A stretch of DNA of 64,000 bases from Candidatus Pantoea floridensis. Lineage in GTDB: Bacteria > Pseudomonadota > Gammaproteobacteria > Enterobacterales > Enterobacteriaceae. The position numbers and the translations under genes were made by a program. The notes below the pieces were generated by a model. The model was not told where the DNA came from, ran no database searches, and saw only the letters and a program-made list of their open reading frames with translations. Location: contig NZ_OCMY01000001.1 of NCBI RefSeq assembly GCF_900215435.1, positions 4,278,001 through 4,342,000 of the forward strand, written 5' to 3'. Within the stretch, counting starts at the first letter, position 1. Each line of letters starts with the position of its first letter. Positions 1 to 64,000 of this stretch are shown piece after piece.

Positions 1-2403
1 GTCCTGGCCGTATTCCGGGCGCTACAGCGTGAACAACCTCCGGCGCGCTTTACCGTCGGCATTTACGATGATGTCACTCACCTTTCCCTGCCGCTGGAAG
101 CCAACATTGTGCCTAACCGCGCGCGACTTGAGGCGCTGTTTTACGGCCTGGGAAGCGACGGCAGCGTCAGCGCCAGCAAAAACAATCTGAAGATTATCGG
201 CAACGCTACGCCGTGGCACGTGCAGGGCTATTTCGTTTACGATTCAAAAAAAGCCGGTGGACTGACGGTATCCCATTTACGCGTCAGTGAATATCCCATC
301 CAGTCCGCCTATTTGATTCAGCAAGCTGACTTTATCGGCTGCCATCAGCTGCAATTTATCGATAAGTATTCGATGATTGATCAGCTCAAGCCCGGCGGGA
401 TTTTTCTGCTCAACACGCCTTACCGCGCGGATGAAGTGTGGTCACGTTTGCCACAGGAAGTTCAAAGCAAGCTTAACGACAAACAGGCACAATTTTATGT
501 GATTAACGCTGCGCGCATTGCCCGTGAATGCCAACTGGGCGCACGCATTAACACGGTTATGCAGATGGCCTTTTTCCAGCTGACGCAGATCCTGCCAGGC
601 AACAGCGCACTGAGCGAATTGCAAAACGCGATTGCACGTAGCTACAGCAGCAAGGGCGAAGCGCTGGTGCAGCGCAACTGGCAGGCGCTGGCGCTAGCTC
701 AACAGGCATTGCACGCGGTGCCGCGACAGCCGGTTGATCCCCGCAGCCCACATCGGCCGCCGGTGGTGTCAGATAGCGCACCCGATTTCGTCAAAACCGT
801 GACTGCCGCAATGCTGGCAGGCCTTGGCGACAAGCTCCCCGTCTCGGCTTTGCCACCCGACGGCACCTGGCCGGTCGGCACTACGCAGTGGGAAAAACGC
901 AATATTGCCGAAGCGGTCCCCATCTGGCAGCCTGATCTGTGTACGCAGTGTAATCATTGTGTCGCCGCCTGCCCCCATTCGGCCATTCGTGCCAAAGTGG
1001 TGGCCCCTGAAGCGCTGGCCGATGCACCCGCTTCGCTCGCATCCCTTGATGTGAAATCGCGCGATATGCGCGGGCAGAAATATGTATTGCAGGTGGCACC
1101 GGAAGATTGCACCGGCTGCAACTTATGCGTAGAGGTGTGTCCAGCCAGCGATCGCCAGCACCCAGAGATTAAAGCCATCAACATGAAATCACGGCTGGAG
1201 CATGTTGAGACTGAAAAGATCAATTACGCTGCCTTCCTCGCACTTCCTGAGATAACGGCAGAACAGCTGGAAAGGATTGATATCCGTACCTCGCAGCTCA
1301 TTACCCCGCTGTTTGAATATTCCGGTGCCTGTTCCGGCTGTGGTGAAACGCCTTATATCAAGCTTCTGACGCAGCTATATGGCGATCGCCTATTAATTGC
1401 TAATGCTACCGGTTGTTCTTCGATTTATGGCGGCAACTTGCCCTCCACGCCCTATACCACTAACGCTGAAGGGCGTGGTCCGGCGTGGGCTAACTCACTC
1501 TTTGAAGATAACGCCGAGTTTGGTTTGGGTTTCCGTTTGAGTGTCGATCAGCAAAAACAGCGCGCACTCAGGTTGCTCGATCAATGTGCTCCAGAATTGC
1601 CCGCTGCATTAGTTGCTGACCTTAAAGGTGACAACGTCACCATATCACGGCGGCGCGAACAGATTGCCCAACTGCGCGCCCTGCTCGCCGCATCGTCGCA
1701 GCCTGCAGCCGTAGCATTAACTGCAACCGCCGATGCATTAGTAGAGAAATCCGTTTGGCTGATTGGTGGCGATGGCTGGGCCTATGATATTGGTTACGGC
1801 GGACTCGATCATGTGATGAGCCTGAGCGAAAACGTAAACGTGCTGGTGCTGGATACACAGTGCTACTCCAACACCGGTGGTCAGGCATCAAAAGCGACAC
1901 CGCTGGGCGCCGTGACCAAATTTGGCGAGCAAGGCAAACGTAAAGCACGTAAAGATCTTGGCATGTCCACCCTACTGTATGGGCATGTGTATGTGGCGCA
2001 GATCTCACTGGGTGCGCAGCTTAATCAGACGGTGAAAGCGATTCAGGAAGCCGAAGCCTGGCCAGGGCCGTCGTTGATCATTGCCTATAGCCCGTGTGAA
2101 GAACATGGCTACGATCTCGCCTATAGCCATGAGCAAATGCGTTTGCTTACGACCAGCGGCTTCTGGCCTTTGTATCGTTTTGATCCGCGCCGAGCGGAAC
2201 AAGGTAAAGCCGCGCTGTCACTGGATTCTCGTCCACCCACCTCAGAGCTGGAACAGGCATTAATGAACGAGCAGCGCTTCCGTCAATTACAAAGCCAGCG
2301 CCCCGAAGAGGCGTCTCAGTTATGGCGTGACGCGACGGAGGCCGCTGAGCAGCGCTATCAACGGCTGGCGGAGTTAGCAGGAAAAAGGGAGAAAAGTGAG
2401 TAA
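1..2403 (+). CDS. nifJ: Pyruvate:ferredoxin (flavodoxin) oxidoreductase, C-terminal part (partial at left edge)
   Basis: The frame is open from base 1, so the gene begins outside the window; about 800 residues are present, against about 1170 in E. coli YdbK. The enzyme oxidises pyruvate to acetyl-CoA and CO2 and passes electrons to flavodoxin or ferredoxin in the cytoplasm. Two 4Fe-4S motifs are visible (CTQCNHCVAACP and CTGCNLCVEVCP), followed by the CSGCGE segment and the TPP/Mg binding region (GDGWAYDIGYGGLDH, then YSNTGGQ). The C-terminus is complete and is followed at once by a hairpin terminator. Identification as the NifJ/YdbK family is firm; whether it serves nitrogen fixation or general redox supply cannot be told here. 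Confidence 0.95.
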   Translation, partial: VLAVFRALQREQPPARFTVGIYDDVTHLSLPLEANIVPNRARLEALFYGLGSDGSVSASKNNLKIIGNATPWHVQGYFVYDSKKAGGLTVSHLRVSEYPIQSAYLIQQADFIGCHQLQFIDKYSMIDQLKPGGIFLLNTPYRADEVWSRLPQEVQSKLNDKQAQFYVINAARIARECQLGARINTVMQMAFFQLTQILPGNSALSELQNAIARSYSSKGEALVQRNWQALALAQQALHAVPRQPVDPRSPHRPPVVSDSAPDFVKTVTAAMLAGLGDKLPVSALPPDGTWPVGTTQWEKRNIAEAVPIWQPDLCTQCNHCVAACPHSAIRAKVVAPEALADAPASLASLDVKSRDMRGQKYVLQVAPEDCTGCNLCVEVCPASDRQHPEIKAINMKSRLEHVETEKINYAAFLALPEITAEQLERIDIRTSQLITPLFEYSGACSGCGETPYIKLLTQLYGDRLLIANATGCSSIYGGNLPSTPYTTNAEGRGPAWANSLFEDNAEFGLGFRLSVDQQKQRALRLLDQCAPELPAALVADLKGDNVTISRRREQIAQLRALLAASSQPAAVALTATADALVEKSVWLIGGDGWAYDIGYGGLDHVMSLSENVNVLVLDTQCYSNTGGQASKATPLGAVTKFGEQGKRKARKDLGMSTLLYGHVYVAQISLGAQLNQTVKAIQEAEAWPGPSLIIAYSPCEEHGYDLAYSHEQMRLLTTSGFWPLYRFDPRRAEQGKAALSLDSRPPTSELEQALMNEQRFRQLQSQRPEEASQLWRDATEAAEQRYQRLAELAGKREKSE

Positions 2404-2407
2404 ATGG

Positions 2408-2437
2408 AAAAGCCCGGCGCAGATGGCCGGGCTTTTT
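2408..2437. terminator. Intrinsic terminator between nifJ and the convergent small gene
   Basis: AGCCCGG and CCGGGCT form a stem with A-rich and T-rich flanks, so it can end transcription in both directions. Confidence 0.85.
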
Positions 2438-2443
2438 GCTGGT

Positions 2444-2644
2444 TTAACAGGGTTTAAGCTGGACGATTGCCATCTCCACGGCGCGATTCGGTGCGCCGGT
2501 TAATTCACGATAACGCACTTGCAGGTTACGTAACTCAGTCGCTAACACTTCTTTCTCGGTTGCGGCACCGCGCTGTGCCAGCTCCAGATAACATTGCCCC
2601 ACCAGCCGGCATGCTTCTTCAAACACCATGTCATACGTTTGCAT
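2444..2644 (-). CDS. Small conserved-type protein, 66 aa (possibly FumD/YdhZ-like)
   Basis: A 66-residue acidic helical protein with a strong ribosome site (GAGGAG) ahead of ATG. The spacing of the N-terminal EACRLVGQ...LEL segment recalls the small enterobacterial FumD/YdhZ proteins, but this is from memory and weak. It lies convergent to nifJ and shares its terminator. No signal peptide, membrane segment or metal motif is seen. Function unknown. Confidence 0.65.
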   Translation of the reverse strand: MQTYDMVFEEACRLVGQCYLELAQRGAATEKEVLATELRNLQVRYRELTGAPNRAVEMAIVQLKPC

Positions 2645-2925
2645 TTTTCACTCCTCACCTTAAGAAACTAAAAAAACTATTTGGCCATCCTGTCAGGGCC
2701 GGATGAGGAAAATATTTGCTTAGATCAATAAATACACAGATTGCGCTGGCAAAGTGTGCGCTTTGCTATCAAGTGCAATGCGTGACTCGCAGAAAAGAGA
2801 TCACTTCAGGCTAGCATTCGCGCCCGCAATCCGTACCATACGCAGTCATGTTAAAAGGGTTTATTGCCGCTGAAGTTTGCTTCAGCCGCTAACGGTCCTT
2901 GTCTTCACTCTTAAGCGTGAAAATA

Positions 2926-3861
2926 ATGTCAGAAAATCAAGAAGTAACAAAAAAAGAGCAGTACAACCTCAATAAATTGCAGAAGCGTTTGCGTCGCAAC
3001 GTGGGTGAAGCCATTGCTGACTTCAATATGATTGAAGAAGGCGATCGCATCATGGTTTGCCTGTCTGGCGGCAAAGATAGCTACACCATGCTGGAGATTT
3101 TGCGCAATTTGCAGCAGAGCGCACCGGTGAATTTCTCGCTGGTAGCGGTGAATCTGGATCAGAAACAGCCGGGATTTCCTGAGCATATCCTGCCAGCCTA
3201 TCTGGATGAATTGGGCGTTGAGTACCACATCGTCAACGAAGATACCTATTCGATAGTTAAAGATAAAATCCCTGAAGGGAAAACCACCTGCTCACTCTGC
3301 TCGCGCTTACGCCGTGGCATTCTATACCGCACTGCCACCGAGCTGGGTTGTACCAAAATCGCGTTAGGTCATCATCGTGACGACATCCTCCAGACGATGT
3401 TCCTGAATATGTTCTACGGCGGCAAGATGAAAGGCATGCCGCCCAAGCTGATGAGCGATGACGGCAAGCATATCGTGATTCGTCCGCTGGCTTACTGCCG
3501 CGAGAAGGACATCATTCGTTTTGCGGAAGCACGCCAGTTCCCGATCATTCCGTGCAACCTGTGCGGCTCGCAGCCAAATCTGCAACGTCAGGTGGTCGCC
3601 GATATGCTGCGCGACTGGGATAAACGATATCCAGGCCGCATCGAAACCATGTTTACCGCCATGCAGAATGTGGTGCCATCACATATGGCAGATATCAATC
3701 TTTTTGATTTCAAAGGTATCAAACACGGCGATGACGTTGTTGATGGCGGTGATTTAGCATTTGATCGCGAAACGTTGCCGGTGCAGCCTGCGGGCTGGCA
3801 GCCTGAAGAAGATGATGCGCCGAGCCTTAGCGTACGTCTGGACGTGCTGGAAATTAAGTAA
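2926..3861 (+). CDS. ttcA: tRNA 2-thiocytidine(32) synthetase TtcA
   Basis: Thiolates cytidine 32 in certain tRNAs using ATP and an Fe-S cluster. The 311-residue product matches E. coli TtcA almost throughout. The PP-loop motif SGGKDS is near residue 50, and the paired cysteines in [12 protein letters not shown] and PCNLCGSQ are present. An in-frame start 9 codons upstream is possible, but the ATG at 2926 gives the family N-terminus. A terminator follows directly. In E. coli ttcA is the Rac prophage attachment gene; here it is intact. Confidence 0.97.
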
Positions 3862-3878
3862 GCGTTTTTTGAGAGATA

Positions 3879-3912
3879 AAAGGCGCGTCGCTTCGGCAAC
3901 GCGCCTTTTTTA
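3879..3912. terminator. Intrinsic terminator downstream of ttcA
   Basis: AAAGGCGCGT and ACGCGCCTTT form a long GC-rich stem with a T-run on the plus side and A's on the other, so it can serve ttcA and the convergent micro-protein gene. Confidence 0.9.
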
Positions 3913-3919
3913 TTTGCAA

Positions 3920-4066
3920 TTAGCGATGCGGCGGCGGATCTTGAATCGGTGGAAACTCCGGGTCGTAAGGCGGTTGCTCCGGTGGAATCGGCTGTGGTTG
4001 TGGAATCGGTTCGGGAATGGGGGGTGGATCGGTAGGAATCGGTTCGCTAGCGGTGATCGGTTGCAT
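3920..4066 (-). CDS. Proline-rich micro-protein, 48 aa
   Basis: About 40% of residues are proline in PIP/PPI-type repeats. The ATG at 4066 is preceded by a strong AAGGAGAAGGG ribosome site; the longer upstream start lacks one. It lies between the ttcA and zntB terminators as its own small unit. No domain is recognised and the composition suggests an extended, unstructured peptide. The ribosome site and isolation support a real gene, but function is unknown. Confidence 0.6.
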   Translation of the reverse strand: MQPITASEPIPTDPPPIPEPIPQPQPIPPEQPPYDPEFPPIQDPPPHR

Positions 4067-4132
4067 GCCCTTCTCCTTATTGCTGAATGTCTTGTAAGCA
4101 TAGGAAAGGATGGCCGAGCAAGCCAAGCGGGC

Positions 4133-4160
4133 AAAAAAAAGCCGGCGGATAGGCCGGCGT
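4133..4160 (-). terminator. Intrinsic terminator downstream of zntB
   Basis: On the minus strand a GCCGGC/GCCGGC hairpin is followed by a run of eight T's, about 160 bp after the zntB stop. Confidence 0.8.
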
Positions 4161-4322
4161 CGTACGAATCAAATGTGCTATGCAGTAATTCTAAAAAAGG
4201 AAGTAAGACAATATGGAGCGCAACGCCCATCGCTTGACGTTGCATTCACCTGCGGGAGAGAGTTTGCCCCGATTGGTCTCGGGAGATATTGATATCGATC
4301 AGGTTTAAACCGCTTTTCTGTT

Positions 4323-5306
4323 TTACAGCCAGTTACGTCTTTTAAGCCATACCGCAACACCTGCAACCATCATCAGCAGCAGCACACAGAAGGCCGTGAA
4401 GCCCAGCGGCCAGCTGCCGCCGGGGATGCCACCCAGATTAACGCCAAATAAGCCGGTTAAAAACGTCGCGGGCAGGAAAATCATCGCCATTAGCGACATG
4501 GTGTACGTGCGGCGGTTCATTGACTCCGCCAGGATCGAAGCGACTTCATCCGCCAGAATTGAGGTACGCGCCACGCCGGCATTGAGATCGTCGAGTCCGC
4601 GTCCCAACCGGTCCGCAACTTCTTGCATACGACGGCGATCGTCATCATTCATCCACGCCATTTTTTCGATGGCCAGCCGCGCATACACATCACGCTGCGG
4701 CGCCATATAGCGTCGCATCACAATCAGCTGCTTGCGTATCAACGCCAGGTCACCGCGTGCAGGCACTTCCTGGTTCATCAAGCCATCTTCCAGCGCAATG
4801 ATTTTGTCATGTATCTCTTCAATGAATTCACTGGCGTGATCGGTCAACGCATCGCAGACATCCACCAGCCAGCTGCCGCCATCAATCGGGCCATTGCCAT
4901 TTTGGAGATCGGTTAACACTTCATCGACGGCGTACACCTTGCGACGGCGCGTGGAGACAATCAGCTTGTCGTTGATAAACACGCGCATGGCGACCAGCTG
5001 ATCGGGCCGCGAATCGGCGTTATGGTTAACGCTACGCAACACAATCATGAAGCCGTCGCCGAGGCGCGTCACGCGCGGGCGCATACTGTCACCTGCCAGC
5101 GCATCGCGCACTGAGTCGGGGATGAGCGGCGTGTTTTGCAGCCATTCTGCGCTTTGGCGTTGGGTATAATTGAGGTGGAGCCAGCAGGGGCGCTCGCAAT
5201 CAATCACATCTTTATCTTCGATGGGAATCATGCCACCTGCGCCATCAAGCTGACAGGCCACAATGGCATCAGATACTTGCAGTGCTTTTCCTTCAATGAC
5301 GTTCAC
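4323..5306 (-). CDS. zntB: Zinc transport protein ZntB (CorA family)
   Basis: Inner-membrane zinc transporter of 327 residues, the same length as E. coli ZntB. The N-terminal cytoplasmic domain is soluble. Two transmembrane helices lie at the C-terminus, with the GVN motif of the CorA family ([13 protein letters not shown]) closing the first. A GTG start at 5306 has GAGG seven bases upstream. It stands alone, with its own terminator. Confidence 0.96.
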
Positions 5307-5401
5307 GAACTGGCCTCACTATCAAAATCAATACGATACAGTCTAGCGCGGCGCAGAGCAGTTGCAATCATCAGGCTGTGAGCAAAGATGACAGTCGAGC
5401 A

Positions 5402-5432
5402 TAAAAAAAGGTGCGCATCAGTGCGCACCTTA
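5402..5432 (-). terminator. Intrinsic terminator downstream of the RpiB-like gene
   Basis: AGGTGCGCA and TGCGCACCT form a perfect 9-bp stem followed on the minus strand by seven T's. Confidence 0.9.
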
Positions 5433-5450
5433 TCAGCTCTAAGAGCATCA

Positions 5451-6089
5451 CTACTGCGTTAGTTCACGTACCAGGCCTACGATCGCCTTGTCTTGCCCAT
5501 GTTCAAACAGGCACTGCTGCAAGCGCGGGCCGCTTACCGCCGTCTTTACGAGCTCAGGATCGATGGCGCGTAATGCATCCAGCGTGTTCTCTTTCAGCAG
5601 TGCGGCTTTCACTTCGTTCAATAGGCCGGCGTTGCGCACCTGCGGCGCTTTACGCTCCGGCGGATAGCCCAGCCCTTTTTCTCCGGTGAAGGCTTTTTCG
5701 AAGATAAAGCGCAGGTTCAGCTCCGCGCCCCAGCCGAAACCTTTCGCGAACGGCAGCGACAGCGCATTACCGTTATTAATTTGCGCAAACAGATAGGCGT
5801 CCGCCGGATCGATGCAGTAACCGCACACCACGCCCGGATGCAGGTTAAGCGACATCAGCGCGCCCTGGCCGGTGCCGCAACCGGCCACGACAAAGTCCAC
5901 CGCTTTACTGTTCAGCAGCACGTTGGCCATGATACCGAGGTGAATGTATGTCAGATGATGATCCTGCTCGTCGCTCATGCCAACGTTAAACACCTGATGC
6001 CCGAGCGGCTGTGCCACCGACTGAAGCTCCTTCAACACCGTTGCGTTCTTCGCAGCCTGGCTGTTTTCCATCATCAACGCGATTTTCAT
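5451..6089 (-). CDS. RpiB/LacA/LacB-type sugar-phosphate isomerase
   Basis: A 212-residue protein with the RpiB-type core, including the segment VDFVVAGCGTGQGALMSLN, which corresponds to the active-site loop of ribose-5-phosphate isomerase B and the LacAB subunits. It is about 60 residues longer than RpiB and carries a C-terminal extension. Family members interconvert aldose and ketose phosphates; the substrate here is unknown. The start ATG has GAGG eight bases upstream. It is a single-gene unit with a CRP site and a LacI-type operator in front, pointing to sugar-induced, catabolite-controlled expression, although no LacI gene is adjacent. Confidence 0.85.
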   Translation of the reverse strand: MKIALMMENSQAAKNATVLKELQSVAQPLGHQVFNVGMSDEQDHHLTYIHLGIMANVLLNSKAVDFVVAGCGTGQGALMSLNLHPGVVCGYCIDPADAYLFAQINNGNALSLPFAKGFGWGAELNLRFIFEKAFTGEKGLGYPPERKAPQVRNAGLLNEVKAALLKENTLDALRAIDPELVKTAVSGPRLQQCLFEHGQDKAIVGLVRELTQ

Positions 6090-6109
6090 GATCCATCCTC
6101 AAATTAAAT

Positions 6110-6124
6110 TGAAACACCGTTTCA
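6110..6124. promoter_or_regulatory. LacI/GalR-type operator candidate
   Basis: The perfect inverted repeat TGAAAC-N3-GTTTCA lies 21 bp upstream of the isomerase start, where a repressor would block initiation. The shape is typical of LacI/GalR-family sites, but the regulator is not in the window. Confidence 0.6.
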
Positions 6125-6171
6125 TTTTAATCAGTGAGCGGTAAAATGCAGCCCTTAAATGCTTTATTGCC

Positions 6172-6187
6172 TGTGATTCAAGTCACA
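6172..6187. promoter_or_regulatory. CRP site upstream of the RpiB-like gene
   Basis: TGTGA-TTCAAG-TCACA is a perfect CRP palindrome, centred about 90 bp from the start codon. Confidence 0.8.
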
Positions 6188-6244
6188 GACTGATCATGCA
6201 ATCGACGAAGCGAGAACATATTGTTCTGCAAAAATGCGATGTTG

Positions 6245-6270
6245 CTGGCGGCACGTGCATGTGCCGCCAG
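6245..6270 (-). terminator. Hairpin after scsD
   Basis: CTGGCGGCAC and GTGCCGCCAG form a perfect 10-bp stem just past the scsD stop. There is no immediate T-run, so it may be a weak terminator or an mRNA-stabilising end. Confidence 0.55.
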
Positions 6271-6275
6271 TGAGC

Positions 6276-6773
6276 TTATCGGGATGCCCACCACAGGCGG
6301 AGTTTCAATCCCCAACCGCTGGTCCAGCCGCTGCTGGTGCTAACGACTTTTCCCTGGTGTAACACGATAAAGGTCGGCGTCGCGTTGATATCCCAGCGCT
6401 GACCTAGCGCTCCGTTTTCATCATTGATCGCCACACCGTGCACCCCTTTCTTCTCAAGCCAGGTGGCAACGCGCGCATCGCTGCCAGAGCGCAGCGCCAC
6501 GCTAACCACCTTTACTCCCTGCTGGCTGAGCGCCGCCACGGTTGGCGTGGTGAGTTTGCACACACCACACCACGTCGCCCAGACGTAAACCAGCACCGGC
6601 TGATGCTGACTCATTTCAGCGAGATTGACGTCACCTTGTAGCGAAGTCAGCGGCTGTTGCGCCAAATCCGCAGGCAGTTGCGGCGCACGCCACCAATCCA
6701 TGCCCCACAATACTGCTCCGGCAATGAGGACCAGCAATAGCGCTTCACGTAGCCAGCGCTTCAGGCGACTCAT
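6276..6773 (-). CDS. scsD: Membrane-anchored thioredoxin-like protein ScsD
   Basis: A 165-residue protein with one N-terminal membrane segment (about residues 10-27) and a periplasmic thioredoxin fold with the redox motif WCGVC. The cis-proline segment (NATPTF) is present. It matches ScsD of the suppressor-of-copper-sensitivity operon, thought to take electrons from ScsB. Its start overlaps the scsC stop (ATGA type), so translation is probably coupled. Confidence 0.9.
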   Translation of the reverse strand: MSRLKRWLREALLLVLIAGAVLWGMDWWRAPQLPADLAQQPLTSLQGDVNLAEMSQHQPVLVYVWATWCGVCKLTTPTVAALSQQGVKVVSVALRSGSDARVATWLEKKGVHGVAINDENGALGQRWDINATPTFIVLHQGKVVSTSSGWTSGWGLKLRLWWASR

Positions 6774-7492
6774 TTCTTGGCCTGCAGCGCGCCTTTCACT
6801 GCCGCTTCCAGCTGTTCATAAGGGACCGCACCGCTGATCATCTGATCGCCCACCAGCGTTGCTGGCGTCCCCTGGACGCCAAGCTGCTGTGCCAGCGTCA
6901 GATTGCTGTTAATGGTGTCAAGACTGGCTTTGCTGGGCTCTTTCAAGGTGATGCCGGTTTTTTCCAGTGCAGCTTCAATGCTGGCCGCATCGTGATTGCC
7001 CTTTTTAGCCATCAAACGCTCATGCAGCTTAAGAAAGTTTTTAGGCTGCTGCTCCCAAACGGTGAGCGCCAGTCGTGCTGAGGTCAGCGAGGTTTCGGCA
7101 CGATACGGCAGCGGTTTAATCACCACCGCTACCTGCGGATAGTTTTTGATCAGCTTTTCGATATCTGCTTCAAATTTCTTACAGAACACACAGTTGTAAT
7201 CGGTGAAGTACACCAACGTCAGCGCGGGCTTTTCAGCGCCAATGCGCGGTGAGGCGGCATCGTTGAACAGCACATCGCGGTTTTTCTCCACCATCTGCGC
7301 CACCACGCTTTGCTACTGGCGCGCGGCTTCTTTGTCCAAGGCGTCGGCCGCTTCGGCCAGAATCGCTGGGTTTTGCACCAGCGTCTCTCGAATCAGCTCT
7401 TTAATGCGCGCTTCCTGTTCTGGGGTAAACGGCGCAGCAGCAAGTGCGGGCATGGCAAGGAGCATCAGTGGCAGTAACAGGGATTTCTTCAT
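6770..7492 (-). pseudogene. scsC: ScsC-type periplasmic disulfide isomerase, interrupted by an in-frame amber codon
   Basis: The frame starting at ATG 7492 encodes a signal peptide ending near ALAAA and a helical stalk like that of trimeric Proteus ScsC. At codon 60 (7313-7315) there is TAG, flanked by CAG and CAA, so a CAG-to-TAG change is likely. The frame then continues intact through the DsbA-like domain with its active site (NCVFCKK) and the cis-proline segment (QGTPAT). Without suppression only a 59-residue peptide is made, or a signal-less protein restarting at 7306. The ATG overlaps the scsB stop. The rest shows no decay, so the mutation is recent, a sequencing error, or suppressed. 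Confidence 0.85.
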
Positions 7493-9492
7493 TATTTTTT
7501 CGCCTCAGAGAGTGTTGAAATCACCGCTTCACGCGTCAGCAGCGGTGACAAAATCTGGCCTTGCGGCAGCGCCGGGCCATAAATCTGGTTAAATGGGATG
7601 GCGACACGATCGCGGCGGCGCAGGAATTCACCAATCGCCGCATCGGGTTGTGTCCAGTCGCCGCGCAGCAGTACCACGTCGTCGGCTTTTAGCGCAGCAC
7701 GCACATCAGGCTGATTCAGCACGCGGGATTTGTTCACTTTGCAGGTGATACACCAATCAGCAGTGACATCAATAAACACGCGTTTATCCTGCTCAAGTGC
7801 CTGATTGAGCGCCGCTTCTGTCAGCGGCAGCCAGTGCAGCGAATCCTCTTCCGGCTCAATACGCGTCATCAGGAACAGTGCGCCTGCCAGCGTAAGCGTG
7901 ATGAGCACGACGCCAGCCTGTTGGAGCGCCTGCTGTTTCACGAGCCAGATGCAAAGCACCACCAGCAGCGTGAGCGCCAGCATCAGCGCAAAGGTCGCGC
8001 CCCAGTGAGGTATGAGCAGCGTGACCAGCCAGAAGGTGGCAAGCAGCATAAACAAGCCGAGTACGCTGCGCAGATGCACCATCCAGCGCCCGGGACGCGG
8101 TAAACAACGCGCCATACCCGGCAGCGCGGCCACCAGCAGCCATGGCAAACTCATGCCCACGCCAAGCGCCACAAACAGTAGCCATAGCTGCGGCAGCGGT
8201 GCAGTCAGCGCATAGGCGACAGCGGTACCAAGGAACGGTGCGCTGCACGGCGTGGCCAACAAGGTGGCAAACGCGCCCTGCCCGAAGTGTCCGAGCAGAC
8301 CATCACTGCCCCGTGTCGCCAGTGTGGTATTGAGGCCCGACGGCAAGCGGAAGTGCAGCAAATCAAACAGGCTGGCGCTGAAGAGGAACATCACCAGCAC
8401 CATCACCAGCAAGAAACCGCTGCTCTGGAACTGGATGCCCCAGCCAAGTGCTTGGCCGCTTAGCCGCAGCCCGGTCATCAGCAATGCCAGTAGCAGGAAA
8501 GAGAAGATGATGCCAGCGCTGGAGGCAAGGAACTGCTGGCGCGTTTGACGCTGTGTTTGCCCCTGCTGTTGCACCAGGCTGCTGAGCTTTATCGCCAGCA
8601 CCGGCAACACGCAGGGCATCAGGTTGAGGATCAATCCGCCGAGCAGCGCCAGCAGCACAACGGACCACAAGGTCGACGCTGCCCCGCCCGAAACCAGGCT
8701 TTCAGCGCCAATCGTCACTGAGCTTTGCTGCGCGATACCGCCATCGGCTACCACCAGCGACAGCGTTTTGCCGCGCAAGTCCGGTGCGGCTTCGCCCCAT
8801 TCGTCGGTCACCGCCACCCGCGCGCTGAGTGTGTCACCGCTAACGCTGATGCTGGGTGCTGCCAGCATGCTGCCCGGCGGATAATCAAAGAACAGCGCCG
8901 GTTTTTGCCAGCCATCCTGGCGCTGGGCGCGAATTTGCAGTTCGCCGTTAACAAAGCTGGCGTCGAGCCGATCGGTTAATCCGCCTGCGGCGGGAATTTG
9001 CCCCATCGCTTCGGCATAATCGCGGGCAAAATTCACATCCGCAGGTCGGGTGAGATCGAGACTGAATGGGAAATCGGTCAGAATGCAGACATCGCTGCAG
9101 GTCGAGAGCGTCAGCGTACCTGCAAGCCGTTGGCTCGACAATGTTGCCAGTTCGATGGGCAGCGTGATATCGCCTTTGTAGCCTTGCGTGGTCAAACCGC
9201 TAACGTCAAAACGCTCGGGCGCTGGCCAAAACCATCGCGCGTTGACCTCCGGCGTTTGCCAGCGGATTTCCGGCGCGACGCCGCCTTCGCCCGGGGTGCG
9301 CCAGTAGGTTTTCCAGCCGGGTTGCAGACGAATATCCAGCAGCAGTTGCTGCTTGTCGTTGAAGCTGGCGCTGCGCAGGCGCACCTCGGCGTGGCTATTT
9401 TGCGCATTGCGCAGCCAGCCGGTATCGGCGGCCTGCGCGGTCATCGCACAGCTCGCCAGCAGAAGCAGCAGGCTCCTGATTAATAAGTAAAT
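7492..9492 (-). CDS. scsB: ScsB, DsbD-like transmembrane thiol electron carrier
   Basis: Carries electrons across the inner membrane to ScsC and ScsD. The N-terminal half is a periplasmic domain, then about eight membrane helices holding the conserved LNLMPCVLPVL and ATPCSAPFLG segments, then a C-terminal thioredoxin-like domain with CITC. The first ATG (9444) would cut into the signal peptide. Upstream and in frame lies a hydrophobic leader with an AQA-A cleavage site, but no ATG, GTG or TTG. An ATT at 9492 has GGAG exactly eight bases before it and is the best start by position; this choice is inference. Confidence 0.88.
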   Translation of the reverse strand: MYLLIRSLLLLLASCAMTAQAADTGWLRNAQNSHAEVRLRSASFNDKQQLLLDIRLQPGWKTYWRTPGEGGVAPEIRWQTPEVNARWFWPAPERFDVSGLTTQGYKGDITLPIELATLSSQRLAGTLTLSTCSDVCILTDFPFSLDLTRPADVNFARDYAEAMGQIPAAGGLTDRLDASFVNGELQIRAQRQDGWQKPALFFDYPPGSMLAAPSISVSGDTLSARVAVTDEWGEAAPDLRGKTLSLVVADGGIAQQSSVTIGAESLVSGGAASTLWSVVLLALLGGLILNLMPCVLPVLAIKLSSLVQQQGQTQRQTRQQFLASSAGIIFSFLLLALLMTGLRLSGQALGWGIQFQSSGFLLVMVLVMFLFSASLFDLLHFRLPSGLNTTLATRGSDGLLGHFGQGAFATLLATPCSAPFLGTAVAYALTAPLPQLWLLFVALGVGMSLPWLLVAALPGMARCLPRPGRWMVHLRSVLGLFMLLATFWLVTLLIPHWGATFALMLALTLLVVLCIWLVKQQALQQAGVVLITLTLAGALFLMTRIEPEEDSLHWLPLTEAALNQALEQDKRVFIDVTADWCITCKVNKSRVLNQPDVRAALKADDVVLLRGDWTQPDAAIGEFLRRRDRVAIPFNQIYGPALPQGQILSPLLTREAVISTLSEAKK

Positions 9493-9541
9493 GTTGATAT
9501 CTCCAGTAAATAACAGGGTTTACGCGATGCAGCGCGTCGTG

Positions 9542-9898
9542 TTATTCCCGGAAGACACAGAAGGTGAGATGCCGCCGTCGCAGCGGTGGAAACAGTAGTG
9601 TGCAGTGATAGCCGACAGACTTCGTGGCTGGCGTAAAGCTAGCCATTAACGCTAATAGCAACAGCAGAAAGGGCAATGCAGTATCAAGGAGCGGTGCCGT
9701 GCCGCCGAGGGATTTCGCGCTCAGTGCACAGGGCTTTTCGCTGCCGCTGGCATCGTCAACACATTGAGTTTGCCCGGAGGCGTTGATCTGCGGGAACGGC
9801 GCGGAGGGCAAATTGAAGCTGCGCTGGACGAGACAAAATGCCAGCACCAGACAAACCAGTGCCAGAATCCATTTTGCGCGTGATAGCGATATCGTCAT
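9542..9898 (-). CDS. scsA: ScsA-like membrane protein of the copper-tolerance operon
   Basis: A 118-residue protein with an N-terminal membrane segment (about 8-25), a short periplasmic loop with two cysteines, a second membrane segment (about 73-90) and a basic C-terminal tail ending in HLTFCVFRE. Size, layout and tail agree with what I recall of Salmonella ScsA, and it lies directly upstream of scsB on the same strand. A GAGG ribosome site precedes the ATG. The function of ScsA is not established. Confidence 0.75.
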   Translation of the reverse strand: MTISLSRAKWILALVCLVLAFCLVQRSFNLPSAPFPQINASGQTQCVDDASGSEKPCALSAKSLGGTAPLLDTALPFLLLLLALMASFTPATKSVGYHCTLLFPPLRRRHLTFCVFRE

Positions 9899-10004
9899 GC
9901 CGCAGCCTCAGAGAAAAGTGCGGGCATTTTATGCATCTACAGCAGAAACACCAAGCTTTGCAGTGTAAACTTTTGTCTTTATTGTACGGAGCGTGTTTTG
10001 AGAC

Positions 10005-10090
10005 GGTGGGCATGAATGCCCACCCTACGTGATGAGCAACCTATACACCGCACGATCCACCGTAGGATCGCCATTCATGGCGACCAGGTC
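10005..10090. repeat. Dispersed two-palindrome repeat, copy A
   Basis: The palindrome GGTGGGCATGAATGCCCACC followed by CTAC, then a spacer of about 35 bp, then GTAGGATCGCCAT and ATGGCGACC forming a second palindrome. Related copies lie near 18.1, 32.2 and 33.4 kb, all between genes. Confidence 0.8.
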
Positions 10091-10105
10091 AATCGCAGCA
10101 TGCGG

Positions 10106-10900
10106 CTAAACAATATCATCCACGACGCCGCCATCAACGCGCAGCGCGGCGCCCGACGTGGCTGATGCCTGTTTCGAACAGACATACACCACCATATTCG
10201 CGACCTCTTCCACCGTGGCAGCACGCTGAATGACGGAGCTTGGCCGCTGGGCCATCACAAACTCTTTCGCTAACGCTTCCAGCGGTTTGCCGGTGCGTTT
10301 CACTTCATCTTCCATCATGGCGGCAAAACCGTCGGAAAGCGTTGGCCCCGGCAGCACGCTATTCACCGTTACCCCACTGCCCGCCGCCACTTTTGCCAGA
10401 CCACGCGCCAGCGACAGCTGCGCCGTTTTACTGACGCCGTAATGCAGCATATCGGCGGGAATGTTGAGAGCCGATTCAGAAGAGATAAACACTACCCGTC
10501 CCCAGCCGCGTTTCACCATCTCCGGCAACAACGCGCGCGACAAGCGGACACCTGACATCACATTGGTTTGCCAGTAGGCATCCCAGGTTTCGTCATCCAC
10601 CTCAAAGAAATCCTGCGGTCCGTAAATACCGGCGTTATTTACCAGAATATCGATCGGCGGCAAGCCGTTAAGCAGTTGCCTGACACCCTGCGCACTGCCG
10701 AGGTCGGCGATAACGGTATGGATTTTTGCGCCCGCCACCAGGCCGTTGAGCTTCTCGCGTGCACGGCTGACCGATGCTTCACTGCGTCCGTTCAGGACCA
10801 CTTCCGCGCCGCTGGCGGCCAGACCTTGTGCGATGGCAAAACCTATGCCGCCGGTGGAGGCGGTGACCAGCGCTGTTTTCCCGTGTAAATCGATATTCAT
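10106..10900 (-). CDS. Short-chain dehydrogenase/reductase
   Basis: A 264-residue SDR enzyme. The cofactor motif TASTGGIG is at the N-terminus, NNAG near residue 88, and the catalytic Ser and Tyr-x3-Lys (YGVSK) follow. ATG 10900 has GAGG eight bases upstream; the upstream extension has no family match. It lies 160 bp downstream of the P-loop kinase gene on the same strand, so it might belong with the sugar operon, but the gap and lack of overlap leave this open. Substrate unknown. Confidence 0.88.
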   Translation of the reverse strand: MNIDLHGKTALVTASTGGIGFAIAQGLAASGAEVVLNGRSEASVSRAREKLNGLVAGAKIHTVIADLGSAQGVRQLLNGLPPIDILVNNAGIYGPQDFFEVDDETWDAYWQTNVMSGVRLSRALLPEMVKRGWGRVVFISSESALNIPADMLHYGVSKTAQLSLARGLAKVAAGSGVTVNSVLPGPTLSDGFAAMMEDEVKRTGKPLEALAKEFVMAQRPSSVIQRAATVEEVANMVVYVCSKQASATSGAALRVDGGVVDDIV

Positions 10901-11062
10901 GAAGGTTTCCTCTGTGAGCGTAATCACAAAAGCCTGGTAGAAGCTCAGCGACACGCATTGACGAAACATGCGATTAATCGAAAGACACGGCAAAACACGC
11001 GCTGAATTTTCGTCTAATGGCAGCTGTTCAGGCCTCTCCTTTTGCCTGTTGCAGACAGGAAT

Positions 11063-11647
11063 TTAACCTGATGCTGATAAAGCAGGCTGGGCAGCGATGG
11101 GCACTCGCAGCTGGCGTTGCAGCCAGGCAAAAGCCGCCGCTTCGTCCGGATCGCGCGCATCCAGTTGCAAAACCGGACCCAGCCCCATCGGCTGAGCGGT
11201 TTCCGCAAGCTTGCGCAGTTCCGGTAGATACTCCGCCCCCGGATGCCCGGGCATACGATCCGTCAAACGCGACTGATAACGCGTTACCGCATCATCCGGC
11301 GTAATCGCCAGCCACAGCTCCAGCACCCGCGTCACGTTCGCCTTTTGCAATCCTTGCTGCAGTACTTCACGCGGCTGAAAGCCAAACCAGGCGTCGATTA
11401 TGTAGATGCAGCGCGTCGGCGCCTGCGCCACCACGTTCCAGATCGCCTGATAGGCCGCACAGCCCAGTTGTCGATTGCGCTGCCGATCCACCGGTGCAAA
11501 GCTGGCCATAAACGGCTCTTTCAGACCATCCAGCGTTAATACCGGCAAGCCAAACTGCTCTGCCAGTGCGCGGGTCAGCGTGCTTTTGCCGGAAGCGGGA
11601 ATGCCGTTTACCAGCACGACGATTTTCTCTTCGCTATGGGTTGTCAT
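11063..11647 (-). CDS. P-loop kinase (AAA/shikimate-kinase-like fold)
   Basis: A 194-residue protein with Walker A motif GIPASGKS at about residues 15-22 and small-molecule kinase architecture. It overlaps the PTS IIA stop by four bases, so it is the last tightly coupled gene of the sugar operon. A kinase acting on the operon's sugar or on a protein is possible; the target cannot be read from the sequence. Confidence 0.8.
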   Translation of the reverse strand: MTTHSEEKIVVLVNGIPASGKSTLTRALAEQFGLPVLTLDGLKEPFMASFAPVDRQRNRQLGCAAYQAIWNVVAQAPTRCIYIIDAWFGFQPREVLQQGLQKANVTRVLELWLAITPDDAVTRYQSRLTDRMPGHPGAEYLPELRKLAETAQPMGLGPVLQLDARDPDEAAAFAWLQRQLRVPIAAQPALSASG

Positions 11648-12081
11648 AGGATATCTATCACCTCCGCAGCGCTGCTGGCATTGCGCAGGCGCACCAGCGT
11701 CTCTTCATCTTCCAGCAGCGTGACAATCGCGCGGATGCCCTCTTCAATGTGGGCGTTGCTGTCACGCGCACCGAACATAATCACGATGTCGGCTTTATCG
11801 CTGCCATCAAACGAAATCGGCTCATCCAGTACGATCATGCTGAAACAGTCTTTCAACACGCCGGTTTCCGGCCGTGCATGAGGAATGGCAATGCCCTCCT
11901 CAAACACGTAATAAGCGCCGTGCTCCAGCGTGTTGGCGATAACCGCTTCCGGATAGCTGGCCTTGATGTAGCCGCCGTTGAGCAGCGGCAGCGCGGCCAG
12001 CGCGATCACCTCGCGCCAGTCCATGGCGCTGATCCCGACCTGAATCGCACTCGCTTCCTGCAGCAGCTGTTTAATGCTCAT
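11644..12081 (-). CDS. PTS EIIA, mannitol/fructose or ascorbate type
   Basis: A 145-residue cytoplasmic phosphocarrier with the phospho-histidine in GIAIPHARPE. This type pairs with the UlaA-like IIC encoded further upstream. A strong AAGGAGG ribosome site precedes the ATG. It takes phosphate from HPr and passes it to the IIB subunit. Confidence 0.9.
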   Translation of the reverse strand: MSIKQLLQEASAIQVGISAMDWREVIALAALPLLNGGYIKASYPEAVIANTLEHGAYYVFEEGIAIPHARPETGVLKDCFSMIVLDEPISFDGSDKADIVIMFGARDSNAHIEEGIRAIVTLLEDEETLVRLRNASSAAEVIDIL

Positions 12082-12090
12082 ACTGCCTCC

Positions 12091-12360
12091 TTAAAAGGAT
12101 TTGCGAATGGTATTACGCAGTTCATCAATTTTAACGAACAGCGGATCAATTTCCTGACGGAAGCGGTGGCTTTTAGCAAAAAGCGTTAATGCGCGGTTAT
12201 ATTCCAGCATTAATTGCTTTTGCGTATCTTTCGCCTGCGGATTATTCGCCAACTGTTGTTCCAGTTCGTTTATTTTACCGCTGATCGCTTCAGCCTGAAG
12301 ATCTATTTCCTGTGAATCCTGGCTCTTATTTTCCAAGCCCTTTTTCAAGAATCCAAACAT
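12091..12360 (-). CDS. Small coiled-coil protein in the sugar operon
   Basis: An 89-residue charged, helical protein with no membrane segment and a probable coiled coil across residues 20-60. It starts after a CAGGAG ribosome site and ends 9 bp before the IIA gene. I do not recognise a family. Its place between aldolase and IIA suggests a role tied to this pathway. Confidence 0.75.
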   Translation of the reverse strand: MFGFLKKGLENKSQDSQEIDLQAEAISGKINELEQQLANNPQAKDTQKQLMLEYNRALTLFAKSHRFRQEIDPLFVKIDELRNTIRKSF

Positions 12361-12422
12361 AGCGTCTCCTGCCCCGAATGGCGCCGGGCACCTCAGGTTA
12401 TTACGTCATAAGTGATAAACTA

Positions 12423-13265
12423 TTAGCGGAACAGCTGAATCTTTTCTACCAGAACATTGGTTACGGCATCGTTAGCCGGTACAAGGAAATTACGTACGCT
12501 GTCGTTAACTTTGCCTTTTTCGAATGTCTGTTTGCAGTTCGCTACCCATTGCACGTTCATCTCAGTTCCGACGTTCACTTTCTCAATACCGCTGCGCACC
12601 GCCAGCCGCATATCTTCATCGCTCACCCCCGTGCCGCCGTGCAGCACCAGCGGTGTTTTCGTGGCGTCAGTGATTTCGGCGAGGCGCTGATGCTGAATGT
12701 GCGCTTTACCGGTATACAAGCCGTGTACGGTACCAATGGAGATGGCCAGCATATCCACACCGGTTTCTTCCACAAAGCGCTTAGCGTCATCGACCGTGGT
12801 GAAAGCTGTTTCGCTCATGGCGACGACTTTGCCGTCTTCTGAACCGCCAATCGCACCCAGCTCCGCTTCGACTGAGACATCCAGCGGACGCGCCATATCA
12901 ATAACACGACGCGTATTGGCAATATTTTCTTCAATCGGTAAATGTGAGCCGTCATACATAATAGAGCTGAAGCCAGCATCCAGCGCAGTTTGAATCGCCG
13001 CTAAATCGGAACAGTGATCGAGGTGCAAACAGGTCGGGACATTGCGGCTCTCTGATAATGAGCGAATCGCATCCACCAATAATTTATGTCCGAGATATTT
13101 CGCGGTACCGGTAGATATCTGAATCATTAATGGGCTATTGGTTTTCTCTGCCGCGCTAAAAAAGGCCGGCAGCATTTCCAGACAGTGTAAATTAAAGGAA
13201 CCGAGCGCTTTAAATTCACGTTCTTTTGCCACCTGTAACAGATCGGTAAAATTATAAAGTTTCAT
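12423..13265 (-). CDS. Class II ketose-bisphosphate aldolase
   Basis: A 280-residue zinc aldolase of the KbaY/GatY/FbaA family. Zinc-binding histidines lie in HLDHCSD (about 80-86), in GTVHGLYTG and in LHGGTG. The segment MYDGSHLPIEENI is typical of tagatose-bisphosphate-type aldolases. ATG 13265 has GAGGAA seven bases ahead and overlaps the IIC gene by 14 bp, showing coupling. It would split the bisphosphate formed by the PFK-like kinase into two trioses. Exact sugar stereochemistry is not readable. Confidence 0.92.
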   Translation of the reverse strand: MKLYNFTDLLQVAKEREFKALGSFNLHCLEMLPAFFSAAEKTNSPLMIQISTGTAKYLGHKLLVDAIRSLSESRNVPTCLHLDHCSDLAAIQTALDAGFSSIMYDGSHLPIEENIANTRRVIDMARPLDVSVEAELGAIGGSEDGKVVAMSETAFTTVDDAKRFVEETGVDMLAISIGTVHGLYTGKAHIQHQRLAEITDATKTPLVLHGGTGVSDEDMRLAVRSGIEKVNVGTEMNVQWVANCKQTFEKGKVNDSVRNFLVPANDAVTNVLVEKIQLFR

Positions 13266-14625
13266 GGAGCTTTTCCTCATGGGATTTAGATTTCGTGGAT
13301 TTTCCGTTAACAAACCAGGCGAGAAGCGTAATAAAGACAATAAACAGGGCGACGAACAGCCAGTTATTCTGGAACGCGTGACCGAGCACCAGCCCGGTAC
13401 TGATGACATCCGAATCACTGAAGGTCACGCCGGTGAAACCATAGCTTTCCAGCATCGGCACCAGAATCGCCGGCAGGAAGGTAATGAATAAACCGTGAAC
13501 GAAGCCGCCGATCATCGCACCACGACGTCCACCCAGCGCATTGCCAAACACCCCTGCGGTGCCACCGGCAAAGAAGTTGGTCAGCAGCCCTGGCAGAATC
13601 ATCGCCAGACCAAACATCGGGAACACCAGCATGCCAACCACCGAACCCAGGGTGGTGGCGAGGAAGCCGACGATCACCGCATTTGGGGCATAGGGGAACA
13701 TCACCGGGCAATCGAGCGCAGGTTTGGCATCGGGAACCAGGCGCATGGCAATACCGCGGAAAGCCGGCACCAATTCATTCAGCAGCAGACGCACGCCGCT
13801 GTACAGCACGAACACGCCGCACACGAACTGAATTGACTGCATAAAGGCATACATCAGGTAGTTCATGCCGTTGCTGTACTGGCCGATAAATTCCGGACCG
13901 GCGGCAACCGCAGGAATCAGGTACATCGGCACCATCACCACGGCCATCGACAGGTAGGTATCCTGCAGGAATTTAAAGTTGTCGGGCAGTTTGAGATCTT
14001 CGGTAGAGCGCGAGCCTTTGCCGACCACCTTCGCCACCGCCGCCGTCAGCAGATAGCCGATGGTGCAGAAATGTCCGAGCGCCACGTCGTCGGAGTCGGT
14101 GATGCGGCGCACCACCGGTTGGGCTAGCGCAGGCATGACAACCGCCATAATGCCGCCAAAAATGCCGCCGGTAAGGATCAGAGGTAAGCCTGTTAGCCCC
14201 GCTTTATAGCCAATCACCGCACCAATCGTCGCCATCCACAGCAGCGCCTGACCGGTAAGGAAGATGTATTTGAACGGTGTCAGGCGCGCGATAATGATGT
14301 TGACGATAAAGATCACCAACAGCGTCAGCGCCACTTCTGAACCCAGCTCGCGGTTCGCTAACCCGGCGATGGCGGCAACGTCGGTGATATAACCCTGCAT
14401 GCCAAAACCGTGGGTGAAAATGGTGTTCAGGAAAGTTAAGGTACCGACAATAATGTTGATACCGGCCATCATAATTAAGAAACCGAGCAGGGTTTTAAAG
14501 GTGCCTTCCACCACCTTGCCCGCCGATTTTTTTTGCAGTAGCAGACCAATCAGGGCGATAAAGGCAATCAGTATTGACGCCTGCCCTAATAGATCTTTTA
14601 CCAGGAAGTCGATCACACTATTCAT
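13252..14625 (-). CDS. PTS EIIC, UlaA (ascorbate) family
   Basis: A 457-residue polytopic inner-membrane permease. It aligns in memory with E. coli UlaA over the GTFKTLLGF, EDLKLP and APNAVIVGF segments, so it belongs to the AG/UlaA superfamily and not the galactitol one. ATG 14625 is preferred for its AAGG ribosome site. The IIB gene overlaps upstream and the aldolase downstream. The sugar is unknown; the PFK and aldolase neighbours argue against ascorbate. Confidence 0.9.
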   Translation of the reverse strand: MNSVIDFLVKDLLGQASILIAFIALIGLLLQKKSAGKVVEGTFKTLLGFLIMMAGINIIVGTLTFLNTIFTHGFGMQGYITDVAAIAGLANRELGSEVALTLLVIFIVNIIIARLTPFKYIFLTGQALLWMATIGAVIGYKAGLTGLPLILTGGIFGGIMAVVMPALAQPVVRRITDSDDVALGHFCTIGYLLTAAVAKVVGKGSRSTEDLKLPDNFKFLQDTYLSMAVVMVPMYLIPAVAAGPEFIGQYSNGMNYLMYAFMQSIQFVCGVFVLYSGVRLLLNELVPAFRGIAMRLVPDAKPALDCPVMFPYAPNAVIVGFLATTLGSVVGMLVFPMFGLAMILPGLLTNFFAGGTAGVFGNALGGRRGAMIGGFVHGLFITFLPAILVPMLESYGFTGVTFSDSDVISTGLVLGHAFQNNWLFVALFIVFITLLAWFVNGKSTKSKSHEEKLHETL

Positions 14626-14932
14626 GATTAGCAACCTTTAAGTTACGTTCTTTCATAAACGCCACGATTTTTTCTTCAATTTCCGCTTTATCAGTCAGCT
14701 TGTTGAGAATAATCACCCGCTTAATTTGCTCCGGGCTGGCATCGGCATTTAACACATCAGCAAACGCTTTCTGAGTTAAAATCATGTCGGATTTAAAGGC
14801 GTTGGCTTCAGAAATAGTGGTGTGATCAATATCGGCTTCGATTTCGAGCTTCTTTAATACCGACTTAGCGCTCATCTCGATTGCGAAACTCGATCCAAGA
14901 CCGCATCCACAGACACATAATATTTTCAGCAT
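14618..14932 (-). CDS. PTS EIIB, UlaB/lactose type
   Basis: A 104-residue cytoplasmic subunit with the phospho-cysteine loop CVCGCGLGSS at residues 6-15. It receives phosphate from the IIA gene product of the same operon and hands it to the incoming sugar. It lies 10 bp after the kinase gene and overlaps the IIC start. Confidence 0.92.
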   Translation of the reverse strand: MLKILCVCGCGLGSSFAIEMSAKSVLKKLEIEADIDHTTISEANAFKSDMILTQKAFADVLNADASPEQIKRVIILNKLTDKAEIEEKIVAFMKERNLKVANHE

Positions 14933-14942
14933 GGCTATTTCC

Positions 14943-15923
14943 TCACAGAATTTGCAGTTGTTTAGCGAGTTTATAATGATGCCCTTCAGTATCGACCAGG
15001 CGTTTTTTCATGCTTATTAAATCAATCGGAATCGGTCGATTACTGCCATTAATAATGACCGCTTTATTGCGCATTCCCGACTGAATACAACGCGCGACTT
15101 CACTGGCCATAATGGTGCCCTGATAAATCTCTTCACAGGTGGGATCGCCATTTCGCAGGCCATAACCGATAATAGTTTTACGAATACGTACGCCAATCAG
15201 CGGTTCAATTTGTTTTATTAAGGTATCAATGGCGCCCTGAAACCCCGGTGAATATTCACGGGTATAGCCTTCCGAGCACAATATAATCACGCTGTTCTGC
15301 GCGGCCAGCCGCTGTGTGATGCGCTCGGCCAGTTCCTGCGGTGCAATCTGGCATTCTGGAATCAGCGCAAAATCCGCATTGGACTTGATCGCCGACTGTA
15401 ACGTTAATTCCCCACAATAGCCGCCGAGTAGCTCCACCATGAATACGCGGCCGGTTAACGCGCGGCCGGTATTGCGTAATTTTGCCACCTCTTTTAATAC
15501 CTGCTCGCAGGCAGTGGAGAAACCAATACTGTAGTCACTGCCAAAGACGTCATTATCGATAGTCATACCCACGCCAAAACAGTTGACGCCAAATTCGCTC
15601 AGCGTGTGCAAAAATTGTAATGAACCGTCACCTCCCGCCATAATTACTACGTCAATACGCAGCGACTTGAGGTGTTTAGCAATGATTTCATATTCCGGGC
15701 GAATTAATTTCCTTGTCGTTCTTCCTGACTGCATTACCGGAATTGAAGCGATGGCGTAATCGACTAAATCACGATGGGATATTTCCCGGTGATTGTTTTC
15801 CAGTAAACCAGGAATGCCGCCATTGAATAACACCATTTCCGCTTTAGTCAGACGGGATATTTGATAAACAAAGTTATTAATCCCGGTAACATCTCCACCG
15901 CTGATCACCATGCCAATTCTCAT
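14943..15923 (-). CDS. 6-phosphofructokinase-like sugar-phosphate kinase
   Basis: A 326-residue PfkA-family kinase. The motifs are present in order but diverged: SGGDVTGIN at the N-terminus, AGGDGS, TIDND with the catalytic Asp, MVELLGGYCG and LRNGDP. ATG 15923 gives the family N-terminus and has AAGG nine bases upstream. As first gene of a PTS/aldolase operon it probably phosphorylates the imported sugar phosphate to a bisphosphate. The divergence from housekeeping PfkA fits a different substrate, such as tagatose-6-phosphate or an analogue (inference). Confidence 0.85.
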   Translation of the reverse strand: MRIGMVISGGDVTGINNFVYQISRLTKAEMVLFNGGIPGLLENNHREISHRDLVDYAIASIPVMQSGRTTRKLIRPEYEIIAKHLKSLRIDVVIMAGGDGSLQFLHTLSEFGVNCFGVGMTIDNDVFGSDYSIGFSTACEQVLKEVAKLRNTGRALTGRVFMVELLGGYCGELTLQSAIKSNADFALIPECQIAPQELAERITQRLAAQNSVIILCSEGYTREYSPGFQGAIDTLIKQIEPLIGVRIRKTIIGYGLRNGDPTCEEIYQGTIMASEVARCIQSGMRNKAVIINGSNRPIPIDLISMKKRLVDTEGHHYKLAKQLQIL

Positions 15924-16358
15924 TGCCATCATCCTTCATGCTGTGCGTCTGATATTCATTCTTCCGATTAACCGCAGTGCTATTTGCAACGAATGTCACA
16001 CTTTTGCCATGAATTTGCTGCCAGAGATCGTTGACACAGGGTTTTGATGAGTCTTTTTTGTGATTAAAATCACATTGCCAATTCTGATTAAAATATGAAT
16101 TATTCATTTAAATCATAAGGTTATATTTACATTTATCTTTGCGCCCCGCTGGCCTTAATATCTTTACTGACACTCTTTTTCTTTCACTCTATTTTGTGAT
16201 TTCCCGCGCATTTTTATCGTTTCCGCGCGTTTATTCCGTGAAAGTTAAAGGGATAATGATTACGTGCGTTATTTCCGCATCCGTGCCAGTCAATGATTGA
16301 CTCAATGTTGCTGCACTTGTCCAATATGAATGCAAATAATTAGCGAAGAAGAGAGAAG
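15924..16358. other. Divergent intergenic region, sugar operon / dld
   Basis: An AT-rich 435-bp control region. Besides the CRP site it holds no ORF, tRNA or strong terminator that I can see. It must contain the leftward operon promoter and the rightward dld promoter; neither can be placed with certainty. Confidence 0.6.
16059..16074. promoter_or_regulatory. CRP site upstream of the sugar operon
   Basis: TGTGA-TTAAAA-TCACA, a perfect CRP palindrome about 136 bp before the kinase start and about 290 bp before dld, so it most likely serves the leftward operon. Confidence 0.8.
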
Positions 16359-18059
16359 ATGAGTATTCCGCAGGAGATGTTGCGTCACCTGGCTGGCGTG
16401 GTGGGTGAGAAACAGTTATTAACCCATGCCGATGATAAAGCCTGGTACATAAAAGGCTTCCGTGTGGGGCGTGGCGAAGCGCTGGCGGTGGTGTTACCGC
16501 AAACCCTGCTGCAGCTATGGCAGACACTGCAGGTTTGCGTCGCCCATGACGCCATTGTGCTTATGCAAGCCTCAAATACCGGCGTTACCGGCGGATCAAC
16601 GCCCGACGGCAACGATTACGATCGCGATGTGGTGATCATCAGCACCCGCCAGTTAAAAGGTGTGCAGGTCATTGATCAGGCGCGTCAGGTCATTGCCTTC
16701 CCAGGTACCACCCTCACTGAACTGGAACAGACCTTACAGCCTTTAGGGCGTGAACCGCATTCTGTGATTGGCTCATCCTGCATCGGCGCGTCTGTGGTGG
16801 GCGGGATTTGTAATAACTCCGGCGGCTCACTGATTCGTCGCGGCCCGGCCTTTACTGAAAAGTCCCTGTTCGCGCGCATCCATGACGATGGCCGCTTAGA
16901 AATGGTTAATCATCTCGGTATTGCGCTGGGCGAAACGCCAGAGGCCATGCTGGAAGCACTGACGCAGCAGCAGTATCAAACTGGTGAACAACCCGACTGG
17001 CAGGGAAAGATTTGGGCCGAAGATTATGCCGATCGCCTGCGTGATGTCACCGCTGATTCCCCGGCACGTTTTAATGGCGACCTCCGTTATCTGCACGACA
17101 GTTCCGGCAGCGCCGGTAAAGTGGTGGTGTTTGCCGTGCGTTTGCCCACCTTTGAGGCCAGCACCGGTAGCGATACCTTTTACATCGGTACCAATGATGA
17201 GAATGTGCTGGTGGAACTGCGTCGCTATCTGTTGACCCGCATGAGCGAGCTGCCGTTACAGGCGGAATATATCCATCGTAACGCCTTTGATTTGACGGTG
17301 CGCTACGCCAAACATATGTATCTGGCAATACGTAAACTCGGTCCGCAGGCCATTCCGCAAATGATGGCGAATAAAGCCAAATGGGATGTGCGCATCAGCC
17401 ATTTGAAATTCCTGCCGCGCAATTTTGTTGATCGGATGCTGCAATGCTTTAATCAGCTCACACCGAGCTTTATCGCGCCGCGCATTATGGATTACCGCAG
17501 CGAGTATCAACATCATTTGATGATCAAAGTTGAGTCTCAGCAAAGCGCTGAGCTACACGTTCTGTTGCAGGCATTCTTTGCGGCTCATCAGGGCGGCTTT
17601 TTCCATTGCGATGCACGTGAAGCGGCAGATGCCTTCCTGGTACGTTTTGGCGTTGGCGGCTGCACCATTTCCTACTGCGATACGCTGGGTTATAACCCTA
17701 ACGAGCGGTTGGTCGCCTTTGACGTGGCGCTGCGTCGTAATGATGATGCGTGGCGCCTGACGCTGCCGGATCACCTGGCGGCACAGGTGCAGGTCGATTC
17801 ATGTTGCGGGCATTTCTTCTGTTTCGTGAATCATCAGGATTATGTACTGAAGCCGGGCTATGATGCCAAAGCGTTTAAGGAAGAGGTGAAGCGGTATCTG
17901 GAGCAGCGCGGGGCTAAATATCCCGCCGAGCACAACGTTGGACACCTCTATCAGGCTTCATGCGAGCATGTGGATCACTGGAAACAGCTCGATCCTACCA
18001 ACAGCTGCAATCCGGGGATTGGCAAAACCAGCAAGAAGAAGTTTTGGCGGGAAATGTAG
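16359..18059 (+). CDS. dld: Quinone-dependent D-lactate dehydrogenase
   Basis: Membrane-bound FAD enzyme that oxidises D-lactate to pyruvate and reduces quinone. The 566 residues are close to E. coli Dld (571). The FAD domain shows ASNTGVTGGSTP and GSSCIGASVVGGICNNSGGS, and the C-terminal part holds the typical SCCGHFF and NSCNPGIGKTS segments. It is a single gene, divergent from the sugar operon. Confidence 0.97.
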   Translation: MSIPQEMLRHLAGVVGEKQLLTHADDKAWYIKGFRVGRGEALAVVLPQTLLQLWQTLQVCVAHDAIVLMQASNTGVTGGSTPDGNDYDRDVVIISTRQLKGVQVIDQARQVIAFPGTTLTELEQTLQPLGREPHSVIGSSCIGASVVGGICNNSGGSLIRRGPAFTEKSLFARIHDDGRLEMVNHLGIALGETPEAMLEALTQQQYQTGEQPDWQGKIWAEDYADRLRDVTADSPARFNGDLRYLHDSSGSAGKVVVFAVRLPTFEASTGSDTFYIGTNDENVLVELRRYLLTRMSELPLQAEYIHRNAFDLTVRYAKHMYLAIRKLGPQAIPQMMANKAKWDVRISHLKFLPRNFVDRMLQCFNQLTPSFIAPRIMDYRSEYQHHLMIKVESQQSAELHVLLQAFFAAHQGGFFHCDAREAADAFLVRFGVGGCTISYCDTLGYNPNERLVAFDVALRRNDDAWRLTLPDHLAAQVQVDSCCGHFFCFVNHQDYVLKPGYDAKAFKEEVKRYLEQRGAKYPAEHNVGHLYQASCEHVDHWKQLDPTNSCNPGIGKTSKKKFWREM

Positions 18060-18070
18060 CATCAGCAGCC

Positions 18071-18144
18071 AGGTCGCCATAAATGGCGACCCTACGGTTA
18101 TTTAGCGGGATTTCGTAGGGTGCGCATGCATGCGCACCTGGTCA
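18071..18144. repeat. Dispersed two-palindrome repeat, copy B (inverted)
   Basis: Starts with AGGTCGCCATAAATGGCGAC then CCTAC, and ends with GTAGGGTGCGCATGCATGCG then CACC, the reverse order of copies A and C. It lies between dld and yceI (convergent). Confidence 0.85.
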
Positions 18145-18203
18145 ACACCAATGCGCATCCTGGGGGATTCATCGAGATGGTGACTCAGCAAACATCGATG
18201 CGA

Positions 18204-18788
18204 TTATTTCGCGTATGCTTCGGTTGAGATGGTCAACGTCACGTCATCGCCTACCGCTGGCACATACTTATCCAGCTTGAAATCCGAACGCTTAATCACG
18301 CCAGTGGCATCAAAACCAATCGCCTCTTTTTTCACCATCGGATGCATGCCCTGCTGATTCAGCGTGGCATGCAAGGTGATCGGCTTGGTAATCCCTTTCA
18401 ACGTCAGGTTACCTTCCACGTCGAATTTGTTATCACCCTTGGCTTCCACTTTGGTGCTGTGGAATACCGCTGAAGGATATTTTGCGGTATCGAAATACTC
18501 AGCACCGAGAAACTCTTTGGTCAATGCAGGTACGTGAGTATCAATTTGCGTAATCGGCAGCGTGACATCAACGCGCGACTGCTGCGGCTGATCCTTATCA
18601 AATACGATTGACCCTTTGCTATTCGGGATATCGGCCGTCGGGTGAGAGAAACCAAAGTGCGTCCAGGTCACGATGACCGAGGTGTGCGCCGGATCGAGGG
18701 CATACTGCATCGCTGCAGCCTGTGACAAGGGGGCATAAAGCGTAGCCGCCGCCAACAGTGGCAGCGCAAGACGGGTAACGTTTTTCAC
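18204..18788 (-). CDS. YceI-family periplasmic lipid-binding protein
   Basis: A 194-residue protein with a signal peptide (cleavage near SQAAA) and the YceI lipocalin-like beta barrel: DPAHTSV...WTHFGFSHP, then EFLGAEYFDTAKYPSAVF and NLTLKGITKPI. Family members bind isoprenoid-type lipids; the physiological role is unclear. GTG 18788 is chosen because AAGGA lies six bases upstream. Confidence 0.92.
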   Translation of the reverse strand: MKNVTRLALPLLAAATLYAPLSQAAAMQYALDPAHTSVIVTWTHFGFSHPTADIPNSKGSIVFDKDQPQQSRVDVTLPITQIDTHVPALTKEFLGAEYFDTAKYPSAVFHSTKVEAKGDNKFDVEGNLTLKGITKPITLHATLNQQGMHPMVKKEAIGFDATGVIKRSDFKLDKYVPAVGDDVTLTISTEAYAK

Positions 18789-18954
18789 TCGCAGTTCCTT
18801 TTAGTTCGGGATAATGCAGTGAGTGTCGCCCTTTACCTGGTAACTAACCAGTGAAGAGATTTGCTGGTGACTGTCAAATATATTCAAATATATCAATGAG
18901 TAATAATCATCATACGATAAAATCACAGCGCGTAAGTAGCATGCACGTTGCTTT

Positions 18955-18998
18955 CATAGCCTAAAGGCTATAGGTTATTTATAGCAAAAAAGCTATGG
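18955..18998. promoter_or_regulatory. Two palindromes at the toxin-antitoxin promoter
   Basis: ATAGCC-TAAA-GGCTAT and, 10 bp on, ATAGC-AAAAAA-GCTAT lie just ahead of the toxin gene. They share an ATAGC half-site, as expected for cooperative binding by the HigA-type antitoxin. Confidence 0.65.
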
Positions 18999-19007
18999 GA
19001 TGGCATT

Positions 19008-19358
19008 ATGTGGGAAATTCTGACAACGGATGTTTTCGATAAGTGGTTCCTGGCGCAGAGTGAAGCACTGCGCGAGGATGTGTTAGCCGCGATGACTATT
19101 TTAGGTGAAATGGGACCCCAATTGGGACGCCCTTATGTTGATACGCTAAAAGGTAGCGATGTCCCTAACCTGAAGGAGTTGCGCATTCAGCATGCAGGTA
19201 ACCCCATCAGGGCATTTTTCGCTTTTGATCCGGTGCGACGCGCTATTGTGCTATGCGCAGGGAATAAAACCGGCTGCAACCAAAAACAGTTTTACCGAAC
19301 GATGATTCGCCTTGCTGAAACAGAATACCGTAAGCATGTGGCGCAGATGGAGGGATAA
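19008..19358 (+). CDS. HigB/RelE-type toxin (phage Gp49-like)
   Basis: A 116-residue toxin of the RelE superfamily, Gp49-like subgroup. The core GSDVPNLKELRIQHAGNPIRAFFAFDP and the C-terminal LCAGNKTGCNQKQFYRTMI are the usual signatures. These toxins cut mRNA on the ribosome. The toxin gene precedes the antitoxin gene, as in higBA. Confidence 0.93.
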   Translation: MWEILTTDVFDKWFLAQSEALREDVLAAMTILGEMGPQLGRPYVDTLKGSDVPNLKELRIQHAGNPIRAFFAFDPVRRAIVLCAGNKTGCNQKQFYRTMIRLAETEYRKHVAQMEG

Positions 19359-19359
19359 G

Positions 19360-19659
19360 ATGTCTACTTTGAAAGAGTTATTGGAAAAACAATCACCTGA
19401 AAGCCAGCAGCGGATCGCTAAAAAAGTCGAGAAATTGCGCCAGGAGATTGCCTTGAGCCAGCTGCGTGAAGAGCTTAATCTCTCGCAAACCGAATTGGCA
19501 CGTGTGATTGGCGTCTCGCAACCCACGCTGGCAAAAATGGAAAATCCCGGCAACGACCCGCGACTCTCCACATTAAAACGTTATGTTGACGCTTTAGGTG
19601 GTGAACTGCGTATTGACGTTACGTTGCCCAACGGCAAACACATCGCCTTTCAACTTTGA
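19360..19659 (+). CDS. HigA-type XRE antitoxin
   Basis: A 99-residue protein whose helix-turn-helix (NLSQTELARVIGVSQPTLAKME) spans about residues 40-61. ATG 19360 begins one base after the toxin stop. It should neutralise the toxin and repress the shared promoter. Its last 10 bases overlap the 3' end of pqqF on the other strand. Confidence 0.93.
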   Translation: MSTLKELLEKQSPESQQRIAKKVEKLRQEIALSQLREELNLSQTELARVIGVSQPTLAKMENPGNDPRLSTLKRYVDALGGELRIDVTLPNGKHIAFQL

Positions 19660-21968
19660 TTAACCAAAATCAACCAGCGATGCCTTTCACGCAGCAGGTG
19701 ATAGTGAAGGTGCTGTAGCTGCGGCAGCGTCAGTGCCTGGATGGCGGTGCGGTTAAGGATTGGTAAGCCAAGCTGCTGGCGCAGCGCTTCTTCCGCGCGC
19801 TCGCTGTTGTCCTGTTTTACGCACTGCATCGCTAAGTTGGCCTGCCAGGCCGCGAGATGTGCCGCAGGAATAGCGGCAATTTCGGCAAGCATGTCTCGCA
19901 TAAAACGTTTGCTGTGGCCAAGCAGCGTGCGCCATGGGATATTCGGCGACTGCAGCGCCAGCAGCAAACCATCAACATCCGCAACTCGCTGATAGCGCGC
20001 CGACACCACATAGCCAATTTGCTGCTCTACCCGCAGACGCTGGAAAAAGCGCGTTTCCAGCATCAGCGCCAGCGCACGTAACGCCGCGAGGCTGGCATCA
20101 TCCTGCTGCGGCAGCGGCATAAACAGTAACAGCGCCTGATCGCTCCCGTCACAGGCAACCGGCATCACGCCGCGATGCAGCATGGCAGGTGGCGCATAGC
20201 GTGCCAGCGCGAGGGAGAATTCGCTGAGCAGATGGCCCACGCGCTGGCTTAGCGCACCCTCTGCGCCACACCACGCGACCAACCATTGTGGTGTTGACTG
20301 CGGCGGGATCAGTTTGCTGGGCAAAGCGGCCAGCAGCTGACGAATAACGATAGAGTGCGTTGTCTTGATGACCCGATCCTGCACCGGTGCATTAAGCGCC
20401 TGTAAAGCCTGATGCATGCTAAGCAAAGCGCGATCGGCGCAAGCAGGCAAATTAAGCACCAGCTGCCAGCTACCCTGTTTTTGCTGCCAGCTGCCGTTGC
20501 CACCGGCGTGGCGCAACTCAGCTAGCACCGGACGCAATAAGCGTTGCCGCGCCTGTGCTTCCTCGTCGCGCAACAGCTGATAAAACGCCGGGCGCAGCAG
20601 CAGCGTCTCAACCGATTGCACGGGCGCAATCACCGGCAGCGGCTGCGCCACTGGCGGTAAGCGAGGCAACGTTATCTCTGCTGACGCCGGATAAAAGTGA
20701 AACGTTGCAGGTTCGGTGGCGAGCCATTGTTCGGGCAACCATTCAGCCAGCTGCAGCGTAAATCCCTGTTTCTGCTGCGGCATACCCTTCAGCTGTTGCT
20801 GCGTGAGCAAACGCCTGCGTGGGCGGTGAGGTAACGCAGAGGCAAAGTCAGCCAGATTATCTGGAACCGTTAAGCCAGGCGCAAAACCGAGCGCCCGGCC
20901 GCGCAGCTGCTCCAGCGCGGACGAGGCGGCAAAATCCTGCTGTGCCAGCCGCGCATAGTGCTGATGCTGCCGCGCAGGTGCCTCTCTTAACGCGGTGAGA
21001 TGCTGCCAGAAGTAGTGCTCGATACGTTGCGCCTGCGCGGGAGTAAGCTGCGGCGCACCAAAGCGCAGCGCCAGTAACGCGTGGTGCGTATCCTGCCATA
21101 GCCACTGGGCGTTAAAGGACTCACAGAGCCCTTCATGCCGCAGTTGCGCCATTAAGCCGCCGGGTGCTTCATCTTGCCAAAAGGCATTCAGCAAGGTGAC
21201 GTTGTCACGAATGGTGGGTTCATCGCCGTCAATCAGCAGCGCCAGCCAGAAACTCTCTTCACCCACCAGCTGCAGCAAACCATCGCCTGGCAGCAGTAAA
21301 GGTTCGATTGCCGCTGGAGTTGCACCACCCGTTAATAATCCGCTGCCAAACTGCGACGCCAGCTGCGCCAGTTCATCGAGCGATTGCGGACCTTGCAACC
21401 AAAGTTGCATGTTATCAGCGTGATACCAACGCTGATGAAATGTCTGTAACGCCGCCCGCAACTGCGTGACATCGTCACCAAATACCACGCGATTGCCTAC
21501 GCGAAAGCGTTGAAAACGGCCTTGCAGCGCATCCAGTATCGCCGCTTCACACAGCGTGTCAGCATGGCGTTGCAGCAGCTGATACTCGGCATCAATCACC
21601 GCCGCTTCCTGCTGGATAGCCTGCGCACTCAGCAGCGGTGCCGCGAGCATATCGCACAGCCGCTGTACGCCCGCTGATAACGCCGCGGCCGGTAGCTGGC
21701 AGAAAAAGGCGCTGCGGCTCAGCTGCGTAGTGGCATTGACCTGGCCGCCCTGCTGCTGCACCCACGGCATGAAACGATAGTCACCGCTGAAGTTTTCACT
21801 GCCGCAAAACAGCAGATGCTCGAGCAAATGCGCCAGCCCCGGCCAGCGATCCGGCTCATCCAGGCTGCCCGCCTGCACGCGCATTAGCGCCGCCGCATCG
21901 CGTGCGCCGGGTTGATGGTGCAGATAACAGCGCAGGCCGTTGGCGAGCGTGATCTGGCGCGCGTTCAT
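19650..21968 (-). CDS. pqqF: PqqF zinc peptidase for PQQ precursor processing
   Basis: A 772-residue M16 (insulysin-like) protease. The inverted zinc motif HLLEH is near residue 46, with the downstream acidic ligand in AVIDAEY. It is thought to cleave the cross-linked Glu-Tyr unit out of modified PqqA. It is last in the operon; its ATG overlaps the pqqE stop by one base. Confidence 0.95.
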   Translation of the reverse strand: MNARQITLANGLRCYLHHQPGARDAAALMRVQAGSLDEPDRWPGLAHLLEHLLFCGSENFSGDYRFMPWVQQQGGQVNATTQLSRSAFFCQLPAAALSAGVQRLCDMLAAPLLSAQAIQQEAAVIDAEYQLLQRHADTLCEAAILDALQGRFQRFRVGNRVVFGDDVTQLRAALQTFHQRWYHADNMQLWLQGPQSLDELAQLASQFGSGLLTGGATPAAIEPLLLPGDGLLQLVGEESFWLALLIDGDEPTIRDNVTLLNAFWQDEAPGGLMAQLRHEGLCESFNAQWLWQDTHHALLALRFGAPQLTPAQAQRIEHYFWQHLTALREAPARQHQHYARLAQQDFAASSALEQLRGRALGFAPGLTVPDNLADFASALPHRPRRRLLTQQQLKGMPQQKQGFTLQLAEWLPEQWLATEPATFHFYPASAEITLPRLPPVAQPLPVIAPVQSVETLLLRPAFYQLLRDEEAQARQRLLRPVLAELRHAGGNGSWQQKQGSWQLVLNLPACADRALLSMHQALQALNAPVQDRVIKTTHSIVIRQLLAALPSKLIPPQSTPQWLVAWCGAEGALSQRVGHLLSEFSLALARYAPPAMLHRGVMPVACDGSDQALLLFMPLPQQDDASLAALRALALMLETRFFQRLRVEQQIGYVVSARYQRVADVDGLLLALQSPNIPWRTLLGHSKRFMRDMLAEIAAIPAAHLAAWQANLAMQCVKQDNSERAEEALRQQLGLPILNRTAIQALTLPQLQHLHYHLLRERHRWLILVNQS

Positions 21969-23107
21969 CAGGTGACGCGCTGCTTAAAGATCAGTTCGGA
22001 GTTGCTACGATTACGGAACTGCAGCTGCTGGATTTTGATATCACTGCAGTTGGCCTGACGCCGCGCCTCGAGGATTTTGCCGTGATGCGGTGACTTACTG
22101 CACACCGGATCGGTATTGTCCGCATCGCCGGTCAGCATAAACGCCTGGCAGCGACAGCCGCCAAAGTCCTTCTCTTTCTCATCGCAGGAGCGGCAGGGTT
22201 CCGGCATCCAGTCAAAACCACGATAGCGGTTAAAGCCAAACGAGTTGTACCAGATGTCATCCAGCGTGCGTTCCAGCACCGATGGGAACTCAACCGGCAG
22301 CTGGCGCGCGCTGTGGCACGGTAACGCGGTGCCGTCGGGCGTGACGCTAAGGAAGATCGATCCCCAACCGCCCATGCACGGTTTCGGCCGCTCTTCATAG
22401 TAATCCGGCGTGACGAACAACAGATTGGTCAGATTGCCGCTGGCGCTCATGCGCTGACGATAATCGGCCACCACCGCTTCGGCATGGGCGATCTGTTCGC
22501 GCGTCGGCAACAATCCTTCACGGTTAAGCTGCGCCCAACCGTAGAATTGACAGGTCGCCAGCTCGACGTCATCGGCTTCCAGTTCGATACAGAGATCGAT
22601 GATCTTGTCGATTTGATCGATATTGTGGCGATGCAGCACAAAGTTCAGCACCATCGGATAGCCATGCGCTTTCACCGCTTTTGCCATCTCCAGCTTCTGC
22701 TGGAAGGCTTTCTTCGACCCGGCTAGCGCAGCGTTCAGCGTTTCATCGCTGGCCTGGAAACTGATCTGAATGTGATCGAGGCCCGCGTCAGCAAAGGCGT
22801 CGAGTTTTTTTGCCGTCAGGCCAATGCCGGAGGTGATCAGGTTGGTGTAGAAACCGAGATCGCGCGCGGCGCGGATCAGCTCCGGCAAATCTTTACGCGT
22901 TAACGGTTCGCCGCCGGAAAAACCGAGCTGCACGCTGCCCATGGCACGCGCCTGGCGGAACACCTCAATCCACTGTTCGGTGGTCAGCTCTTTCTCCTGC
23001 TGGGAAAAATCCAGCGGATTGGAGCAATACGGACACTGCAGCGGGCAGCGATAGGTCAATTCTGCCAGCAGCCACAGCGGCGGCGTCACGGTTTTACTCG
23101 GGTTCAC
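21968..23107 (-). CDS. pqqE: PqqE radical SAM enzyme
   Basis: Forms the Glu-Tyr carbon-carbon bond in PqqA with PqqD as chaperone. The radical SAM motif CPLQCPYC is near residues 21-28. The C-terminal SPASM region with auxiliary Fe-S cysteines is present (CMGGWGS, then [16 protein letters not shown]). 379 residues. A GTG start overlaps pqqD by 14 bp. Confidence 0.97.
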
Positions 23108-23372
23108 GACACAGTATCCATTTTTGTTCGATGGCAGATTGCAGGAACTCTTTCACGTCATCGCCTACGCCGCCCGCTTCCGGGAAGCGCGCATCCAGCG
23201 TGGCAACAATGGCCGCCACATCCTGTTTACCATCGACCAGTTCAAGGATCATCGTGGCGGTTTCGTTCAGCTTGGCCATGCCTTCCGGATAGAGCACGAC
23301 ATGGCTCTCCTGCGCCGCTTCCCACTGCATGCGGTAGCCACGACGGAAAGCCGGAATCAGATTATCTTTCAT
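23094..23372 (-). CDS. pqqD: PqqD peptide chaperone
   Basis: A 92-residue RiPP-recognition protein that holds PqqA for PqqE. ATG 23372 gives the family length; the longer frame upstream belongs to the end of pqqC. The segments [10 protein letters not shown] and [14 protein letters not shown] are typical. It begins 4 bp after pqqC. Confidence 0.95.
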
Positions 23373-23376
23373 ATCG

Positions 23377-24132
23377 TTATACCAACCTTGTGCTGTGCCA
23401 GGACACCCGATCGGTGACCGTGTGATAAGGCGGACGCTGCAGCGCATACGCCATGGTCATGGCATCCAGCATGGTCCAGAGAATATCGAGCTTAAACTGG
23501 AGGATTTCGAGCATGCGGTTCTGCTGCTCGGCCGTGGTAAACACCTCGAGCGCCAACGCCAGACCGTGTTCCACATCGCGATTCGCCTGGCTCAGGCGAC
23601 TGCGGAAATAGAAGTAGCCTTCCTCTTTGATCCACGGATAGTGCTGCGGCCAGCTATCAAGGCGCGATTGGTGAATCTGCGGCGCGAACAGCTCGGTCAG
23701 CGAGCTGCACGCGGCTTCCTGCCAGTTGGCACGGCGCGCAAAGTTAACGTAGGCATCTACCGCAAAGCGCACACCCGGCAGCACCAGCTTCTCTGAAAGT
23801 AAAACATCGCGGTCCAGCCCGACGGCTTCACCAAGCTGTAGCCAGGCTTCAATGCCGCCTTCGTGGCCGTTGCTGCCGTCGTGGTCGAGTATGCGCTGCA
23901 CCCATTTGCGCCGCGTAGCGGGATCCGGGCAGTTGGCCATGATCGCCGCGTCTTTCAGCGGAATATTGGTCTGATAATAGAAGCGGTTCGCCACCCAGCC
24001 CTGAATCTGCTCGCGCGTGGCATTACCATTGTGCATCGCGATGTGGTACGGATGATGAATGTGGTAGAACGCGCCTTTATCGCGCAGCGCCTGCTCAAAT
24101 GCGGCGGGCGATAGTGCTTCGGTAATGATCAC
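23377..24132 (-). CDS. pqqC: PqqC, final oxidase of PQQ synthesis
   Basis: Cofactor-free oxidase that closes the ring and performs the last eight-electron oxidation. 251 residues, nearly matching Klebsiella PqqC ([28 protein letters not shown]). The start is a GTG at 24132 overlapping the pqqB TGA as GTGA, with AGGAG eight bases upstream. Confidence 0.97.
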
Positions 24133-25055
24133 GATGCAAACTCCTGCAGATGAATCGCCATGCCATCCCAACTCACTTCGATGCCCTGCTGCGCTAAATA
24201 GTCGCGCTGCGGCGATTGCTCGTTAAGGATGGGATTGGTGTTGTTAATGTGAATCAAAATTTTGCGTTTGGCCGGCAGCGAGGCCAGCAGCGCCATTAAA
24301 CCTTGTTCTTCGGCCAGCGCTAAATGCCCCATCGCCTTGCCGGTATTTTTGCCGACGCCGGTGGCGAGCAGCTCGTCGTCCTGCCATACCGTGCCATCAA
24401 TCAGCAGGCAATCGGCTTTTTCCAGCCAGGGCATGATCACCGCATCGGGCTCGCCGAGTCCCGGTGCGTACAGCAGCGTTTGGCCATTGGCGGTGTTTTC
24501 AATGAACAGCGCCACGTTGTGGCCCGGCAGCGGACGATCGCGATATGGCGAATACGGCGGCGCGTTGCTGAGAATCGGAATCGCGGTGAACTGCAGGCTC
24601 GGGCACACATCGACGCGAAATGGCTCCAGCGGTGTTAAGGCATGATGCTGCAAGCCGCCGTTCCAGTGCTGCAACATAGTGAAAATCGGAAAGCCGCTGG
24701 TGAGATCGGCATGCACTTCCGGCGTACACCACACCTGGTGCGGACAACCTTCACGCAGGCTCAGCAAACCGGTGGTGTGATCGATTTGGCTGTCGGTGAG
24801 AATGATGCTGCCAATGGCCGTACCGCGCAGCACGCCCTTTTTTATCAATTCTGGGGTGTGGGCAATCTGCTGGCTGATGTCCGGCGACGCGTTGCACAGC
24901 ACCCAATCCTCACCGTTATCACTGACGATGATCGAGGATTGCGTGCGCGCCTGCGCCTGAATAGTGCCGTTACGCAGGCCGCTGCAGTTGGCGCAGTTAC
25001 AGTTCCACTGCGGGAAGCCGCCGCCAGCCGCTGAACCGAGGACTTTAATAAACAT
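24129..25055 (-). CDS. pqqB: PqqB metallo-hydrolase-fold protein
   Basis: A 308-residue beta-lactamase-fold protein with the N-terminal [14 protein letters not shown] motif and the altered metal loop [11 protein letters not shown] that marks PqqB. It is believed to hydroxylate the Glu-Tyr intermediate. It follows pqqA after a hairpin. Confidence 0.96.
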
Positions 25056-25077
25056 GAAATTTGACCAGAGAGAGAAA

Positions 25078-25106
25078 ACAAAATGCCCGCACGAGCGGCG
25101 GGCAGA
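25078..25106 (-). terminator. Hairpin between pqqA and pqqB (attenuating terminator)
   Basis: On the minus strand GCCCGC and GCGGGC pair around a 7-base loop, followed by ATTTTGTTTT. Partial termination here would give more pqqA than pqqB-F message, a known pattern in pqq operons. Confidence 0.75.
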
Positions 25107-25110
25107 AGTC

Positions 25111-25182
25111 TTAGCGGTTGGAGATGTACAGAGTCACTTCCAGGCCCAGACGCAGGTCAATAAACGCAGGTTTTTTCCACAT
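25111..25182 (-). CDS. pqqA: PqqA precursor peptide, 23 aa
   Basis: The 23-residue peptide starts [13 protein letters not shown] and ends EVTLYISNR, so the Glu and Tyr that become PQQ (ExxxY) are in place. A GAGGAAG ribosome site precedes the ATG. It is first in the operon and too short for usual gene finders. Confidence 0.97.
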
Positions 25183-25243
25183 AATATTCTTCCTCTTATT
25201 CATTCAAAAATGCAGAGCACGCTCTGCTGGAGATCATTGCAGC

Positions 25244-25259
25244 TGTGACGTAGATCACA
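25244..25259. promoter_or_regulatory. CRP site upstream of pqqA
   Basis: TGTGA-CGTAGA-TCACA, a perfect palindrome centred about 70 bp before the pqqA start, placed to activate the operon promoter. Confidence 0.8.
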
Positions 25260-25333
25260 TTGCAATCATGACGCGCGCAGATGTTGCGCCAATGTAGCGA
25301 GCAGATCAACCCTGATTCGGTAAGGGAATTGTG

Positions 25334-26359
25334 CTAATCCCGCCAAATCTGTTGCAACACGCGCTGCCAGTTGCCCCAGGCGAGCTGCTCAAGAGCCGTT
25401 TGATCGTAGCCCAGTGAGCGCAATAACGCATACAAGCGCGGTAATCCGGAAACATCTTTCAGCGCATCAGGCACGCTGATGCCATCAAAATCGGAACCCA
25501 GCGCTACATGATCGCTGCCCATTATCGCGATCAAATGCTCAACATGTTTAACAATTTCGATCAACGGCGTATCGCTATCGCGTTTGCCATCGCTGCGTAA
25601 GAAAGCGTTACCAAAATTCACACCTACCACGCCGCCGCTGTCACGAATTGCGCGCAGTTGGTCGTCAGTGAGATTGCGCGGCTGCGCGCACAGCGCATGC
25701 GCATTAGAGTGCGTCGCCACCAGCGGCGCCGATGAGAGGCGCGCCGTGTCCCAAAAGGCTTTTTCGTTCATGTGTGACATATCGATCAGCATGCGATGAC
25801 GATTGGCCGCCGCAATCAGCTGCTCACCAGCCATCGTCAATCCTGGCCCGGTATCCGGCGAATGCGGAAAAGAGCCGCTAACCCCTTCACCAAAGCCATT
25901 AGGCAAATTCCAGAATGGCCCGATGCTGCGAACGCCAGCCTGATAGAACGCATCGAGCGCTGCGCCATCGACATCAAAACCGTCCGCGCCTTCGATATGC
26001 GCCACCAGCGCCAGCACTCCTTCAGCGCGGCAGGCGGCCATATCGGCGGCGTTGAGGCATAAGCGCGCCCGCCCGTCGGATTGCGCAGCCAGCGCTTTGA
26101 GAATATCGAGCTGCTGCCAGAGGATCGCCAGCGGCGACAGATTCTCCGCCGCCCGCAGCGGTGCCATCTCTTGCACATAGCGCGGCGGCGGCACAAACAG
26201 GGCGAACAGGCCACCGGCAAAGCCGCCCTGCTGCATACGCGGAAAATCGAGGTGGCCTTTTTCAATGCCGTGAAAGAATGCCTGGGCGGGCGCATCACGA
26301 TGATGCAGCCACAGGTTAAGCAGCAGGTCATTATGACCGTCGAAGGTAGTGAGTAACAT
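25334..26359 (-). CDS. Membrane-dipeptidase-family (M19) peptidase
   Basis: A 341-residue zinc dipeptidase. The metal ligands appear in DGHNDLL near the N-terminus, in AHIEGAD, in DMSHMN and in ATHSNAHA; GSDFDG lies near the end. There is no signal peptide with the ATG 26359 start, so it is probably cytoplasmic. It follows the pqq promoter region on the same strand and might digest PqqA-derived fragments, but that is only suggested by position. Confidence 0.9.
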   Translation of the reverse strand: MLLTTFDGHNDLLLNLWLHHRDAPAQAFFHGIEKGHLDFPRMQQGGFAGGLFALFVPPPRYVQEMAPLRAAENLSPLAILWQQLDILKALAAQSDGRARLCLNAADMAACRAEGVLALVAHIEGADGFDVDGAALDAFYQAGVRSIGPFWNLPNGFGEGVSGSFPHSPDTGPGLTMAGEQLIAAANRHRMLIDMSHMNEKAFWDTARLSSAPLVATHSNAHALCAQPRNLTDDQLRAIRDSGGVVGVNFGNAFLRSDGKRDSDTPLIEIVKHVEHLIAIMGSDHVALGSDFDGISVPDALKDVSGLPRLYALLRSLGYDQTALEQLAWGNWQRVLQQIWRD

Positions 26360-26545
26360 GAGGCGATCTTTGGTGAAACAACATGCCACCATGCTACGCG
26401 CGCGCTGCGGTTTCGCCAAATGTGGGCGCACAAAGGGTTACGTGACGCAGAGGTTGTCAGTTACGCGCGGGTGGTTGTCAGCAATGCGCGAGCCGAGCAG
26501 CGTGCTGCCAGGCGAGACTCATCACAACACCACAAGGAGACTGTT

Positions 26546-28231
26546 ATGCTCACTCAACCTGCTAGCAAATACCGCGCGTTTCCGGTTATCGATTTACCCG
26601 ACCGCCAGTGGCCATCGCGTCAGTTGACGCACGCCCCGCGCTGGCTCTCCACCGATCTGCGCGACGGCAATCAGGCGCTCGCCACGCCAATGGACGGCGC
26701 GCGCAAGCTGGAGTTTTGGCAACTGTTACTGCGCTGTGGCTTCAAGGAAATAGAAGTGGCGTTTCCGGCAGCCTCGCAGACCGATTTTGATTTTGTGCGC
26801 CTGTTGATCGAGCACAATCACATTCCCAACGACGTAGCAATTCAGGTACTGACGCAGGCGCGTAGCGACCTGATCGATCGTACTTTTGAGGCGCTACGCG
26901 GTGCACCAAACGCCATCATCCATATGTATAACGCGACTGCGCCGCTGTTCCGCGAGCGCGTGTTCCGTCAAAGCAAAAGTGAAATCATTGCGCTGGCGTG
27001 CGCCGGTGCACGGCAGATTCGCGCCCGCTGTGAAGCACAAACCGCTACTGCGTGGACTTTCGAGTATTCACCAGAAACGTTCTGCTTTACCGAACCCGAA
27101 TTTGCGCTGGAAATTTGCGAAGCGGTTGCCGCGATTTGGCAACCGGGTCCCACGCGCCCGATGATCATCAACCTGCCCGCGACCGTGGAGGTGAATACGC
27201 CCAACGTGTATGCCGATCAGATTGAGTATTTCTGTCGCCACTTCAGCCAGCGATCGCAGGTGTCGATCAGCGTGCACCCGCATAACGATCGCGGCACCGG
27301 CATCGCCTGTGCCGAGCTGGCTTTGCTGGCGGGAGCCGACCGCGTAGAAGGCTGTTTGTTTGGTAACGGCGAGCGCACCGGCAACGTTGATATCGTTACG
27401 CTGGCGCTCAATCTCTACACCCAGGGCGTTGCGCCGCAGCTCGATTTCAGCGATATCCAGCAGGTGCTGGAAGTGGTGACGCGCTGCAATCAGCTGCCGG
27501 TGCATCCGCGCCATCCTTACGCCGGTGAACTGGTGTTTACCGCGTTTTCCGGTTCGCATCAGGATGCGATTCGTAAAGGCTTTGCCGAACGCGCTGAACG
27601 GGAAGAAACAATGTGGCAAATGCCGTATCTGCCGCTCGACCCGCTGGATATCGGCTGTAGCTATGAAGCGGTGATCCGCGTGAACAGTCAATCGGGCAAA
27701 GGCGGTGCGGCATGGCTACTGGAACAGAACCACGGCCTGCAGCTGCCGCGCGCTTTACAGCAGGATTTCAGCCGATTAGTGCAGCAGCAAACCGACGGCC
27801 ATGGCCAGGAGATGACGCATCACGCCCTGTGGCAGCTATTTTGCAAGCATTATGGTTTAACGCAGCCCGCACGGCGTTTGCTGGAAGCGGAAAGCCACAG
27901 CGACGACAAAGGCGAAACGCGTTTCAAAGCGCGATTGCAGCAAGGTGCGCAGCAGGTAACGCTGGAAGGTAAAGGCAATGGTTTGCTGTCCGCTGCCGTT
28001 TCCGCGCTGCATCAGCGCTATGACTTAGCCATCACCATTGAGGATTATCACGAACATACGCTGGGTAAACGCAGCGATAGCCGTTCGGTGAGCTACATCA
28101 GCTGTATTAACGCCCGCGGTGAACGGGCGTGGGGCGTGGGAATTGACAATGATGTGGCGCGCGCGTCGTTGCAGGCGCTGCTCAACGCGGCGCACGCTTT
28201 TCTGCCGCAGGAAAGTAGTTCGCTGGTGTAA
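26546..28231 (+). CDS. leuA: 2-isopropylmalate synthase-type enzyme (LeuA, long form)
   Basis: A 561-residue enzyme of the HMGL/DRE-TIM family, the form found in actinobacteria and some proteobacteria. The start of the barrel reads STDLRDGNQAL, the metal HxH is in SVHPHNDRGTG, and GNGERTGN follows. A C-terminal regulatory LeuA-dimer domain is present. ATG 26546 has AAGGAG upstream. No leuBCD genes are next to it, so this may be a second synthase or serve another 2-oxoacid extension. Confidence 0.9.
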   Translation: MLTQPASKYRAFPVIDLPDRQWPSRQLTHAPRWLSTDLRDGNQALATPMDGARKLEFWQLLLRCGFKEIEVAFPAASQTDFDFVRLLIEHNHIPNDVAIQVLTQARSDLIDRTFEALRGAPNAIIHMYNATAPLFRERVFRQSKSEIIALACAGARQIRARCEAQTATAWTFEYSPETFCFTEPEFALEICEAVAAIWQPGPTRPMIINLPATVEVNTPNVYADQIEYFCRHFSQRSQVSISVHPHNDRGTGIACAELALLAGADRVEGCLFGNGERTGNVDIVTLALNLYTQGVAPQLDFSDIQQVLEVVTRCNQLPVHPRHPYAGELVFTAFSGSHQDAIRKGFAERAEREETMWQMPYLPLDPLDIGCSYEAVIRVNSQSGKGGAAWLLEQNHGLQLPRALQQDFSRLVQQQTDGHGQEMTHHALWQLFCKHYGLTQPARRLLEAESHSDDKGETRFKARLQQGAQQVTLEGKGNGLLSAAVSALHQRYDLAITIEDYHEHTLGKRSDSRSVSYISCINARGERAWGVGIDNDVARASLQALLNAAHAFLPQESSSLV

Positions 28232-28964
28232 CGCCGAGCACCCGGCGGAACATGGCGCTGAAGGCGCTTGGGCTGTCGTAACCGAGCTCAAGCGCCACCG
28301 TGAGCACGCTTTCTCCCTGAGCTAAACGGGTTAACGCTACGCTCAGGCGCGCGCGTCGTACCCAGTCGCTAAACTGCAAACCGGTTTCGCGACTGAAATG
28401 GCGCGCCAGCGTGCGTTCGGCCACGCAGAGTTCAGCGGCGGCGCGTGCCAGCGTCCAGTTTTCACCCGGCGCGTGCTGAATGTGCTGACACAAACTCAGC
28501 AGCCGCCTGCTTTCCGGCAGCGGCAGGCCAAACGGCAGCACATCCATCACGCGGATTTCATCCAGAATCAGCTCATAAATGCGCTCAGCGCGACTGCCGG
28601 AACCGTACTGCTCCGGCAACGCCAGCGCGCTGACGATCAACTCGCGCAGCAGTGGCGAAATCTGCACCACCTGACAGCTGGCGGGCAGATCGGCGCGCGC
28701 CAGCGGATCAACAAACAGCGTGCGCGCCGCCACCGCGCCGACGATATGTAAAGCGTGGCGCGTTTCGGCAGGCAGCCAGACGCCGCGACTCGGCGGCACA
28801 ATCCAGCTGCCGTGCTGGGTTTCAACTTTTACCACCCCGCTCAGCGTGTGAATCAGCTGCGCGCAAGCGTGGTGATGCCACGGCTCGGCGTCGCCATGTG
28901 CGTAATCATGCGCATACGGCACCAGCGGGCGATGCGTGAAGTCGAAATTGAGCCGCGCACTCAT
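28182..28964 (-). CDS. AraC-family regulator with cupin sensor domain
   Basis: A 260-residue protein: N-terminal cupin (EPWHHHACAQLIHTLSG, about 26-43) and C-terminal double helix-turn-helix (AAAELCVAERTLARHFSRETG and VALELGYDSPSAFSAMFRR). Its 3' end overlaps the convergent leuA end by 50 bp. It starts one base after the dehydrogenase stop, so the two are co-transcribed and it may control that gene. Confidence 0.92.
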   Translation of the reverse strand: MSARLNFDFTHRPLVPYAHDYAHGDAEPWHHHACAQLIHTLSGVVKVETQHGSWIVPPSRGVWLPAETRHALHIVGAVAARTLFVDPLARADLPASCQVVQISPLLRELIVSALALPEQYGSGSRAERIYELILDEIRVMDVLPFGLPLPESRRLLSLCQHIQHAPGENWTLARAAAELCVAERTLARHFSRETGLQFSDWVRRARLSVALTRLAQGESVLTVALELGYDSPSAFSAMFRRVLGVTPANYFPAAEKRAPR

Positions 28965-28965
28965 G

Positions 28966-29829
28966 CTAGCGTTTCAGATATTGATAAACCGCCGCCAGAT
29001 CCTGCTCGCCATAACCGGCGTCCACCGCTTGCTGCCAGACGTCAACGATGTTTTCCAGCGCCGGCAGTTTGCTGTCGCCCGCCGCGTCCAGCGCCAGTTT
29101 GGCGTCTTTCAGTGCCCACACCAGATGCATCTGTGGGGTGAAATCACCGCTGGCGATCATACCGAGTTTCATTTTGGCATACGGCGCGGCGAGTGGGCCG
29201 CCATCCAGCACTTTCCACAGATCGTCAGTGCTGAAACCGAATTCTTCCGCCAAACGGGTACTTTCCGCCAGGCTCTGCATCAGACCAATCAGCCAGCTAT
29301 TCACCACCAGCTTCATGCGCGAGCTGGCACCCGCTGCGCCCAGCCACTGCGTACCTTTACCGATGGCAGCAAACACCTGCTCGGCGGCCTGCGCTTTGCT
29401 TTGATCGCCGCTCGCCATCACCAGAATTTGCGCATTTTCTGCCGGCGCTTTGGTACCGGAAACCGGCGCATCGATAAACACCACGTCCGGACGCACGCTT
29501 TTAAATTCGGCGATCAGTTGATCGGTGGCTTCCACGCCGATGGTGCCCATCTGGCAAAGGGTTGCGCCCTGCTTAAGGTTGCTGCGGGCATCGTTCAAGG
29601 CCTGTTGCGTAATGTCCCCATCAGCCAGCATGGCGATCACCACATCCGCGCCCTCAACCGCTTGTGCGGCGCTATCGGCTAAGGTGATGCCAGCGTCCAG
29701 CAGATCTTCGCCCCTGGCGCGCGTGCGGTTCCAGCCGCGTACCGTAAAGCCTTTTTTCAACAGGTTGGCGGCAAATGCATGACCCATTGCGCCCAATCCC
29801 AGTACCGCTACCACAGGTTGCTGACTCAT
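28966..29829 (-). CDS. NAD(P)-dependent beta-hydroxyacid dehydrogenase
   Basis: A 287-residue enzyme of the 3-hydroxyisobutyrate dehydrogenase family. The Rossmann motif GLGAMG is at residues 11-16, DAPVSGTKAPAEN in the middle and the catalytic lysine segment SRMKLVVNSW near residue 172. An AGAGGG ribosome site precedes ATG. The substrate is not known. Confidence 0.92.
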   Translation of the reverse strand: MSQQPVVAVLGLGAMGHAFAANLLKKGFTVRGWNRTRARGEDLLDAGITLADSAAQAVEGADVVIAMLADGDITQQALNDARSNLKQGATLCQMGTIGVEATDQLIAEFKSVRPDVVFIDAPVSGTKAPAENAQILVMASGDQSKAQAAEQVFAAIGKGTQWLGAAGASSRMKLVVNSWLIGLMQSLAESTRLAEEFGFSTDDLWKVLDGGPLAAPYAKMKLGMIASGDFTPQMHLVWALKDAKLALDAAGDSKLPALENIVDVWQQAVDAGYGEQDLAAVYQYLKR

Positions 29830-30049
29830 CTATCCCTCTCTTTTGTGCCTACAGACAAAACCGCCAGACTGACAGAATTTTCCTCACGCAGCCAGGCGAG
29901 AGATGCGATGAAAAAACATTTTCAACACCGCAAAGAGTAATAATCCGTCATACTATTAACGCTTTTCAAACAAATGAAAAAACGATTAACATACGCGCCA
30001 TAAATGTTCCATTCGGTACATTCCACGCCCTTTTTTACGGTCTTTCATA

Positions 30050-32161
30050 ATGAAAATAGCTTTACTGCGACAGGCTTCGTTGCTGATGGTGCCCGCAATG
30101 TTCCCGCTTGCTGTCATCGCGGCGGATGCAGGCAGCAATACCATGGTGGTGAGTGCCTCACCCGCTGCTTCCGGACTCTCTGAGCTGGATACGCCAGCAG
30201 CGGTTAGCGTGGTTTCCGGCGACGATATGCGCCACGCGGCACCGCGCGTGAATTTGTCTGAAAATCTCGCCAGCGTGCCCGGTTTGCAGATACAAAACAG
30301 ACAAAATTATGCCCAGGACCTACAGATTTCGGTGCGCGGCTTTGGTTCGCGTTCCACTTTCGGCCTGCGCGGCATCCGCATGTATGTTGACGGGATCCCA
30401 GCCACCATGCCAGACGGCCAGGGCCAAACCTCCAATATTGATATCGGATCGATTGATCATATTGACGTGCTGCGTGGCCCGTTCTCGGCGCTGTACGGCA
30501 ACTCTTCCGGTGGCGTGATTAACGTCGAAACCCAAACCGGTCAGCAGCCCACTACGCTGGAAGCCAGCAGCTGGTATGGCAGCTACGGCAGCTGGCGCAA
30601 CAGTGTGAAAGCCAGCGGCGCAACCGGCGACGGCACGCACGCCGGCGACGTCAATTACACCGTTTCCGCCTCACGCTTTACCACGCACGGCTATCGCGAT
30701 CACAGCTCGGCACAAAAAAACCTGGGTAACGCCAAACTCGGCGTGCGCATTGACGATGTCAGCACCCTGACGCTGCTGTTTAACAGCGTACACGTGGATG
30801 CGCAGGATCCGGGCGGCTTAACCGCCGATCAGTGGAAAGATAATCCGCGCCAGGTGGCCAGCAATGTGACCTTGTACAACGCACGTAAAACCGTCGATCA
30901 GACGCAAGCAGGCCTGCACTATCAGCGTCAGATGAGTGAAAATGACGATCTGAGCGTCATGATGTATGCAGGCGAGCGCGAAACCACACAGTACCAATCG
31001 ATTCCTAAAAGTGCTCAGCAAAGCGCAGGCAATGCGGGCGGCGTGATTTCGCTGGCGCGTCATTATCAGGGCATTGATACGCGCTGGACGCACCGCGACG
31101 CGCTGTTCACCATCCCGGTGACGTTCACCGGCGGTATAGACTATGAAACCATGACCGAAAAGCGTAAGGGCTATCAAAACTTCACCGCCAACGAGCTAGG
31201 CGTACAGGGCGATCTGCGTCGTAACGAGCGCAACCTGATGTGGAATCTCGATCCCTATCTGCAAACCGCGTGGCAGCTAACGGATAAACTGTCGCTGGAT
31301 GCTGGTGTGCGTTTCAGTACGGTGAATTTTGACTCCAACGACTATTACGTGACCGCTACCGATCCGGACGACAGCGGCAACCGTCGCTACCATCGCTGGC
31401 TGCCGGCGGCGGCGCTGAACTACACGATTGATAACAGCTGGAACGCCTACGTTTCTGCCGGACGCGGTTTCGAAACGCCTACGTTGAATGAGTTGTCCTA
31501 TCGTGCCGCCAATCAGGCCGGCCTCAATTTAGATCTGCAACCGGCCACCAGCGAGACGGTTGAGCTTGGCAGCAAAAAACGTATTGGCAATGGTCTGTTA
31601 ACCGCGGCGGTATTCCAGACGGATACCAAAAACGAGATCGTTTCCGATAGCAGCTTTGAGGGCCGCACCAGCTACAAAAACGCCGGTGAAACCCGTCGCC
31701 GTGGTTTAGAGCTGGGGCTGGATCAGCAATTCGGTGAAAGCTGGCGTTTTAAAGCCGCATGGACCTTGCTGGATGCCCGCTATCGCTCTAACGTCTGCGG
31801 CACTGAAAGCTGCAATGGCAACCGCATTCCAGGCATTGCGCGCAATATGGCGTATGCCGGATTGGCCTATGCGCCAGAACAAGGCTGGTATGCTGGAACA
31901 GATGTGCGTTACCTGAGCGATATCGCCGCTGATGATGAGAACGATGTGAAAGCGCCGTCTTACACCGTAGTGGGGATAAATAGCGGTTATAAATGGCTGG
32001 TGCAAAACTGGACGTTGGATCTGTTTGGTCGCGTCGATAATCTGTTTGACCGCAATTATATTGGTTCGGTGATCGTCAACGAAAGCAACGGCCGCTATTA
32101 CGAACCGGCACCGGGCCGCAATTACAGCGTCGGTTTAACGGTGAGCTATGCGTTTCAGTAA
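30050..32161 (+). CDS. pqqU: TonB-dependent PQQ receptor, PqqU/YncD type
   Basis: A 703-residue outer-membrane receptor with signal peptide (cleavage near VIAA), plug domain and 22-strand barrel ending in aromatic F-Q. It resembles E. coli YncD (PqqU) closely over long stretches, including NRQNYAQDLQ, VDGIPATMPDGQGQTSNID and IVNESNGRYYEP. E. coli PqqU takes up PQQ. The host also makes PQQ, with the operon about 5 kb away, so re-capture of its own cofactor is plausible. Confidence 0.93.
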   Translation: MKIALLRQASLLMVPAMFPLAVIAADAGSNTMVVSASPAASGLSELDTPAAVSVVSGDDMRHAAPRVNLSENLASVPGLQIQNRQNYAQDLQISVRGFGSRSTFGLRGIRMYVDGIPATMPDGQGQTSNIDIGSIDHIDVLRGPFSALYGNSSGGVINVETQTGQQPTTLEASSWYGSYGSWRNSVKASGATGDGTHAGDVNYTVSASRFTTHGYRDHSSAQKNLGNAKLGVRIDDVSTLTLLFNSVHVDAQDPGGLTADQWKDNPRQVASNVTLYNARKTVDQTQAGLHYQRQMSENDDLSVMMYAGERETTQYQSIPKSAQQSAGNAGGVISLARHYQGIDTRWTHRDALFTIPVTFTGGIDYETMTEKRKGYQNFTANELGVQGDLRRNERNLMWNLDPYLQTAWQLTDKLSLDAGVRFSTVNFDSNDYYVTATDPDDSGNRRYHRWLPAAALNYTIDNSWNAYVSAGRGFETPTLNELSYRAANQAGLNLDLQPATSETVELGSKKRIGNGLLTAAVFQTDTKNEIVSDSSFEGRTSYKNAGETRRRGLELGLDQQFGESWRFKAAWTLLDARYRSNVCGTESCNGNRIPGIARNMAYAGLAYAPEQGWYAGTDVRYLSDIAADDENDVKAPSYTVVGINSGYKWLVQNWTLDLFGRVDNLFDRNYIGSVIVNESNGRYYEPAPGRNYSVGLTVSYAFQ

Positions 32162-32189
32162 ATAAACGCGTTGCCACGATTGATATCCA

Positions 32190-32257
32190 GGTGCGCATGA
32201 ATGCGCACCCTACAAAAACCCAGCTATATACACGTAGGGTCGCCATGCATGGCGACC
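32190..32257. repeat. Dispersed two-palindrome repeat, copy C
   Basis: GGTGCGCATGAATGCGCACC then CTAC, a spacer, then GTAGG and GTCGCCATGCATGGCGACC. Same orientation as copy A. Confidence 0.85.
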
Positions 32258-32268
32258 GAAACTGTCTA

Positions 32269-32823
32269 TTACTTCAACAACGCCAGCACGTCTTCCGTTG
32301 TGCCGGTTTCACCCAAGCGCGGGAAGATACGTTCAACGCTGTTTTTGTGCGTTTCGGCATTCAGGCAGGTCATGGCATCGGTTGCCAACGTGACGTTGTA
32401 ACCGAGCTCATAAGCCTGACGCGCAGTGGACTCTACGCCAATAGCGGTAGCGATACCGCAGATGACCACCTGGGTAACGCCACGTTGCTGCAGCTGCTCA
32501 TGCAGGTCGGTGTTGTGGAACGCGCCCCAGGTCTTTTTGGTGATGGCGATATCGCCGCGCTGCTGCGCCAAATCCGGCACTAATGTCGCCCAATCGGCTG
32601 GCAGATCGCCGCCGTGGCGAGGTTGTTCATTACGGCCTGGCGCGCCTCCCGCTACGTTAACCAGCACCACCGGACGTTTTTGCCCCCGGAAGGCATCGGC
32701 TAAACGCGCTGAGCGCTCAATCACCTCGTTGGCTTCTAACGGTGCCACGGGCAGCGCGACGATGCCGTTCTGCAGGTCAATCACAATCAGCGCGGTATTG
32801 TCATCAAGGGTAGTTAAAGCCAT
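32269..32823 (-). CDS. Isochorismatase-family cysteine hydrolase
   Basis: A 184-residue protein with the family triad: Asp in LIVIDLQNG, Lys in ITKKTWGAF and Cys in VICGIATAIGVESTAR. The start MALTTL at 32823 lies 17 bp after the MarR stop, so the pair forms an operon. Such enzymes hydrolyse amides or vinyl ethers; the substrate is unknown. Confidence 0.9.
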   Translation of the reverse strand: MALTTLDDNTALIVIDLQNGIVALPVAPLEANEVIERSARLADAFRGQKRPVVLVNVAGGAPGRNEQPRHGGDLPADWATLVPDLAQQRGDIAITKKTWGAFHNTDLHEQLQQRGVTQVVICGIATAIGVESTARQAYELGYNVTLATDAMTCLNAETHKNSVERIFPRLGETGTTEDVLALLK

Positions 32824-32840
32824 GTTGAGTCCTCTCAGGA

Positions 32841-33266
32841 TTAATGGTCGGCAAGTCGTTGAAGTAAAGGAATGGCGGCCAGCAGCGTTTGCTGCTCGTG
32901 TGGCGTTAGCTGTGTAGCGATGCTCTCTACGAGCCAATCATCCCGCTGCGCGCGGTTGGCGGCGATAAGCGCTAAACAGGCGTCGGTGGGCTGATAGCGG
33001 GTTTTGCGGCCATCCAGCGGATCGACAGCACCCTGCACCATACCCAGCGCCTGTAAGCTGGCAACGGTCGCGCCCATTGATTGGGTTCGTACCGCTTCCC
33101 GAGCCGCCAATTCCGTCACCGTCATCGCACCGTCGCGCACCAGATAACCGAGCACCGAAACCTGCGGCCAGGTGAGATCGCCCGGTGGGGCCGATTCACG
33201 CAGGCGGCGCGCCAGTTTGCCATTGATGCTGCGCAGTAGCGCGGCCGCGCTATTAAGATCGCTCAT
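32841..33266 (-). CDS. MarR-family repressor
   Basis: A 141-residue winged-helix protein (TWPQVSVLGYLVRDG, MTVTELAAREAVRTQSMGATV, wing with DPLDGRKTRY). It is first in the operon with the isochorismatase and probably represses both from the palindrome 43 bp upstream. Confidence 0.9.
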   Translation of the reverse strand: MSDLNSAAALLRSINGKLARRLRESAPPGDLTWPQVSVLGYLVRDGAMTVTELAAREAVRTQSMGATVASLQALGMVQGAVDPLDGRKTRYQPTDACLALIAANRAQRDDWLVESIATQLTPHEQQTLLAAIPLLQRLADH

Positions 33267-33308
33267 GGCACCTTCTCCTTACTAATGAAGCGCGAGTATA
33301 TAAATAGG

Positions 33309-33332
33309 AAGGCAAACTGTGTAGTTTACCTT
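33309..33332. promoter_or_regulatory. MarR operator candidate
   Basis: AAGGCAAACT-GTGT-AGTTTACCTT is a near-perfect inverted repeat directly ahead of the MarR gene. Confidence 0.65.
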
Positions 33333-33373
33333 CGTATCAATTTGTAATTGCGCGCGCTGTCGGCGGGTTGCGT

Positions 33374-33427
33374 GGGGTGCGGCATTTATGCGCAGCGGGT
33401 GTTAGCCGCGATAAATGGCGCCCCTAT
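33374..33427. repeat. Dispersed two-palindrome repeat, copy D (degenerate)
   Basis: Shows GGTGCGGCATTTATGCGCA and, after a spacer, GCGATAAATGGCGCC then CCTA. Both palindromes have mismatches, so this is an older copy. It touches the 3' end of the XRE gene. Confidence 0.6.
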
Positions 33428-33969
33428 GGCCGCTGCAAATAGTGGATTAGGCTGTGAAAACGCAGCGGCGTGCTGAGCGGATTGCGATAGCTGTGTGGTT
33501 TATCGGCGGCGAACTGACTGGCCTCGCCGCACTGTAAGCGGCGCCATGTGCCGTCCAATCCCAACAGCAACTCACCTTCCAGCACCACCACTTGCTCAAT
33601 CACGCCACTTTCGTGCGCTGATGAATCGCTCTGCGCGCCAGCCGCCAGCATCACTTCCAACAGATCAAAACGTAGCCTCGCGTCGTACGGCAGCAGCGGT
33701 TTGACCTGCATCTGCGCGTTTGGCTGGCGGAAAGTCGCAGCGCTGCCCGGCGGCTGATCGCTGCCCTGCACAAAGAAAGAAAACGGCACATTAAAGCCGG
33801 TCGCGATCTTCCAGAGCGTCGCTATCGTAGGGCTTGATTCACCGCGCTCAATCTGGCCAAGCATCGCCTTGCTTACGCCTGTGCGTTCCGCTGCCAGCGT
33901 CAGGCTCCAGCCATTCGCCTGACGCAGCTGTTTCAGCGCCAGACTCAGATGTTGATGCAGATTTTCCAT
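33424..33969 (-). CDS. XRE-cupin regulator, YdcN-like
   Basis: A 181-residue protein with an N-terminal HTH (SLTLAAERTGVSKAMLGQIERGESSPT) and a C-terminal cupin. It is divergent from a BenE transporter gene, the same arrangement as ydcN-ydcO in E. coli, and probably controls it. Confidence 0.9.
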   Translation of the reverse strand: MENLHQHLSLALKQLRQANGWSLTLAAERTGVSKAMLGQIERGESSPTIATLWKIATGFNVPFSFFVQGSDQPPGSAATFRQPNAQMQVKPLLPYDARLRFDLLEVMLAAGAQSDSSAHESGVIEQVVVLEGELLLGLDGTWRRLQCGEASQFAADKPHSYRNPLSTPLRFHSLIHYLQRP

Positions 33970-34032
33970 GTGTTCTCCCCTCTTGCTGGCGCGCAGTGTA
34001 GCACTTGTGCGCTATAGCGTCCCATGCAACAA

Positions 34033-34050
34033 TGTGCGTTATAACGCACA
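34033..34050. promoter_or_regulatory. Operator between the XRE regulator and the BenE transporter
   Basis: TGTGCGTTATAACGCACA is a perfect 18-bp palindrome. A related imperfect site (TGTGCGCTATAGCG) lies about 27 bp to the left, so two regulator dimers may bind. Confidence 0.7.
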
Positions 34051-34065
34051 AGAGGATGTAACCTG

Positions 34066-35244
34066 ATGATTACTGCTACCCCGCGCAGCGCTTTCTCTTT
34101 TCCGATGCTGATTTCTGGCTTTATCGCCGTGCTGGTGGGTTACAGCAGTACGGCCGCGCTGATTTTTCAGGCCGCACAGGCGGCGGGCGCTGCGCCAGAA
34201 CAGATTGGGGGCTGGTTTTCGCTGCTCGGCATCGGTATGGGGCTGGCTTCATTGGGTTTATCCGTTTGGACACGCATGCCGATTCTTGCAGCATGGTCCA
34301 CGCCCGGCGCGGCGCTGCTCGCCACTAGCGTGCAAGGATTAACGCTGAATGAAGTGGTCGGCGTATTTGTCGCGACCAATCTGTTGATTGTACTTTCTGG
34401 CATTACCGGCCTGTTTGCCAAACTGATGAACCACATTCCGCAATCGCTGGCGGCCGCCATGTTAGCCGGCATTTTGCTGCGTTTTGGTATCGGCACGTTT
34501 AGCGGATTGCAGAGCCATTTCGCCCTGTGTGGCAGCATGTGTTTGGTCTGGCTGATAAGTCGACGCTGGCTGCCGCGTTACGCCATCCTGCTGGCGCTTG
34601 TCGCAGGGGTACTGGTGGCGCTGGGGCAACAAACCATCCATTTCCCGCCGCATGCGTTGGCCATCAGTTGGCCTGCGTTTATCATGCCGCAGTTTACGCT
34701 GGCATCGCTGATTGGCGTGGGTTTGCCCTATTTCCTGGTGACGATGGCATCGCAGAACGCGCCAGGGATCGCGACCTTGCAGGCGCACGGTTACCAACCA
34801 CCGGTGTCGGCGCTAACGGGCTGGACTGGCTTTATTGCTTTAGTTCTCTCACCTTTTGGCGGGTTTTCAGTGTGTATCGCCGCCATTACCGCCGCGATTT
34901 GCATGGGTGAGGATGTCGATCCGAATCCGGCACGGCGCTGGATGGCTGCGGCACTGGCAGGTGTTTTTTATCTGCTCACCGGCTTTACAGGCGGCTTAAT
35001 TGCCGTGATGTTGAGCGCACTGCCGCCGGTGTTGATTGCCACGCTGGCAGGTTTGGCGTTATTAGCGACGCTTGCCGGCAGTTTGCAGCGCGCACTGGCC
35101 GAACCGCAGCAGCGGGACAGCGCGATTATCGCGTTTCTCATCACCGCCAGCGGCATTTCCCTGCTCGGCATCGGCTCGGCATTTTGGGGCTTGCTCGGCG
35201 GCGTACTCACTTATTTTGTTCTCACGCCGCGCTCTCGCGCTTAA
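34066..35244 (+). CDS. BenE-family transporter, YdcO-like
   Basis: A 392-residue inner-membrane protein with about twelve hydrophobic helices, of the benzoate/H+ symporter family (GYSSTAALIFQAAQAAGA, WSTPGAALLA, SQNAPGIATLQAHGY). Substrate unproven. Controlled with its divergent XRE regulator. Confidence 0.9.
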   Translation: MITATPRSAFSFPMLISGFIAVLVGYSSTAALIFQAAQAAGAAPEQIGGWFSLLGIGMGLASLGLSVWTRMPILAAWSTPGAALLATSVQGLTLNEVVGVFVATNLLIVLSGITGLFAKLMNHIPQSLAAAMLAGILLRFGIGTFSGLQSHFALCGSMCLVWLISRRWLPRYAILLALVAGVLVALGQQTIHFPPHALAISWPAFIMPQFTLASLIGVGLPYFLVTMASQNAPGIATLQAHGYQPPVSALTGWTGFIALVLSPFGGFSVCIAAITAAICMGEDVDPNPARRWMAAALAGVFYLLTGFTGGLIAVMLSALPPVLIATLAGLALLATLAGSLQRALAEPQQRDSAIIAFLITASGISLLGIGSAFWGLLGGVLTYFVLTPRSRA

Positions 35245-35397
35245 AACTTCAACAACTTAGGTTTACACGCGGGAAAAACGCCCTGTTTTTCCCCCTTTAT
35301 CAGCCGTTTGATTTTCCTGCATTTGGCTTAAGATCACTACCATCGCCAAAAACACACACTGTTCTGCCTCAGACAACCACCGATAAGGGCCCAACGA

Positions 35398-36741
35398 GTG
35401 GCAAAAACTTTTCTGCGCAGCGGCAATCTGGATACGGTACTGGCACTGGGTGAAAACGGCCAGCCCGTCTGGACCTCCGCGCTGCAAATCCGTGAAACCT
35501 TGCGTCTGCGCCGCCAAACTACGCTGGCCAACTGCCTGGCCATTCCGCAGGCCAATGAGCGCGGTGATCGCCTCGATTGGTACGCCCCTTTTAACGGCAA
35601 AGTAAAGTCCTGGCTTGGTGCCAGCGATCGCGAGCGCCGTGAGGCGCTGGAACTGCTGACGTTAAACCAGCAGGATCTTCAGGCGCTGAGCCTGCGTGCG
35701 CGTGATGCAGATAATCCTGCCCTGCGTCTTTTCGGTGCGTTGCTAAGCAAAACCCTGCAGTTCCCCGATCAGCAGTACGTTTATCTGGTGGATGGCAAGC
35801 CAGTGATTACCTTCTGGGGTTTTGTTGATCCTCAGGCGCGTTCGCGTGATGACGCGCTGGCTTGTCTGCGCGATACGCTTGAAGATGAGCTGCCGCCGCT
35901 GTTGCCAGAACCACCGGCGGTTACGCCATTAGTGGTTGCGCCGGTTATTGCGCCGCTGATCGAAGTGCCTGCCGTGGCGGCCGAGCCGGTTGCTGAGCCG
36001 GAGCCAGAAGAAATCGCACCCGCAGAGGACGTTCCGCCGCCAGAACCGCAACCCGCAGCGCAACCTACCCCGCCTACCCGTCGCGGCCTGCGTCCATTGG
36101 CGCTGCTACTGCCGATTGCGGCGGCGGTTGCCGCTGGCGTCGCCTTCTGGCTGCACAGTGCACCTGAACCCCAGACGCCTGCGGTGGCCGACGCGCCCGC
36201 CGTCGTCAGTACGCCGCCTGCGATTGTGTTAAAAGCGGTAAAATTGCCCGCCACGCTGCCACAAACTCACGCGACCGTGATCGTCGCTGCGCCGGAGGTT
36301 GCCCCCGTGAAACCTGAAGCCCCGCCGGAAGTGGTGGCTGAGCACACCGAACCGGCAAAAGCGGACGATCTGGTGATGACCACAGAAGATGCGCGTCTCG
36401 GCTCAGTGAAATTCATTAATGGTAGCTGGCGCGTCACCTTGCGTCAGACCAATCTGCCCACCGGTAAGCCGCCCAGCCTGCGATATCAGATCAAAAATGG
36501 TAAAGGCACCGCCACCATTACCCAGGGCGACAACATCCGCTGCAAAGCCGATGTCACCGCCGCGATGACGACCGCCGGCACCATGGAAGTGCGCAGCCGC
36601 TATACTGCCAGCTGCAGCGATAAATCGCGCTACCGCATGCCGGAACTGGTGTGTAAAGCCGGTGATGGCATTGCCAGCTGTACTGCGCAATATGGCGCAG
36701 ACCAGGTGTTCCCGTTGACGATTAAGCGTGAGAGTAAGTAA
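35398..36741 (+). CDS. srfA: SrfA-like protein
   Basis: A 447-residue protein with a GTG start after AAGGG. An N-terminal soluble part (1-160) is followed by a Pro/Ala/Glu-rich linker, one membrane helix (about 232-251), a second Pro/Ala-rich stretch and a C-terminal periplasmic domain with four cysteines. It is called SrfA because it immediately precedes srfB, as in the Salmonella-type srfABC cluster. Function is not established. Confidence 0.8.
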   Translation: MAKTFLRSGNLDTVLALGENGQPVWTSALQIRETLRLRRQTTLANCLAIPQANERGDRLDWYAPFNGKVKSWLGASDRERREALELLTLNQQDLQALSLRARDADNPALRLFGALLSKTLQFPDQQYVYLVDGKPVITFWGFVDPQARSRDDALACLRDTLEDELPPLLPEPPAVTPLVVAPVIAPLIEVPAVAAEPVAEPEPEEIAPAEDVPPPEPQPAAQPTPPTRRGLRPLALLLPIAAAVAAGVAFWLHSAPEPQTPAVADAPAVVSTPPAIVLKAVKLPATLPQTHATVIVAAPEVAPVKPEAPPEVVAEHTEPAKADDLVMTTEDARLGSVKFINGSWRVTLRQTNLPTGKPPSLRYQIKNGKGTATITQGDNIRCKADVTAAMTTAGTMEVRSRYTASCSDKSRYRMPELVCKAGDGIASCTAQYGADQVFPLTIKRESK

Positions 36742-36743
36742 AC

Positions 36744-39740
36744 ATGTTGGCTCCCCTCATCGATGACAAACAGAAAATCACGCTGATTGAAGATAGCGGT
36801 GTGCAGTTTCTTGATTTCGGTTTGCGTTTGCCTGCGCTACAGGCACGCCGTCAGTTTGTGCGTCAAACGGCCAACGGCCCGCTGCTGCGCCTGAACGTTG
36901 ACGGTAACAGCGGTAAGTTTCTGCTCTATCCGGAAGATGGCGGACCGGCAGAAGTGGTGCGTCCGGAATCGGATATCGCACTGGCCGATTCGCTGGCGCT
37001 GCTGGCCCATCAATGGCTGCCGCTGCCGGTGCTACGCTGCAACAGCGGACGCCGTTTTATTGGTGGACCGGATAACTGGGCGCGGCTGCATCTGGCGCCG
37101 CTCAGCCAGCCCGACGGTGCAGGCAACACGCATCGCATCACCCTTGCGTTCGATACACGTATCGTACCGGAACAGGATGGCGGCGAGCAGCACGGTTTAA
37201 GTAAAGCCGATGCGCAGAACGGCGTCAGTTTCGCCCTTGCGTGGCATAACTATGAGCTGGGCGAATTCCTCGATCATACCTGGGTGGATGGCTGGCTGCG
37301 TGAAACCTTTACTCAGCAAGTGCATGCGCAAGAGTCACGTCGTGAGCAGGAAGTGAATCAGGCACTGCGTGAATTCGAGTATCAGGCGCACTACCTCAAC
37401 CTGTTGGAACTGCTCGGTGAACAGCTTGATTTGGCGGAGATCACCCTGCATGCCGCGTCACACCAAACGCCGGCGGTGAATGTCGATATCATTCTGGATG
37501 TGGGCAACTCGCACACCTGCGGCATTCTGGTGGAAGACCACGCCGAAGAGAGCAACGGCCTGCGCCAAACCTATGAACTGCAGCTGCGCGATCTTTCCGA
37601 GCCGCATCAGGTCTATAACGAACTGTTCGAAAGCCGCCTGGAGTTTGCCGAAACGAAGTTCGGCAAATCTAACTTCTCGCTGGAAAGCGGACGTGAAAAC
37701 GCCTTTATGTGGCCATCGCTGACGCGCGTGGGACGAGAAGCCAGCCGCCTGGCGCTGCTGCGCGCGGGCACCGAAGGCAGTACCGGTTTATCCAGCCCAC
37801 GCCGCTATTTGTGGGATGAAGCACGTTATCTGCCGGGCTGGCGTTTCAACGCCAACGGCAGCAGCGATGAACCACAGGCCACCGCACTGCCGTTCACCCT
37901 CTTGATCAATGATGAAGGTCAACCGCTGCACGCGCTGGCAGAAGATGACCGCTTGCCGGTGTTCTCCGCCAGCTACAGCCGTAGCTCGCTGATGACCTTT
38001 ATGCTGTGCGAACTGCTGGCGCAGGCGATGATGCAGATGAACAGCGTAGCGCAGCGTCAGCGGATGCCGCAAAGCCAGGCGCCACGCCAGCTGCGTCATG
38101 TGATTCTGACGCTGCCTTCCGCCATGCCAAAACCCGAGCGGGAAATTTTCCGTCGTCGCATGCAGGAAGCCATCGCGCTGGTGTGGAAAGCGGAAGGCTG
38201 GCATCCGGCTGAAGATGATTTCTCCGCCGCCAGCCAGACGAAAAGCCTGCGCCCGGTGCCCGATGTGCAAATGGAGTGGGATGAAGCCACCTGCGGTCAA
38301 ATGGTATGGTTGTTCAACGAAACCCAGGTCAACTTTGCCGGTCGCGCCGAAGATTTCTTCAGCAGCATGGCGCGCCCGGATCGTCCGCGTGAAGCCGATG
38401 AGCTGCCGGGCAAAAGCCTGCGCATCGCCTCCATCGATATTGGCGGCGGCACCACTGACCTGGCGATTACCCAATATCGCCTCGACGATGGCCAGGGCAA
38501 CAACGTCAAAATTACCCCGCGCTTATTATTCCGCGAAGGTTTTAAAGTCGCGGGCGATGACATTCTGCTGGATGTGATTCAACTGTGGATTCTGCCGGCG
38601 TTGCAGCAGAGTTTGCAGAAAGCCGGCTTAACGCTGGCCGAACCGCTGATGAACAAATTGTTCGGCCACGACAGCCGCATGGATGGTCAGGCCACGCTGC
38701 GTCAGCAGGTGACGCTGCAGCTGTTTATTCCGCTGGCGCAGGTGGTGCTTGAGCGTTATGAAAACTGGGATCCGCTCGACAGCCACAGCGAAATCAATGC
38801 GCTGTTTGGCGAGCTGGTACCGCAAAAACCGGCAAGCGCGGTGCTGGCGTTTGTGAATGGCGAAATTCAGCGCACGCTCGGTGGCGACAGCCGTTTCGAT
38901 CTGCTCGACGTGCCGCTGGTGGTCAGCATGGCGCAGCTGCACGGCGAATTCCTGCAACATCGTATGGCCATCATCCCAGCGCTGCGCGCCATGTGTGAAG
39001 TGGTGTCGCTTTATCAGTGCGATGTGCTGTTACTCACCGGTCGTCCGTCGCGCTTCCCCGGCATTCAGGCGCTGGTGCGCCATCTGCAGCCGCTGCCGGG
39101 CAGCCGTATTTTGTCGCTGGAGGGCTATCACACCAGCGATTGGTATCCGTTTAACAAACAGGGCCGCATTGATAATCCGAAATCAACCGCGGCGGTGGGC
39201 GCGATGCTGTGCCTGCTGGCGCTCGATCTGCGCCTGAGCAGTTTCTGGTTCCGCGCCGGTGACTTCGAACCTTATTCCACCATCCGCTATCTTGGCGTAC
39301 TGGATGAAACGAGCGCGCTCAGCGACGATAACCTGTGCTACAGCGAGATCGATCTCGACCGCAGCGACTTCGCGCTGGATCGCAAAAGCAGCTTCCGCAT
39401 CCGCGGCAATGTCTGCCTCGGCTTCCGTCAGCTGGAGAACGATCGCTGGCCGGCGTCACCGCTCTATAGTTTAAGCATTGTCGATCCGACGCTGGCGCGT
39501 CAGGTTGCCGGGGAGAGCGTGCTGCGCATTAAACTGGCGGTGCAGCCAGGACCGGATAATTTTGGCCCGGAGCGCTTAGTATTGAGCGATGCCCGCATGG
39601 ATGACGGCACGCGCGTGCCGCTGGAACAACTGAGCCTCAAACTGAACACGCTTTCTGCCACCGGCAACGCGAATGCGCAATATTGGATCGATAGTGGCTC
39701 AATCTGCAAGTTTTCGTTATTAAATCATATAGTTAGGTAA
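36744..39740 (+). CDS. srfB: SrfB-like actin/Hsp70-fold protein, 3' end altered by prophage
   Basis: A 998-residue protein starting 2 bp after srfA. Two phosphate-binding motifs of the actin/Hsp70 ATPase fold are visible: VDIILDVGNSHTCGILVED (about 248-266) and IASIDIGGGTTDLAI (about 562-576). The last dozen codons (ICKFSLLNHIVR) lie in AT-rich DNA unlike the rest, so prophage integration appears to have replaced the native C-terminus. The expected srfC does not follow. Confidence 0.88.
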   Translation: MLAPLIDDKQKITLIEDSGVQFLDFGLRLPALQARRQFVRQTANGPLLRLNVDGNSGKFLLYPEDGGPAEVVRPESDIALADSLALLAHQWLPLPVLRCNSGRRFIGGPDNWARLHLAPLSQPDGAGNTHRITLAFDTRIVPEQDGGEQHGLSKADAQNGVSFALAWHNYELGEFLDHTWVDGWLRETFTQQVHAQESRREQEVNQALREFEYQAHYLNLLELLGEQLDLAEITLHAASHQTPAVNVDIILDVGNSHTCGILVEDHAEESNGLRQTYELQLRDLSEPHQVYNELFESRLEFAETKFGKSNFSLESGRENAFMWPSLTRVGREASRLALLRAGTEGSTGLSSPRRYLWDEARYLPGWRFNANGSSDEPQATALPFTLLINDEGQPLHALAEDDRLPVFSASYSRSSLMTFMLCELLAQAMMQMNSVAQRQRMPQSQAPRQLRHVILTLPSAMPKPEREIFRRRMQEAIALVWKAEGWHPAEDDFSAASQTKSLRPVPDVQMEWDEATCGQMVWLFNETQVNFAGRAEDFFSSMARPDRPREADELPGKSLRIASIDIGGGTTDLAITQYRLDDGQGNNVKITPRLLFREGFKVAGDDILLDVIQLWILPALQQSLQKAGLTLAEPLMNKLFGHDSRMDGQATLRQQVTLQLFIPLAQVVLERYENWDPLDSHSEINALFGELVPQKPASAVLAFVNGEIQRTLGGDSRFDLLDVPLVVSMAQLHGEFLQHRMAIIPALRAMCEVVSLYQCDVLLLTGRPSRFPGIQALVRHLQPLPGSRILSLEGYHTSDWYPFNKQGRIDNPKSTAAVGAMLCLLALDLRLSSFWFRAGDFEPYSTIRYLGVLDETSALSDDNLCYSEIDLDRSDFALDRKSSFRIRGNVCLGFRQLENDRWPASPLYSLSIVDPTLARQVAGESVLRIKLAVQPGPDNFGPERLVLSDARMDDGTRVPLEQLSLKLNTLSATGNANAQYWIDSGSICKFSLLNHIVR

Positions 39741-40008
39741 AATAGCAGCTTATAAAACGCACTACTTTTAACAACAAATCACGACAACTCGCTACATATA
39801 AATCAATGACTTACACCCCTATTTCGAACGATTTTTTTGGATAGGGGTGTGAGGATTGGTTGTTTTTCAATCATTTATTAAGAATGTTCTTAACATCAAC
39901 TAATCCGCTTAGTTGGATAAGTTTTGGTCTCCCTTTCTTTTAGATTTCTACTCGGTCTTAGACTTCTGAGGCTGTTCGGATCAAAAGAAAAACTAGTTTG
40001 GAGGTCAT
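39741..40008. other. Prophage left-end non-coding region
   Basis: 268 bp, AT-rich, between the srfB stop and the IGPS gene. It contains a 10-bp inverted repeat (39813-39850), a smaller GATTG/CAATC hairpin and a possible 19-codon ORF with one Trp codon, but no recognised gene. A GGAGGT ribosome site at its right end serves the IGPS gene. Confidence 0.6.
39813..39850. repeat. Inverted repeat near the prophage end
   Basis: ACACCCCTAT and ATAGGGGTGT are perfect 10-bp arms around an 18-base loop rich in T. It could be a recombinase arm-type site, an operator or a hairpin; the sequence alone does not decide. Confidence 0.7.
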
Positions 40009-40800
40009 ATGTCAAACATTCTTAACCAGATCATCGCCAGTAAGATCTATGAGGTGACGAAAGCTAAACAGAATATCCCTCTTCGAGTTTTAGAGGAAAT
40101 GAGCAAGCTCCATAATTTCCGCGATTTCGAAGGTGCTCTTCGCGCAAAAAATCAATTTGGCAAACCTGGTGTTATCGCAGAGATTAAAAGAGCCAGTCCA
40201 TCAAAAGGAATCATTCGTTCAGACTTCTCACCTCGCCTTATTGCTGAGTCCTATCAAAAAGGCGGAGCGACTTGCCTCTCCGTTTTAACCGACGAACAAT
40301 ATTTTCAAGGAAGTAATTTCCATATGACTGAGGCGCGAGATTGGTGTTCTATTCCAATCTTGCGCAAAGACTTTATGATCGATCCTTACCAGGTTTATGA
40401 AGCGCGTGCGATGGGCGCTGATTGCATTTTATTGATCGTTGCCGCCTTAACTGACTCTCATATGAAAGAAATGGAATCGGTGGCATTAAGTCTCAATATG
40501 TCTGTCTTGATTGAGACTCACAATCAGGAGGAAATTGAACGTGCGTTAAAATTAGAGTCTCGCTTAATTGGTATTAATAATCGCGACCTTACGACTTTCT
40601 ATACCACAATTAACACGACTCTCAATCTCTGTAAGCTTATCCCTGAGGAATATGTGATAGTTACAGAGTCGGGGATTCATTCTCGCGATGATATTGCTAC
40701 TTTGCGAGAGGCAAACATTCAGAATTTCTTAGTTGGTGAAGCGTTCATGCGAGCTGATGAACCTGGTGATAAGCTCAAGGAATTATTTTCACCGAACTAG
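40009..40800 (+). CDS. Monofunctional indole-3-glycerol-phosphate synthase (prophage cargo)
   Basis: A 263-residue TIM-barrel enzyme that makes indole-3-glycerol phosphate in tryptophan synthesis. All expected catalytic residues are visible: Glu58 and Lys60 (AEIKRASPS), Lys120 (LRKDF), Glu169 (LIETH), Asn190 (GINNRDL), Glu220-Ser221 (VTESG). The host family normally carries a fused TrpC-TrpF in a trp operon; this copy lacks the TrpF half, has no trp neighbours and uses AT-rich codons. A strong GGAGGT site precedes ATG and a terminator follows. It looks like a working cargo enzyme. Confidence 0.93.
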   Translation: MSNILNQIIASKIYEVTKAKQNIPLRVLEEMSKLHNFRDFEGALRAKNQFGKPGVIAEIKRASPSKGIIRSDFSPRLIAESYQKGGATCLSVLTDEQYFQGSNFHMTEARDWCSIPILRKDFMIDPYQVYEARAMGADCILLIVAALTDSHMKEMESVALSLNMSVLIETHNQEEIERALKLESRLIGINNRDLTTFYTTINTTLNLCKLIPEEYVIVTESGIHSRDDIATLREANIQNFLVGEAFMRADEPGDKLKELFSPN

Positions 40801-40805
40801 CATGA

Positions 40806-40836
40806 CAAAAAAGGCGCTCAATGAGCGCCTTTATCG
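40806..40836. terminator. Terminator after the IGPS gene
   Basis: AAAGGCGCTCA and TGAGCGCCTTT form a stem with A's and T's on the two sides; bidirectional, also ending the convergent gene. Confidence 0.85.
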
Positions 40837-40851
40837 TTCTCTGTCACTCTC

Positions 40852-41229
40852 TTAGAGGATGACTTTCAAAAGCTGGGCTGAATGTTCGAGAACCGCCCTT
40901 TTCTCTGGAGAATCGCTCTCAGCGCGTCTCAGATACTTAAACCCAATATCCACGGCAAGCGCTGCCAAATCGCGGCGAAGCTTAATCGTGCGGAACATCG
41001 AATAGACCTCTTCTGAGGCGCTTTCATAATCGGACTGAAACGCGCTCTCAAGATGATTTTTTGCCTGGAGCACAAAATCATAGTTCCTTATGAGATCTTC
41101 AGTTGAAAGAATCAGGCTGATTGCGATTCTCAGATCTTTTGTTGTTGGTGTCTTTCCGATAGCCGAGATTAAGGAAAGGAGAGCGATGGTGACATAAGCG
41201 AATTTCTGAGCGTCAGAACGAGTTTTCAT
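40852..41229 (-). CDS. Unknown helical protein, 125 aa
   Basis: No family recognised. The product is mostly helical and has one moderately hydrophobic stretch near its N-terminus (FAYVTIALLSLISAI). The start at 41229 is chosen because upstream codons run through the AraC gene's terminator; a clear ribosome site is lacking. It lies downstream of the AraC-type gene on the same strand. Confidence 0.6.
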   Translation of the reverse strand: MKTRSDAQKFAYVTIALLSLISAIGKTPTTKDLRIAISLILSTEDLIRNYDFVLQAKNHLESAFQSDYESASEEVYSMFRTIKLRRDLAALAVDIGFKYLRRAESDSPEKRAVLEHSAQLLKVIL

Positions 41230-41272
41230 GAGGATTTGGGTCAGATGAATGGTGTCTTTAAAGGGAGGAAGA

Positions 41273-41294
41273 AAAGCGCTCTGAGAGCGCTTTA
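41273..41294 (-). terminator. Terminator after the AraC-type gene
   Basis: AAAGCGCTC and GAGCGCTTT pair, with TTTTCTT following on the minus strand. Confidence 0.7.
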
Positions 41295-41300
41295 GAGACA

Positions 41301-41795
41301 TTACGCGCTAAGACGAGAAAGGTCAGGCGTATGCGGACGATTTCGGTTGAACTTGCGAGGCTCTTTTGTGAATAGCTCACAGTGAGGACATGAAGTCTTG
41401 CCATTCAACAACAGGATTTCTTTCATCTTCTGGCTGAGATAGCTCGGATCGCGTTTTACCCGAGAACGAAATTCGGACGGCGTACAGCCACAGTAACGGC
41501 GAAACAACCGCGCTAACGATTGTTGGCTTGAGAAGCCGTTGTCATAGCAGATGTGCGTGATCCGATTGCGCGAATTCGCTAGAGAAGTTGCCACGTTCAG
41601 GACGCGTGACATACGAATGTATTCGGAAAGCGTGTAACCCGTTATCTGACGGAATAACCGTTGAAAATGCCAATGCGTGTAACCGCTGAACTTTGTCACA
41701 TCTGAAGCCTGAATTTCAGTTTTGATGTTGTCATTAATCCAACGAGTCATTTCGATTACAGTTAGTACACGCACGTTATAATTAAGACTGTCCAC
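41301..41795 (-). CDS. MarA/SoxS-size AraC-family regulator in prophage
   Basis: A 164-residue protein made almost only of the two-HTH AraC DNA-binding unit (ASDVTKFSGYTHWHFQRLFRQITG and ITHICYDNGFSSQQSLARLFRRYCG), with no sensor domain, like MarA, SoxS and RamA. A C-terminal tail of about 45 residues adds a CPHC motif that might bind metal or sense redox. Such short regulators can act on host stress genes. Its targets are unknown. Confidence 0.85.
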   Translation of the reverse strand: MDSLNYNVRVLTVIEMTRWINDNIKTEIQASDVTKFSGYTHWHFQRLFRQITGYTLSEYIRMSRVLNVATSLANSRNRITHICYDNGFSSQQSLARLFRRYCGCTPSEFRSRVKRDPSYLSQKMKEILLLNGKTSCPHCELFTKEPRKFNRNRPHTPDLSRLSA

Positions 41796-41975
41796 TTTGT
41801 CACCTCGTTTATTTGGTTTGGTCCCTGAACATTGAAATCAAATACAACTTTTAATTATTCTCGACAGCAATGAATATACGAAAAAAAGAAATTCGCATTG
41901 CTTGTGATTTTGCAATCGTTCAGCCGTGGTAAAACAAATAACCAACATTCTCATACACTTAAGGAATACCCATAA

Positions 41976-42473
41976 ATGATAAGGTTATTTGGACTGCTGC
42001 TTTCTATCGCCGGAGTCGTATTTCTGGCAGAACATTTTCTTTTGACGAAACAATCTTTCGCAACTGATGCAGATCTCAGTACGATTCACGAAGATATTAA
42101 TAATTTAATAACGGTTGTTGCTGAATGTTTCGTTATTTTGTTTGGACTTGTCCTTTTTGCTGGCAATTTCAAAGAAAAAAAAGTGATAGAATCTGTTATA
42201 AAACGAACACATACGATGACTGAAATCGTTGTTTCAAATCTTGTGAAAGAAACAACAGCAGGATCGTTTGAGCTTGATGACTCCGCTCTAATGGAGCTGG
42301 CATTGTCTTATCAGTCAGAGTGTCCACACAGAAATGTTAATGACATAATCAATCTGAAAAGCCTCGAAATCAGCTCGATTATTGAACTTTTGCCCTCGGA
42401 GGTCAGAGACAAGTTCGAACCACTCCTAAAAGCACAACTAAGGAAAATCGATGAAACAGCTCTCGACGAATGA
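41976..42473 (+). CDS. Unknown two-helix membrane protein
   Basis: A 165-residue protein with membrane segments at about residues 3-20 and 45-63 and a soluble helical C-terminal half of about 95 residues. No known family. It is one of only two plus-strand genes in the prophage part of the window and is divergent from the AraC-type gene. A plus-strand terminator about 170 bp downstream supports an independent unit, that is, lysogenic cargo. Confidence 0.65.
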   Translation: MIRLFGLLLSIAGVVFLAEHFLLTKQSFATDADLSTIHEDINNLITVVAECFVILFGLVLFAGNFKEKKVIESVIKRTHTMTEIVVSNLVKETTAGSFELDDSALMELALSYQSECPHRNVNDIINLKSLEISSIIELLPSEVRDKFEPLLKAQLRKIDETALDE

Positions 42474-43020
42474 AATCTCTTCGTCGTCGAAATGATACAT
42501 AGGTAAAAATTCCGCTCAGATTGATCCTTCGTAAAAGTATCGATAAGTAATAATTCGAACGCAGGAAGTCACAACACATCGCGTTAAACTGTTGTGAAGA
42601 CGTCTGAGGAAAAACCTGTAACTTCTTTTGCTGTGTGTATTTGGCCGGGGGAAATTCCGGCCTTTTTTTTGTGTCACGTTCACGCAGAACATGCATAGAA
42701 ACGAATTCAATTTCATCGAATAAAGACACGACACACTCAGGTTCCGAGATCACAATGTCTGATTTAACAAGTTCAATCCCCTCAACACTCTGAGACGGCA
42801 ATTCACTCCATTCATCGAACCAGCGAACAAACTTAGCTTCGTTGATTGAAAGCTTTTGGCTTCCTGTTACATGACGAGACAACGTAAACAAACCATAACC
42901 GCGAACCGATAAGACGATTTCAACATGAGAACCACGCTGAATCGTCTTGACCTCAGTATTCGTCATGACGATTTCTGATTGGTTTTCCTCAAGAAGCTGG
43001 AAAAATTCTGACTTGATCAT
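42403..43020 (-). CDS. Unknown protein with promoter and operator repeats
   Basis: A 205-residue frame, no family recognised. Its N-terminal 130 residues look like a soluble alpha/beta protein. The rest runs antisense through a plus-strand terminator and over the last 71 bp of the convergent membrane-protein gene, and its composition is odd, so the true end is uncertain. An 8-A run at 42663-42670 could allow slippage to a frame that stops soon after. The promoter has a 14-bp direct repeat. Confidence 0.55.
   Translation of the reverse strand: MIKSEFFQLLEENQSEIVMTNTEVKTIQRGSHVEIVLSVRGYGLFTLSRHVTGSQKLSINEAKFVRWFDEWSELPSQSVEGIELVKSDIVISEPECVVSLFDEIEFVSMHVLRERDTKKRPEFPPAKYTQQKKLQVFPQTSSQQFNAMCCDFLRSNYYLSILLRRINLSGIFTYVSFRRRRDFIRRELFHRFSLVVLLGVVRTCL
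42643..42670 (+). terminator. Plus-strand terminator
   Basis: GGCCGG and CCGGCC pair, then eight T's. It probably ends the transcript of the 41976-42473 gene. Confidence 0.85.
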
Positions 43021-43030
43021 TCTTTAGCCC

Positions 43031-43093
43031 TGTAAACATTTTTGTTACCTAAGGCCATGTTATAGAAGGATTTATTGCTTGTAAACATTTTTG
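43031..43093 (-). promoter_or_regulatory. Promoter with 14-bp direct repeats
   Basis: CAAAAATGTTTACA occurs twice (43031-43044 and 43080-43093, minus strand). The upstream copy ends in TTTACA, which fits a -35 box with TAACAT as -10 after 17 bases. The second copy lies downstream of the likely start point, a classic repressor layout. Confidence 0.6.
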
Positions 43094-43265
43094 ATGACAA
43101 GATTTCGAAGGGATGATTAGGCAGGCTTAGAAAAGGGAAACGAGAGGAAGTAAGCTCATTTTGATACGCATGAAAACGCATTAAAGATAAAAATATGCGC
43201 CTGTCGTTTGCAGCGGCGGAATCCACCTCTGTTTATTTTGAGTTCCCTCACCTTCCTTGACTCTT

Positions 43266-43299
43266 ACGGCTTCACCATCATCGATGAAGCCGTTTTTTT
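43266..43299 (+). terminator. Plus-strand terminator without an obvious gene
   Basis: ACGGCTTCA and TGAAGCCGT form a perfect 9-bp stem followed by seven T's. The only plus-strand ORF just upstream is 21 codons (43195-43260), so a short RNA or peptide may end here. Confidence 0.75.
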
Positions 43300-43471
43300 A
43301 TCCAGTTATAAATCTGTAACCAACCCATCCTAACCAGCCGCAATAAAGCCAGATAGCGCCAACCGTTACTTGATCTAACTTTCGCGAAAACCTGTTGACG
43401 TTGACCCATGCAAGCCAAAGTGGAAAGTGATAGAGAATAATCGTAATGAATAAAGCAAGAATAATTTTCAT
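43298..43471 (-). CDS. Small membrane protein, 57 aa
   Basis: Starts MKIILALFITIILYH and contains a second hydrophobic stretch (GAIWLYCGWLGWVGY), giving two probable membrane helices with a basic loop between. It lies just downstream of the 43553-44155 gene on the same strand. No family recognised; too short for common gene finders. Confidence 0.5.
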   Translation of the reverse strand: MKIILALFITIILYHFPLWLAWVNVNRFSRKLDQVTVGAIWLYCGWLGWVGYRFITG

Positions 43472-43552
43472 ATTATTGGTATAGAAAAAATTGAAAACTG
43501 CTTCCCTGCACTTTTTCCTGTGTTCACTGTAATCAGTATGCGATTTCAGCCA

Positions 43553-44155
43553 TTAGGGTTTATCTTTTGCGATCAGGATGACCGAAGGATCATTAATATC
43601 CTCAGAAGATTTAAAAATGAACTCACTCCATTCCATCTGAAATTCTAACCAGTTGGGGATCTTAATGACTGAGTTTCCATCAGAACGATAAATGCTCACA
43701 TCAGGACGCGTAAACGAGGCTAAAAGCCGTCCTTCCCAAAAATGAGCACTGCAAAGCGTCATTGGGCCAATCGTGATCGCAATGTTATATTCGTTGAGAA
43801 AGTAATCAAAAAACTTGTTTGCTAAGAAATGGAATGCATCTCGATGATTTGGGATCATCGAACTCCAGACAAGACATTGTGTTAATTTTTTTGAGAGCGA
43901 AGGATGTTTATTGAACAGAGGGGAGATTGATTGAGGGGCGTCAAAAAGACGAATATAGAAAAGAGTTTTAGGATCTGGTTCTTTTGAAAGAACTCGATAC
44001 TCATTACAGTAAACAGATTTTACAAGTCTGAATGGCTCAGGGATAAAGAAACCAGGAAGAGAACACTCCTCTCCCGCATAACTCATAAATGTCTTTGTGG
44101 TGTGAATGTTGTGACTTTCTTCGTTAAGTTGAACAGTGATTTGCGAATATTGCAT
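43553..44155 (-). CDS. Unknown phage protein downstream of the tail fibre
   Basis: A 200-residue soluble protein. ATG 44155 is preferred to an upstream GTG because of its spacing from a GCAGGG sequence. No motif recognised; it contains KTFMSYAGEECSLPGFF near the start and is rich in aromatic residues. Position right after the side-fibre gene and its terminator suggests either a fibre-assembly factor or lysogenic cargo. Confidence 0.6.
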   Translation of the reverse strand: MQYSQITVQLNEESHNIHTTKTFMSYAGEECSLPGFFIPEPFRLVKSVYCNEYRVLSKEPDPKTLFYIRLFDAPQSISPLFNKHPSLSKKLTQCLVWSSMIPNHRDAFHFLANKFFDYFLNEYNIAITIGPMTLCSAHFWEGRLLASFTRPDVSIYRSDGNSVIKIPNWLEFQMEWSEFIFKSSEDINDPSVILIAKDKP

Positions 44156-44287
44156 TGTGAATAACCCTGCTTTTATTGGAATATTCACAACATTCTAAGA
44201 ACCTTATCAAAACTCAACTCCCAATCTATGCGAATTTTGGTGAATTTCTGTTGTCTGAATCTTTCATTTTTGAATGTCGGTCTTTGT

Positions 44288-44311
44288 CAAAAAGCCCGCT
44301 TTTGATTGCGG
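44288..44311 (-). terminator. Terminator after the side-fibre gene
   Basis: AGCCCGC and GCGGGCT pair; TTTTT follows on the minus strand. Confidence 0.85.
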
Positions 44312-44324
44312 GCTGATAAAGGAT

Positions 44325-47300
44325 TCACGAAGAAACAGGTGAAGTTGTACCATCACTGATCACAACATGTTGTCCATCTAAAGAAATCCATCTTGTGCCG
44401 TCATAATACACAACCTGCTCAACAAGGGATGTTCCCGTTTGATCAGTAAAGGTGTTAACGCTGGTAATATCTCCCAACGTTGCAGAAGCTGCGAGCAAAT
44501 CAGCAACGCGCCAATGTCCGATATTCAGGAAATTCCCAGTCGTGAAAGGTATTCTCCCTTCTGTTCCGTTGACCTTAACAGCGATTTTTGTGGTGCTGTT
44601 TTCTGTCACCTGAGTTGTGTAAAAATCTAACAGTGTATTATCACCATCCGCGATAATTCCTGCTGTAGTTGTTCCCCAGGTATTCACGCTTATCGGTGTC
44701 TGAAGGTCTGTAATCGCACTCAGATCATCACTGCTGATCTCTGTCATGGTCCAGTTAACATAGCTATGAACACCTGCGTCTAGTCGGGTTGTTCCTGTCG
44801 AGGTGACTCGGACACCCATTCGACTGAATCCGGCAAGCTGGACATAAAGCCGCGTATCTGAGGTAAAGGGTTTTTCATATCGAACCGCCAGGATCCCTGA
44901 GGTTCCTCGCTGGCCATGCCATGTAACAGTATTCGTTGTTGCGCCCCGGTTCTGAATCGTAACCACACAATCGCCTTCTAATCCCCCGTTTGATGAAGAT
45001 GGAGTGGCAAAACCATTGCGCGTAACAAAATGAATTCGGTAAGTTTCGGCTGTCGCTGCCCCAACGAAATAGCCAACATTAATCCAGACAGCCGATCCGC
45101 TACCTGAATTTGAATACATTTTCCCTGTGTAATGAAGGGATTCCTGTAACGATGCATTGGCATAAATGCCGTGAGAATAGATCGATACCTGTCCAGCTTC
45201 ATAAGAGGATAATGTGTTTGTTTCAGGCTCCCCAGTGATGTTATTCACGCTCTTGTCAGTCGTGATGTCGATCCCTGCCCCGTTTGCGTTACTGCAACTG
45301 TATTGAGCTAAACGGGTCTGCCCCATATAGAGCGGATTGGTGTTCGATTCCATCGCAAGCGAATGAAGCGCCCATTCACCGTTAGTCAGGTTTCCAGGGT
45401 AATCACAAAACTCAATCCAGACATTCCACATCATCGCCTGAGTACAGTGAGGAATGAAGAAAACGCCATCCTGATCGCTTGTGCCGACGAAACTCTGAAT
45501 TGTTGAGTTAGAAATTTCGATTGCTGTTGAATGGTCCCAGGACAGCTCACCTGAGGCGAGAACACGAATCAGGTTGTCATGGCCACGTTGAGCGTAAACC
45601 TGGCTGAATTTAGAATCCAGGCTATCAATCAGCTGGAACATCCGACCGTAAACATCCTGGATGTACATATTGAAAACGCGGACATGCTGACCTTGTGTTA
45701 CGGAATTTCGGAAAAAATGACGAACGACCGTGTCACCGGCAAGACCATCTCCCTGAATCTGGAAATTTCCGATCTCTGTCCAGCGTGCAACGACATCAAA
45801 ACAGATAGAGTCAGCGTCACCAATCAACCAAAGGCGCGTAGCGTTGTTGTAGCCTAATTGGTCATGGCCCAAACCCACACAGCGGAACATCGGAATTTGT
45901 GTCGTTGAGGCGGGCATTGATGAAATAGCAAACTCCCCAGCGGGAAACTGAATGCCGATTCGCTGGAAAATATTACCGCTTCCTGTATACCAGTTGAACA
46001 TCGCTGTGACAGCGTCAGCGCAATCTGTTGTACCATCTGCAACCGCGCCAAACATCGTTACATCAGCTTTCGCCGGATCGATGTATCGCACCCAATGGAA
46101 ATCATCATTTACAGATTGAGTCATTCCGAGATCACTGGTTCCTGCACCAGCTACAGCGATAAACGTTCCCCCGCCCTGACCCGTTCCTGAATTGTATTCT
46201 CTCAGTAAGGCTAAATGCCCTTCCTCAGCGGGAACCAACGTTGCTAGGTCAGCAAACGTATCAGCGTTTAATGGCTGTTGTTCAGTCGCGAGCGTTAACT
46301 GAGAGAGCGTAACGAAATCGTTATTATCAACCGCATCCGCACCGGCAACATTCCCTTTGAATGTCACATCAGCATTATCAATATCGATGGTATCGAGGAT
46401 CGCGGCGAAATCATTTGTATTACCGAGCTTATCAGCCTCCGTTGTCGCCCTGTCTGCCTCAGTTGTTGCCCTGTCAGCCTGGGTTTGAGCGTCCTGAGCG
46501 TTTGTTAGAGTCTGCTGAATAGAATCCGTCGCGGTTTGGGCATCATTTGCGGCGCTGGTGGCGCTATCAGCGGCGTTCGATTCACTGGTTGCGGCGTTGG
46601 TTTCGCTGGTTGAAGCATTAGCTGCTGAACCTGCCGCTGCTGTTGCTGAGTTGGCGGCGTTGGTTTCGCTGGTGGCCGCTGCTGCTGCATTATCAGCAAC
46701 GCTTTGTTCGCTTCCTGCCGCTGCCGTTGCTGAATTCGCCGCGTTAGTTTCACTGGTAGCGGCGTTAGTCTCGCTGGTTGCCGCTGCTGTTGCGCTTGCG
46801 GCTGCATCGCTCGCAGATTGAGCCGCCTGACTCACACTATCAGCGATATTTGAAGCTGAACTTGCGGCCTGATTTGCACTAACAGCCGCGTTTTGTTCGC
46901 TCGTTGCTGCATCTGTTGCGCTTTGCGCGGCTGCGGTCTCAGAAGCAGCCGCTGAATCTGCGGCCTGTTGTGATGTGGCGGCGCTTGCATCCATTCGATC
47001 AGCAATCGCATTCGCGGCATCAAGATTCGTCGCATCGATTCCGCGTGAAACCTCTAACCAGCTCGGCCCTGTGAAAGTTGAACCGTCTGGAAGATTCACT
47101 GTGATCTGATCGGCTGATGAGTAAACCTGTTGCCAGTTTTCTTTATCAAGATTCAGCCCGCGAATTGCCCGAGTGCTCTGATAAATGAGTTCCATCGGAA
47201 CGGAAACCATTTCTCCACTCGGGACGGCACTGTAACTGACAGTTGATGTTGTGGGTCCGTCGAAATCATCAACGAGCGTTAGAGCCGTGTCAGACTGAAT

Positions 47301-47441
47301 ACTGAGAACAGGATAAGTGTAAGTTGTTCCTCCAATCACAAAGATAATGAAATCACCAGAACTGAGATCAGTTGTAAAAGTCGTTCCCGTTCCGACGACT
47401 GACGCTGAGCCATTCGTTAATGATAAAGAGCCGACTGACAT
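44325..47441 (-). CDS. Side tail fibre / tailspike protein
   Basis: A 1038-residue protein with the lambda Stf plan: N-terminal beta domain (1-125) that attaches to the tail, a long Ala/Ser/Thr-rich trimeric stalk (about 155-310), and then a beta-helix part beginning near residue 455 with the tailspike segment ADVTMFGAVADGTTD. The C-terminal 250 residues are probably a sugar-binding or intramolecular trimer domain. A pectate-lyase-like fold suggests that it cleaves or binds a surface polysaccharide. Confidence 0.88.
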   Translation of the reverse strand: MSVGSLSLTNGSASVVGTGTTFTTDLSSGDFIIFVIGGTTYTYPVLSIQSDTALTLVDDFDGPTTSTVSYSAVPSGEMVSVPMELIYQSTRAIRGLNLDKENWQQVYSSADQITVNLPDGSTFTGPSWLEVSRGIDATNLDAANAIADRMDASAATSQQAADSAAASETAAAQSATDAATSEQNAAVSANQAASSASNIADSVSQAAQSASDAAASATAAATSETNAATSETNAANSATAAAGSEQSVADNAAAAATSETNAANSATAAAGSAANASTSETNAATSESNAADSATSAANDAQTATDSIQQTLTNAQDAQTQADRATTEADRATTEADKLGNTNDFAAILDTIDIDNADVTFKGNVAGADAVDNNDFVTLSQLTLATEQQPLNADTFADLATLVPAEEGHLALLREYNSGTGQGGGTFIAVAGAGTSDLGMTQSVNDDFHWVRYIDPAKADVTMFGAVADGTTDCADAVTAMFNWYTGSGNIFQRIGIQFPAGEFAISSMPASTTQIPMFRCVGLGHDQLGYNNATRLWLIGDADSICFDVVARWTEIGNFQIQGDGLAGDTVVRHFFRNSVTQGQHVRVFNMYIQDVYGRMFQLIDSLDSKFSQVYAQRGHDNLIRVLASGELSWDHSTAIEISNSTIQSFVGTSDQDGVFFIPHCTQAMMWNVWIEFCDYPGNLTNGEWALHSLAMESNTNPLYMGQTRLAQYSCSNANGAGIDITTDKSVNNITGEPETNTLSSYEAGQVSIYSHGIYANASLQESLHYTGKMYSNSGSGSAVWINVGYFVGAATAETYRIHFVTRNGFATPSSSNGGLEGDCVVTIQNRGATTNTVTWHGQRGTSGILAVRYEKPFTSDTRLYVQLAGFSRMGVRVTSTGTTRLDAGVHSYVNWTMTEISSDDLSAITDLQTPISVNTWGTTTAGIIADGDNTLLDFYTTQVTENSTTKIAVKVNGTEGRIPFTTGNFLNIGHWRVADLLAASATLGDITSVNTFTDQTGTSLVEQVVYYDGTRWISLDGQHVVISDGTTSPVSS
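46511..46976 (-). repeat. Repetitive Ala/Ser/Thr-coding stalk of the side fibre
   Basis: Imperfect tandem repeats encode units such as SETNAANSATAAAGS. The DNA copies are similar enough for slippage or recombination, so stalk length can vary. Confidence 0.8.
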
Positions 47442-47460
47442 AGAAGAACCCCAAAATATT

Positions 47461-47486
47461 AAAAAAAGAAGCCTGCATAGCAGGCT
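47461..47486 (-). terminator. Terminator after the J-domain duplicate
   Basis: AGCCTGC and GCAGGCT pair; TTCTTTTTTT follows on the minus strand. Confidence 0.85.
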
Positions 47487-47496
47487 CCTGTTTCAT

Positions 47497-47901
47497 TTAA
47501 AGCCAGGTCACTGCTTCATCAGCCTCAAAGACGAAAATATTCCCTGTAAATACCGCTTCAAAAGCGCCTCCGCGTGATGTCCAACGAACGCTTAGGGTTT
47601 GAACCTCTGCTTCTGATGCAGGAATTTCTACAGTTACAATTTCATTAATCGTATTACCACCTGACGGAGGATTTCCTGTATCAAATGAAAAAACAACATC
47701 ACCACTTTCATTTACGAATTCAATCACATTTCGTTGTGATTGAATAAATTGGACAGGATCAGAAAATGTCAATTTCCTGGCAATATTTGCTGAAGGAAAC
47801 TGGCAGATTGGATAAAGCTGATTCTGAACAATTGAGTTTGGGTTATTTGCAGCACCAATAACTTTATTACCAACATTCGCTGATCCGATAAAATATGTCA
47901 T
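47497..47901 (-). CDS. Stand-alone copy of the J C-terminal domain
   Basis: A 134-residue protein nearly identical in pattern to the last 130 residues of the upstream J protein: both contain NKVIGA-NNPN-IVQNQLYPI, FIQSQRNVI, FDTGNPPSGGNTI and VRWTSRGGAFEA. ATG 47901 follows the J stop by seven bases and has AGAGG in front, so it is a separate coupled gene. It could bind a receptor, or decorate or chaperone the J tip. Confidence 0.85.
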   Translation of the reverse strand: MTYFIGSANVGNKVIGAANNPNSIVQNQLYPICQFPSANIARKLTFSDPVQFIQSQRNVIEFVNESGDVVFSFDTGNPPSGGNTINEIVTVEIPASEAEVQTLSVRWTSRGGAFEAVFTGNIFVFEADEAVTWL

Positions 47902-47908
47902 ATATCCT

Positions 47909-50900
47909 CTATATATCCCATGTGATAGCACTTGATGATTTAAAAACAAAGACATTTCCGTTAAAGTCCGCTTCGAATGCCCCCCCGCGAGATGTCCACC
48001 TGACATATAAAACTTCCGTTACATCGTAAGATGTTGCTGGTATAGAGACTGATATACTTCTAGGTATAGTGTTTCCTCCACTTGGAGGGTTCCCTGTGTC
48101 GAAACTGTCAACTACAACACCAGTAGTTGTGACTAATTGAATTACATTTCGTTGAGATTGAATAAAATTCACAAGATTTGTAAATGTCAGCCTTCGGACA
48201 AATGGAGCACCGCTAAAACTTACGATTGGGTAAAGCTGATTTTGAACAATTGCATTAGGGTTATTTCGTGCTCCAATAACTTTGTTATTTGCGAATTCCG
48301 AAGCTATTAATAAATCACCCTGAATATTCTCAGCTCTCAGACTTTGAACAGTACAGGTTGAATCGACAACGACATTCGAAAGTTGTCCTGTCGTCGCAAT
48401 GACTGTTCCCCGAATCGTAACATTCGAGAATTCAGCGCCTCCATTCTTGTTAATACTCCATCCTGTCGAACCTGAGACATAATTGTTCGACTGAATGAAA
48501 TCCCCAATTTTCGCATTCGTTATCGAGGCATCCTGAATAAATGCCTGATTGATGAATGTCTGACCATTGAAAACACTGAATGCGAGTTGATAATTTCCTG
48601 GAGTTCCCCCTGAATAAATCCCGAACTGGTCAGCATCAAACACCACTGTTGAGACATAGCTTCCTGATGCATTCGGTGCGATACCAATTGCCATCCCACC
48701 TGAATAGAATGTTCCGCTTCGCGTTACACCGACTTCAAGAGCAAACGTTGCTGAAGCTGTTCCGTCATCAGTGACATTCGCCGTCAGCTTTTCATCAATC
48801 AACGCCTGAGTTTCACCGATCTCAGCGGTTAATTGCGTTTCAAGGTCTGCCAGTGCCTGGTTTGTGTCAGCAATCGTCGTACTTACCGTGAGGATTTCAG
48901 CTTTCACCTCGCCATATTGCGCATATTGACGATTAACGGTCGCGTTATTCGCTAAAGCATTTTCGAGTATTGCAGCCGCATTGCTGGATAAATCGCGGTT
49001 GATCCCCTGAAAAGCGGGGGAATCCTCAATTTGCTTACTGATGTCGCCGATGATGTCGGGGATGTTTTCAGACGCTTCCCCGTGGATCCAGTCAGTGAAG
49101 CCAGACTGATTCCCTGTCTTGTCCACCAGCTGCGCCCTGAACCAAAATCCCTGACCGGCTAACAGACCTTGCATCACATAAACATGACTCGGATAAGCGA
49201 CATCTGAAAGCAATGTCGCATCTGTCCCTTCAGCGTTTGTCGCGTACTGAATCGTTGTCTTAAGCGTATCCTCAGTGTTATCGGGGAAACCCCATGAAAG
49301 TGTGATTCCCCAGACAACATTAGTTGTTGCACTGAACCCAACGGGCAATGGCGGGTTCCCGACTTTGCCAGTTAACTCAGTGAGCGCTGAAGTTGACCAA
49401 CCTGAAGAAATTTCTGCGGCGTTAATCGCCCTCACCCTGACCTGATACGTTCCGGTATAAATCGCCGGAACCTCAAAAGAAATCGTTGAGGTGCGAGGAA
49501 CGTTAATCCAGTTGCTTGAATTTCGTCGCCACTGCGCTTCATATGCCAGGGCGTTAGGTGTTGGATCCCACTGGACGCGCATTGTCTGAAGACTGATACC
49601 CTGATTCACAACACTGTATTCATCAATCACAATGTTCTGAGGAGCGTTCTGTGTTCCTGCCGGTATGACGCTTATTGGTCTTGAGTCGAGCTGAGCACCA
49701 TTATCAATCGCATCATATTTCGATGGATCGTAAGCGCTGCCAGTAATACTGAAATTCCCGTCATCATCGATTGAGATCATCGAGACACGATAGAGCTGAG
49801 CTAATACCTCAGTAGACTCAACGACCCATACTGATTCAGCTTCAGGTGTTTCAGAATAGGCAACAGAGACCGTCACGATATTTTCTGCGATGGATTCTAT
49901 CGTTCTCGCCTCAGACGTTCCTGAGGGCAAGTTAAGCTGTAATCTGTCTCCTTCAAGTGCATCAGGCGTTCTGTCGAGCGTAATCACTCGACCGTTTACG
50001 CTGCTGATCCGCCCTCCTGCTACGCGCCCGGACAGATATTCATCTGCAACCGCGATGATATAACCCGGCAACGGAATATCACCGTCTAAGCCGACCTGGA
50101 ATGTTACGATCCTGTCCTGAGAATTAGTCAGGATCCCCCAGCGGCCTCGCCTGTCAGCCTCGCTTTGTCGGGTACAGGCTATCGCGGTTAATTCGAGCTG
50201 GTTGAAGGTTTTGTACCGCGTGACTAAATCCGGTTCAAAGACAGGTTGAACCGCATTCGCATAACCGTTATCAGGATCCGAATAGGAAACCAGCGCGGAG
50301 GTGTAACGAGTTTTAGTGTTTGAGCTTGAGTAAGCAAACTGGCCATCGATGACGTTTGCGTTTGTGTAGTTGTAATCGACGTCACGCGGCATATCAGCCA
50401 GGGCAACAATCTGATCGCCGGACCAATACGTCATCCCGCGAAATATGGCGGCGAAATCCCGAAAGACCGTATAAGCATCAGATCGGTTCTGAACATAGAC
50501 ATCACATTTAAAGCGCGGCTCAGTACCTGAACCTCCGAGACCATCTGGAACCAGCTCATCACAGTATTGAGCGACCGTGTAAAGCGTCCACTTATCGATG
50601 TTGTCTGCGGTCAGCCTGTCACCTAAGCCGAATCGGTCTGTCACCACCAAATCATAAAAGACCCAGGCGGGATTATCGGTCCAGGCAATTTTAAATGTTC
50701 CGTCCCATTCCCCTGTATAGGTCCGGCTGTCAGGATCATAATTATCAGGGACACGAATCATCCGCCCTTTCGGTTCACAGGTAATCTGAGGAACGTTCCC
50801 TGAGAACTGGCTTGAATCAAATTCCATGTAAAGAAGTGCGGTATTCGGATAACGCAACTTCGCATCAATGACCTCCGTGTAACTCTCAAGGGTCATTGTG

Positions 50901-51511
50901 TCTCCGAAACGCGCTGAATTCTGAACAGCTGTGGTCCGCGTCAGGCGAACAGTCCAGGTCGAACCATCCTGAGGAAGATCGACCCGATGACTTCGTTCAT
51001 AACCTGTCGTCGTTTTCCCAGTTACAGCGGTATCAATTACGGTCTGAAATGCGCCGCCGTCCGTAGATACAGCGATGTTATAAGCAATGGAATAGCCGTT
51101 CAGGTCGCCGTTATCTTCCTGTTCAAAAAGCGATGGCCACTGGATCCTTAAACGAATGGCTGAAAGTGTTGAATCAGTAAAAGTTCGGGTAAACCCTGAT
51201 GTTTCAGTGATGGTTGTTCCAACTGAAATTTCGTTTTCAGTACCCGGTAATCCCTGAATATAAGTCTGGTCCTGAGTACCGGAACGAAAATCCCAGTTCA
51301 CCCCGCTGAAGTTGCTTGAGCCATCGGCATTCAGAAGCGGTGTTCCATCCAGAAAGATGTTCTGCCCTGTCAGCTCTCCCGCAAATTCACCTTCACCGAG
51401 GGCGAGGAGGATTTTCTCTTTTGCAACCGATTGAAGATCGTCAGGCTGTTCAACAGGTGTTCGCGATGATGTTGAACCACCCTTTTTCCCTGAAATGATT
51501 TTCTTTGCCAT
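47909..51511 (-). CDS. J: Tail tip / host-specificity protein J
   Basis: A 1200-residue protein that forms the central tail tip and recognises the host. The N-terminal MAKKIISGKKGGS start (ATG 51511) is typical; an upstream start lies inside a terminator. The conserved J core (1-600), fibronectin-type III domains (about 650-830), a helical region (about 860-940) and a receptor-binding C-terminus follow. The extreme C-terminal domain is duplicated in the next gene. Confidence 0.92.
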   Translation of the reverse strand: MAKKIISGKKGGSTSSRTPVEQPDDLQSVAKEKILLALGEGEFAGELTGQNIFLDGTPLLNADGSSNFSGVNWDFRSGTQDQTYIQGLPGTENEISVGTTITETSGFTRTFTDSTLSAIRLRIQWPSLFEQEDNGDLNGYSIAYNIAVSTDGGAFQTVIDTAVTGKTTTGYERSHRVDLPQDGSTWTVRLTRTTAVQNSARFGDTMTLESYTEVIDAKLRYPNTALLYMEFDSSQFSGNVPQITCEPKGRMIRVPDNYDPDSRTYTGEWDGTFKIAWTDNPAWVFYDLVVTDRFGLGDRLTADNIDKWTLYTVAQYCDELVPDGLGGSGTEPRFKCDVYVQNRSDAYTVFRDFAAIFRGMTYWSGDQIVALADMPRDVDYNYTNANVIDGQFAYSSSNTKTRYTSALVSYSDPDNGYANAVQPVFEPDLVTRYKTFNQLELTAIACTRQSEADRRGRWGILTNSQDRIVTFQVGLDGDIPLPGYIIAVADEYLSGRVAGGRISSVNGRVITLDRTPDALEGDRLQLNLPSGTSEARTIESIAENIVTVSVAYSETPEAESVWVVESTEVLAQLYRVSMISIDDDGNFSITGSAYDPSKYDAIDNGAQLDSRPISVIPAGTQNAPQNIVIDEYSVVNQGISLQTMRVQWDPTPNALAYEAQWRRNSSNWINVPRTSTISFEVPAIYTGTYQVRVRAINAAEISSGWSTSALTELTGKVGNPPLPVGFSATTNVVWGITLSWGFPDNTEDTLKTTIQYATNAEGTDATLLSDVAYPSHVYVMQGLLAGQGFWFRAQLVDKTGNQSGFTDWIHGEASENIPDIIGDISKQIEDSPAFQGINRDLSSNAAAILENALANNATVNRQYAQYGEVKAEILTVSTTIADTNQALADLETQLTAEIGETQALIDEKLTANVTDDGTASATFALEVGVTRSGTFYSGGMAIGIAPNASGSYVSTVVFDADQFGIYSGGTPGNYQLAFSVFNGQTFINQAFIQDASITNAKIGDFIQSNNYVSGSTGWSINKNGGAEFSNVTIRGTVIATTGQLSNVVVDSTCTVQSLRAENIQGDLLIASEFANNKVIGARNNPNAIVQNQLYPIVSFSGAPFVRRLTFTNLVNFIQSQRNVIQLVTTTGVVVDSFDTGNPPSGGNTIPRSISVSIPATSYDVTEVLYVRWTSRGGAFEADFNGNVFVFKSSSAITWDI

Positions 51512-51522
51512 ATCGCGCCCAT

Positions 51523-51546
51523 AAAAAAAGACCGCCGGAGCGGTCT
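51523..51546 (-). terminator. Terminator between I and J
   Basis: GACCGC and GCGGTC pair; seven T's follow on the minus strand. It lies directly before the J start. Confidence 0.8.
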
Positions 51547-51562
51547 GTTCGGATGACAAAAT

Positions 51563-52153
51563 TTATTGCTGGTCTTCGACGTAAATTCCGGCTGAGACTA
51601 TCGCCCCACCGATTCGGCGCTGACCGTAAAGCAAAGGAACAGGATAGCCCTGTGAGGCGGTGTTAGTTGGAGAGCCGAAAGCATAAGAAGGCTGGTTATC
51701 TGAATCGTCTTTGTATGACAATCCCTGAGCCTGAGGCGACAGCATTTGCACGACACCGCCTAGCGTTACTGCAACCCCAGCCTGAAAGACGAAATTACTT
51801 CCGGCAATTGCTGATCCCCAGGGCGCGAAAACCGCAATCGCAATGAGTGCAACGCCTACAATCGTTTGTAATAGTCCGGCGCGTTTGCTGCCGATGATGA
51901 CCGGCATAATTCGGATCACATCACCTGACACTGACTTTTTGAGATCATCGAAGCCGATGTTGCGTTTCCCGGTAAAAACAGAAAACGTCAGTCCTCGCTT
52001 TCGGCTCGAAATCATGAATTTTTCAAACCCTTTAATCGTTGCTGCAAGCGCTGGAGCTGCCTCCTGAGTTTTCGAAATCATTCGGTGATGGACCTTGCCG
52101 AATGTCTTACCCAATATCCCGCCCAGTTCGATCCGCGTCATCACCTCAGCCAT
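51563..52153 (-). CDS. I: Tail assembly protein I (intact copy)
   Basis: A 196-residue lambda gpI-like protein: N-terminal domain with LGKTFGKVHHRMI, hydrophobic middle (about 93-135) and conserved C-terminus with YGQRRIGGAIVS. It helps assemble the tail tip with K and J. It lies 9 bp after a related, frameshifted copy. Confidence 0.88.
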   Translation of the reverse strand: MAEVMTRIELGGILGKTFGKVHHRMISKTQEAAPALAATIKGFEKFMISSRKRGLTFSVFTGKRNIGFDDLKKSVSGDVIRIMPVIIGSKRAGLLQTIVGVALIAIAVFAPWGSAIAGSNFVFQAGVAVTLGGVVQMLSPQAQGLSYKDDSDNQPSYAFGSPTNTASQGYPVPLLYGQRRIGGAIVSAGIYVEDQQ

Positions 52154-52162
52154 TCTTGTTCC

Positions 52163-52763
52163 TCACTGCTGATCTTCGACATAGACGCCACCTGAAATCA
52201 CAGCGCCACCTATTCGGCGCTGGCCATACAAAAGCGGAACGGGATAGCCCTGAGCGGCGGTATTCACGGCGGGACCAAAAGCATAGGAAGGCGCGTTGTC
52301 CGCATCGTCTTTGTGTGCGAGGCCTGGCGGCTGAGGGGAAAGCATCTGGATAACGCCGCCGATAACCATCGCCGCACCGAATTTCGCGATCCCGGCTCCG
52401 ACTGCTGAGGCTGTACCTCCTGTGAAATAACTGATGGCCACACCGACAACGACCAGAACAGCGCCGATGATGGTTTGAAACAATCCGCTGCGTTTACTGC
52501 CAATCATCACAGGGACGATTTTGATCGTCTCGCCTGTAACCGGATAACTCAGCTCTTCAAATCCGACATTGGTTTTACCGCGAAAAAACTGAGAACGTGA
52601 GGCCGCGCTTTTTACTGGTGATCATGAACGACTCAAAGCCTTTCACAGTTGCCGCAAGTGCTCGACACGCCTCCTGAGTCCGGGTTATGGAACGATAGTG
52701 AACCTTGCCGAAGGTGCGACCGAGCACACCACCCAGCTCAATTCGGGTCATCACTTCAGCCAT
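52163..52763 (-). pseudogene. Tail assembly protein I, frameshifted second copy
   Basis: The first frame (52763-52575) stops after residue 62; the second continues in the +1 frame to 52163. Removing one T from the six-T run at 52583-52588 restores a 199-residue protein parallel to the intact neighbour (LTFSVF...GKxNxGF...IGSKR). Outside this point it is well conserved, so the mutation is recent or an artefact of a homopolymer. Confidence 0.85.
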
Positions 52764-52774
52764 ATTTCACCCAT

Positions 52775-52798
52775 AAAAAAAACCCGCTTTCGCGGGTT
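52775..52798 (-). terminator. Terminator after the hok-like gene
   Basis: AACCCGC and GCGGGTT pair around TTTC; eight T's follow on the minus strand. It lies directly before the frameshifted I copy. Confidence 0.85.
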
Positions 52799-52857
52799 TG
52801 CTGTGCTGTTCGGAATGCAAGAGAGATATGCGGCGGCGAACCGCCGCACAGATGCCC

Positions 52858-53007
52858 TTACCGGTTAAGTTCGTAGCTCAGACCTGCATCGACCTCTAAG
52901 ATTTTCGTTTTGATCCGAAAATCACAAAGTCTGTCACGTTCAAGCAACACAAACGCAAGAACAGTAAGACAGATGATCACGGTTAGAACCGTGGGTTTGT
53001 TTAGCAT
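52858..53007 (-). CDS. Hok/Gef-family membrane toxin
   Basis: A 49-residue peptide with an N-terminal membrane helix (VLTVIICLTVLAFVLL) and the Hok C-terminal pattern RDRLCDFRI...AGLSYELNR. TAGGAGG precedes ATG 53007. Hok peptides depolarise the inner membrane and are held off by an antisense Sok RNA; the leader upstream (53008-53110) is where such an RNA would lie, but I cannot confirm it. It sits between K and I of the late operon. Confidence 0.82.
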   Translation of the reverse strand: MLNKPTVLTVIICLTVLAFVLLERDRLCDFRIKTKILEVDAGLSYELNR

Positions 53008-53270
53008 TCTGAGCCTCCTAACGTTGCCTTTCGGCGTGTAAGGGGCTAATCTAGAGTTCTCACGCACTAGGATCGCCCCGGTTGAATTGAAAGATTCGCT
53101 GGGGCTTTCTTTTGCCTGCCGTTCACTCATGCTCCCGGCAAACATCCGAAAGCACAGCGCCATTATTCTAACATTCCGATAATTAAAAAACCCTTCATAT
53201 TGAATACTTTAGTTATCAAAGTGTGCGAAAAACATTTTATGAACACTGGGTTTTGTCTCTCGAATCTTCG

Positions 53271-53981
53271 TTAAAGAAGATCCTTATATCTGACGATTTT
53301 CATCGTCCTTTCACGCCAGTAACCGCCGTAAGGCGTTCTGTTGCTAGGACGGCCATAAAGATGGTGAAGCATCATGTTTCCATCAAGCATCACGCCAGCA
53401 TGATTCCATTTTTTCGATTGAATCTGCATCATGATTAGATCCCCTGCCTTCGGCTTGCCGGTAAACTCGCGGAATCCGCATTCATACCAGTTATCTCGAT
53501 AGAGATTTTCAGGGTGATCGTCCTCCCACCACGGATAATCAACGCGGTAATCGTTTAGCTCTATGCCGTGGACCTGTTTGAAGTAGCTCATGACCAGCCC
53601 CCAGCAATCAGAATGCCCCAGCACAAACGGCCTTTCTATCAGGGGAAGCTCGCCCCTGGGATAGATCGTCTTTAAATCACCCTCCGGCCAGCTCACAATC
53701 ACCCACGGAACCGCGCTGTCATCACACATCGCCCTGTCAAGATGACTGGGTTGAGTCGTGGCGTCAGGATGACTGTGAACGATAGCCGTGATAACCCCCA
53801 GGTCTTCGGCTTCGGCGAAATCCTTAGGATTGAGAATGAATTGTTCACGCGGATTTTCAGAGAGGTTTCGGCAAGGAAAGTAACATTCAGCGTCATTGTT
53901 CTGAACGACTACACCACAACATTCAGCGGGATAATCCCGTTTGGCATGGTCGAAGATTGCGTTTATGATCCCCTGGTCCAT
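53271..53981 (-). CDS. K: Tail assembly protein K (JAB + NlpC/P60)
   Basis: A 236-residue fusion as in lambda gpK. The N-terminal JAB/MPN metal site reads HSHPDATTQPSHLD (about 68-81). The C-terminal NlpC/P60 cysteine is in GHSDCWGLV (about 123-131) with the His in WNHAGVML. The protein takes part in tail-tip assembly and may cut peptidoglycan during DNA entry. Confidence 0.92.
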   Translation of the reverse strand: MDQGIINAIFDHAKRDYPAECCGVVVQNNDAECYFPCRNLSENPREQFILNPKDFAEAEDLGVITAIVHSHPDATTQPSHLDRAMCDDSAVPWVIVSWPEGDLKTIYPRGELPLIERPFVLGHSDCWGLVMSYFKQVHGIELNDYRVDYPWWEDDHPENLYRDNWYECGFREFTGKPKAGDLIMMQIQSKKWNHAGVMLDGNMMLHHLYGRPSNRTPYGGYWRERTMKIVRYKDLL

Positions 53982-53991
53982 TAGACACCCA

Positions 53992-54014
53992 TAAAAAAAC
54001 CCGCTTTCGCGGGT
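53992..54014 (-). terminator. Terminator after the 54022 gene
   Basis: AACCCGC and GCGGGTT pair around TTTC; seven T's follow on the minus strand. Almost the same sequence as the terminator at 52775. Confidence 0.85.
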
Positions 54015-54021
54015 TGTCAGG

Positions 54022-54465
54022 CTAGAAAAGCTTACTCATCAAATTTAACCTGAGCGATTCATTGTAATACTGTGCAAGAAATTTATCTTCTTTAAGAATG
54101 AAAATCCCCATCTGGTGCTCCAGCGTCTTGAATAAATAAAGCTCATAAGAATCAATAAAAAGCTTGAGTTCACACCTAAACTTTTCAAGCGCACGGAGAT
54201 AAAGCTCCTTGCATTTTTCCTTCACAGGCAAATCTAATCGATGATTATGAGCCATGCCAAAACCATTCGCCATTAAAGAATAATTTCCGTGATAAGTCAT
54301 ATAATGGTAAAACTTATAAACGTTATTAAGGTAAAAGAAAGCATAATCAAACTTTTTTGAAAATGTGTCTCTGTCCCGCTCCATCAGACTTAGCAAAGAA
54401 CGATCTGAAATTAAGTCAAGAACACCATCAAAATTAAACTGACCATCATGGGAAATCAGAAGCAT
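54022..54465 (-). CDS. Unknown cargo protein in the tail operon
   Basis: A 147-residue soluble, mostly helical protein rich in Phe and Tyr (FDYAFFYLNNVYKFYHYM). ATG 54465 has GAGGTG upstream. No family recognised. It lies between two terminators, after the hydrolase pair and before K, so it is part of a cargo block with them. Confidence 0.6.
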   Translation of the reverse strand: MLLISHDGQFNFDGVLDLISDRSLLSLMERDRDTFSKKFDYAFFYLNNVYKFYHYMTYHGNYSLMANGFGMAHNHRLDLPVKEKCKELYLRALEKFRCELKLFIDSYELYLFKTLEHQMGIFILKEDKFLAQYYNESLRLNLMSKLF

Positions 54466-54474
54466 CACGCACCT

Positions 54475-54496
54475 CAAAAACCCGCCTCAGCGGGTT
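54475..54496 (-). terminator. Terminator after hydrolase 1
   Basis: AACCCGC and GCGGGTT pair around CTCA; TTTTT follows on the minus strand. Confidence 0.85.
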
Positions 54497-54504
54497 TAAC
54501 TGTG

Positions 54505-55374
54505 TTATTCGACAACGCGAATGAAATCGTGAACAACCGGATAAAAGTCATCAGGAAGCTCAATGAACGAAATATGACAAGAATCCTTAAATTCAACATA
54601 ACTTGAGTTCGGGATTTCTTTCGCGATGAAACGTGATCCTGCTGGTGGCGTTAACCAGTCCTGAGAACCGGCGATAACCAGTGTAGGGACAGTGATTTTA
54701 TGGAGTTCACGACGAACGTCATAAGTTTTATAAATATGGTTCACAAACCGATTTAGCATCGGAATCGAAATCCCGGTGAAGTTGCGAACCAGGGGCTGGA
54801 ACATATCCATTTTATCTTTTGCCAGGAAATGTGGCCCCGCTTTATCAAAGCAAGCTTTCACCGTCTCTTCTGTGATAATGCCCTTTCCGTAAACCGTCAA
54901 GCACGCCTCAACGACATCAGGCGGCGCACGTTCAACGAGCGTTGGAGATGGGATGTTATCAATCACTTTATCAAACGAAGGCGAGGTGTTAACCAAAATC
55001 AGCGCCTTAAGTTTTTCCTGATGACGAAGCGCGAAGTGTTGAGCGACAAACCCACCAGCGCAATGGCCAACGAGATAAACTTTGTCGAGACCCAAATGAT
55101 CGATGATTGCTGCGACATCATCAGCCAGGTTTTCAAAGGTGACAGTTGAGGCATCTACACCTAATGAACGTCCTGATGCAGGAAGATCGATGTAAATGAC
55201 CTGGCCGAAAAAAGTCAGAATATCCAATCCGCGTCTCAGATAACCATGATCAAAACCTGATGCGCAATGAATCGCCACAAAAACAGGTTTCTTTGTCATT
55301 TCAGGCGTAGAGGCGTTCAAACCTTCTCCGATAACATCAAAGAAAATGCTTTTACCGTTAACATTTGCAAACAT
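54505..55374 (-). CDS. Alpha/beta hydrolase with Cys in the nucleophile position
   Basis: A 289-residue alpha/beta-hydrolase-fold protein. The nucleophile elbow reads VGHCAGG, so Cys105 replaces the usual Ser. Acid Asp239 (AGSQDW) and His267 (DSCHISF) complete the triad. The oxyanion region reads IHCASGFDH instead of HGGPG. No signal peptide. GAGG precedes ATG. It is a paralogue of the gene just upstream and lies between tail genes L and K. Cys nucleophiles occur in dienelactone hydrolases; here the chemistry is unknown. Confidence 0.88.
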   Translation of the reverse strand: MFANVNGKSIFFDVIGEGLNASTPEMTKKPVFVAIHCASGFDHGYLRRGLDILTFFGQVIYIDLPASGRSLGVDASTVTFENLADDVAAIIDHLGLDKVYLVGHCAGGFVAQHFALRHQEKLKALILVNTSPSFDKVIDNIPSPTLVERAPPDVVEACLTVYGKGIITEETVKACFDKAGPHFLAKDKMDMFQPLVRNFTGISIPMLNRFVNHIYKTYDVRRELHKITVPTLVIAGSQDWLTPPAGSRFIAKEIPNSSYVEFKDSCHISFIELPDDFYPVVHDFIRVVE

Positions 55375-55452
55375 ATGAACCTCATGAAGTTAATAAAAGC
55401 AGAGGTATAATCACTTCCTTATAGATAAAAAGACTCCCAACATGCACATTCT

Positions 55453-56334
55453 TTAGTTGTGACTTGCAATAAATGCCTTCACAATTGATTTGAACTTTTC
55501 AGGTTCCTCATTAAATAAATAATGCCCGGATTCTTTAAACTCAACGAAGGTTGAATCATATAATTTTTTTGACAGCATAAATGATCCGACCGATGGAGTG
55601 GCCCAGTCATAAACACCGCTCATGACTAATGAAGGTGTTTTTACAAGACTGATTTTCCCATGTGAATTAAAGAATGGAACCAGACGACGATAGTGATTCA
55701 CGACATCGATTTTTGCCGTTACATAATTAAAGATTGATGCAAACATTTCGCCATTCTGAGGAGCCATAAAGAACGGTCCTACCTTGTTGAAATATTCTTT
55801 AAACTGTGACTCAGTCAGAGGAAGCGGGCTGTAATAGAAATTATGCGCTATATCAAGCAACTCGCCTTCGGTACGGTCTTTGAGGAAAGGCGTTGGATAG
55901 CCCTCCTCTTCTTTCCCAGGTAAAACCGTCATCCCCATAGAGCTTGAGACCAGAATTAAGCCTTTCACTGTTTCGGGGTGACGCATCGCGATTTTCTGAG
56001 CAATGAAACTGCCAGAATCATGGCCAAAAATAAACGCTGATTGAATGCCGACAAGTTTCATGAACTCATAAACGTCGTCAGCCATGCGTTCAAACTGAAT
56101 TGAAGAAAGTTTCACGTCTGACGAGCGGCCCTGTCCACGCATATCAACATAAATAATCTGACAATCCTCACTGAGATCATCGAGACCTGGACGAAGATAA
56201 GCATGGTCAAAGCCATAACCGCCAGCCAACGCAATCACGATGGGTTTTGAGCTGAGTGGAGCCGCCTGTCCCTCAAGATCGGTCCCGACAACATCAAAGA
56301 ACAATAATGTCTCGTCGCTGAGTTCCGCAAACAT
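55453..56334 (-). CDS. Alpha/beta hydrolase with Asp in the nucleophile position
   Basis: A 293-residue paralogue of the next gene. The elbow reads FGHDSGSF, putting Asp106 at the nucleophile position, as in haloalkane dehalogenases and epoxide hydrolases. Asp243 (GVYDWATP) and His271 (ESGHYLF) are in place. DHAYLRPGLD and VDMRGQGRS mark the proline-iminopeptidase-like branch. AGAGG precedes ATG. The 78 bp before the next gene and 69 bp before this one could hold promoters, but none is clear. Confidence 0.88.
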   Translation of the reverse strand: MFAELSDETLLFFDVVGTDLEGQAAPLSSKPIVIALAGGYGFDHAYLRPGLDDLSEDCQIIYVDMRGQGRSSDVKLSSIQFERMADDVYEFMKLVGIQSAFIFGHDSGSFIAQKIAMRHPETVKGLILVSSSMGMTVLPGKEEEGYPTPFLKDRTEGELLDIAHNFYYSPLPLTESQFKEYFNKVGPFFMAPQNGEMFASIFNYVTAKIDVVNHYRRLVPFFNSHGKISLVKTPSLVMSGVYDWATPSVGSFMLSKKLYDSTFVEFKESGHYLFNEEPEKFKSIVKAFIASHN

Positions 56335-56403
56335 GATGACCTCTGTTCAGTAAGAAAGAAGATAATAAGAAAGGAACATGAATAAACTGATCAAAGTGAG
56401 CGA

Positions 56404-57159
56404 TCATGTTCTTAACAGCGAGGTTCCTGGGAATCCTCCGAAAGAAAGCGGGTTATCCTGCCCGAACCTTAATTTGCATCCAGTTATTGAGCCTGAACAA
56501 ACATCAAGACTTGGATCATCGACAGGATTATTAAACTTATCGAAATAGTTGGTCCCTGCGTAGTCACAACCATCGCCTGAACGATATTTACCGCGCATAC
56601 ACCAGGTGCAAACCGCATGAAGCTGTCTCGTAGGAATTTGCAGCCCCTGGAGATCCATCGGACTCGATAAAGCAAACTCAACCTGAACTTTGGTTTCACT
56701 TGATTTTTCATCGATGTAAAACACCCGAAGCTTTTCCTGTGTCGGATCGGCATTCAGGTTTCCATCTTCAAAATTTGCGGCGTCAAGGTATTGCGCCAGC
56801 GTGTCATGAATCGATACTTTCGCCTGAAGCATGTCCTGAAACTGCAAACACAAAGCTGTTATCGATCCGTTCAGGTTTGCCACGGTTAAGCGGGGATTGG
56901 GTGCGCTGCCGGTTGTTGATGTTTCCAGGCCTTCGATCTTACAAGGCCACGCGGAATACTCCTCACCCTGCCAAAAAATCGATTTTGCGGGTAACTGGGT
57001 TTCATCACCGTTAGCGGCGAGGATTTCAGCTTCAGTATGGGGGATGTTGTGAGAATGGAACCGTAACACCTCATCAACGCCAAACGCCGACCCGTCAACC
57101 TCATAGAGCCGGATTTCACTTCCGGGTTCAAGTTTTTGATAATCGCTGGTCAAACTCAT
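56404..57159 (-). CDS. L: Minor tail protein L
   Basis: A 251-residue lambda gpL-like protein. The C-terminal cysteines (AVCTWCMRG, GDGCDYAG, DVCSGSITGC) match the Fe-S-binding domain known in lambda gpL. It forms part of the tail tip base. It overlaps M by four bases. Confidence 0.92.
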   Translation of the reverse strand: MSLTSDYQKLEPGSEIRLYEVDGSAFGVDEVLRFHSHNIPHTEAEILAANGDETQLPAKSIFWQGEEYSAWPCKIEGLETSTTGSAPNPRLTVANLNGSITALCLQFQDMLQAKVSIHDTLAQYLDAANFEDGNLNADPTQEKLRVFYIDEKSSETKVQVEFALSSPMDLQGLQIPTRQLHAVCTWCMRGKYRSGDGCDYAGTNYFDKFNNPVDDPSLDVCSGSITGCKLRFGQDNPLSFGGFPGTSLLRT

Positions 57160-57494
57160 GGGGCGAAAGCCTGTGTGAATGTTGCGGTCATTTCGAAGAG
57201 TCCTGCTCCGAGAGCGGTCGGGTTATATGAGGAGCATCGATATAACCCGAGTGATTCACCTGGTGGTTCCCAGGCAAAAGACTGATAGCCCTGACGGGCA
57301 TCAAGAAAGGTTTTTATTTCATCAATGAATTCTTCAGTTCCAGTGAATGTCAGGTTCCAGTTTTGAGAACGATTGTTGATTCCATTTCCTGCAACTTGTG
57401 TGTAACCATCTCCAAACTGAATAGAACGAACATTAAAGGTCATATCGCCCGAGGCGTTGATTCGGGCGCACCAGGTAAAAGTTTCGATGGCCAT
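57156..57494 (-). CDS. M: Minor tail protein M
   Basis: A 112-residue gpM-like tail-tip protein (FGDGYTQVAGNGIN, FLDARQGYQSFAWEPPG). It starts 10 bp after the tape-measure gene, in the canonical H-M-L order. Confidence 0.92.
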   Translation of the reverse strand: MAIETFTWCARINASGDMTFNVRSIQFGDGYTQVAGNGINNRSQNWNLTFTGTEEFIDEIKTFLDARQGYQSFAWEPPGESLGLYRCSSYNPTALGAGLFEMTATFTQAFAP

Positions 57495-57504
57495 GCTCTA
57501 CCTT

Positions 57505-59793
57505 TTAGCGTTTACCTTTGACCACGCGCCCTATATCACCATCATCCCTGAGGTCTCGGGCGAGATTTCTTTTGTAGCGTTCATCGACAAAGCGACCGAT
57601 TTCATTACCGAATTGACGCCAGTCAGCGCTATTAGTGGTGGATTGGGAGCCTGAATCTGATATGGAAATGTTGACCTGAACACCTCCGCTTGCACTTTGT
57701 GAGTTCGAGCTGAGTCCACTGGCTTTTACACCCAGCGATCCATCTGAGGCGCGTTGTAAGGGAATGATTGCCTCGGGTCCATCCTCTCCCATTAATCCCG
57801 CACCGCTCGCAAACCTGAACAATGTTGGCGTGCTGACAATAGAATTACTAAATGCACTGAGGCCCGCTCCATAGACGCCTCCTTTGGCGTTAGCTGTCGC
57901 GGTTCCACTAAAGAGGCTGGATAATCCTGAGCCGATAGAACCCAGTAACCCACTCGCACCACTGAAGAGATTTGAGGCGGCGGCCTGAACTGCGACTTTC
58001 TCAATCATCTGTAAAACTGAAACAGACCATTGCTTCCAGCTGACAGTGTTTCCCTCTAACGCCGAATTGACATTGTCCAGCGCTGAACTCATGGCTGAAC
58101 TAATATCACTTTCAACTGCTGATGAAATATCGCCAGTGGAATCGACCCAGTTTTGAAAACCAGTTTGCGCACCATTCAGCCAATCTGACTGAAGGGCATC
58201 GATTTTCTTATAATAATCCTGCTGATCAGTGATTCTTGTTTGTAAAGCCTGCTGAAGCGCTGAGGTCTCACGATTATAAACATCATCATTAATATCGCCG
58301 CGCGTTCGTTGATTATCTAAATCCTGTTGTTGTTGTAGATAATCTTGACGAATATTGATGATGTCCTGTAAACGTTGCTTTTCCTGATCCCCTAATCCAA
58401 ATCCACTCGTATTAATATTGTTTGAGGCGCGAGCGTTTTGATTTTGGTTCTGAAGATTAGTAATAAACTGCTGAACAGTTAGATTATCCTGATTGGCTTT
58501 CTTAACCGCATTAAGCCGATCAACCTCAGTAGCCAAATCCCGAAGACGATTTTTCTGAGATTCGTTGAGATTTTTAAGGTTGCCATTTTGTAAATTAAAA
58601 TTCAGGGTCTGAAGTTGAGTGACCTGGGCTGATCGCTGCGCACTGGTGTTAATGGTCGCGATCATGCGCTGATATTGAAGTGTTGCGTTACTATATGCAC
58701 TGGCCAACTGTTTAGCGGCCTGGCCAGCCTGGTTAGAATCCCCTTTATCAAGTTTTAAATTTTGCTGAACGGTAGCAGGCTGAGTAGGAAGCGCGATGTT
58801 ACCTAGCTTGAGACTGTTAACCCCTGAATTTTGCTGAGCATTATAGGCGGCATACCCCCCCGCTTTAAATCTATCGCCTACTTGCGAAAGTAACGTTGTA
58901 AATTGCGCTGCTCTGGCGGCAATCGTACCAAAATCAGCAACCAATGACGCTACGCCACCAACGAGAGTAGTCAGCCCTTGCAGGACGGTAGGATCGGTGA
59001 AAACTGTTCTAAGCTGGTCTAGCCCACGTTGTAAAGGAGACAAATCGACCTGGGCGAGTCCTGCGGCGATTTGTGTCTTAAGTCCTTCTACCTGGCCTTC
59101 CAGATCACGAAAAAAGTTTGAAACCTTAACCAGCCCCTGAATCTGATCCTCGCTCGGTGCGATTCCATAATCTTTAGCCGCCTGCTTGAAGGTATTCAAT
59201 TGCTTGTTATTGTTCTCAAGCAAAGGAAGTAGCCTGGAACCGTCATTCACCAGACTTTCAAGAATGTTAGTTTTACCAGCGGTAGAGAGGTTCGACTGAT
59301 TCAACGCATTGCCGATTTCAGTCAGGATCTTGTCAGGTGACAATTTTTGAAGTTTGGTAGCCGATAACCCGAGAGTGTCGAGCGCCTGGGCTGCATCACC
59401 AGATTTATTCAGTACGGCATCACCGATTTTATCGTTGATGTCTTTGAAAATATCCGAAATCTGATCGCCGGCGATACCGGCTTGTTTTGCTGCATACTGC
59501 CACTGAAGGAGGTTTTGAGTAGAGACCCCGAGCGATTTGGCCCATCGATCAGTTTCTGCCACCTGGTCAGCAGTATTCTTGACGAGCGAAAGTGTAGCTG
59601 AACCGATCCCCGCTGCGGCGCTGCCTGCGGCAACTGCAACGCCTGCGAGCGCTGCCCCGACATCTAAAGCGGCGGCTTTCACGTTTTTGCGCCATTTGTC
59701 AGCCGACCTTTCAGCCTGGGTCATGCCAGAAACAAAGCCACCCACTTTCGCTATCAGGTCAATCGTTAACGTACCGAGCGATCTCGCTGCCAT
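57505..59793 (-). CDS. H: Tape measure protein H
   Basis: A 762-residue protein that sets tail length and enters the cell with DNA. It has an N-terminal helical region, hydrophobic segments at about 45-70, long Gln-rich coiled coils (about 345-560) and a Gly/Ser-rich C-terminal part with GEDGPEAIIPLQR, a typical tape-measure ending. At 762 residues it is slightly shorter than lambda gpH. Confidence 0.93.
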   Translation of the reverse strand: MAARSLGTLTIDLIAKVGGFVSGMTQAERSADKWRKNVKAAALDVGAALAGVAVAAGSAAAGIGSATLSLVKNTADQVAETDRWAKSLGVSTQNLLQWQYAAKQAGIAGDQISDIFKDINDKIGDAVLNKSGDAAQALDTLGLSATKLQKLSPDKILTEIGNALNQSNLSTAGKTNILESLVNDGSRLLPLLENNNKQLNTFKQAAKDYGIAPSEDQIQGLVKVSNFFRDLEGQVEGLKTQIAAGLAQVDLSPLQRGLDQLRTVFTDPTVLQGLTTLVGGVASLVADFGTIAARAAQFTTLLSQVGDRFKAGGYAAYNAQQNSGVNSLKLGNIALPTQPATVQQNLKLDKGDSNQAGQAAKQLASAYSNATLQYQRMIATINTSAQRSAQVTQLQTLNFNLQNGNLKNLNESQKNRLRDLATEVDRLNAVKKANQDNLTVQQFITNLQNQNQNARASNNINTSGFGLGDQEKQRLQDIINIRQDYLQQQQDLDNQRTRGDINDDVYNRETSALQQALQTRITDQQDYYKKIDALQSDWLNGAQTGFQNWVDSTGDISSAVESDISSAMSSALDNVNSALEGNTVSWKQWSVSVLQMIEKVAVQAAASNLFSGASGLLGSIGSGLSSLFSGTATANAKGGVYGAGLSAFSNSIVSTPTLFRFASGAGLMGEDGPEAIIPLQRASDGSLGVKASGLSSNSQSASGGVQVNISISDSGSQSTTNSADWRQFGNEIGRFVDERYKRNLARDLRDDGDIGRVVKGKR

Positions 59794-59842
59794 ATTGACC
59801 CCGTAAAAACAACTCAGTGTTCGATTAGAATGAGGATGTGAA

Positions 59843-60133
59843 TTAGTGCCATGTATTCATGGCCTCTTTGAGAGAAATCGGCTGATCAGATTCTTGTTCC
59901 GGTTCCGGCTCATCAAAATGTTGGGTGAAATCAGTAGGCGTGAAGGCGGGATGTTTCGGATCACGATTGGTGTTTGCGATCACACTGGAAATGACTCCAC
60001 TCGCCCATTCAGTTCGCAACCCTGGATTTAGAGAGCCGTATTTGTTTCGGTAAAGCGTCCATTTTTTATATTCAATAATTGACAGCCGTTCTTTTGCCTC
60101 AGCAATGGTTTTGCCGCCAATACCGTTCAACAC
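59843..60133 (-). CDS. T: gpT-type extension of the tail assembly chaperone
   Basis: This frame is normally expressed as the second half of a G-T fusion by ribosomal frameshifting. The fused product would read from G residue 112 through EGYKLTEEDEFWCELV into GIGGKTIAEAKERLS and end here, 223 residues in all. Upstream ATG/TTG starts in this frame have no clear ribosome site. Confidence 0.85.
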   Translation of the reverse strand: MLNGIGGKTIAEAKERLSIIEYKKWTLYRNKYGSLNPGLRTEWASGVISSVIANTNRDPKHPAFTPTDFTQHFDEPEPEQESDQPISLKEAMNTWH

Positions 60134-60513
60134 TAGCTCACACCAGAATTCGTCTTCTTCGGTGAGCTTGTAGCCTTCCCCAAATCATTCACTTCCTGAA
60201 TCGCAAGCAAGAGCGAAATCGTCAATGCACCATCGAGAGGACCACGATCAGGATCAGCTTCTCCGGTTATGTCCTGAACAGTAAAAACCGGCTTACCTTC
60301 TTCATCGCAGATAGATGCGGCGATTCGTCCGGCAATACCATCAATTTTCCCACCAATCGCCATGATGTCAGATGTAGCAGTTTGATAACCCATAGGACGA
60401 ATAAACACCGTTGCCTTAAACGTGTTCTCCCCCTGCTGCCACTCAATTTCGCGTTCAACAGGTCTTCCGGTAAACGCGCCTAAGGTTTTCAGGTTTTCTA
60501 TGGTCAGCTTCAT
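60133..60513 (-). CDS. G: Tail assembly chaperone G
   Basis: A 126-residue chaperone that coats the tape measure during tail assembly, like gpG of lambda and HK97 relatives. It begins with MKLTIENLKTLGAFTGRPVE and includes IRPMGYQTAT. The slippery site near its end yields a minority G-T product. Confidence 0.88.
   Translation of the reverse strand: MKLTIENLKTLGAFTGRPVEREIEWQQGENTFKATVFIRPMGYQTATSDIMAIGGKIDGIAGRIAASICDEEGKPVFTVQDITGEADPDRGPLDGALTISLLLAIQEVNDLGKATSSPKKTNSGVS
60178..60184 (-). promoter_or_regulatory. Programmed -1 frameshift site of G/G-T
   Basis: The heptamer T TTG GGG (X XXY YYZ form) sits at codons 110-112 of G in the correct phase. A -1 slip joins the T frame with no stop between. 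Confidence 0.88.
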
Positions 60514-60523
60514 TTTTTACCTA

Positions 60524-60546
60524 TAAAAAACCCGCCGAAGCGGGTT
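60524..60546 (-). terminator. Terminator after the 60562 gene
   Basis: AACCCGC and GCGGGTT pair around CGAA; TTTTTT follows on the minus strand. Confidence 0.85.
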
Positions 60547-60561
60547 AGTTTTTATCTTTTA

Positions 60562-61215
60562 TCATGATGAATACATGATTTTCACACCATCATTCAGATT
60601 GAATCTGAACTGTTGAGAACCATTCTGAAAATAATCGACTTCAATTATCGCTGATTTATGGCGTTTGACCTCTCTCATAAACCGCTGACCGTCAATGACC
60701 TCCATGATGTTATTTGCAGAACCGACAAGTGTAGAAACACGAAAACGTTCAACCTTTCCACCATCAAAACTGACAGAAGCATAACAACCGTCATATTCAC
60801 ACAGAAACTGACCGTCAGTTGTTGTTAAGAATACCCTGTTGATTGAAGAGCGAGGTTTATAGGCTTTCACATCTTTAATCGGCTTGCTGGTGGTTGCTAT
60901 GTTCAACCAGGCGCCTTTGTTATAAGGAAAGCTGAATACATGCTTGTTCAAAGAACTGTTATTGCCGAATTCAGTAGTGGTCTGGCGAAGATCATCATGT
61001 TCAAAATGGTAATGCCAGTTCTTCTCATTGGTTTCGATTTTTCTTACCTGTTTGACAGGAAGCGTTGTCGAAAGATGAGAGAGCTTGTCAATAACCTCTT
61101 CTCTCTGAGACATAACAGGTTCATCCTGAGGAATAGGATTCGCTTGAACATACCACTGATAACCCACCACCAACGCCACAACAACCGCACAACCACCAAT
61201 TTTTAAATTTTTCAC
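60562..61215 (-). CDS. Membrane-anchored or secreted cargo protein between V and G
   Basis: A 217-residue protein with one N-terminal hydrophobic helix (GGCAVVVALVVGYQWYV), so it is anchored with its domain in the periplasm, or exported. GTG 61215 is preferred to GTG 61221 since AAGGA lies eight bases before it. No family recognised; two cysteines close together (CEYDGC) may pair. It has its own terminator and interrupts the canonical V-G order, the hallmark of a moron gene. Confidence 0.7.
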   Translation of the reverse strand: MKNLKIGGCAVVVALVVGYQWYVQANPIPQDEPVMSQREEVIDKLSHLSTTLPVKQVRKIETNEKNWHYHFEHDDLRQTTTEFGNNSSLNKHVFSFPYNKGAWLNIATTSKPIKDVKAYKPRSSINRVFLTTTDGQFLCEYDGCYASVSFDGGKVERFRVSTLVGSANNIMEVIDGQRFMREVKRHKSAIIEVDYFQNGSQQFRFNLNDGVKIMYSS

Positions 61216-61285
61216 GTTCACATTCCTTCACTTCAATGAAGGGAATGATACTTTGTAGATACATGGGAAAGTTATCAATCTGTGC

Positions 61286-61786
61286 TCATGACCCTGAATC
61301 AGCAACTTTAGGAACCCAAATTCCTGCTCCTGATCGCTGAATGGTTCCCGTTGACTGAACAACCGTGTTCGCCTGGAAATCAAAAGGGAAATCCGAGACA
61401 TACCCCTTAAAAACGTACCATGTACGATCTGTTGGTAAAATTAAACCGTCAACAGCATCATCGGAATTCGAATCATCAACAGTGGGTTCAGTGTCACCAT
61501 CACTCCAGCCGATAGCAAACACCAAATCGGATTGATCTGCTGTTTCTGCCAGATTACTCAGCATCAGGTGAGAAGCGTTGTTAGGATCAGCGTTTAACGT
61601 TAATGAAGCCTGGGCAGGCGTTCGAAGACCTTTTTTATAAGTTCGCGTGCTTTTCTCACTCAGACAAGTGTCCTCAATCTGATCAGCCGGAGAGGATCCT
61701 GGGTTAAACGCCGTAATACATTCGATTTCGCCCACGCTGACATTGTTGTAAACATATAACTGTGTACCTTGCGTTAACACCGACAT
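61286..61786 (-). CDS. V: Major tail tube protein V
   Basis: A 166-residue protein of the siphophage tail-tube family ([44 protein letters not shown]). Hexamer rings of it form the tail tube. It is preceded by a terminator, so late antitermination or a separate promoter must supply its message. Confidence 0.9.
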
Positions 61787-61800
61787 AATTTCTCCAGACG

Positions 61801-61823
61801 AAAAAAAACCGCCTCAGGCGGTT
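61801..61823 (-). terminator. Terminator between tail completion and tail tube genes
   Basis: AACCGCC and GGCGGTT pair around TCA; eight T's follow on the minus strand. Confidence 0.85.
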
Positions 61824-61826
61824 GGT

Positions 61827-62204
61827 TTAAGAGGATTGACGGAGAACCATCCAGTCAACATCGAATGAATAGCGAAAACTTTTGGTTTCATCATCTAAGA
61901 CCTGGTCTCCCCAGCGCGTAATATAACTGTGAGGTTCTATTGCATCCCGGATCGCTAAGGCAATATTGCGTGATTCACTTGAGGAGAGTGAGAAAATATC
62001 GATTTGGAGTGAGAATGTATCGACATCAGGCAATGTTCCTAAAAACATTTGTGGAGACCCGGCATAATTTTGAAACGTTGCGTAGGGATAGGTTGGTTTT
62101 TCAGGTTTATTGGCAAAATCATAAAATCTCAAAATCTTTGGTCCCAATAAACTCAAAACTTTCGGATCGTTGAATACAACCTCAAATATGGGCGCACCCA
62201 TCAT
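61827..62204 (-). CDS. Tail completion protein (DUF3168 / gp17-like)
   Basis: A 125-residue tail terminator-type protein (PYATFQNYAGSPQ, FSLQIDIFS). GAGGAG precedes the ATG. It overlaps the HK97 gp10-like gene by four bases. Confidence 0.88.
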   Translation of the reverse strand: MMGAPIFEVVFNDPKVLSLLGPKILRFYDFANKPEKPTYPYATFQNYAGSPQMFLGTLPDVDTFSLQIDIFSLSSSESRNIALAIRDAIEPHSYITRWGDQVLDDETKSFRYSFDVDWMVLRQSS

Positions 62205-62686
62205 GACGGGTTACTCCTCTTTTGAGCGCGTTTGATTGCTCTGTCTAAGGATTTCTCATATTCTGTCGAAAACGTATGTAGAACATCATTGAGACTCGCC
62301 TCCATAGCAGGACGCATAATCGGCCTTGCCTGCATTTTCTCTGTCCCAAACTCAAGCAGACGCCAATGAGGAGTAGGCGCGTTCTCACTCAAATCAGGAT
62401 GATTCTGAAGCACTGCTCCGTGTAAAACGCCGATCCTGAAAGCGATGTTCCCATTTTGCCGGAACTCACGTCCGTTCCATCTGAGAGCAATGTTATCTTC
62501 GATAGATCGACCTGTATGAGGGTCATCAAATCTGGCGGCGTTCTGCTTAGCACGATTAACAATGATCATCCCAGCTTTACGCAACGCGGCGCGACCGCCT
62601 CGACGACGAACATCATCGCTCACCTCAAAAAGCTTACCTAACAGAGAATCCACGCCGATTATTGAAAAATCCAGACCATCAGCCAT
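62201..62686 (-). CDS. HK97 gp10-type tail component
   Basis: A 161-residue protein with the HK97-gp10 pattern (RRGGRAALRKAGMIIVNRAKQNA, then TGRSIEDNI, LEFGTEKMQARPIMRPA). ATG 62686 is chosen for AGAAGG eight bases upstream. It acts at the head-tail joint. Confidence 0.9.
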   Translation of the reverse strand: MADGLDFSIIGVDSLLGKLFEVSDDVRRRGGRAALRKAGMIIVNRAKQNAARFDDPHTGRSIEDNIALRWNGREFRQNGNIAFRIGVLHGAVLQNHPDLSENAPTPHWRLLEFGTEKMQARPIMRPAMEASLNDVLHTFSTEYEKSLDRAIKRAQKRSNPS

Positions 62687-63011
62687 TATTAACACCTTCT
62701 GTGCATGGAAGTGTCAAATAATCGAGACCAGACCAAAGATCGGGCAAAATTGCTGCAATGTTATAAATCTGACCACGGAACAGAATTCGCCAATCGCTGT
62801 TAACATCATCACGATAACGAATAGTAATGCGAACCCGAATCTCAGATTGAATCGCATTGGCAGCGATGAATTCTCGTCCTGAAAGTGGAGCTACCTCTGC
62901 CCAGACTGAAGCCTGAGTTTCCCAAATTTCAGTGATTTCACCTGTCACCGGATCCTGAACATCCTCATGCGACTGGAGATCAATCTTGTGTTTCAAAATT
63001 CCGGCCCGCAT
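62679..63011 (-). CDS. Head-tail adaptor (head closure) protein
   Basis: A 110-residue protein of the SPP1 gp16 / HK97 gp7-type head-closure family: MRAGILKHKI, TQASVWAEVAPLSGREF, RITIRYR. It overlaps the next gene by 8 bp. Confidence 0.9.
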   Translation of the reverse strand: MRAGILKHKIDLQSHEDVQDPVTGEITEIWETQASVWAEVAPLSGREFIAANAIQSEIRVRITIRYRDDVNSDWRILFRGQIYNIAAILPDLWSGLDYLTLPCTEGVNNG

Positions 63012-63014
63012 CAC

Positions 63015-63188
63015 TCATCCTCGCGGCTTGCCGTTCAGATAAGTCTGAGTGGCATGTTCAACTTCTTCAGCGATTAACGAATCATAAATAACCGCAACAA
63101 GACTTTCGTTCGATTCAGCGAGTCGTGTGATTGCTTCTGTCTGCGCTTTTATCGCCTCGATCAGTTTTTCTTCCAAATGCTCTCTCAT
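63015..63188 (-). CDS. Small helical phage protein, 57 aa
   Basis: Begins MREHLEEKLIEAIKAQTEAI and ends TYLNGKPRG, a pattern I recall in short coiled-coil proteins of lambdoid head-tail modules. It overlaps the preceding small gene in another frame by 74 bp and has no ribosome site of its own, so it may be translated by coupling. Confidence 0.65.
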   Translation of the reverse strand: MREHLEEKLIEAIKAQTEAITRLAESNESLVAVIYDSLIAEEVEHATQTYLNGKPRG

Positions 63189-63249
63189 AGGCTAAACGGG
63201 CCATTTTCTTGATCCACGCTCGACGCGCAGCACAACCTGAACAGGCCAT
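63115..63249 (-). CDS. Very small Cys-containing phage protein, 44 aa
   Basis: Starts MACSGCAARRAWIKKMARLA after a good GAGG ribosome site at 8 bases. The CxxC at its N-terminus may bind metal. The C-terminal half overlaps the 57-aa gene in a different frame. Confidence 0.6.
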   Translation of the reverse strand: MACSGCAARRAWIKKMARLAYERAFGRKTDRGDKSADRSNHTTR

Positions 63250-63258
63250 TACCGTTCC

Positions 63259-63588
63259 TCATATGATGGTGGGTTTTCGAAGTGAATAAATCAGGCTGGT
63301 GACAGTAAAGGGAAGATAACCCTGATGATATGTCGTTTCCTCTTCCCCATTTCGGACCCGATCTAAAATTCCCACGAGTAATAATGTTGCCATTTTAACC
63401 CGGTCAAGTTCATTAGTTCCCTCTATCACCTCTCCATCATCATCAACCAGGACATCGCGAGAACTCTGGATGTAATCAAGAATGCTGGCACTGGCTGAAT
63501 AGATTTTTTGCTGAAGTTCATCATCACCCGCCGTTGTATCAATGCGAAGATGAGCCTTAGCCTCATCGAGTGTCACGAAAGCAATCAT
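63259..63588 (-). CDS. Head-tail connector protein (HK97 gp6-like)
   Basis: A 109-residue connector with TLDEAKAHLRID at the N-terminus and helical IYSASASILDYIQS, typical of gp6-like proteins that form the ring under the portal. Confidence 0.92.
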   Translation of the reverse strand: MIAFVTLDEAKAHLRIDTTAGDDELQQKIYSASASILDYIQSSRDVLVDDDGEVIEGTNELDRVKMATLLLVGILDRVRNGEEETTYHQGYLPFTVTSLIYSLRKPTII

Positions 63589-64000
63589 TCACGAGATCTC
63601 CCGTCACGGCCTCTTTTCACTGCAAGACGCCAGCCAGAAGAACCGATGTCGTTTGGCCGGTCGCTGGTTTCTTCAAAACAATGCCAGATGGAACCACCGA
63701 ACGTTACACAGTCGCCAGGATAATATTTGGTGCCAGAATGATAAACATCCCGATAAATCATCACCGGAATATCAAAACCGCGTTCTTCAGTTTCACCGTT
63801 CGATTTCGATAGGGTAACTTTGAAATGACGATCATCAGAAACCGTTACGTCAATGTCTTTGAGACCATTCAAAACACATTCAAAACCGCTTAATCCCGCT
63901 GTGTTCTGATATGCTCGCCACAAGCCTCCGTTATGTATGGCATAGGTTCCGCGAGGATAGCTTTTATTCACATCAATTTGAGGGATGACCTCAATTTGAA
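63585..64000 (-). CDS. Phage structural-module protein, C-terminal part (partial at right edge)
   Basis: The frame is open to the edge (QIEVIPQIDV precedes the GTG at 63971), so that GTG is internal. The visible 137 residues hold two Trp/Gly-rich modules (PRGTYAIHNGGLWRAYQNT and YPGDCVTFGGSIWHCFEET) resembling small carbohydrate-binding repeats. It overlaps the connector gene by four bases. Such proteins occur next to capsid genes in HK97-like phages; the role is unknown. Confidence 0.75.
   Translation of the reverse strand, partial: QIEVIPQIDVNKSYPRGTYAIHNGGLWRAYQNTAGLSGFECVLNGLKDIDVTVSDDRHFKVTLSKSNGETEERGFDIPVMIYRDVYHSGTKYYPGDCVTFGGSIWHCFEETSDRPNDIGSSGWRLAVKRGRDGRSRE

Follow-up and report, generated by a model that had tools for sequence, protein, structure and literature searches.

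The two hydrolase genes that separate L from K in the tail operon of a Candidatus Pantoea floridensis prophage are probably the survivors of a three-gene, moron-type prophage cargo cassette, in which one ancestral gene was triplicated and two of the copies, A and B, were rewired. In the 64,000-nt stretch of DNA analysed here (the window), this pair is the remainder of a three-gene set lacking its Ser member, gene C. The wider finding is a conserved phage triplet comprising one intact copy and two rewired copies.

Location and occurrence of the hydrolase cassette

Gene A (54505-55374) and gene B (55453-56334), both on the minus strand of the window, are open full-length ORFs of 289 and 293 aa, respectively, with tail gene L (56404-57159, minus strand; PF05100, 274 bits) as the upstream neighbour and tail gene K (53271-53981, minus strand; NlpC/P60 and JAB) as the downstream neighbour. 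Both products are members of Abhydrolase_1 (PF00561), scoring 100.2 bits (A) and 72.7 bits (B) against the Pfam cutoff of 25.8, and they are alpha/beta-hydrolase paralogues with 35% identity to each other and a place in the same clade of the tree. AlphaFold2 gave single-domain models of the canonical fold, without extra segments, for both proteins (pLDDT 96.5 for A and 95.0 for B). The original prediction of two paralogous hydrolases between L and K was thus confirmed by the ORFs, the Pfam scores and the shared clade; it had made no mention of orf151 (54022-54477, minus strand; 151 aa, no family match), which follows gene A and also sits between the pair and K.

Viral contigs were scanned with A, B and L, and the genes were then mapped. 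The cassette consists of three hydrolase genes, directly after L and in the order B-A-C wherever it is complete. All ten informative loci with an L at least 90% identical, namely, the window and nine contigs that include two near-identical pairs (window/L009 and L058/L059), carried hydrolases after L, starting 69-80 bp past it. A, B and C were all present in seven contigs (L016, L052, L053, L055, L057, L058 and L059), and gene C was missing from the window and L009. The tenth locus, L054, is cut inside gene B, the frame of which is broken; in L052, the frame of gene A is broken, as is tail gene K. Both are metagenome contigs, and these frame breaks were the only signs of decay seen.

No hydrolase was found in any of 64 loci with lower L identity in which K lies within 60 bp of L. 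These comprised 35 viral and 29 genome loci, the latter being 29 of 30 fetched from a longer list, each of 3.7 kb and possibly overlapping the viral contigs in origin. The comparison of 10 with 64 loci omits L056 (L at least 90% identical, but the contig ends 3 bp past L) and five viral loci of lower L identity, namely, L081, L097 and L098 (no K seen), and L096 and L099 (K at 359 and 971 bp from L, respectively), and none of these six loci contained a hydrolase. L and K are 1 bp apart in HK97 and 148 bp apart in lambda, with nothing annotated in the lambda gap; the claim that this junction is empty in lambda therefore held, and it is empty in relatives as well. The arrangement is that of a moron, with extra genes between neighbours that are adjacent in relatives (10/10 loci with them versus 64 loci without).

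The Cys gene, A, was detected in 1 of 61 genomes of the genus and in 1 of 394 genomes drawn from the order, up to six candidates per genome being scored in the order set; in both cases, the positive genome was that of the window itself. A search of genome contigs with the Cys profile yielded two distant relatives, at 25 and 30%. Only remote matches were obtained from named phage records (12 to A at 22.9-30.9% and one to B at 22.7%), and megablast of the 11-kb tail region found no such record. Matches to A were obtained from 990 plasmid records, all below 60%, the best (40.2%) being from Rhizobium, and the matches in a viral structure library were mostly giant-virus hydrolases, with no informative phage protein. 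A mention of a hydrolase in a Pantoea ananatis comparison (PMC4428218) is a row of a Pfam table, PF06500. No description of such a cassette was found in searches confined to the open-access literature, so that this is weak evidence of absence.

Active-site residues of the three paralogues

The nucleophile elbow is GHCAG (C105) in the A protein and GHDSG (D106) in the B protein, and the acid (D239 in A, D243 in B) and His (H267 in A, H271 in B) are present in both. The oxyanion loop reads HCASG in A and AGGYG in B, versus HGG(P/L)G in almost every other row of the alignment. The elbows, the acid, the His and the alteration of both oxyanion loops were therefore as first described. The near-identical metagenome contig L009 has the same gene arrangement and carries both elbows as in the window, which argues against a sequencing slip as the source of the window Asp.

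The joint alignment comprised 15 rows of clade A, 11 of clade B and 8 of clade C, to which three C rows found later were added; two of the C rows, L016 and P0017, are near-duplicates of each other. Within clade A, H36, C37, C105, D239 and H267 were invariant (15/15 each), and A38 was present in 14 rows and replaced by Val in one. Two further positions were less constrained: C266, beside the His, is retained in just 10 of the 15 rows, and the loop of the L053 protein is HCALG, so S39 can vary. The Cys at the elbow of A is thus real and conserved and, judged by this alignment, it is fixed, the oxyanion loop having changed together with the nucleophile.

Clade B showed a different pattern. The nucleophile site was occupied by Ala in seven rows, Ser in two, Asp in one (that of the window) and Glu in one, with conservation of the acid, the His and both oxyanion glycines in all 11 rows. 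Among the located phages, the residue is Asp in the window and L009, Ala in L016, L053, L057 and L058/L059, Ser in L052 and Glu in L055, and the codons used are GCC, TCC, GAT and GAG. This column belongs to the more variable third of the alignment (at least four states occur in 92 of the 292 columns without gaps). The position of H36 holds Asn (7), Ser (3) or Ala (1), giving a loop of (N/S/A)GG. Because the B nucleophile varies in both residue and codon, the window Asp is, on the aligned orthologues, one state of a drifting site. The original prediction held that orthologues with ordinary Ser nucleophiles in the same place would mark the unusual elbows as random decay. Such an orthologue was found for the Asp gene (in L052, with a second Ser protein, P0049, whose place was not seen), and none was found for the Cys gene.

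All C rows (8 and the 3 found later) have the H-Gly-Gly loop and the Ser, and C is by motif a canonical Ser hydrolase. It is the sole cassette member with the full HGG loop, Ser, acid and His; A (HCA and Cys) and B ((N/S/A)GG and a variable nucleophile) depart from this motif, and C is absent from the window genome. Outside the phage clade, Gly, Gly and Ser were found in 132 of 132 compared rows, made up of 53 chosen from earlier matches and 79 from the best 120 of 457, with one protein entered twice (L101 and P0167). In an alignment of 124 proteins, the remote P0043 and P0119 have Gly at the nucleophile column, the truncated P0097 and P0098 lack the acid and His, and several remote proteins lack the Gly-Gly loop; no Cys was found at the nucleophile outside clade A in this alignment. 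Likewise, the signature HC(A/V)SGFDHGY...HCAGG did not occur outside clade A in the alignments made.

Full-length bacterial homologues include proline-iminopeptidase-like Ser hydrolases from Paraburkholderia (P0060), Rhizobium (L101 and L102) and Cupriavidus (P0162), whose highest identities to A, B or C were 45-48% among the matches listed. They differ from A and B in that Gly-Gly and Ser are kept, as in all 132 rows above. The Rhizobium genes are on plasmids, and the annotated L101 occurs singly, with no tail operon around it; it adjoins a 2-dehydropantoate 2-reductase gene, which does not settle a substrate. The closest solved relative by sequence, tricorn-interacting factor F1, a Thermoplasma proline iminopeptidase (PDB 1mtz; 1xqw, S105A; 1xqv, G37A), is a Ser105/Gly37 machine, whereas at the aligned sites A has Cys105 and Ala38, and B has no conserved nucleophile. 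Since A38, counted on the alignment, corresponds to Gly37 of F1, and 1xqv is entitled 'inactive F1-mutant G37A', A naturally carries the substitution reported to inactivate this relative, plus an adjoining Cys.

Several family assignments were tried and rejected. Scores against the proline iminopeptidase models were 91.2 (A) and 60.2 (B) versus a cutoff of 167.65 bits (TIGR01250) and 31.7 (B) versus 259.75 (TIGR01249). The haloalkane dehalogenase model (NF002938; cutoff 241 bits) gave 34.9 for A and 32.4 for B, and the class III PHA synthase model (TIGR01836; cutoff 365.3 bits) gave 31.4 for A. Dienelactone hydrolase was not among the Pfam matches of A or B at E<=0.001. An Asp-nucleophile hydrolase of the dehalogenase or epoxide hydrolase type was also rejected for B, the Asp not being conserved (1 of 11 orthologue rows).

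Cys occurs at the elbow of dienelactone hydrolase and PHA synthase, but A fails the profiles of these families and its Cys arose among Ser proteins. The original proposal was that the pair have two chemistries, with dienelactone-hydrolase-like or acyl-transfer Cys chemistry in A and Asp dehalogenase or epoxide-hydrolase chemistry in B, as two active enzymes. The invariance of the Cys in A (15/15) is consistent with the first half, and the structural matches of B do include the epoxide hydrolases 8zp6 and 9c2g and the fluoroacetate dehalogenase 3b12. However, Ser esterase and peptidase structures outrank those matches for B. Together with the low dehalogenase score and the presence of Asp in a single B row, this makes a pair with two chemistries highly improbable. 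The B protein looks instead like a probable maintained pseudo-hydrolase, predicted from the loss of the catalytic residue among orthologues with retention of the fold and of constraint (pN/pS 0.39), and not like a dehalogenase or epoxide hydrolase.

Origin, selection and expression signals

In a maximum-likelihood tree of 87 proteins, A, B and C were each monophyletic (bootstrap 100) and jointly formed one clade (100/99) nested among Ser proteins, the nearest outgroups being P0060, L101, L102 and the metagenomic P0064 (P0162 was not in the tree). The Cys of A thus arose within a clade of Ser proteins. Every row seen inside a tail operon falls in this phage clade, which also includes some database rows of unseen location. 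The simplest reading of the tree is one acquisition followed by two tandem duplications inside the phage lineage; which duplication came first is uncertain, since B and C paired at 98/51 support.

Selection was assessed by comparing six or seven phages in pairs with Nei-Gojobori counts. The pN/pS values and distances omit A and K of L052 (broken), the near-copy L059 and L054 (cut, with B broken), and the distance tests omit L052 wholly. Synonymous differences had reached saturation in every gene (mean pS 0.68-0.78). Mean pN was 0.057 for L, 0.073 for M and 0.150 for K, against 0.285 for B, 0.272 for A and 0.291 for C, giving pN/pS values, at saturated pS, of 0.37 for A and 0.39 for both B and C. 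These counts indicate an old cassette that has stayed in position under purifying selection, with protein change approximately fivefold that of L and twofold that of K. In Mantel distance tests (uncorrected; five or six phages), A correlated with C (p 0.017) and B with L (p 0.021), and the other 13 of 15 gene pairs were not below 0.05; with only 2 of 15 pairs correlated, the cassette may not always be inherited as a unit.

Relaxed decay of copies made redundant by duplication might be considered in light of the drifting B nucleophile, the loss of C from the window and the broken frames of A in L052 and B in L054. Nevertheless, the acid and His are invariant in all three clades, Cys37 and Cys105 are invariant in A, frames are full length in the remaining loci, and the accompanying break of K in L052 is what assembly errors would produce. 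Decay is disfavoured for B in particular because, despite the lack of a conserved nucleophile, it is as constrained as A and C. Random decay is therefore a poor fit, even with single broken frames in L052 and L054, and we consider this explanation very unlikely.

A conserved element precedes gene B (56362-56402, minus strand), with CGCTCA in 8 of 8 phages and, 29-30 bp further on, a -10-like TATTAT in seven and TATCAT in one. It is a putative promoter, for which no sigma-70 -35 was found by eye at normal spacing. In the B-A gap, a stem formed by ACCTC and GAGGT (55379-55406, minus strand) would sequester the Shine-Dalgarno sequence of gene A; ACCTCTG and GAGGT are invariant in six aligned phages (5 pairs, no covariation), and the stem is absent from L058/L059, in which A starts approximately 20 bp past B. 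The idea of a leader peptide ahead of gene A was dropped, since by eye its frame is not kept between phages.

Just past the stop codon of A lies a GC-rich, terminator-like hairpin (54479-54496, minus strand; AACCCGC-TGAG-GCGGGTT) that is followed by only three further T and falls below the scan threshold. Another is found between orf151 and K (53998-54015, minus strand; AACCCGC-GAAA-GCGGGTT) with a T tail. In six of the seven triplet contigs, a terminator-like hairpin with a T run, stronger than that after window A, follows C; the exception is L057, in which a relative of orf151 directly follows C. Region-wide promoter and terminator matches did not, overall, exceed those in shuffled sequences (16 versus 12.4 and 9 versus 8.6), so the candidate promoter, Shine-Dalgarno stem and terminators stay leads, backed by position and conservation.

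A place in a tail operon raises the alternative that these proteins are virion or tail-assembly components, such as tail-tip enzymes, and have been kept there for that reason. Their fixed position over synonymous-saturated divergence agrees with this, and the Shine-Dalgarno-blocking stem before A in six phages would suit the control of stoichiometry. Against it, the cassette proteins change far more than the tail proteins (pN 0.27-0.29 versus 0.057 for L and 0.150 for K), related phages have L beside K without hydrolases (0/64), terminator-like hairpins follow the cassette, and the single-domain models have no extra segments. A virion role is accordingly unlikely. The insertion between adjacent tail genes, the hairpins at gene ends and the fast protein evolution together suggest moron-type cargo. 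The annotated HK97 morons gp15 and gp22/gp23 are comparable, as cargo of a lambdoid phage that sits among its tail genes and has putative terminators, but they are other genes at other junctions.

Neighbouring cargo and proposed role of the cassette

Further non-tail ORFs were observed in these operons. The product of orf151 is related to that of a 161-aa ORF after C in L057 (27%, E 2.5e-9), which in turn is related to a 152-aa ORF of L016 (35%, E 1e-33); the L016 product is only 19% identical to that of window orf151. GDSL-lipase autotransporters of 654-677 aa (Pfam), an outer-membrane type of cargo, are encoded in the tail operons of L016 (7421-9454), L055 (13771-15735) and L057 (15441-17468). 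Between K and I, an aldo-keto reductase gene was found in L058 (15762-16661; Pfam) and in L053 (14882-15780), where it is in two frames, 69 and 66% identical to the L058 copy. Such autotransporter and reductase genes stand after C or K in sister phages, and this neighbouring cargo fits lysogen cargo better than a virion part.

Other observations concern the rest of the tail region. Between V and G, orf219 (window 60562-61221) matched nothing in Pfam, PHROG, NCBIfam or PADLOC; it is fast-evolving (39-54% identity in the sister contigs that reach V-G), and it has an upstream element in common with the sister phages as well as a terminator-like hairpin (60529-60546). A Hok/Gef-type toxin-like ORF lies between K and I (window 52858-53163), and related Hok-like ORFs are found repeatedly in sister phages, L057 having one between orf219 and G as well. 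Tail gene I is a tandem pair in sister phages, the copies matching one window copy at approximately 64-68%; in the window (51563-52153, 52163-52510 and 52575-52763), the first copy is split into two frames.

We propose that a lambdoid, Pantoea-type phage acquired, between L and K, one Ser alpha/beta hydrolase of bacterial origin from the broad proline-iminopeptidase/esterase group, which then underwent tandem triplication there, as the tree and synteny support. C would have retained the Ser machine. In A, Ser would have changed to Cys together with the change of Gly-Gly to Cys-Ala, the combination then becoming fixed, and B would have retained the fold, the oxyanion glycines, the acid and the His while the nucleophile was let go. 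Transcription in the lysogen would run from the conserved element before B to the hairpins before K. The ligand class expected from the superfamily is a small acyl, ester or lactone-type compound, and action in the cytoplasm would be consistent with the hydrophobicity profiles, in which the best 19-residue mean was 1.1 in A and B, with no stretch of membrane strength. The A protein would most likely form a slow or stable thioester, as an acyl trap or in acyl transfer, or else might be a redox-sensitive binder; Cys105 could thus carry a slow thioester or a disulphide with Cys37. The B protein may bind a ligand or a partner without turnover. Since the window prophage has lost C, the one canonical catalyst among the three, the remaining pair would act by binding or modification, and hydrolysis by these two proteins is less probable.

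The structural matches of the pair comprised esterases, an enol-lactonase, an N-acyl-homoserine-lactone-degrading esterase and an iminopeptidase, and made no choice among substrates. The presence of the lactone-degrading esterase (5egn) among the top matches of both A and B, the fast evolution of the cassette and the precedent of the HK97 moron gp15 among tail genes would accord with a phage-competition device, acting in superinfection exclusion or in the degradation or sensing of a cell-cell signal. Such a device is nevertheless quite improbable, given that the structural matches are spread over the superfamily without singling out lactonases, that no membrane-type segment is present and that no PADLOC anti-phage model matched A, B, orf151, orf219 or one C at E<=0.001.

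For the cargo cassette proposed here, a more specific function can be put forward tentatively, as a possibility of modest weight. The three proteins, evolved in the phage from one enzyme, might form a division-of-labour, ligand-handling set in which an intact Ser hydrolase works with a Cys/Cys-Ala protein that has lost normal turnover and serves for covalent acyl capture (or as a Cys37-Cys105 disulphide switch) and with a nucleophile-free receptor or regulatory subunit. If so, just the capture and receptor parts would be left in the window prophage.

In one small cassette, the intact catalyst adjoins a copy with a swapped nucleophile and a copy with none, in an order preserved over synonymous-saturated divergence; we know of no other such phage set. 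The tail operon of these phages is a cargo site for metabolic enzymes, including the esterase autotransporter and the aldo-keto reductase, and the cassette itself provides natural variants with which to study the requirements of a Ser-to-Cys swap, the oxyanion glycines having changed too, and the reason why a presumably dead hydrolase is kept.
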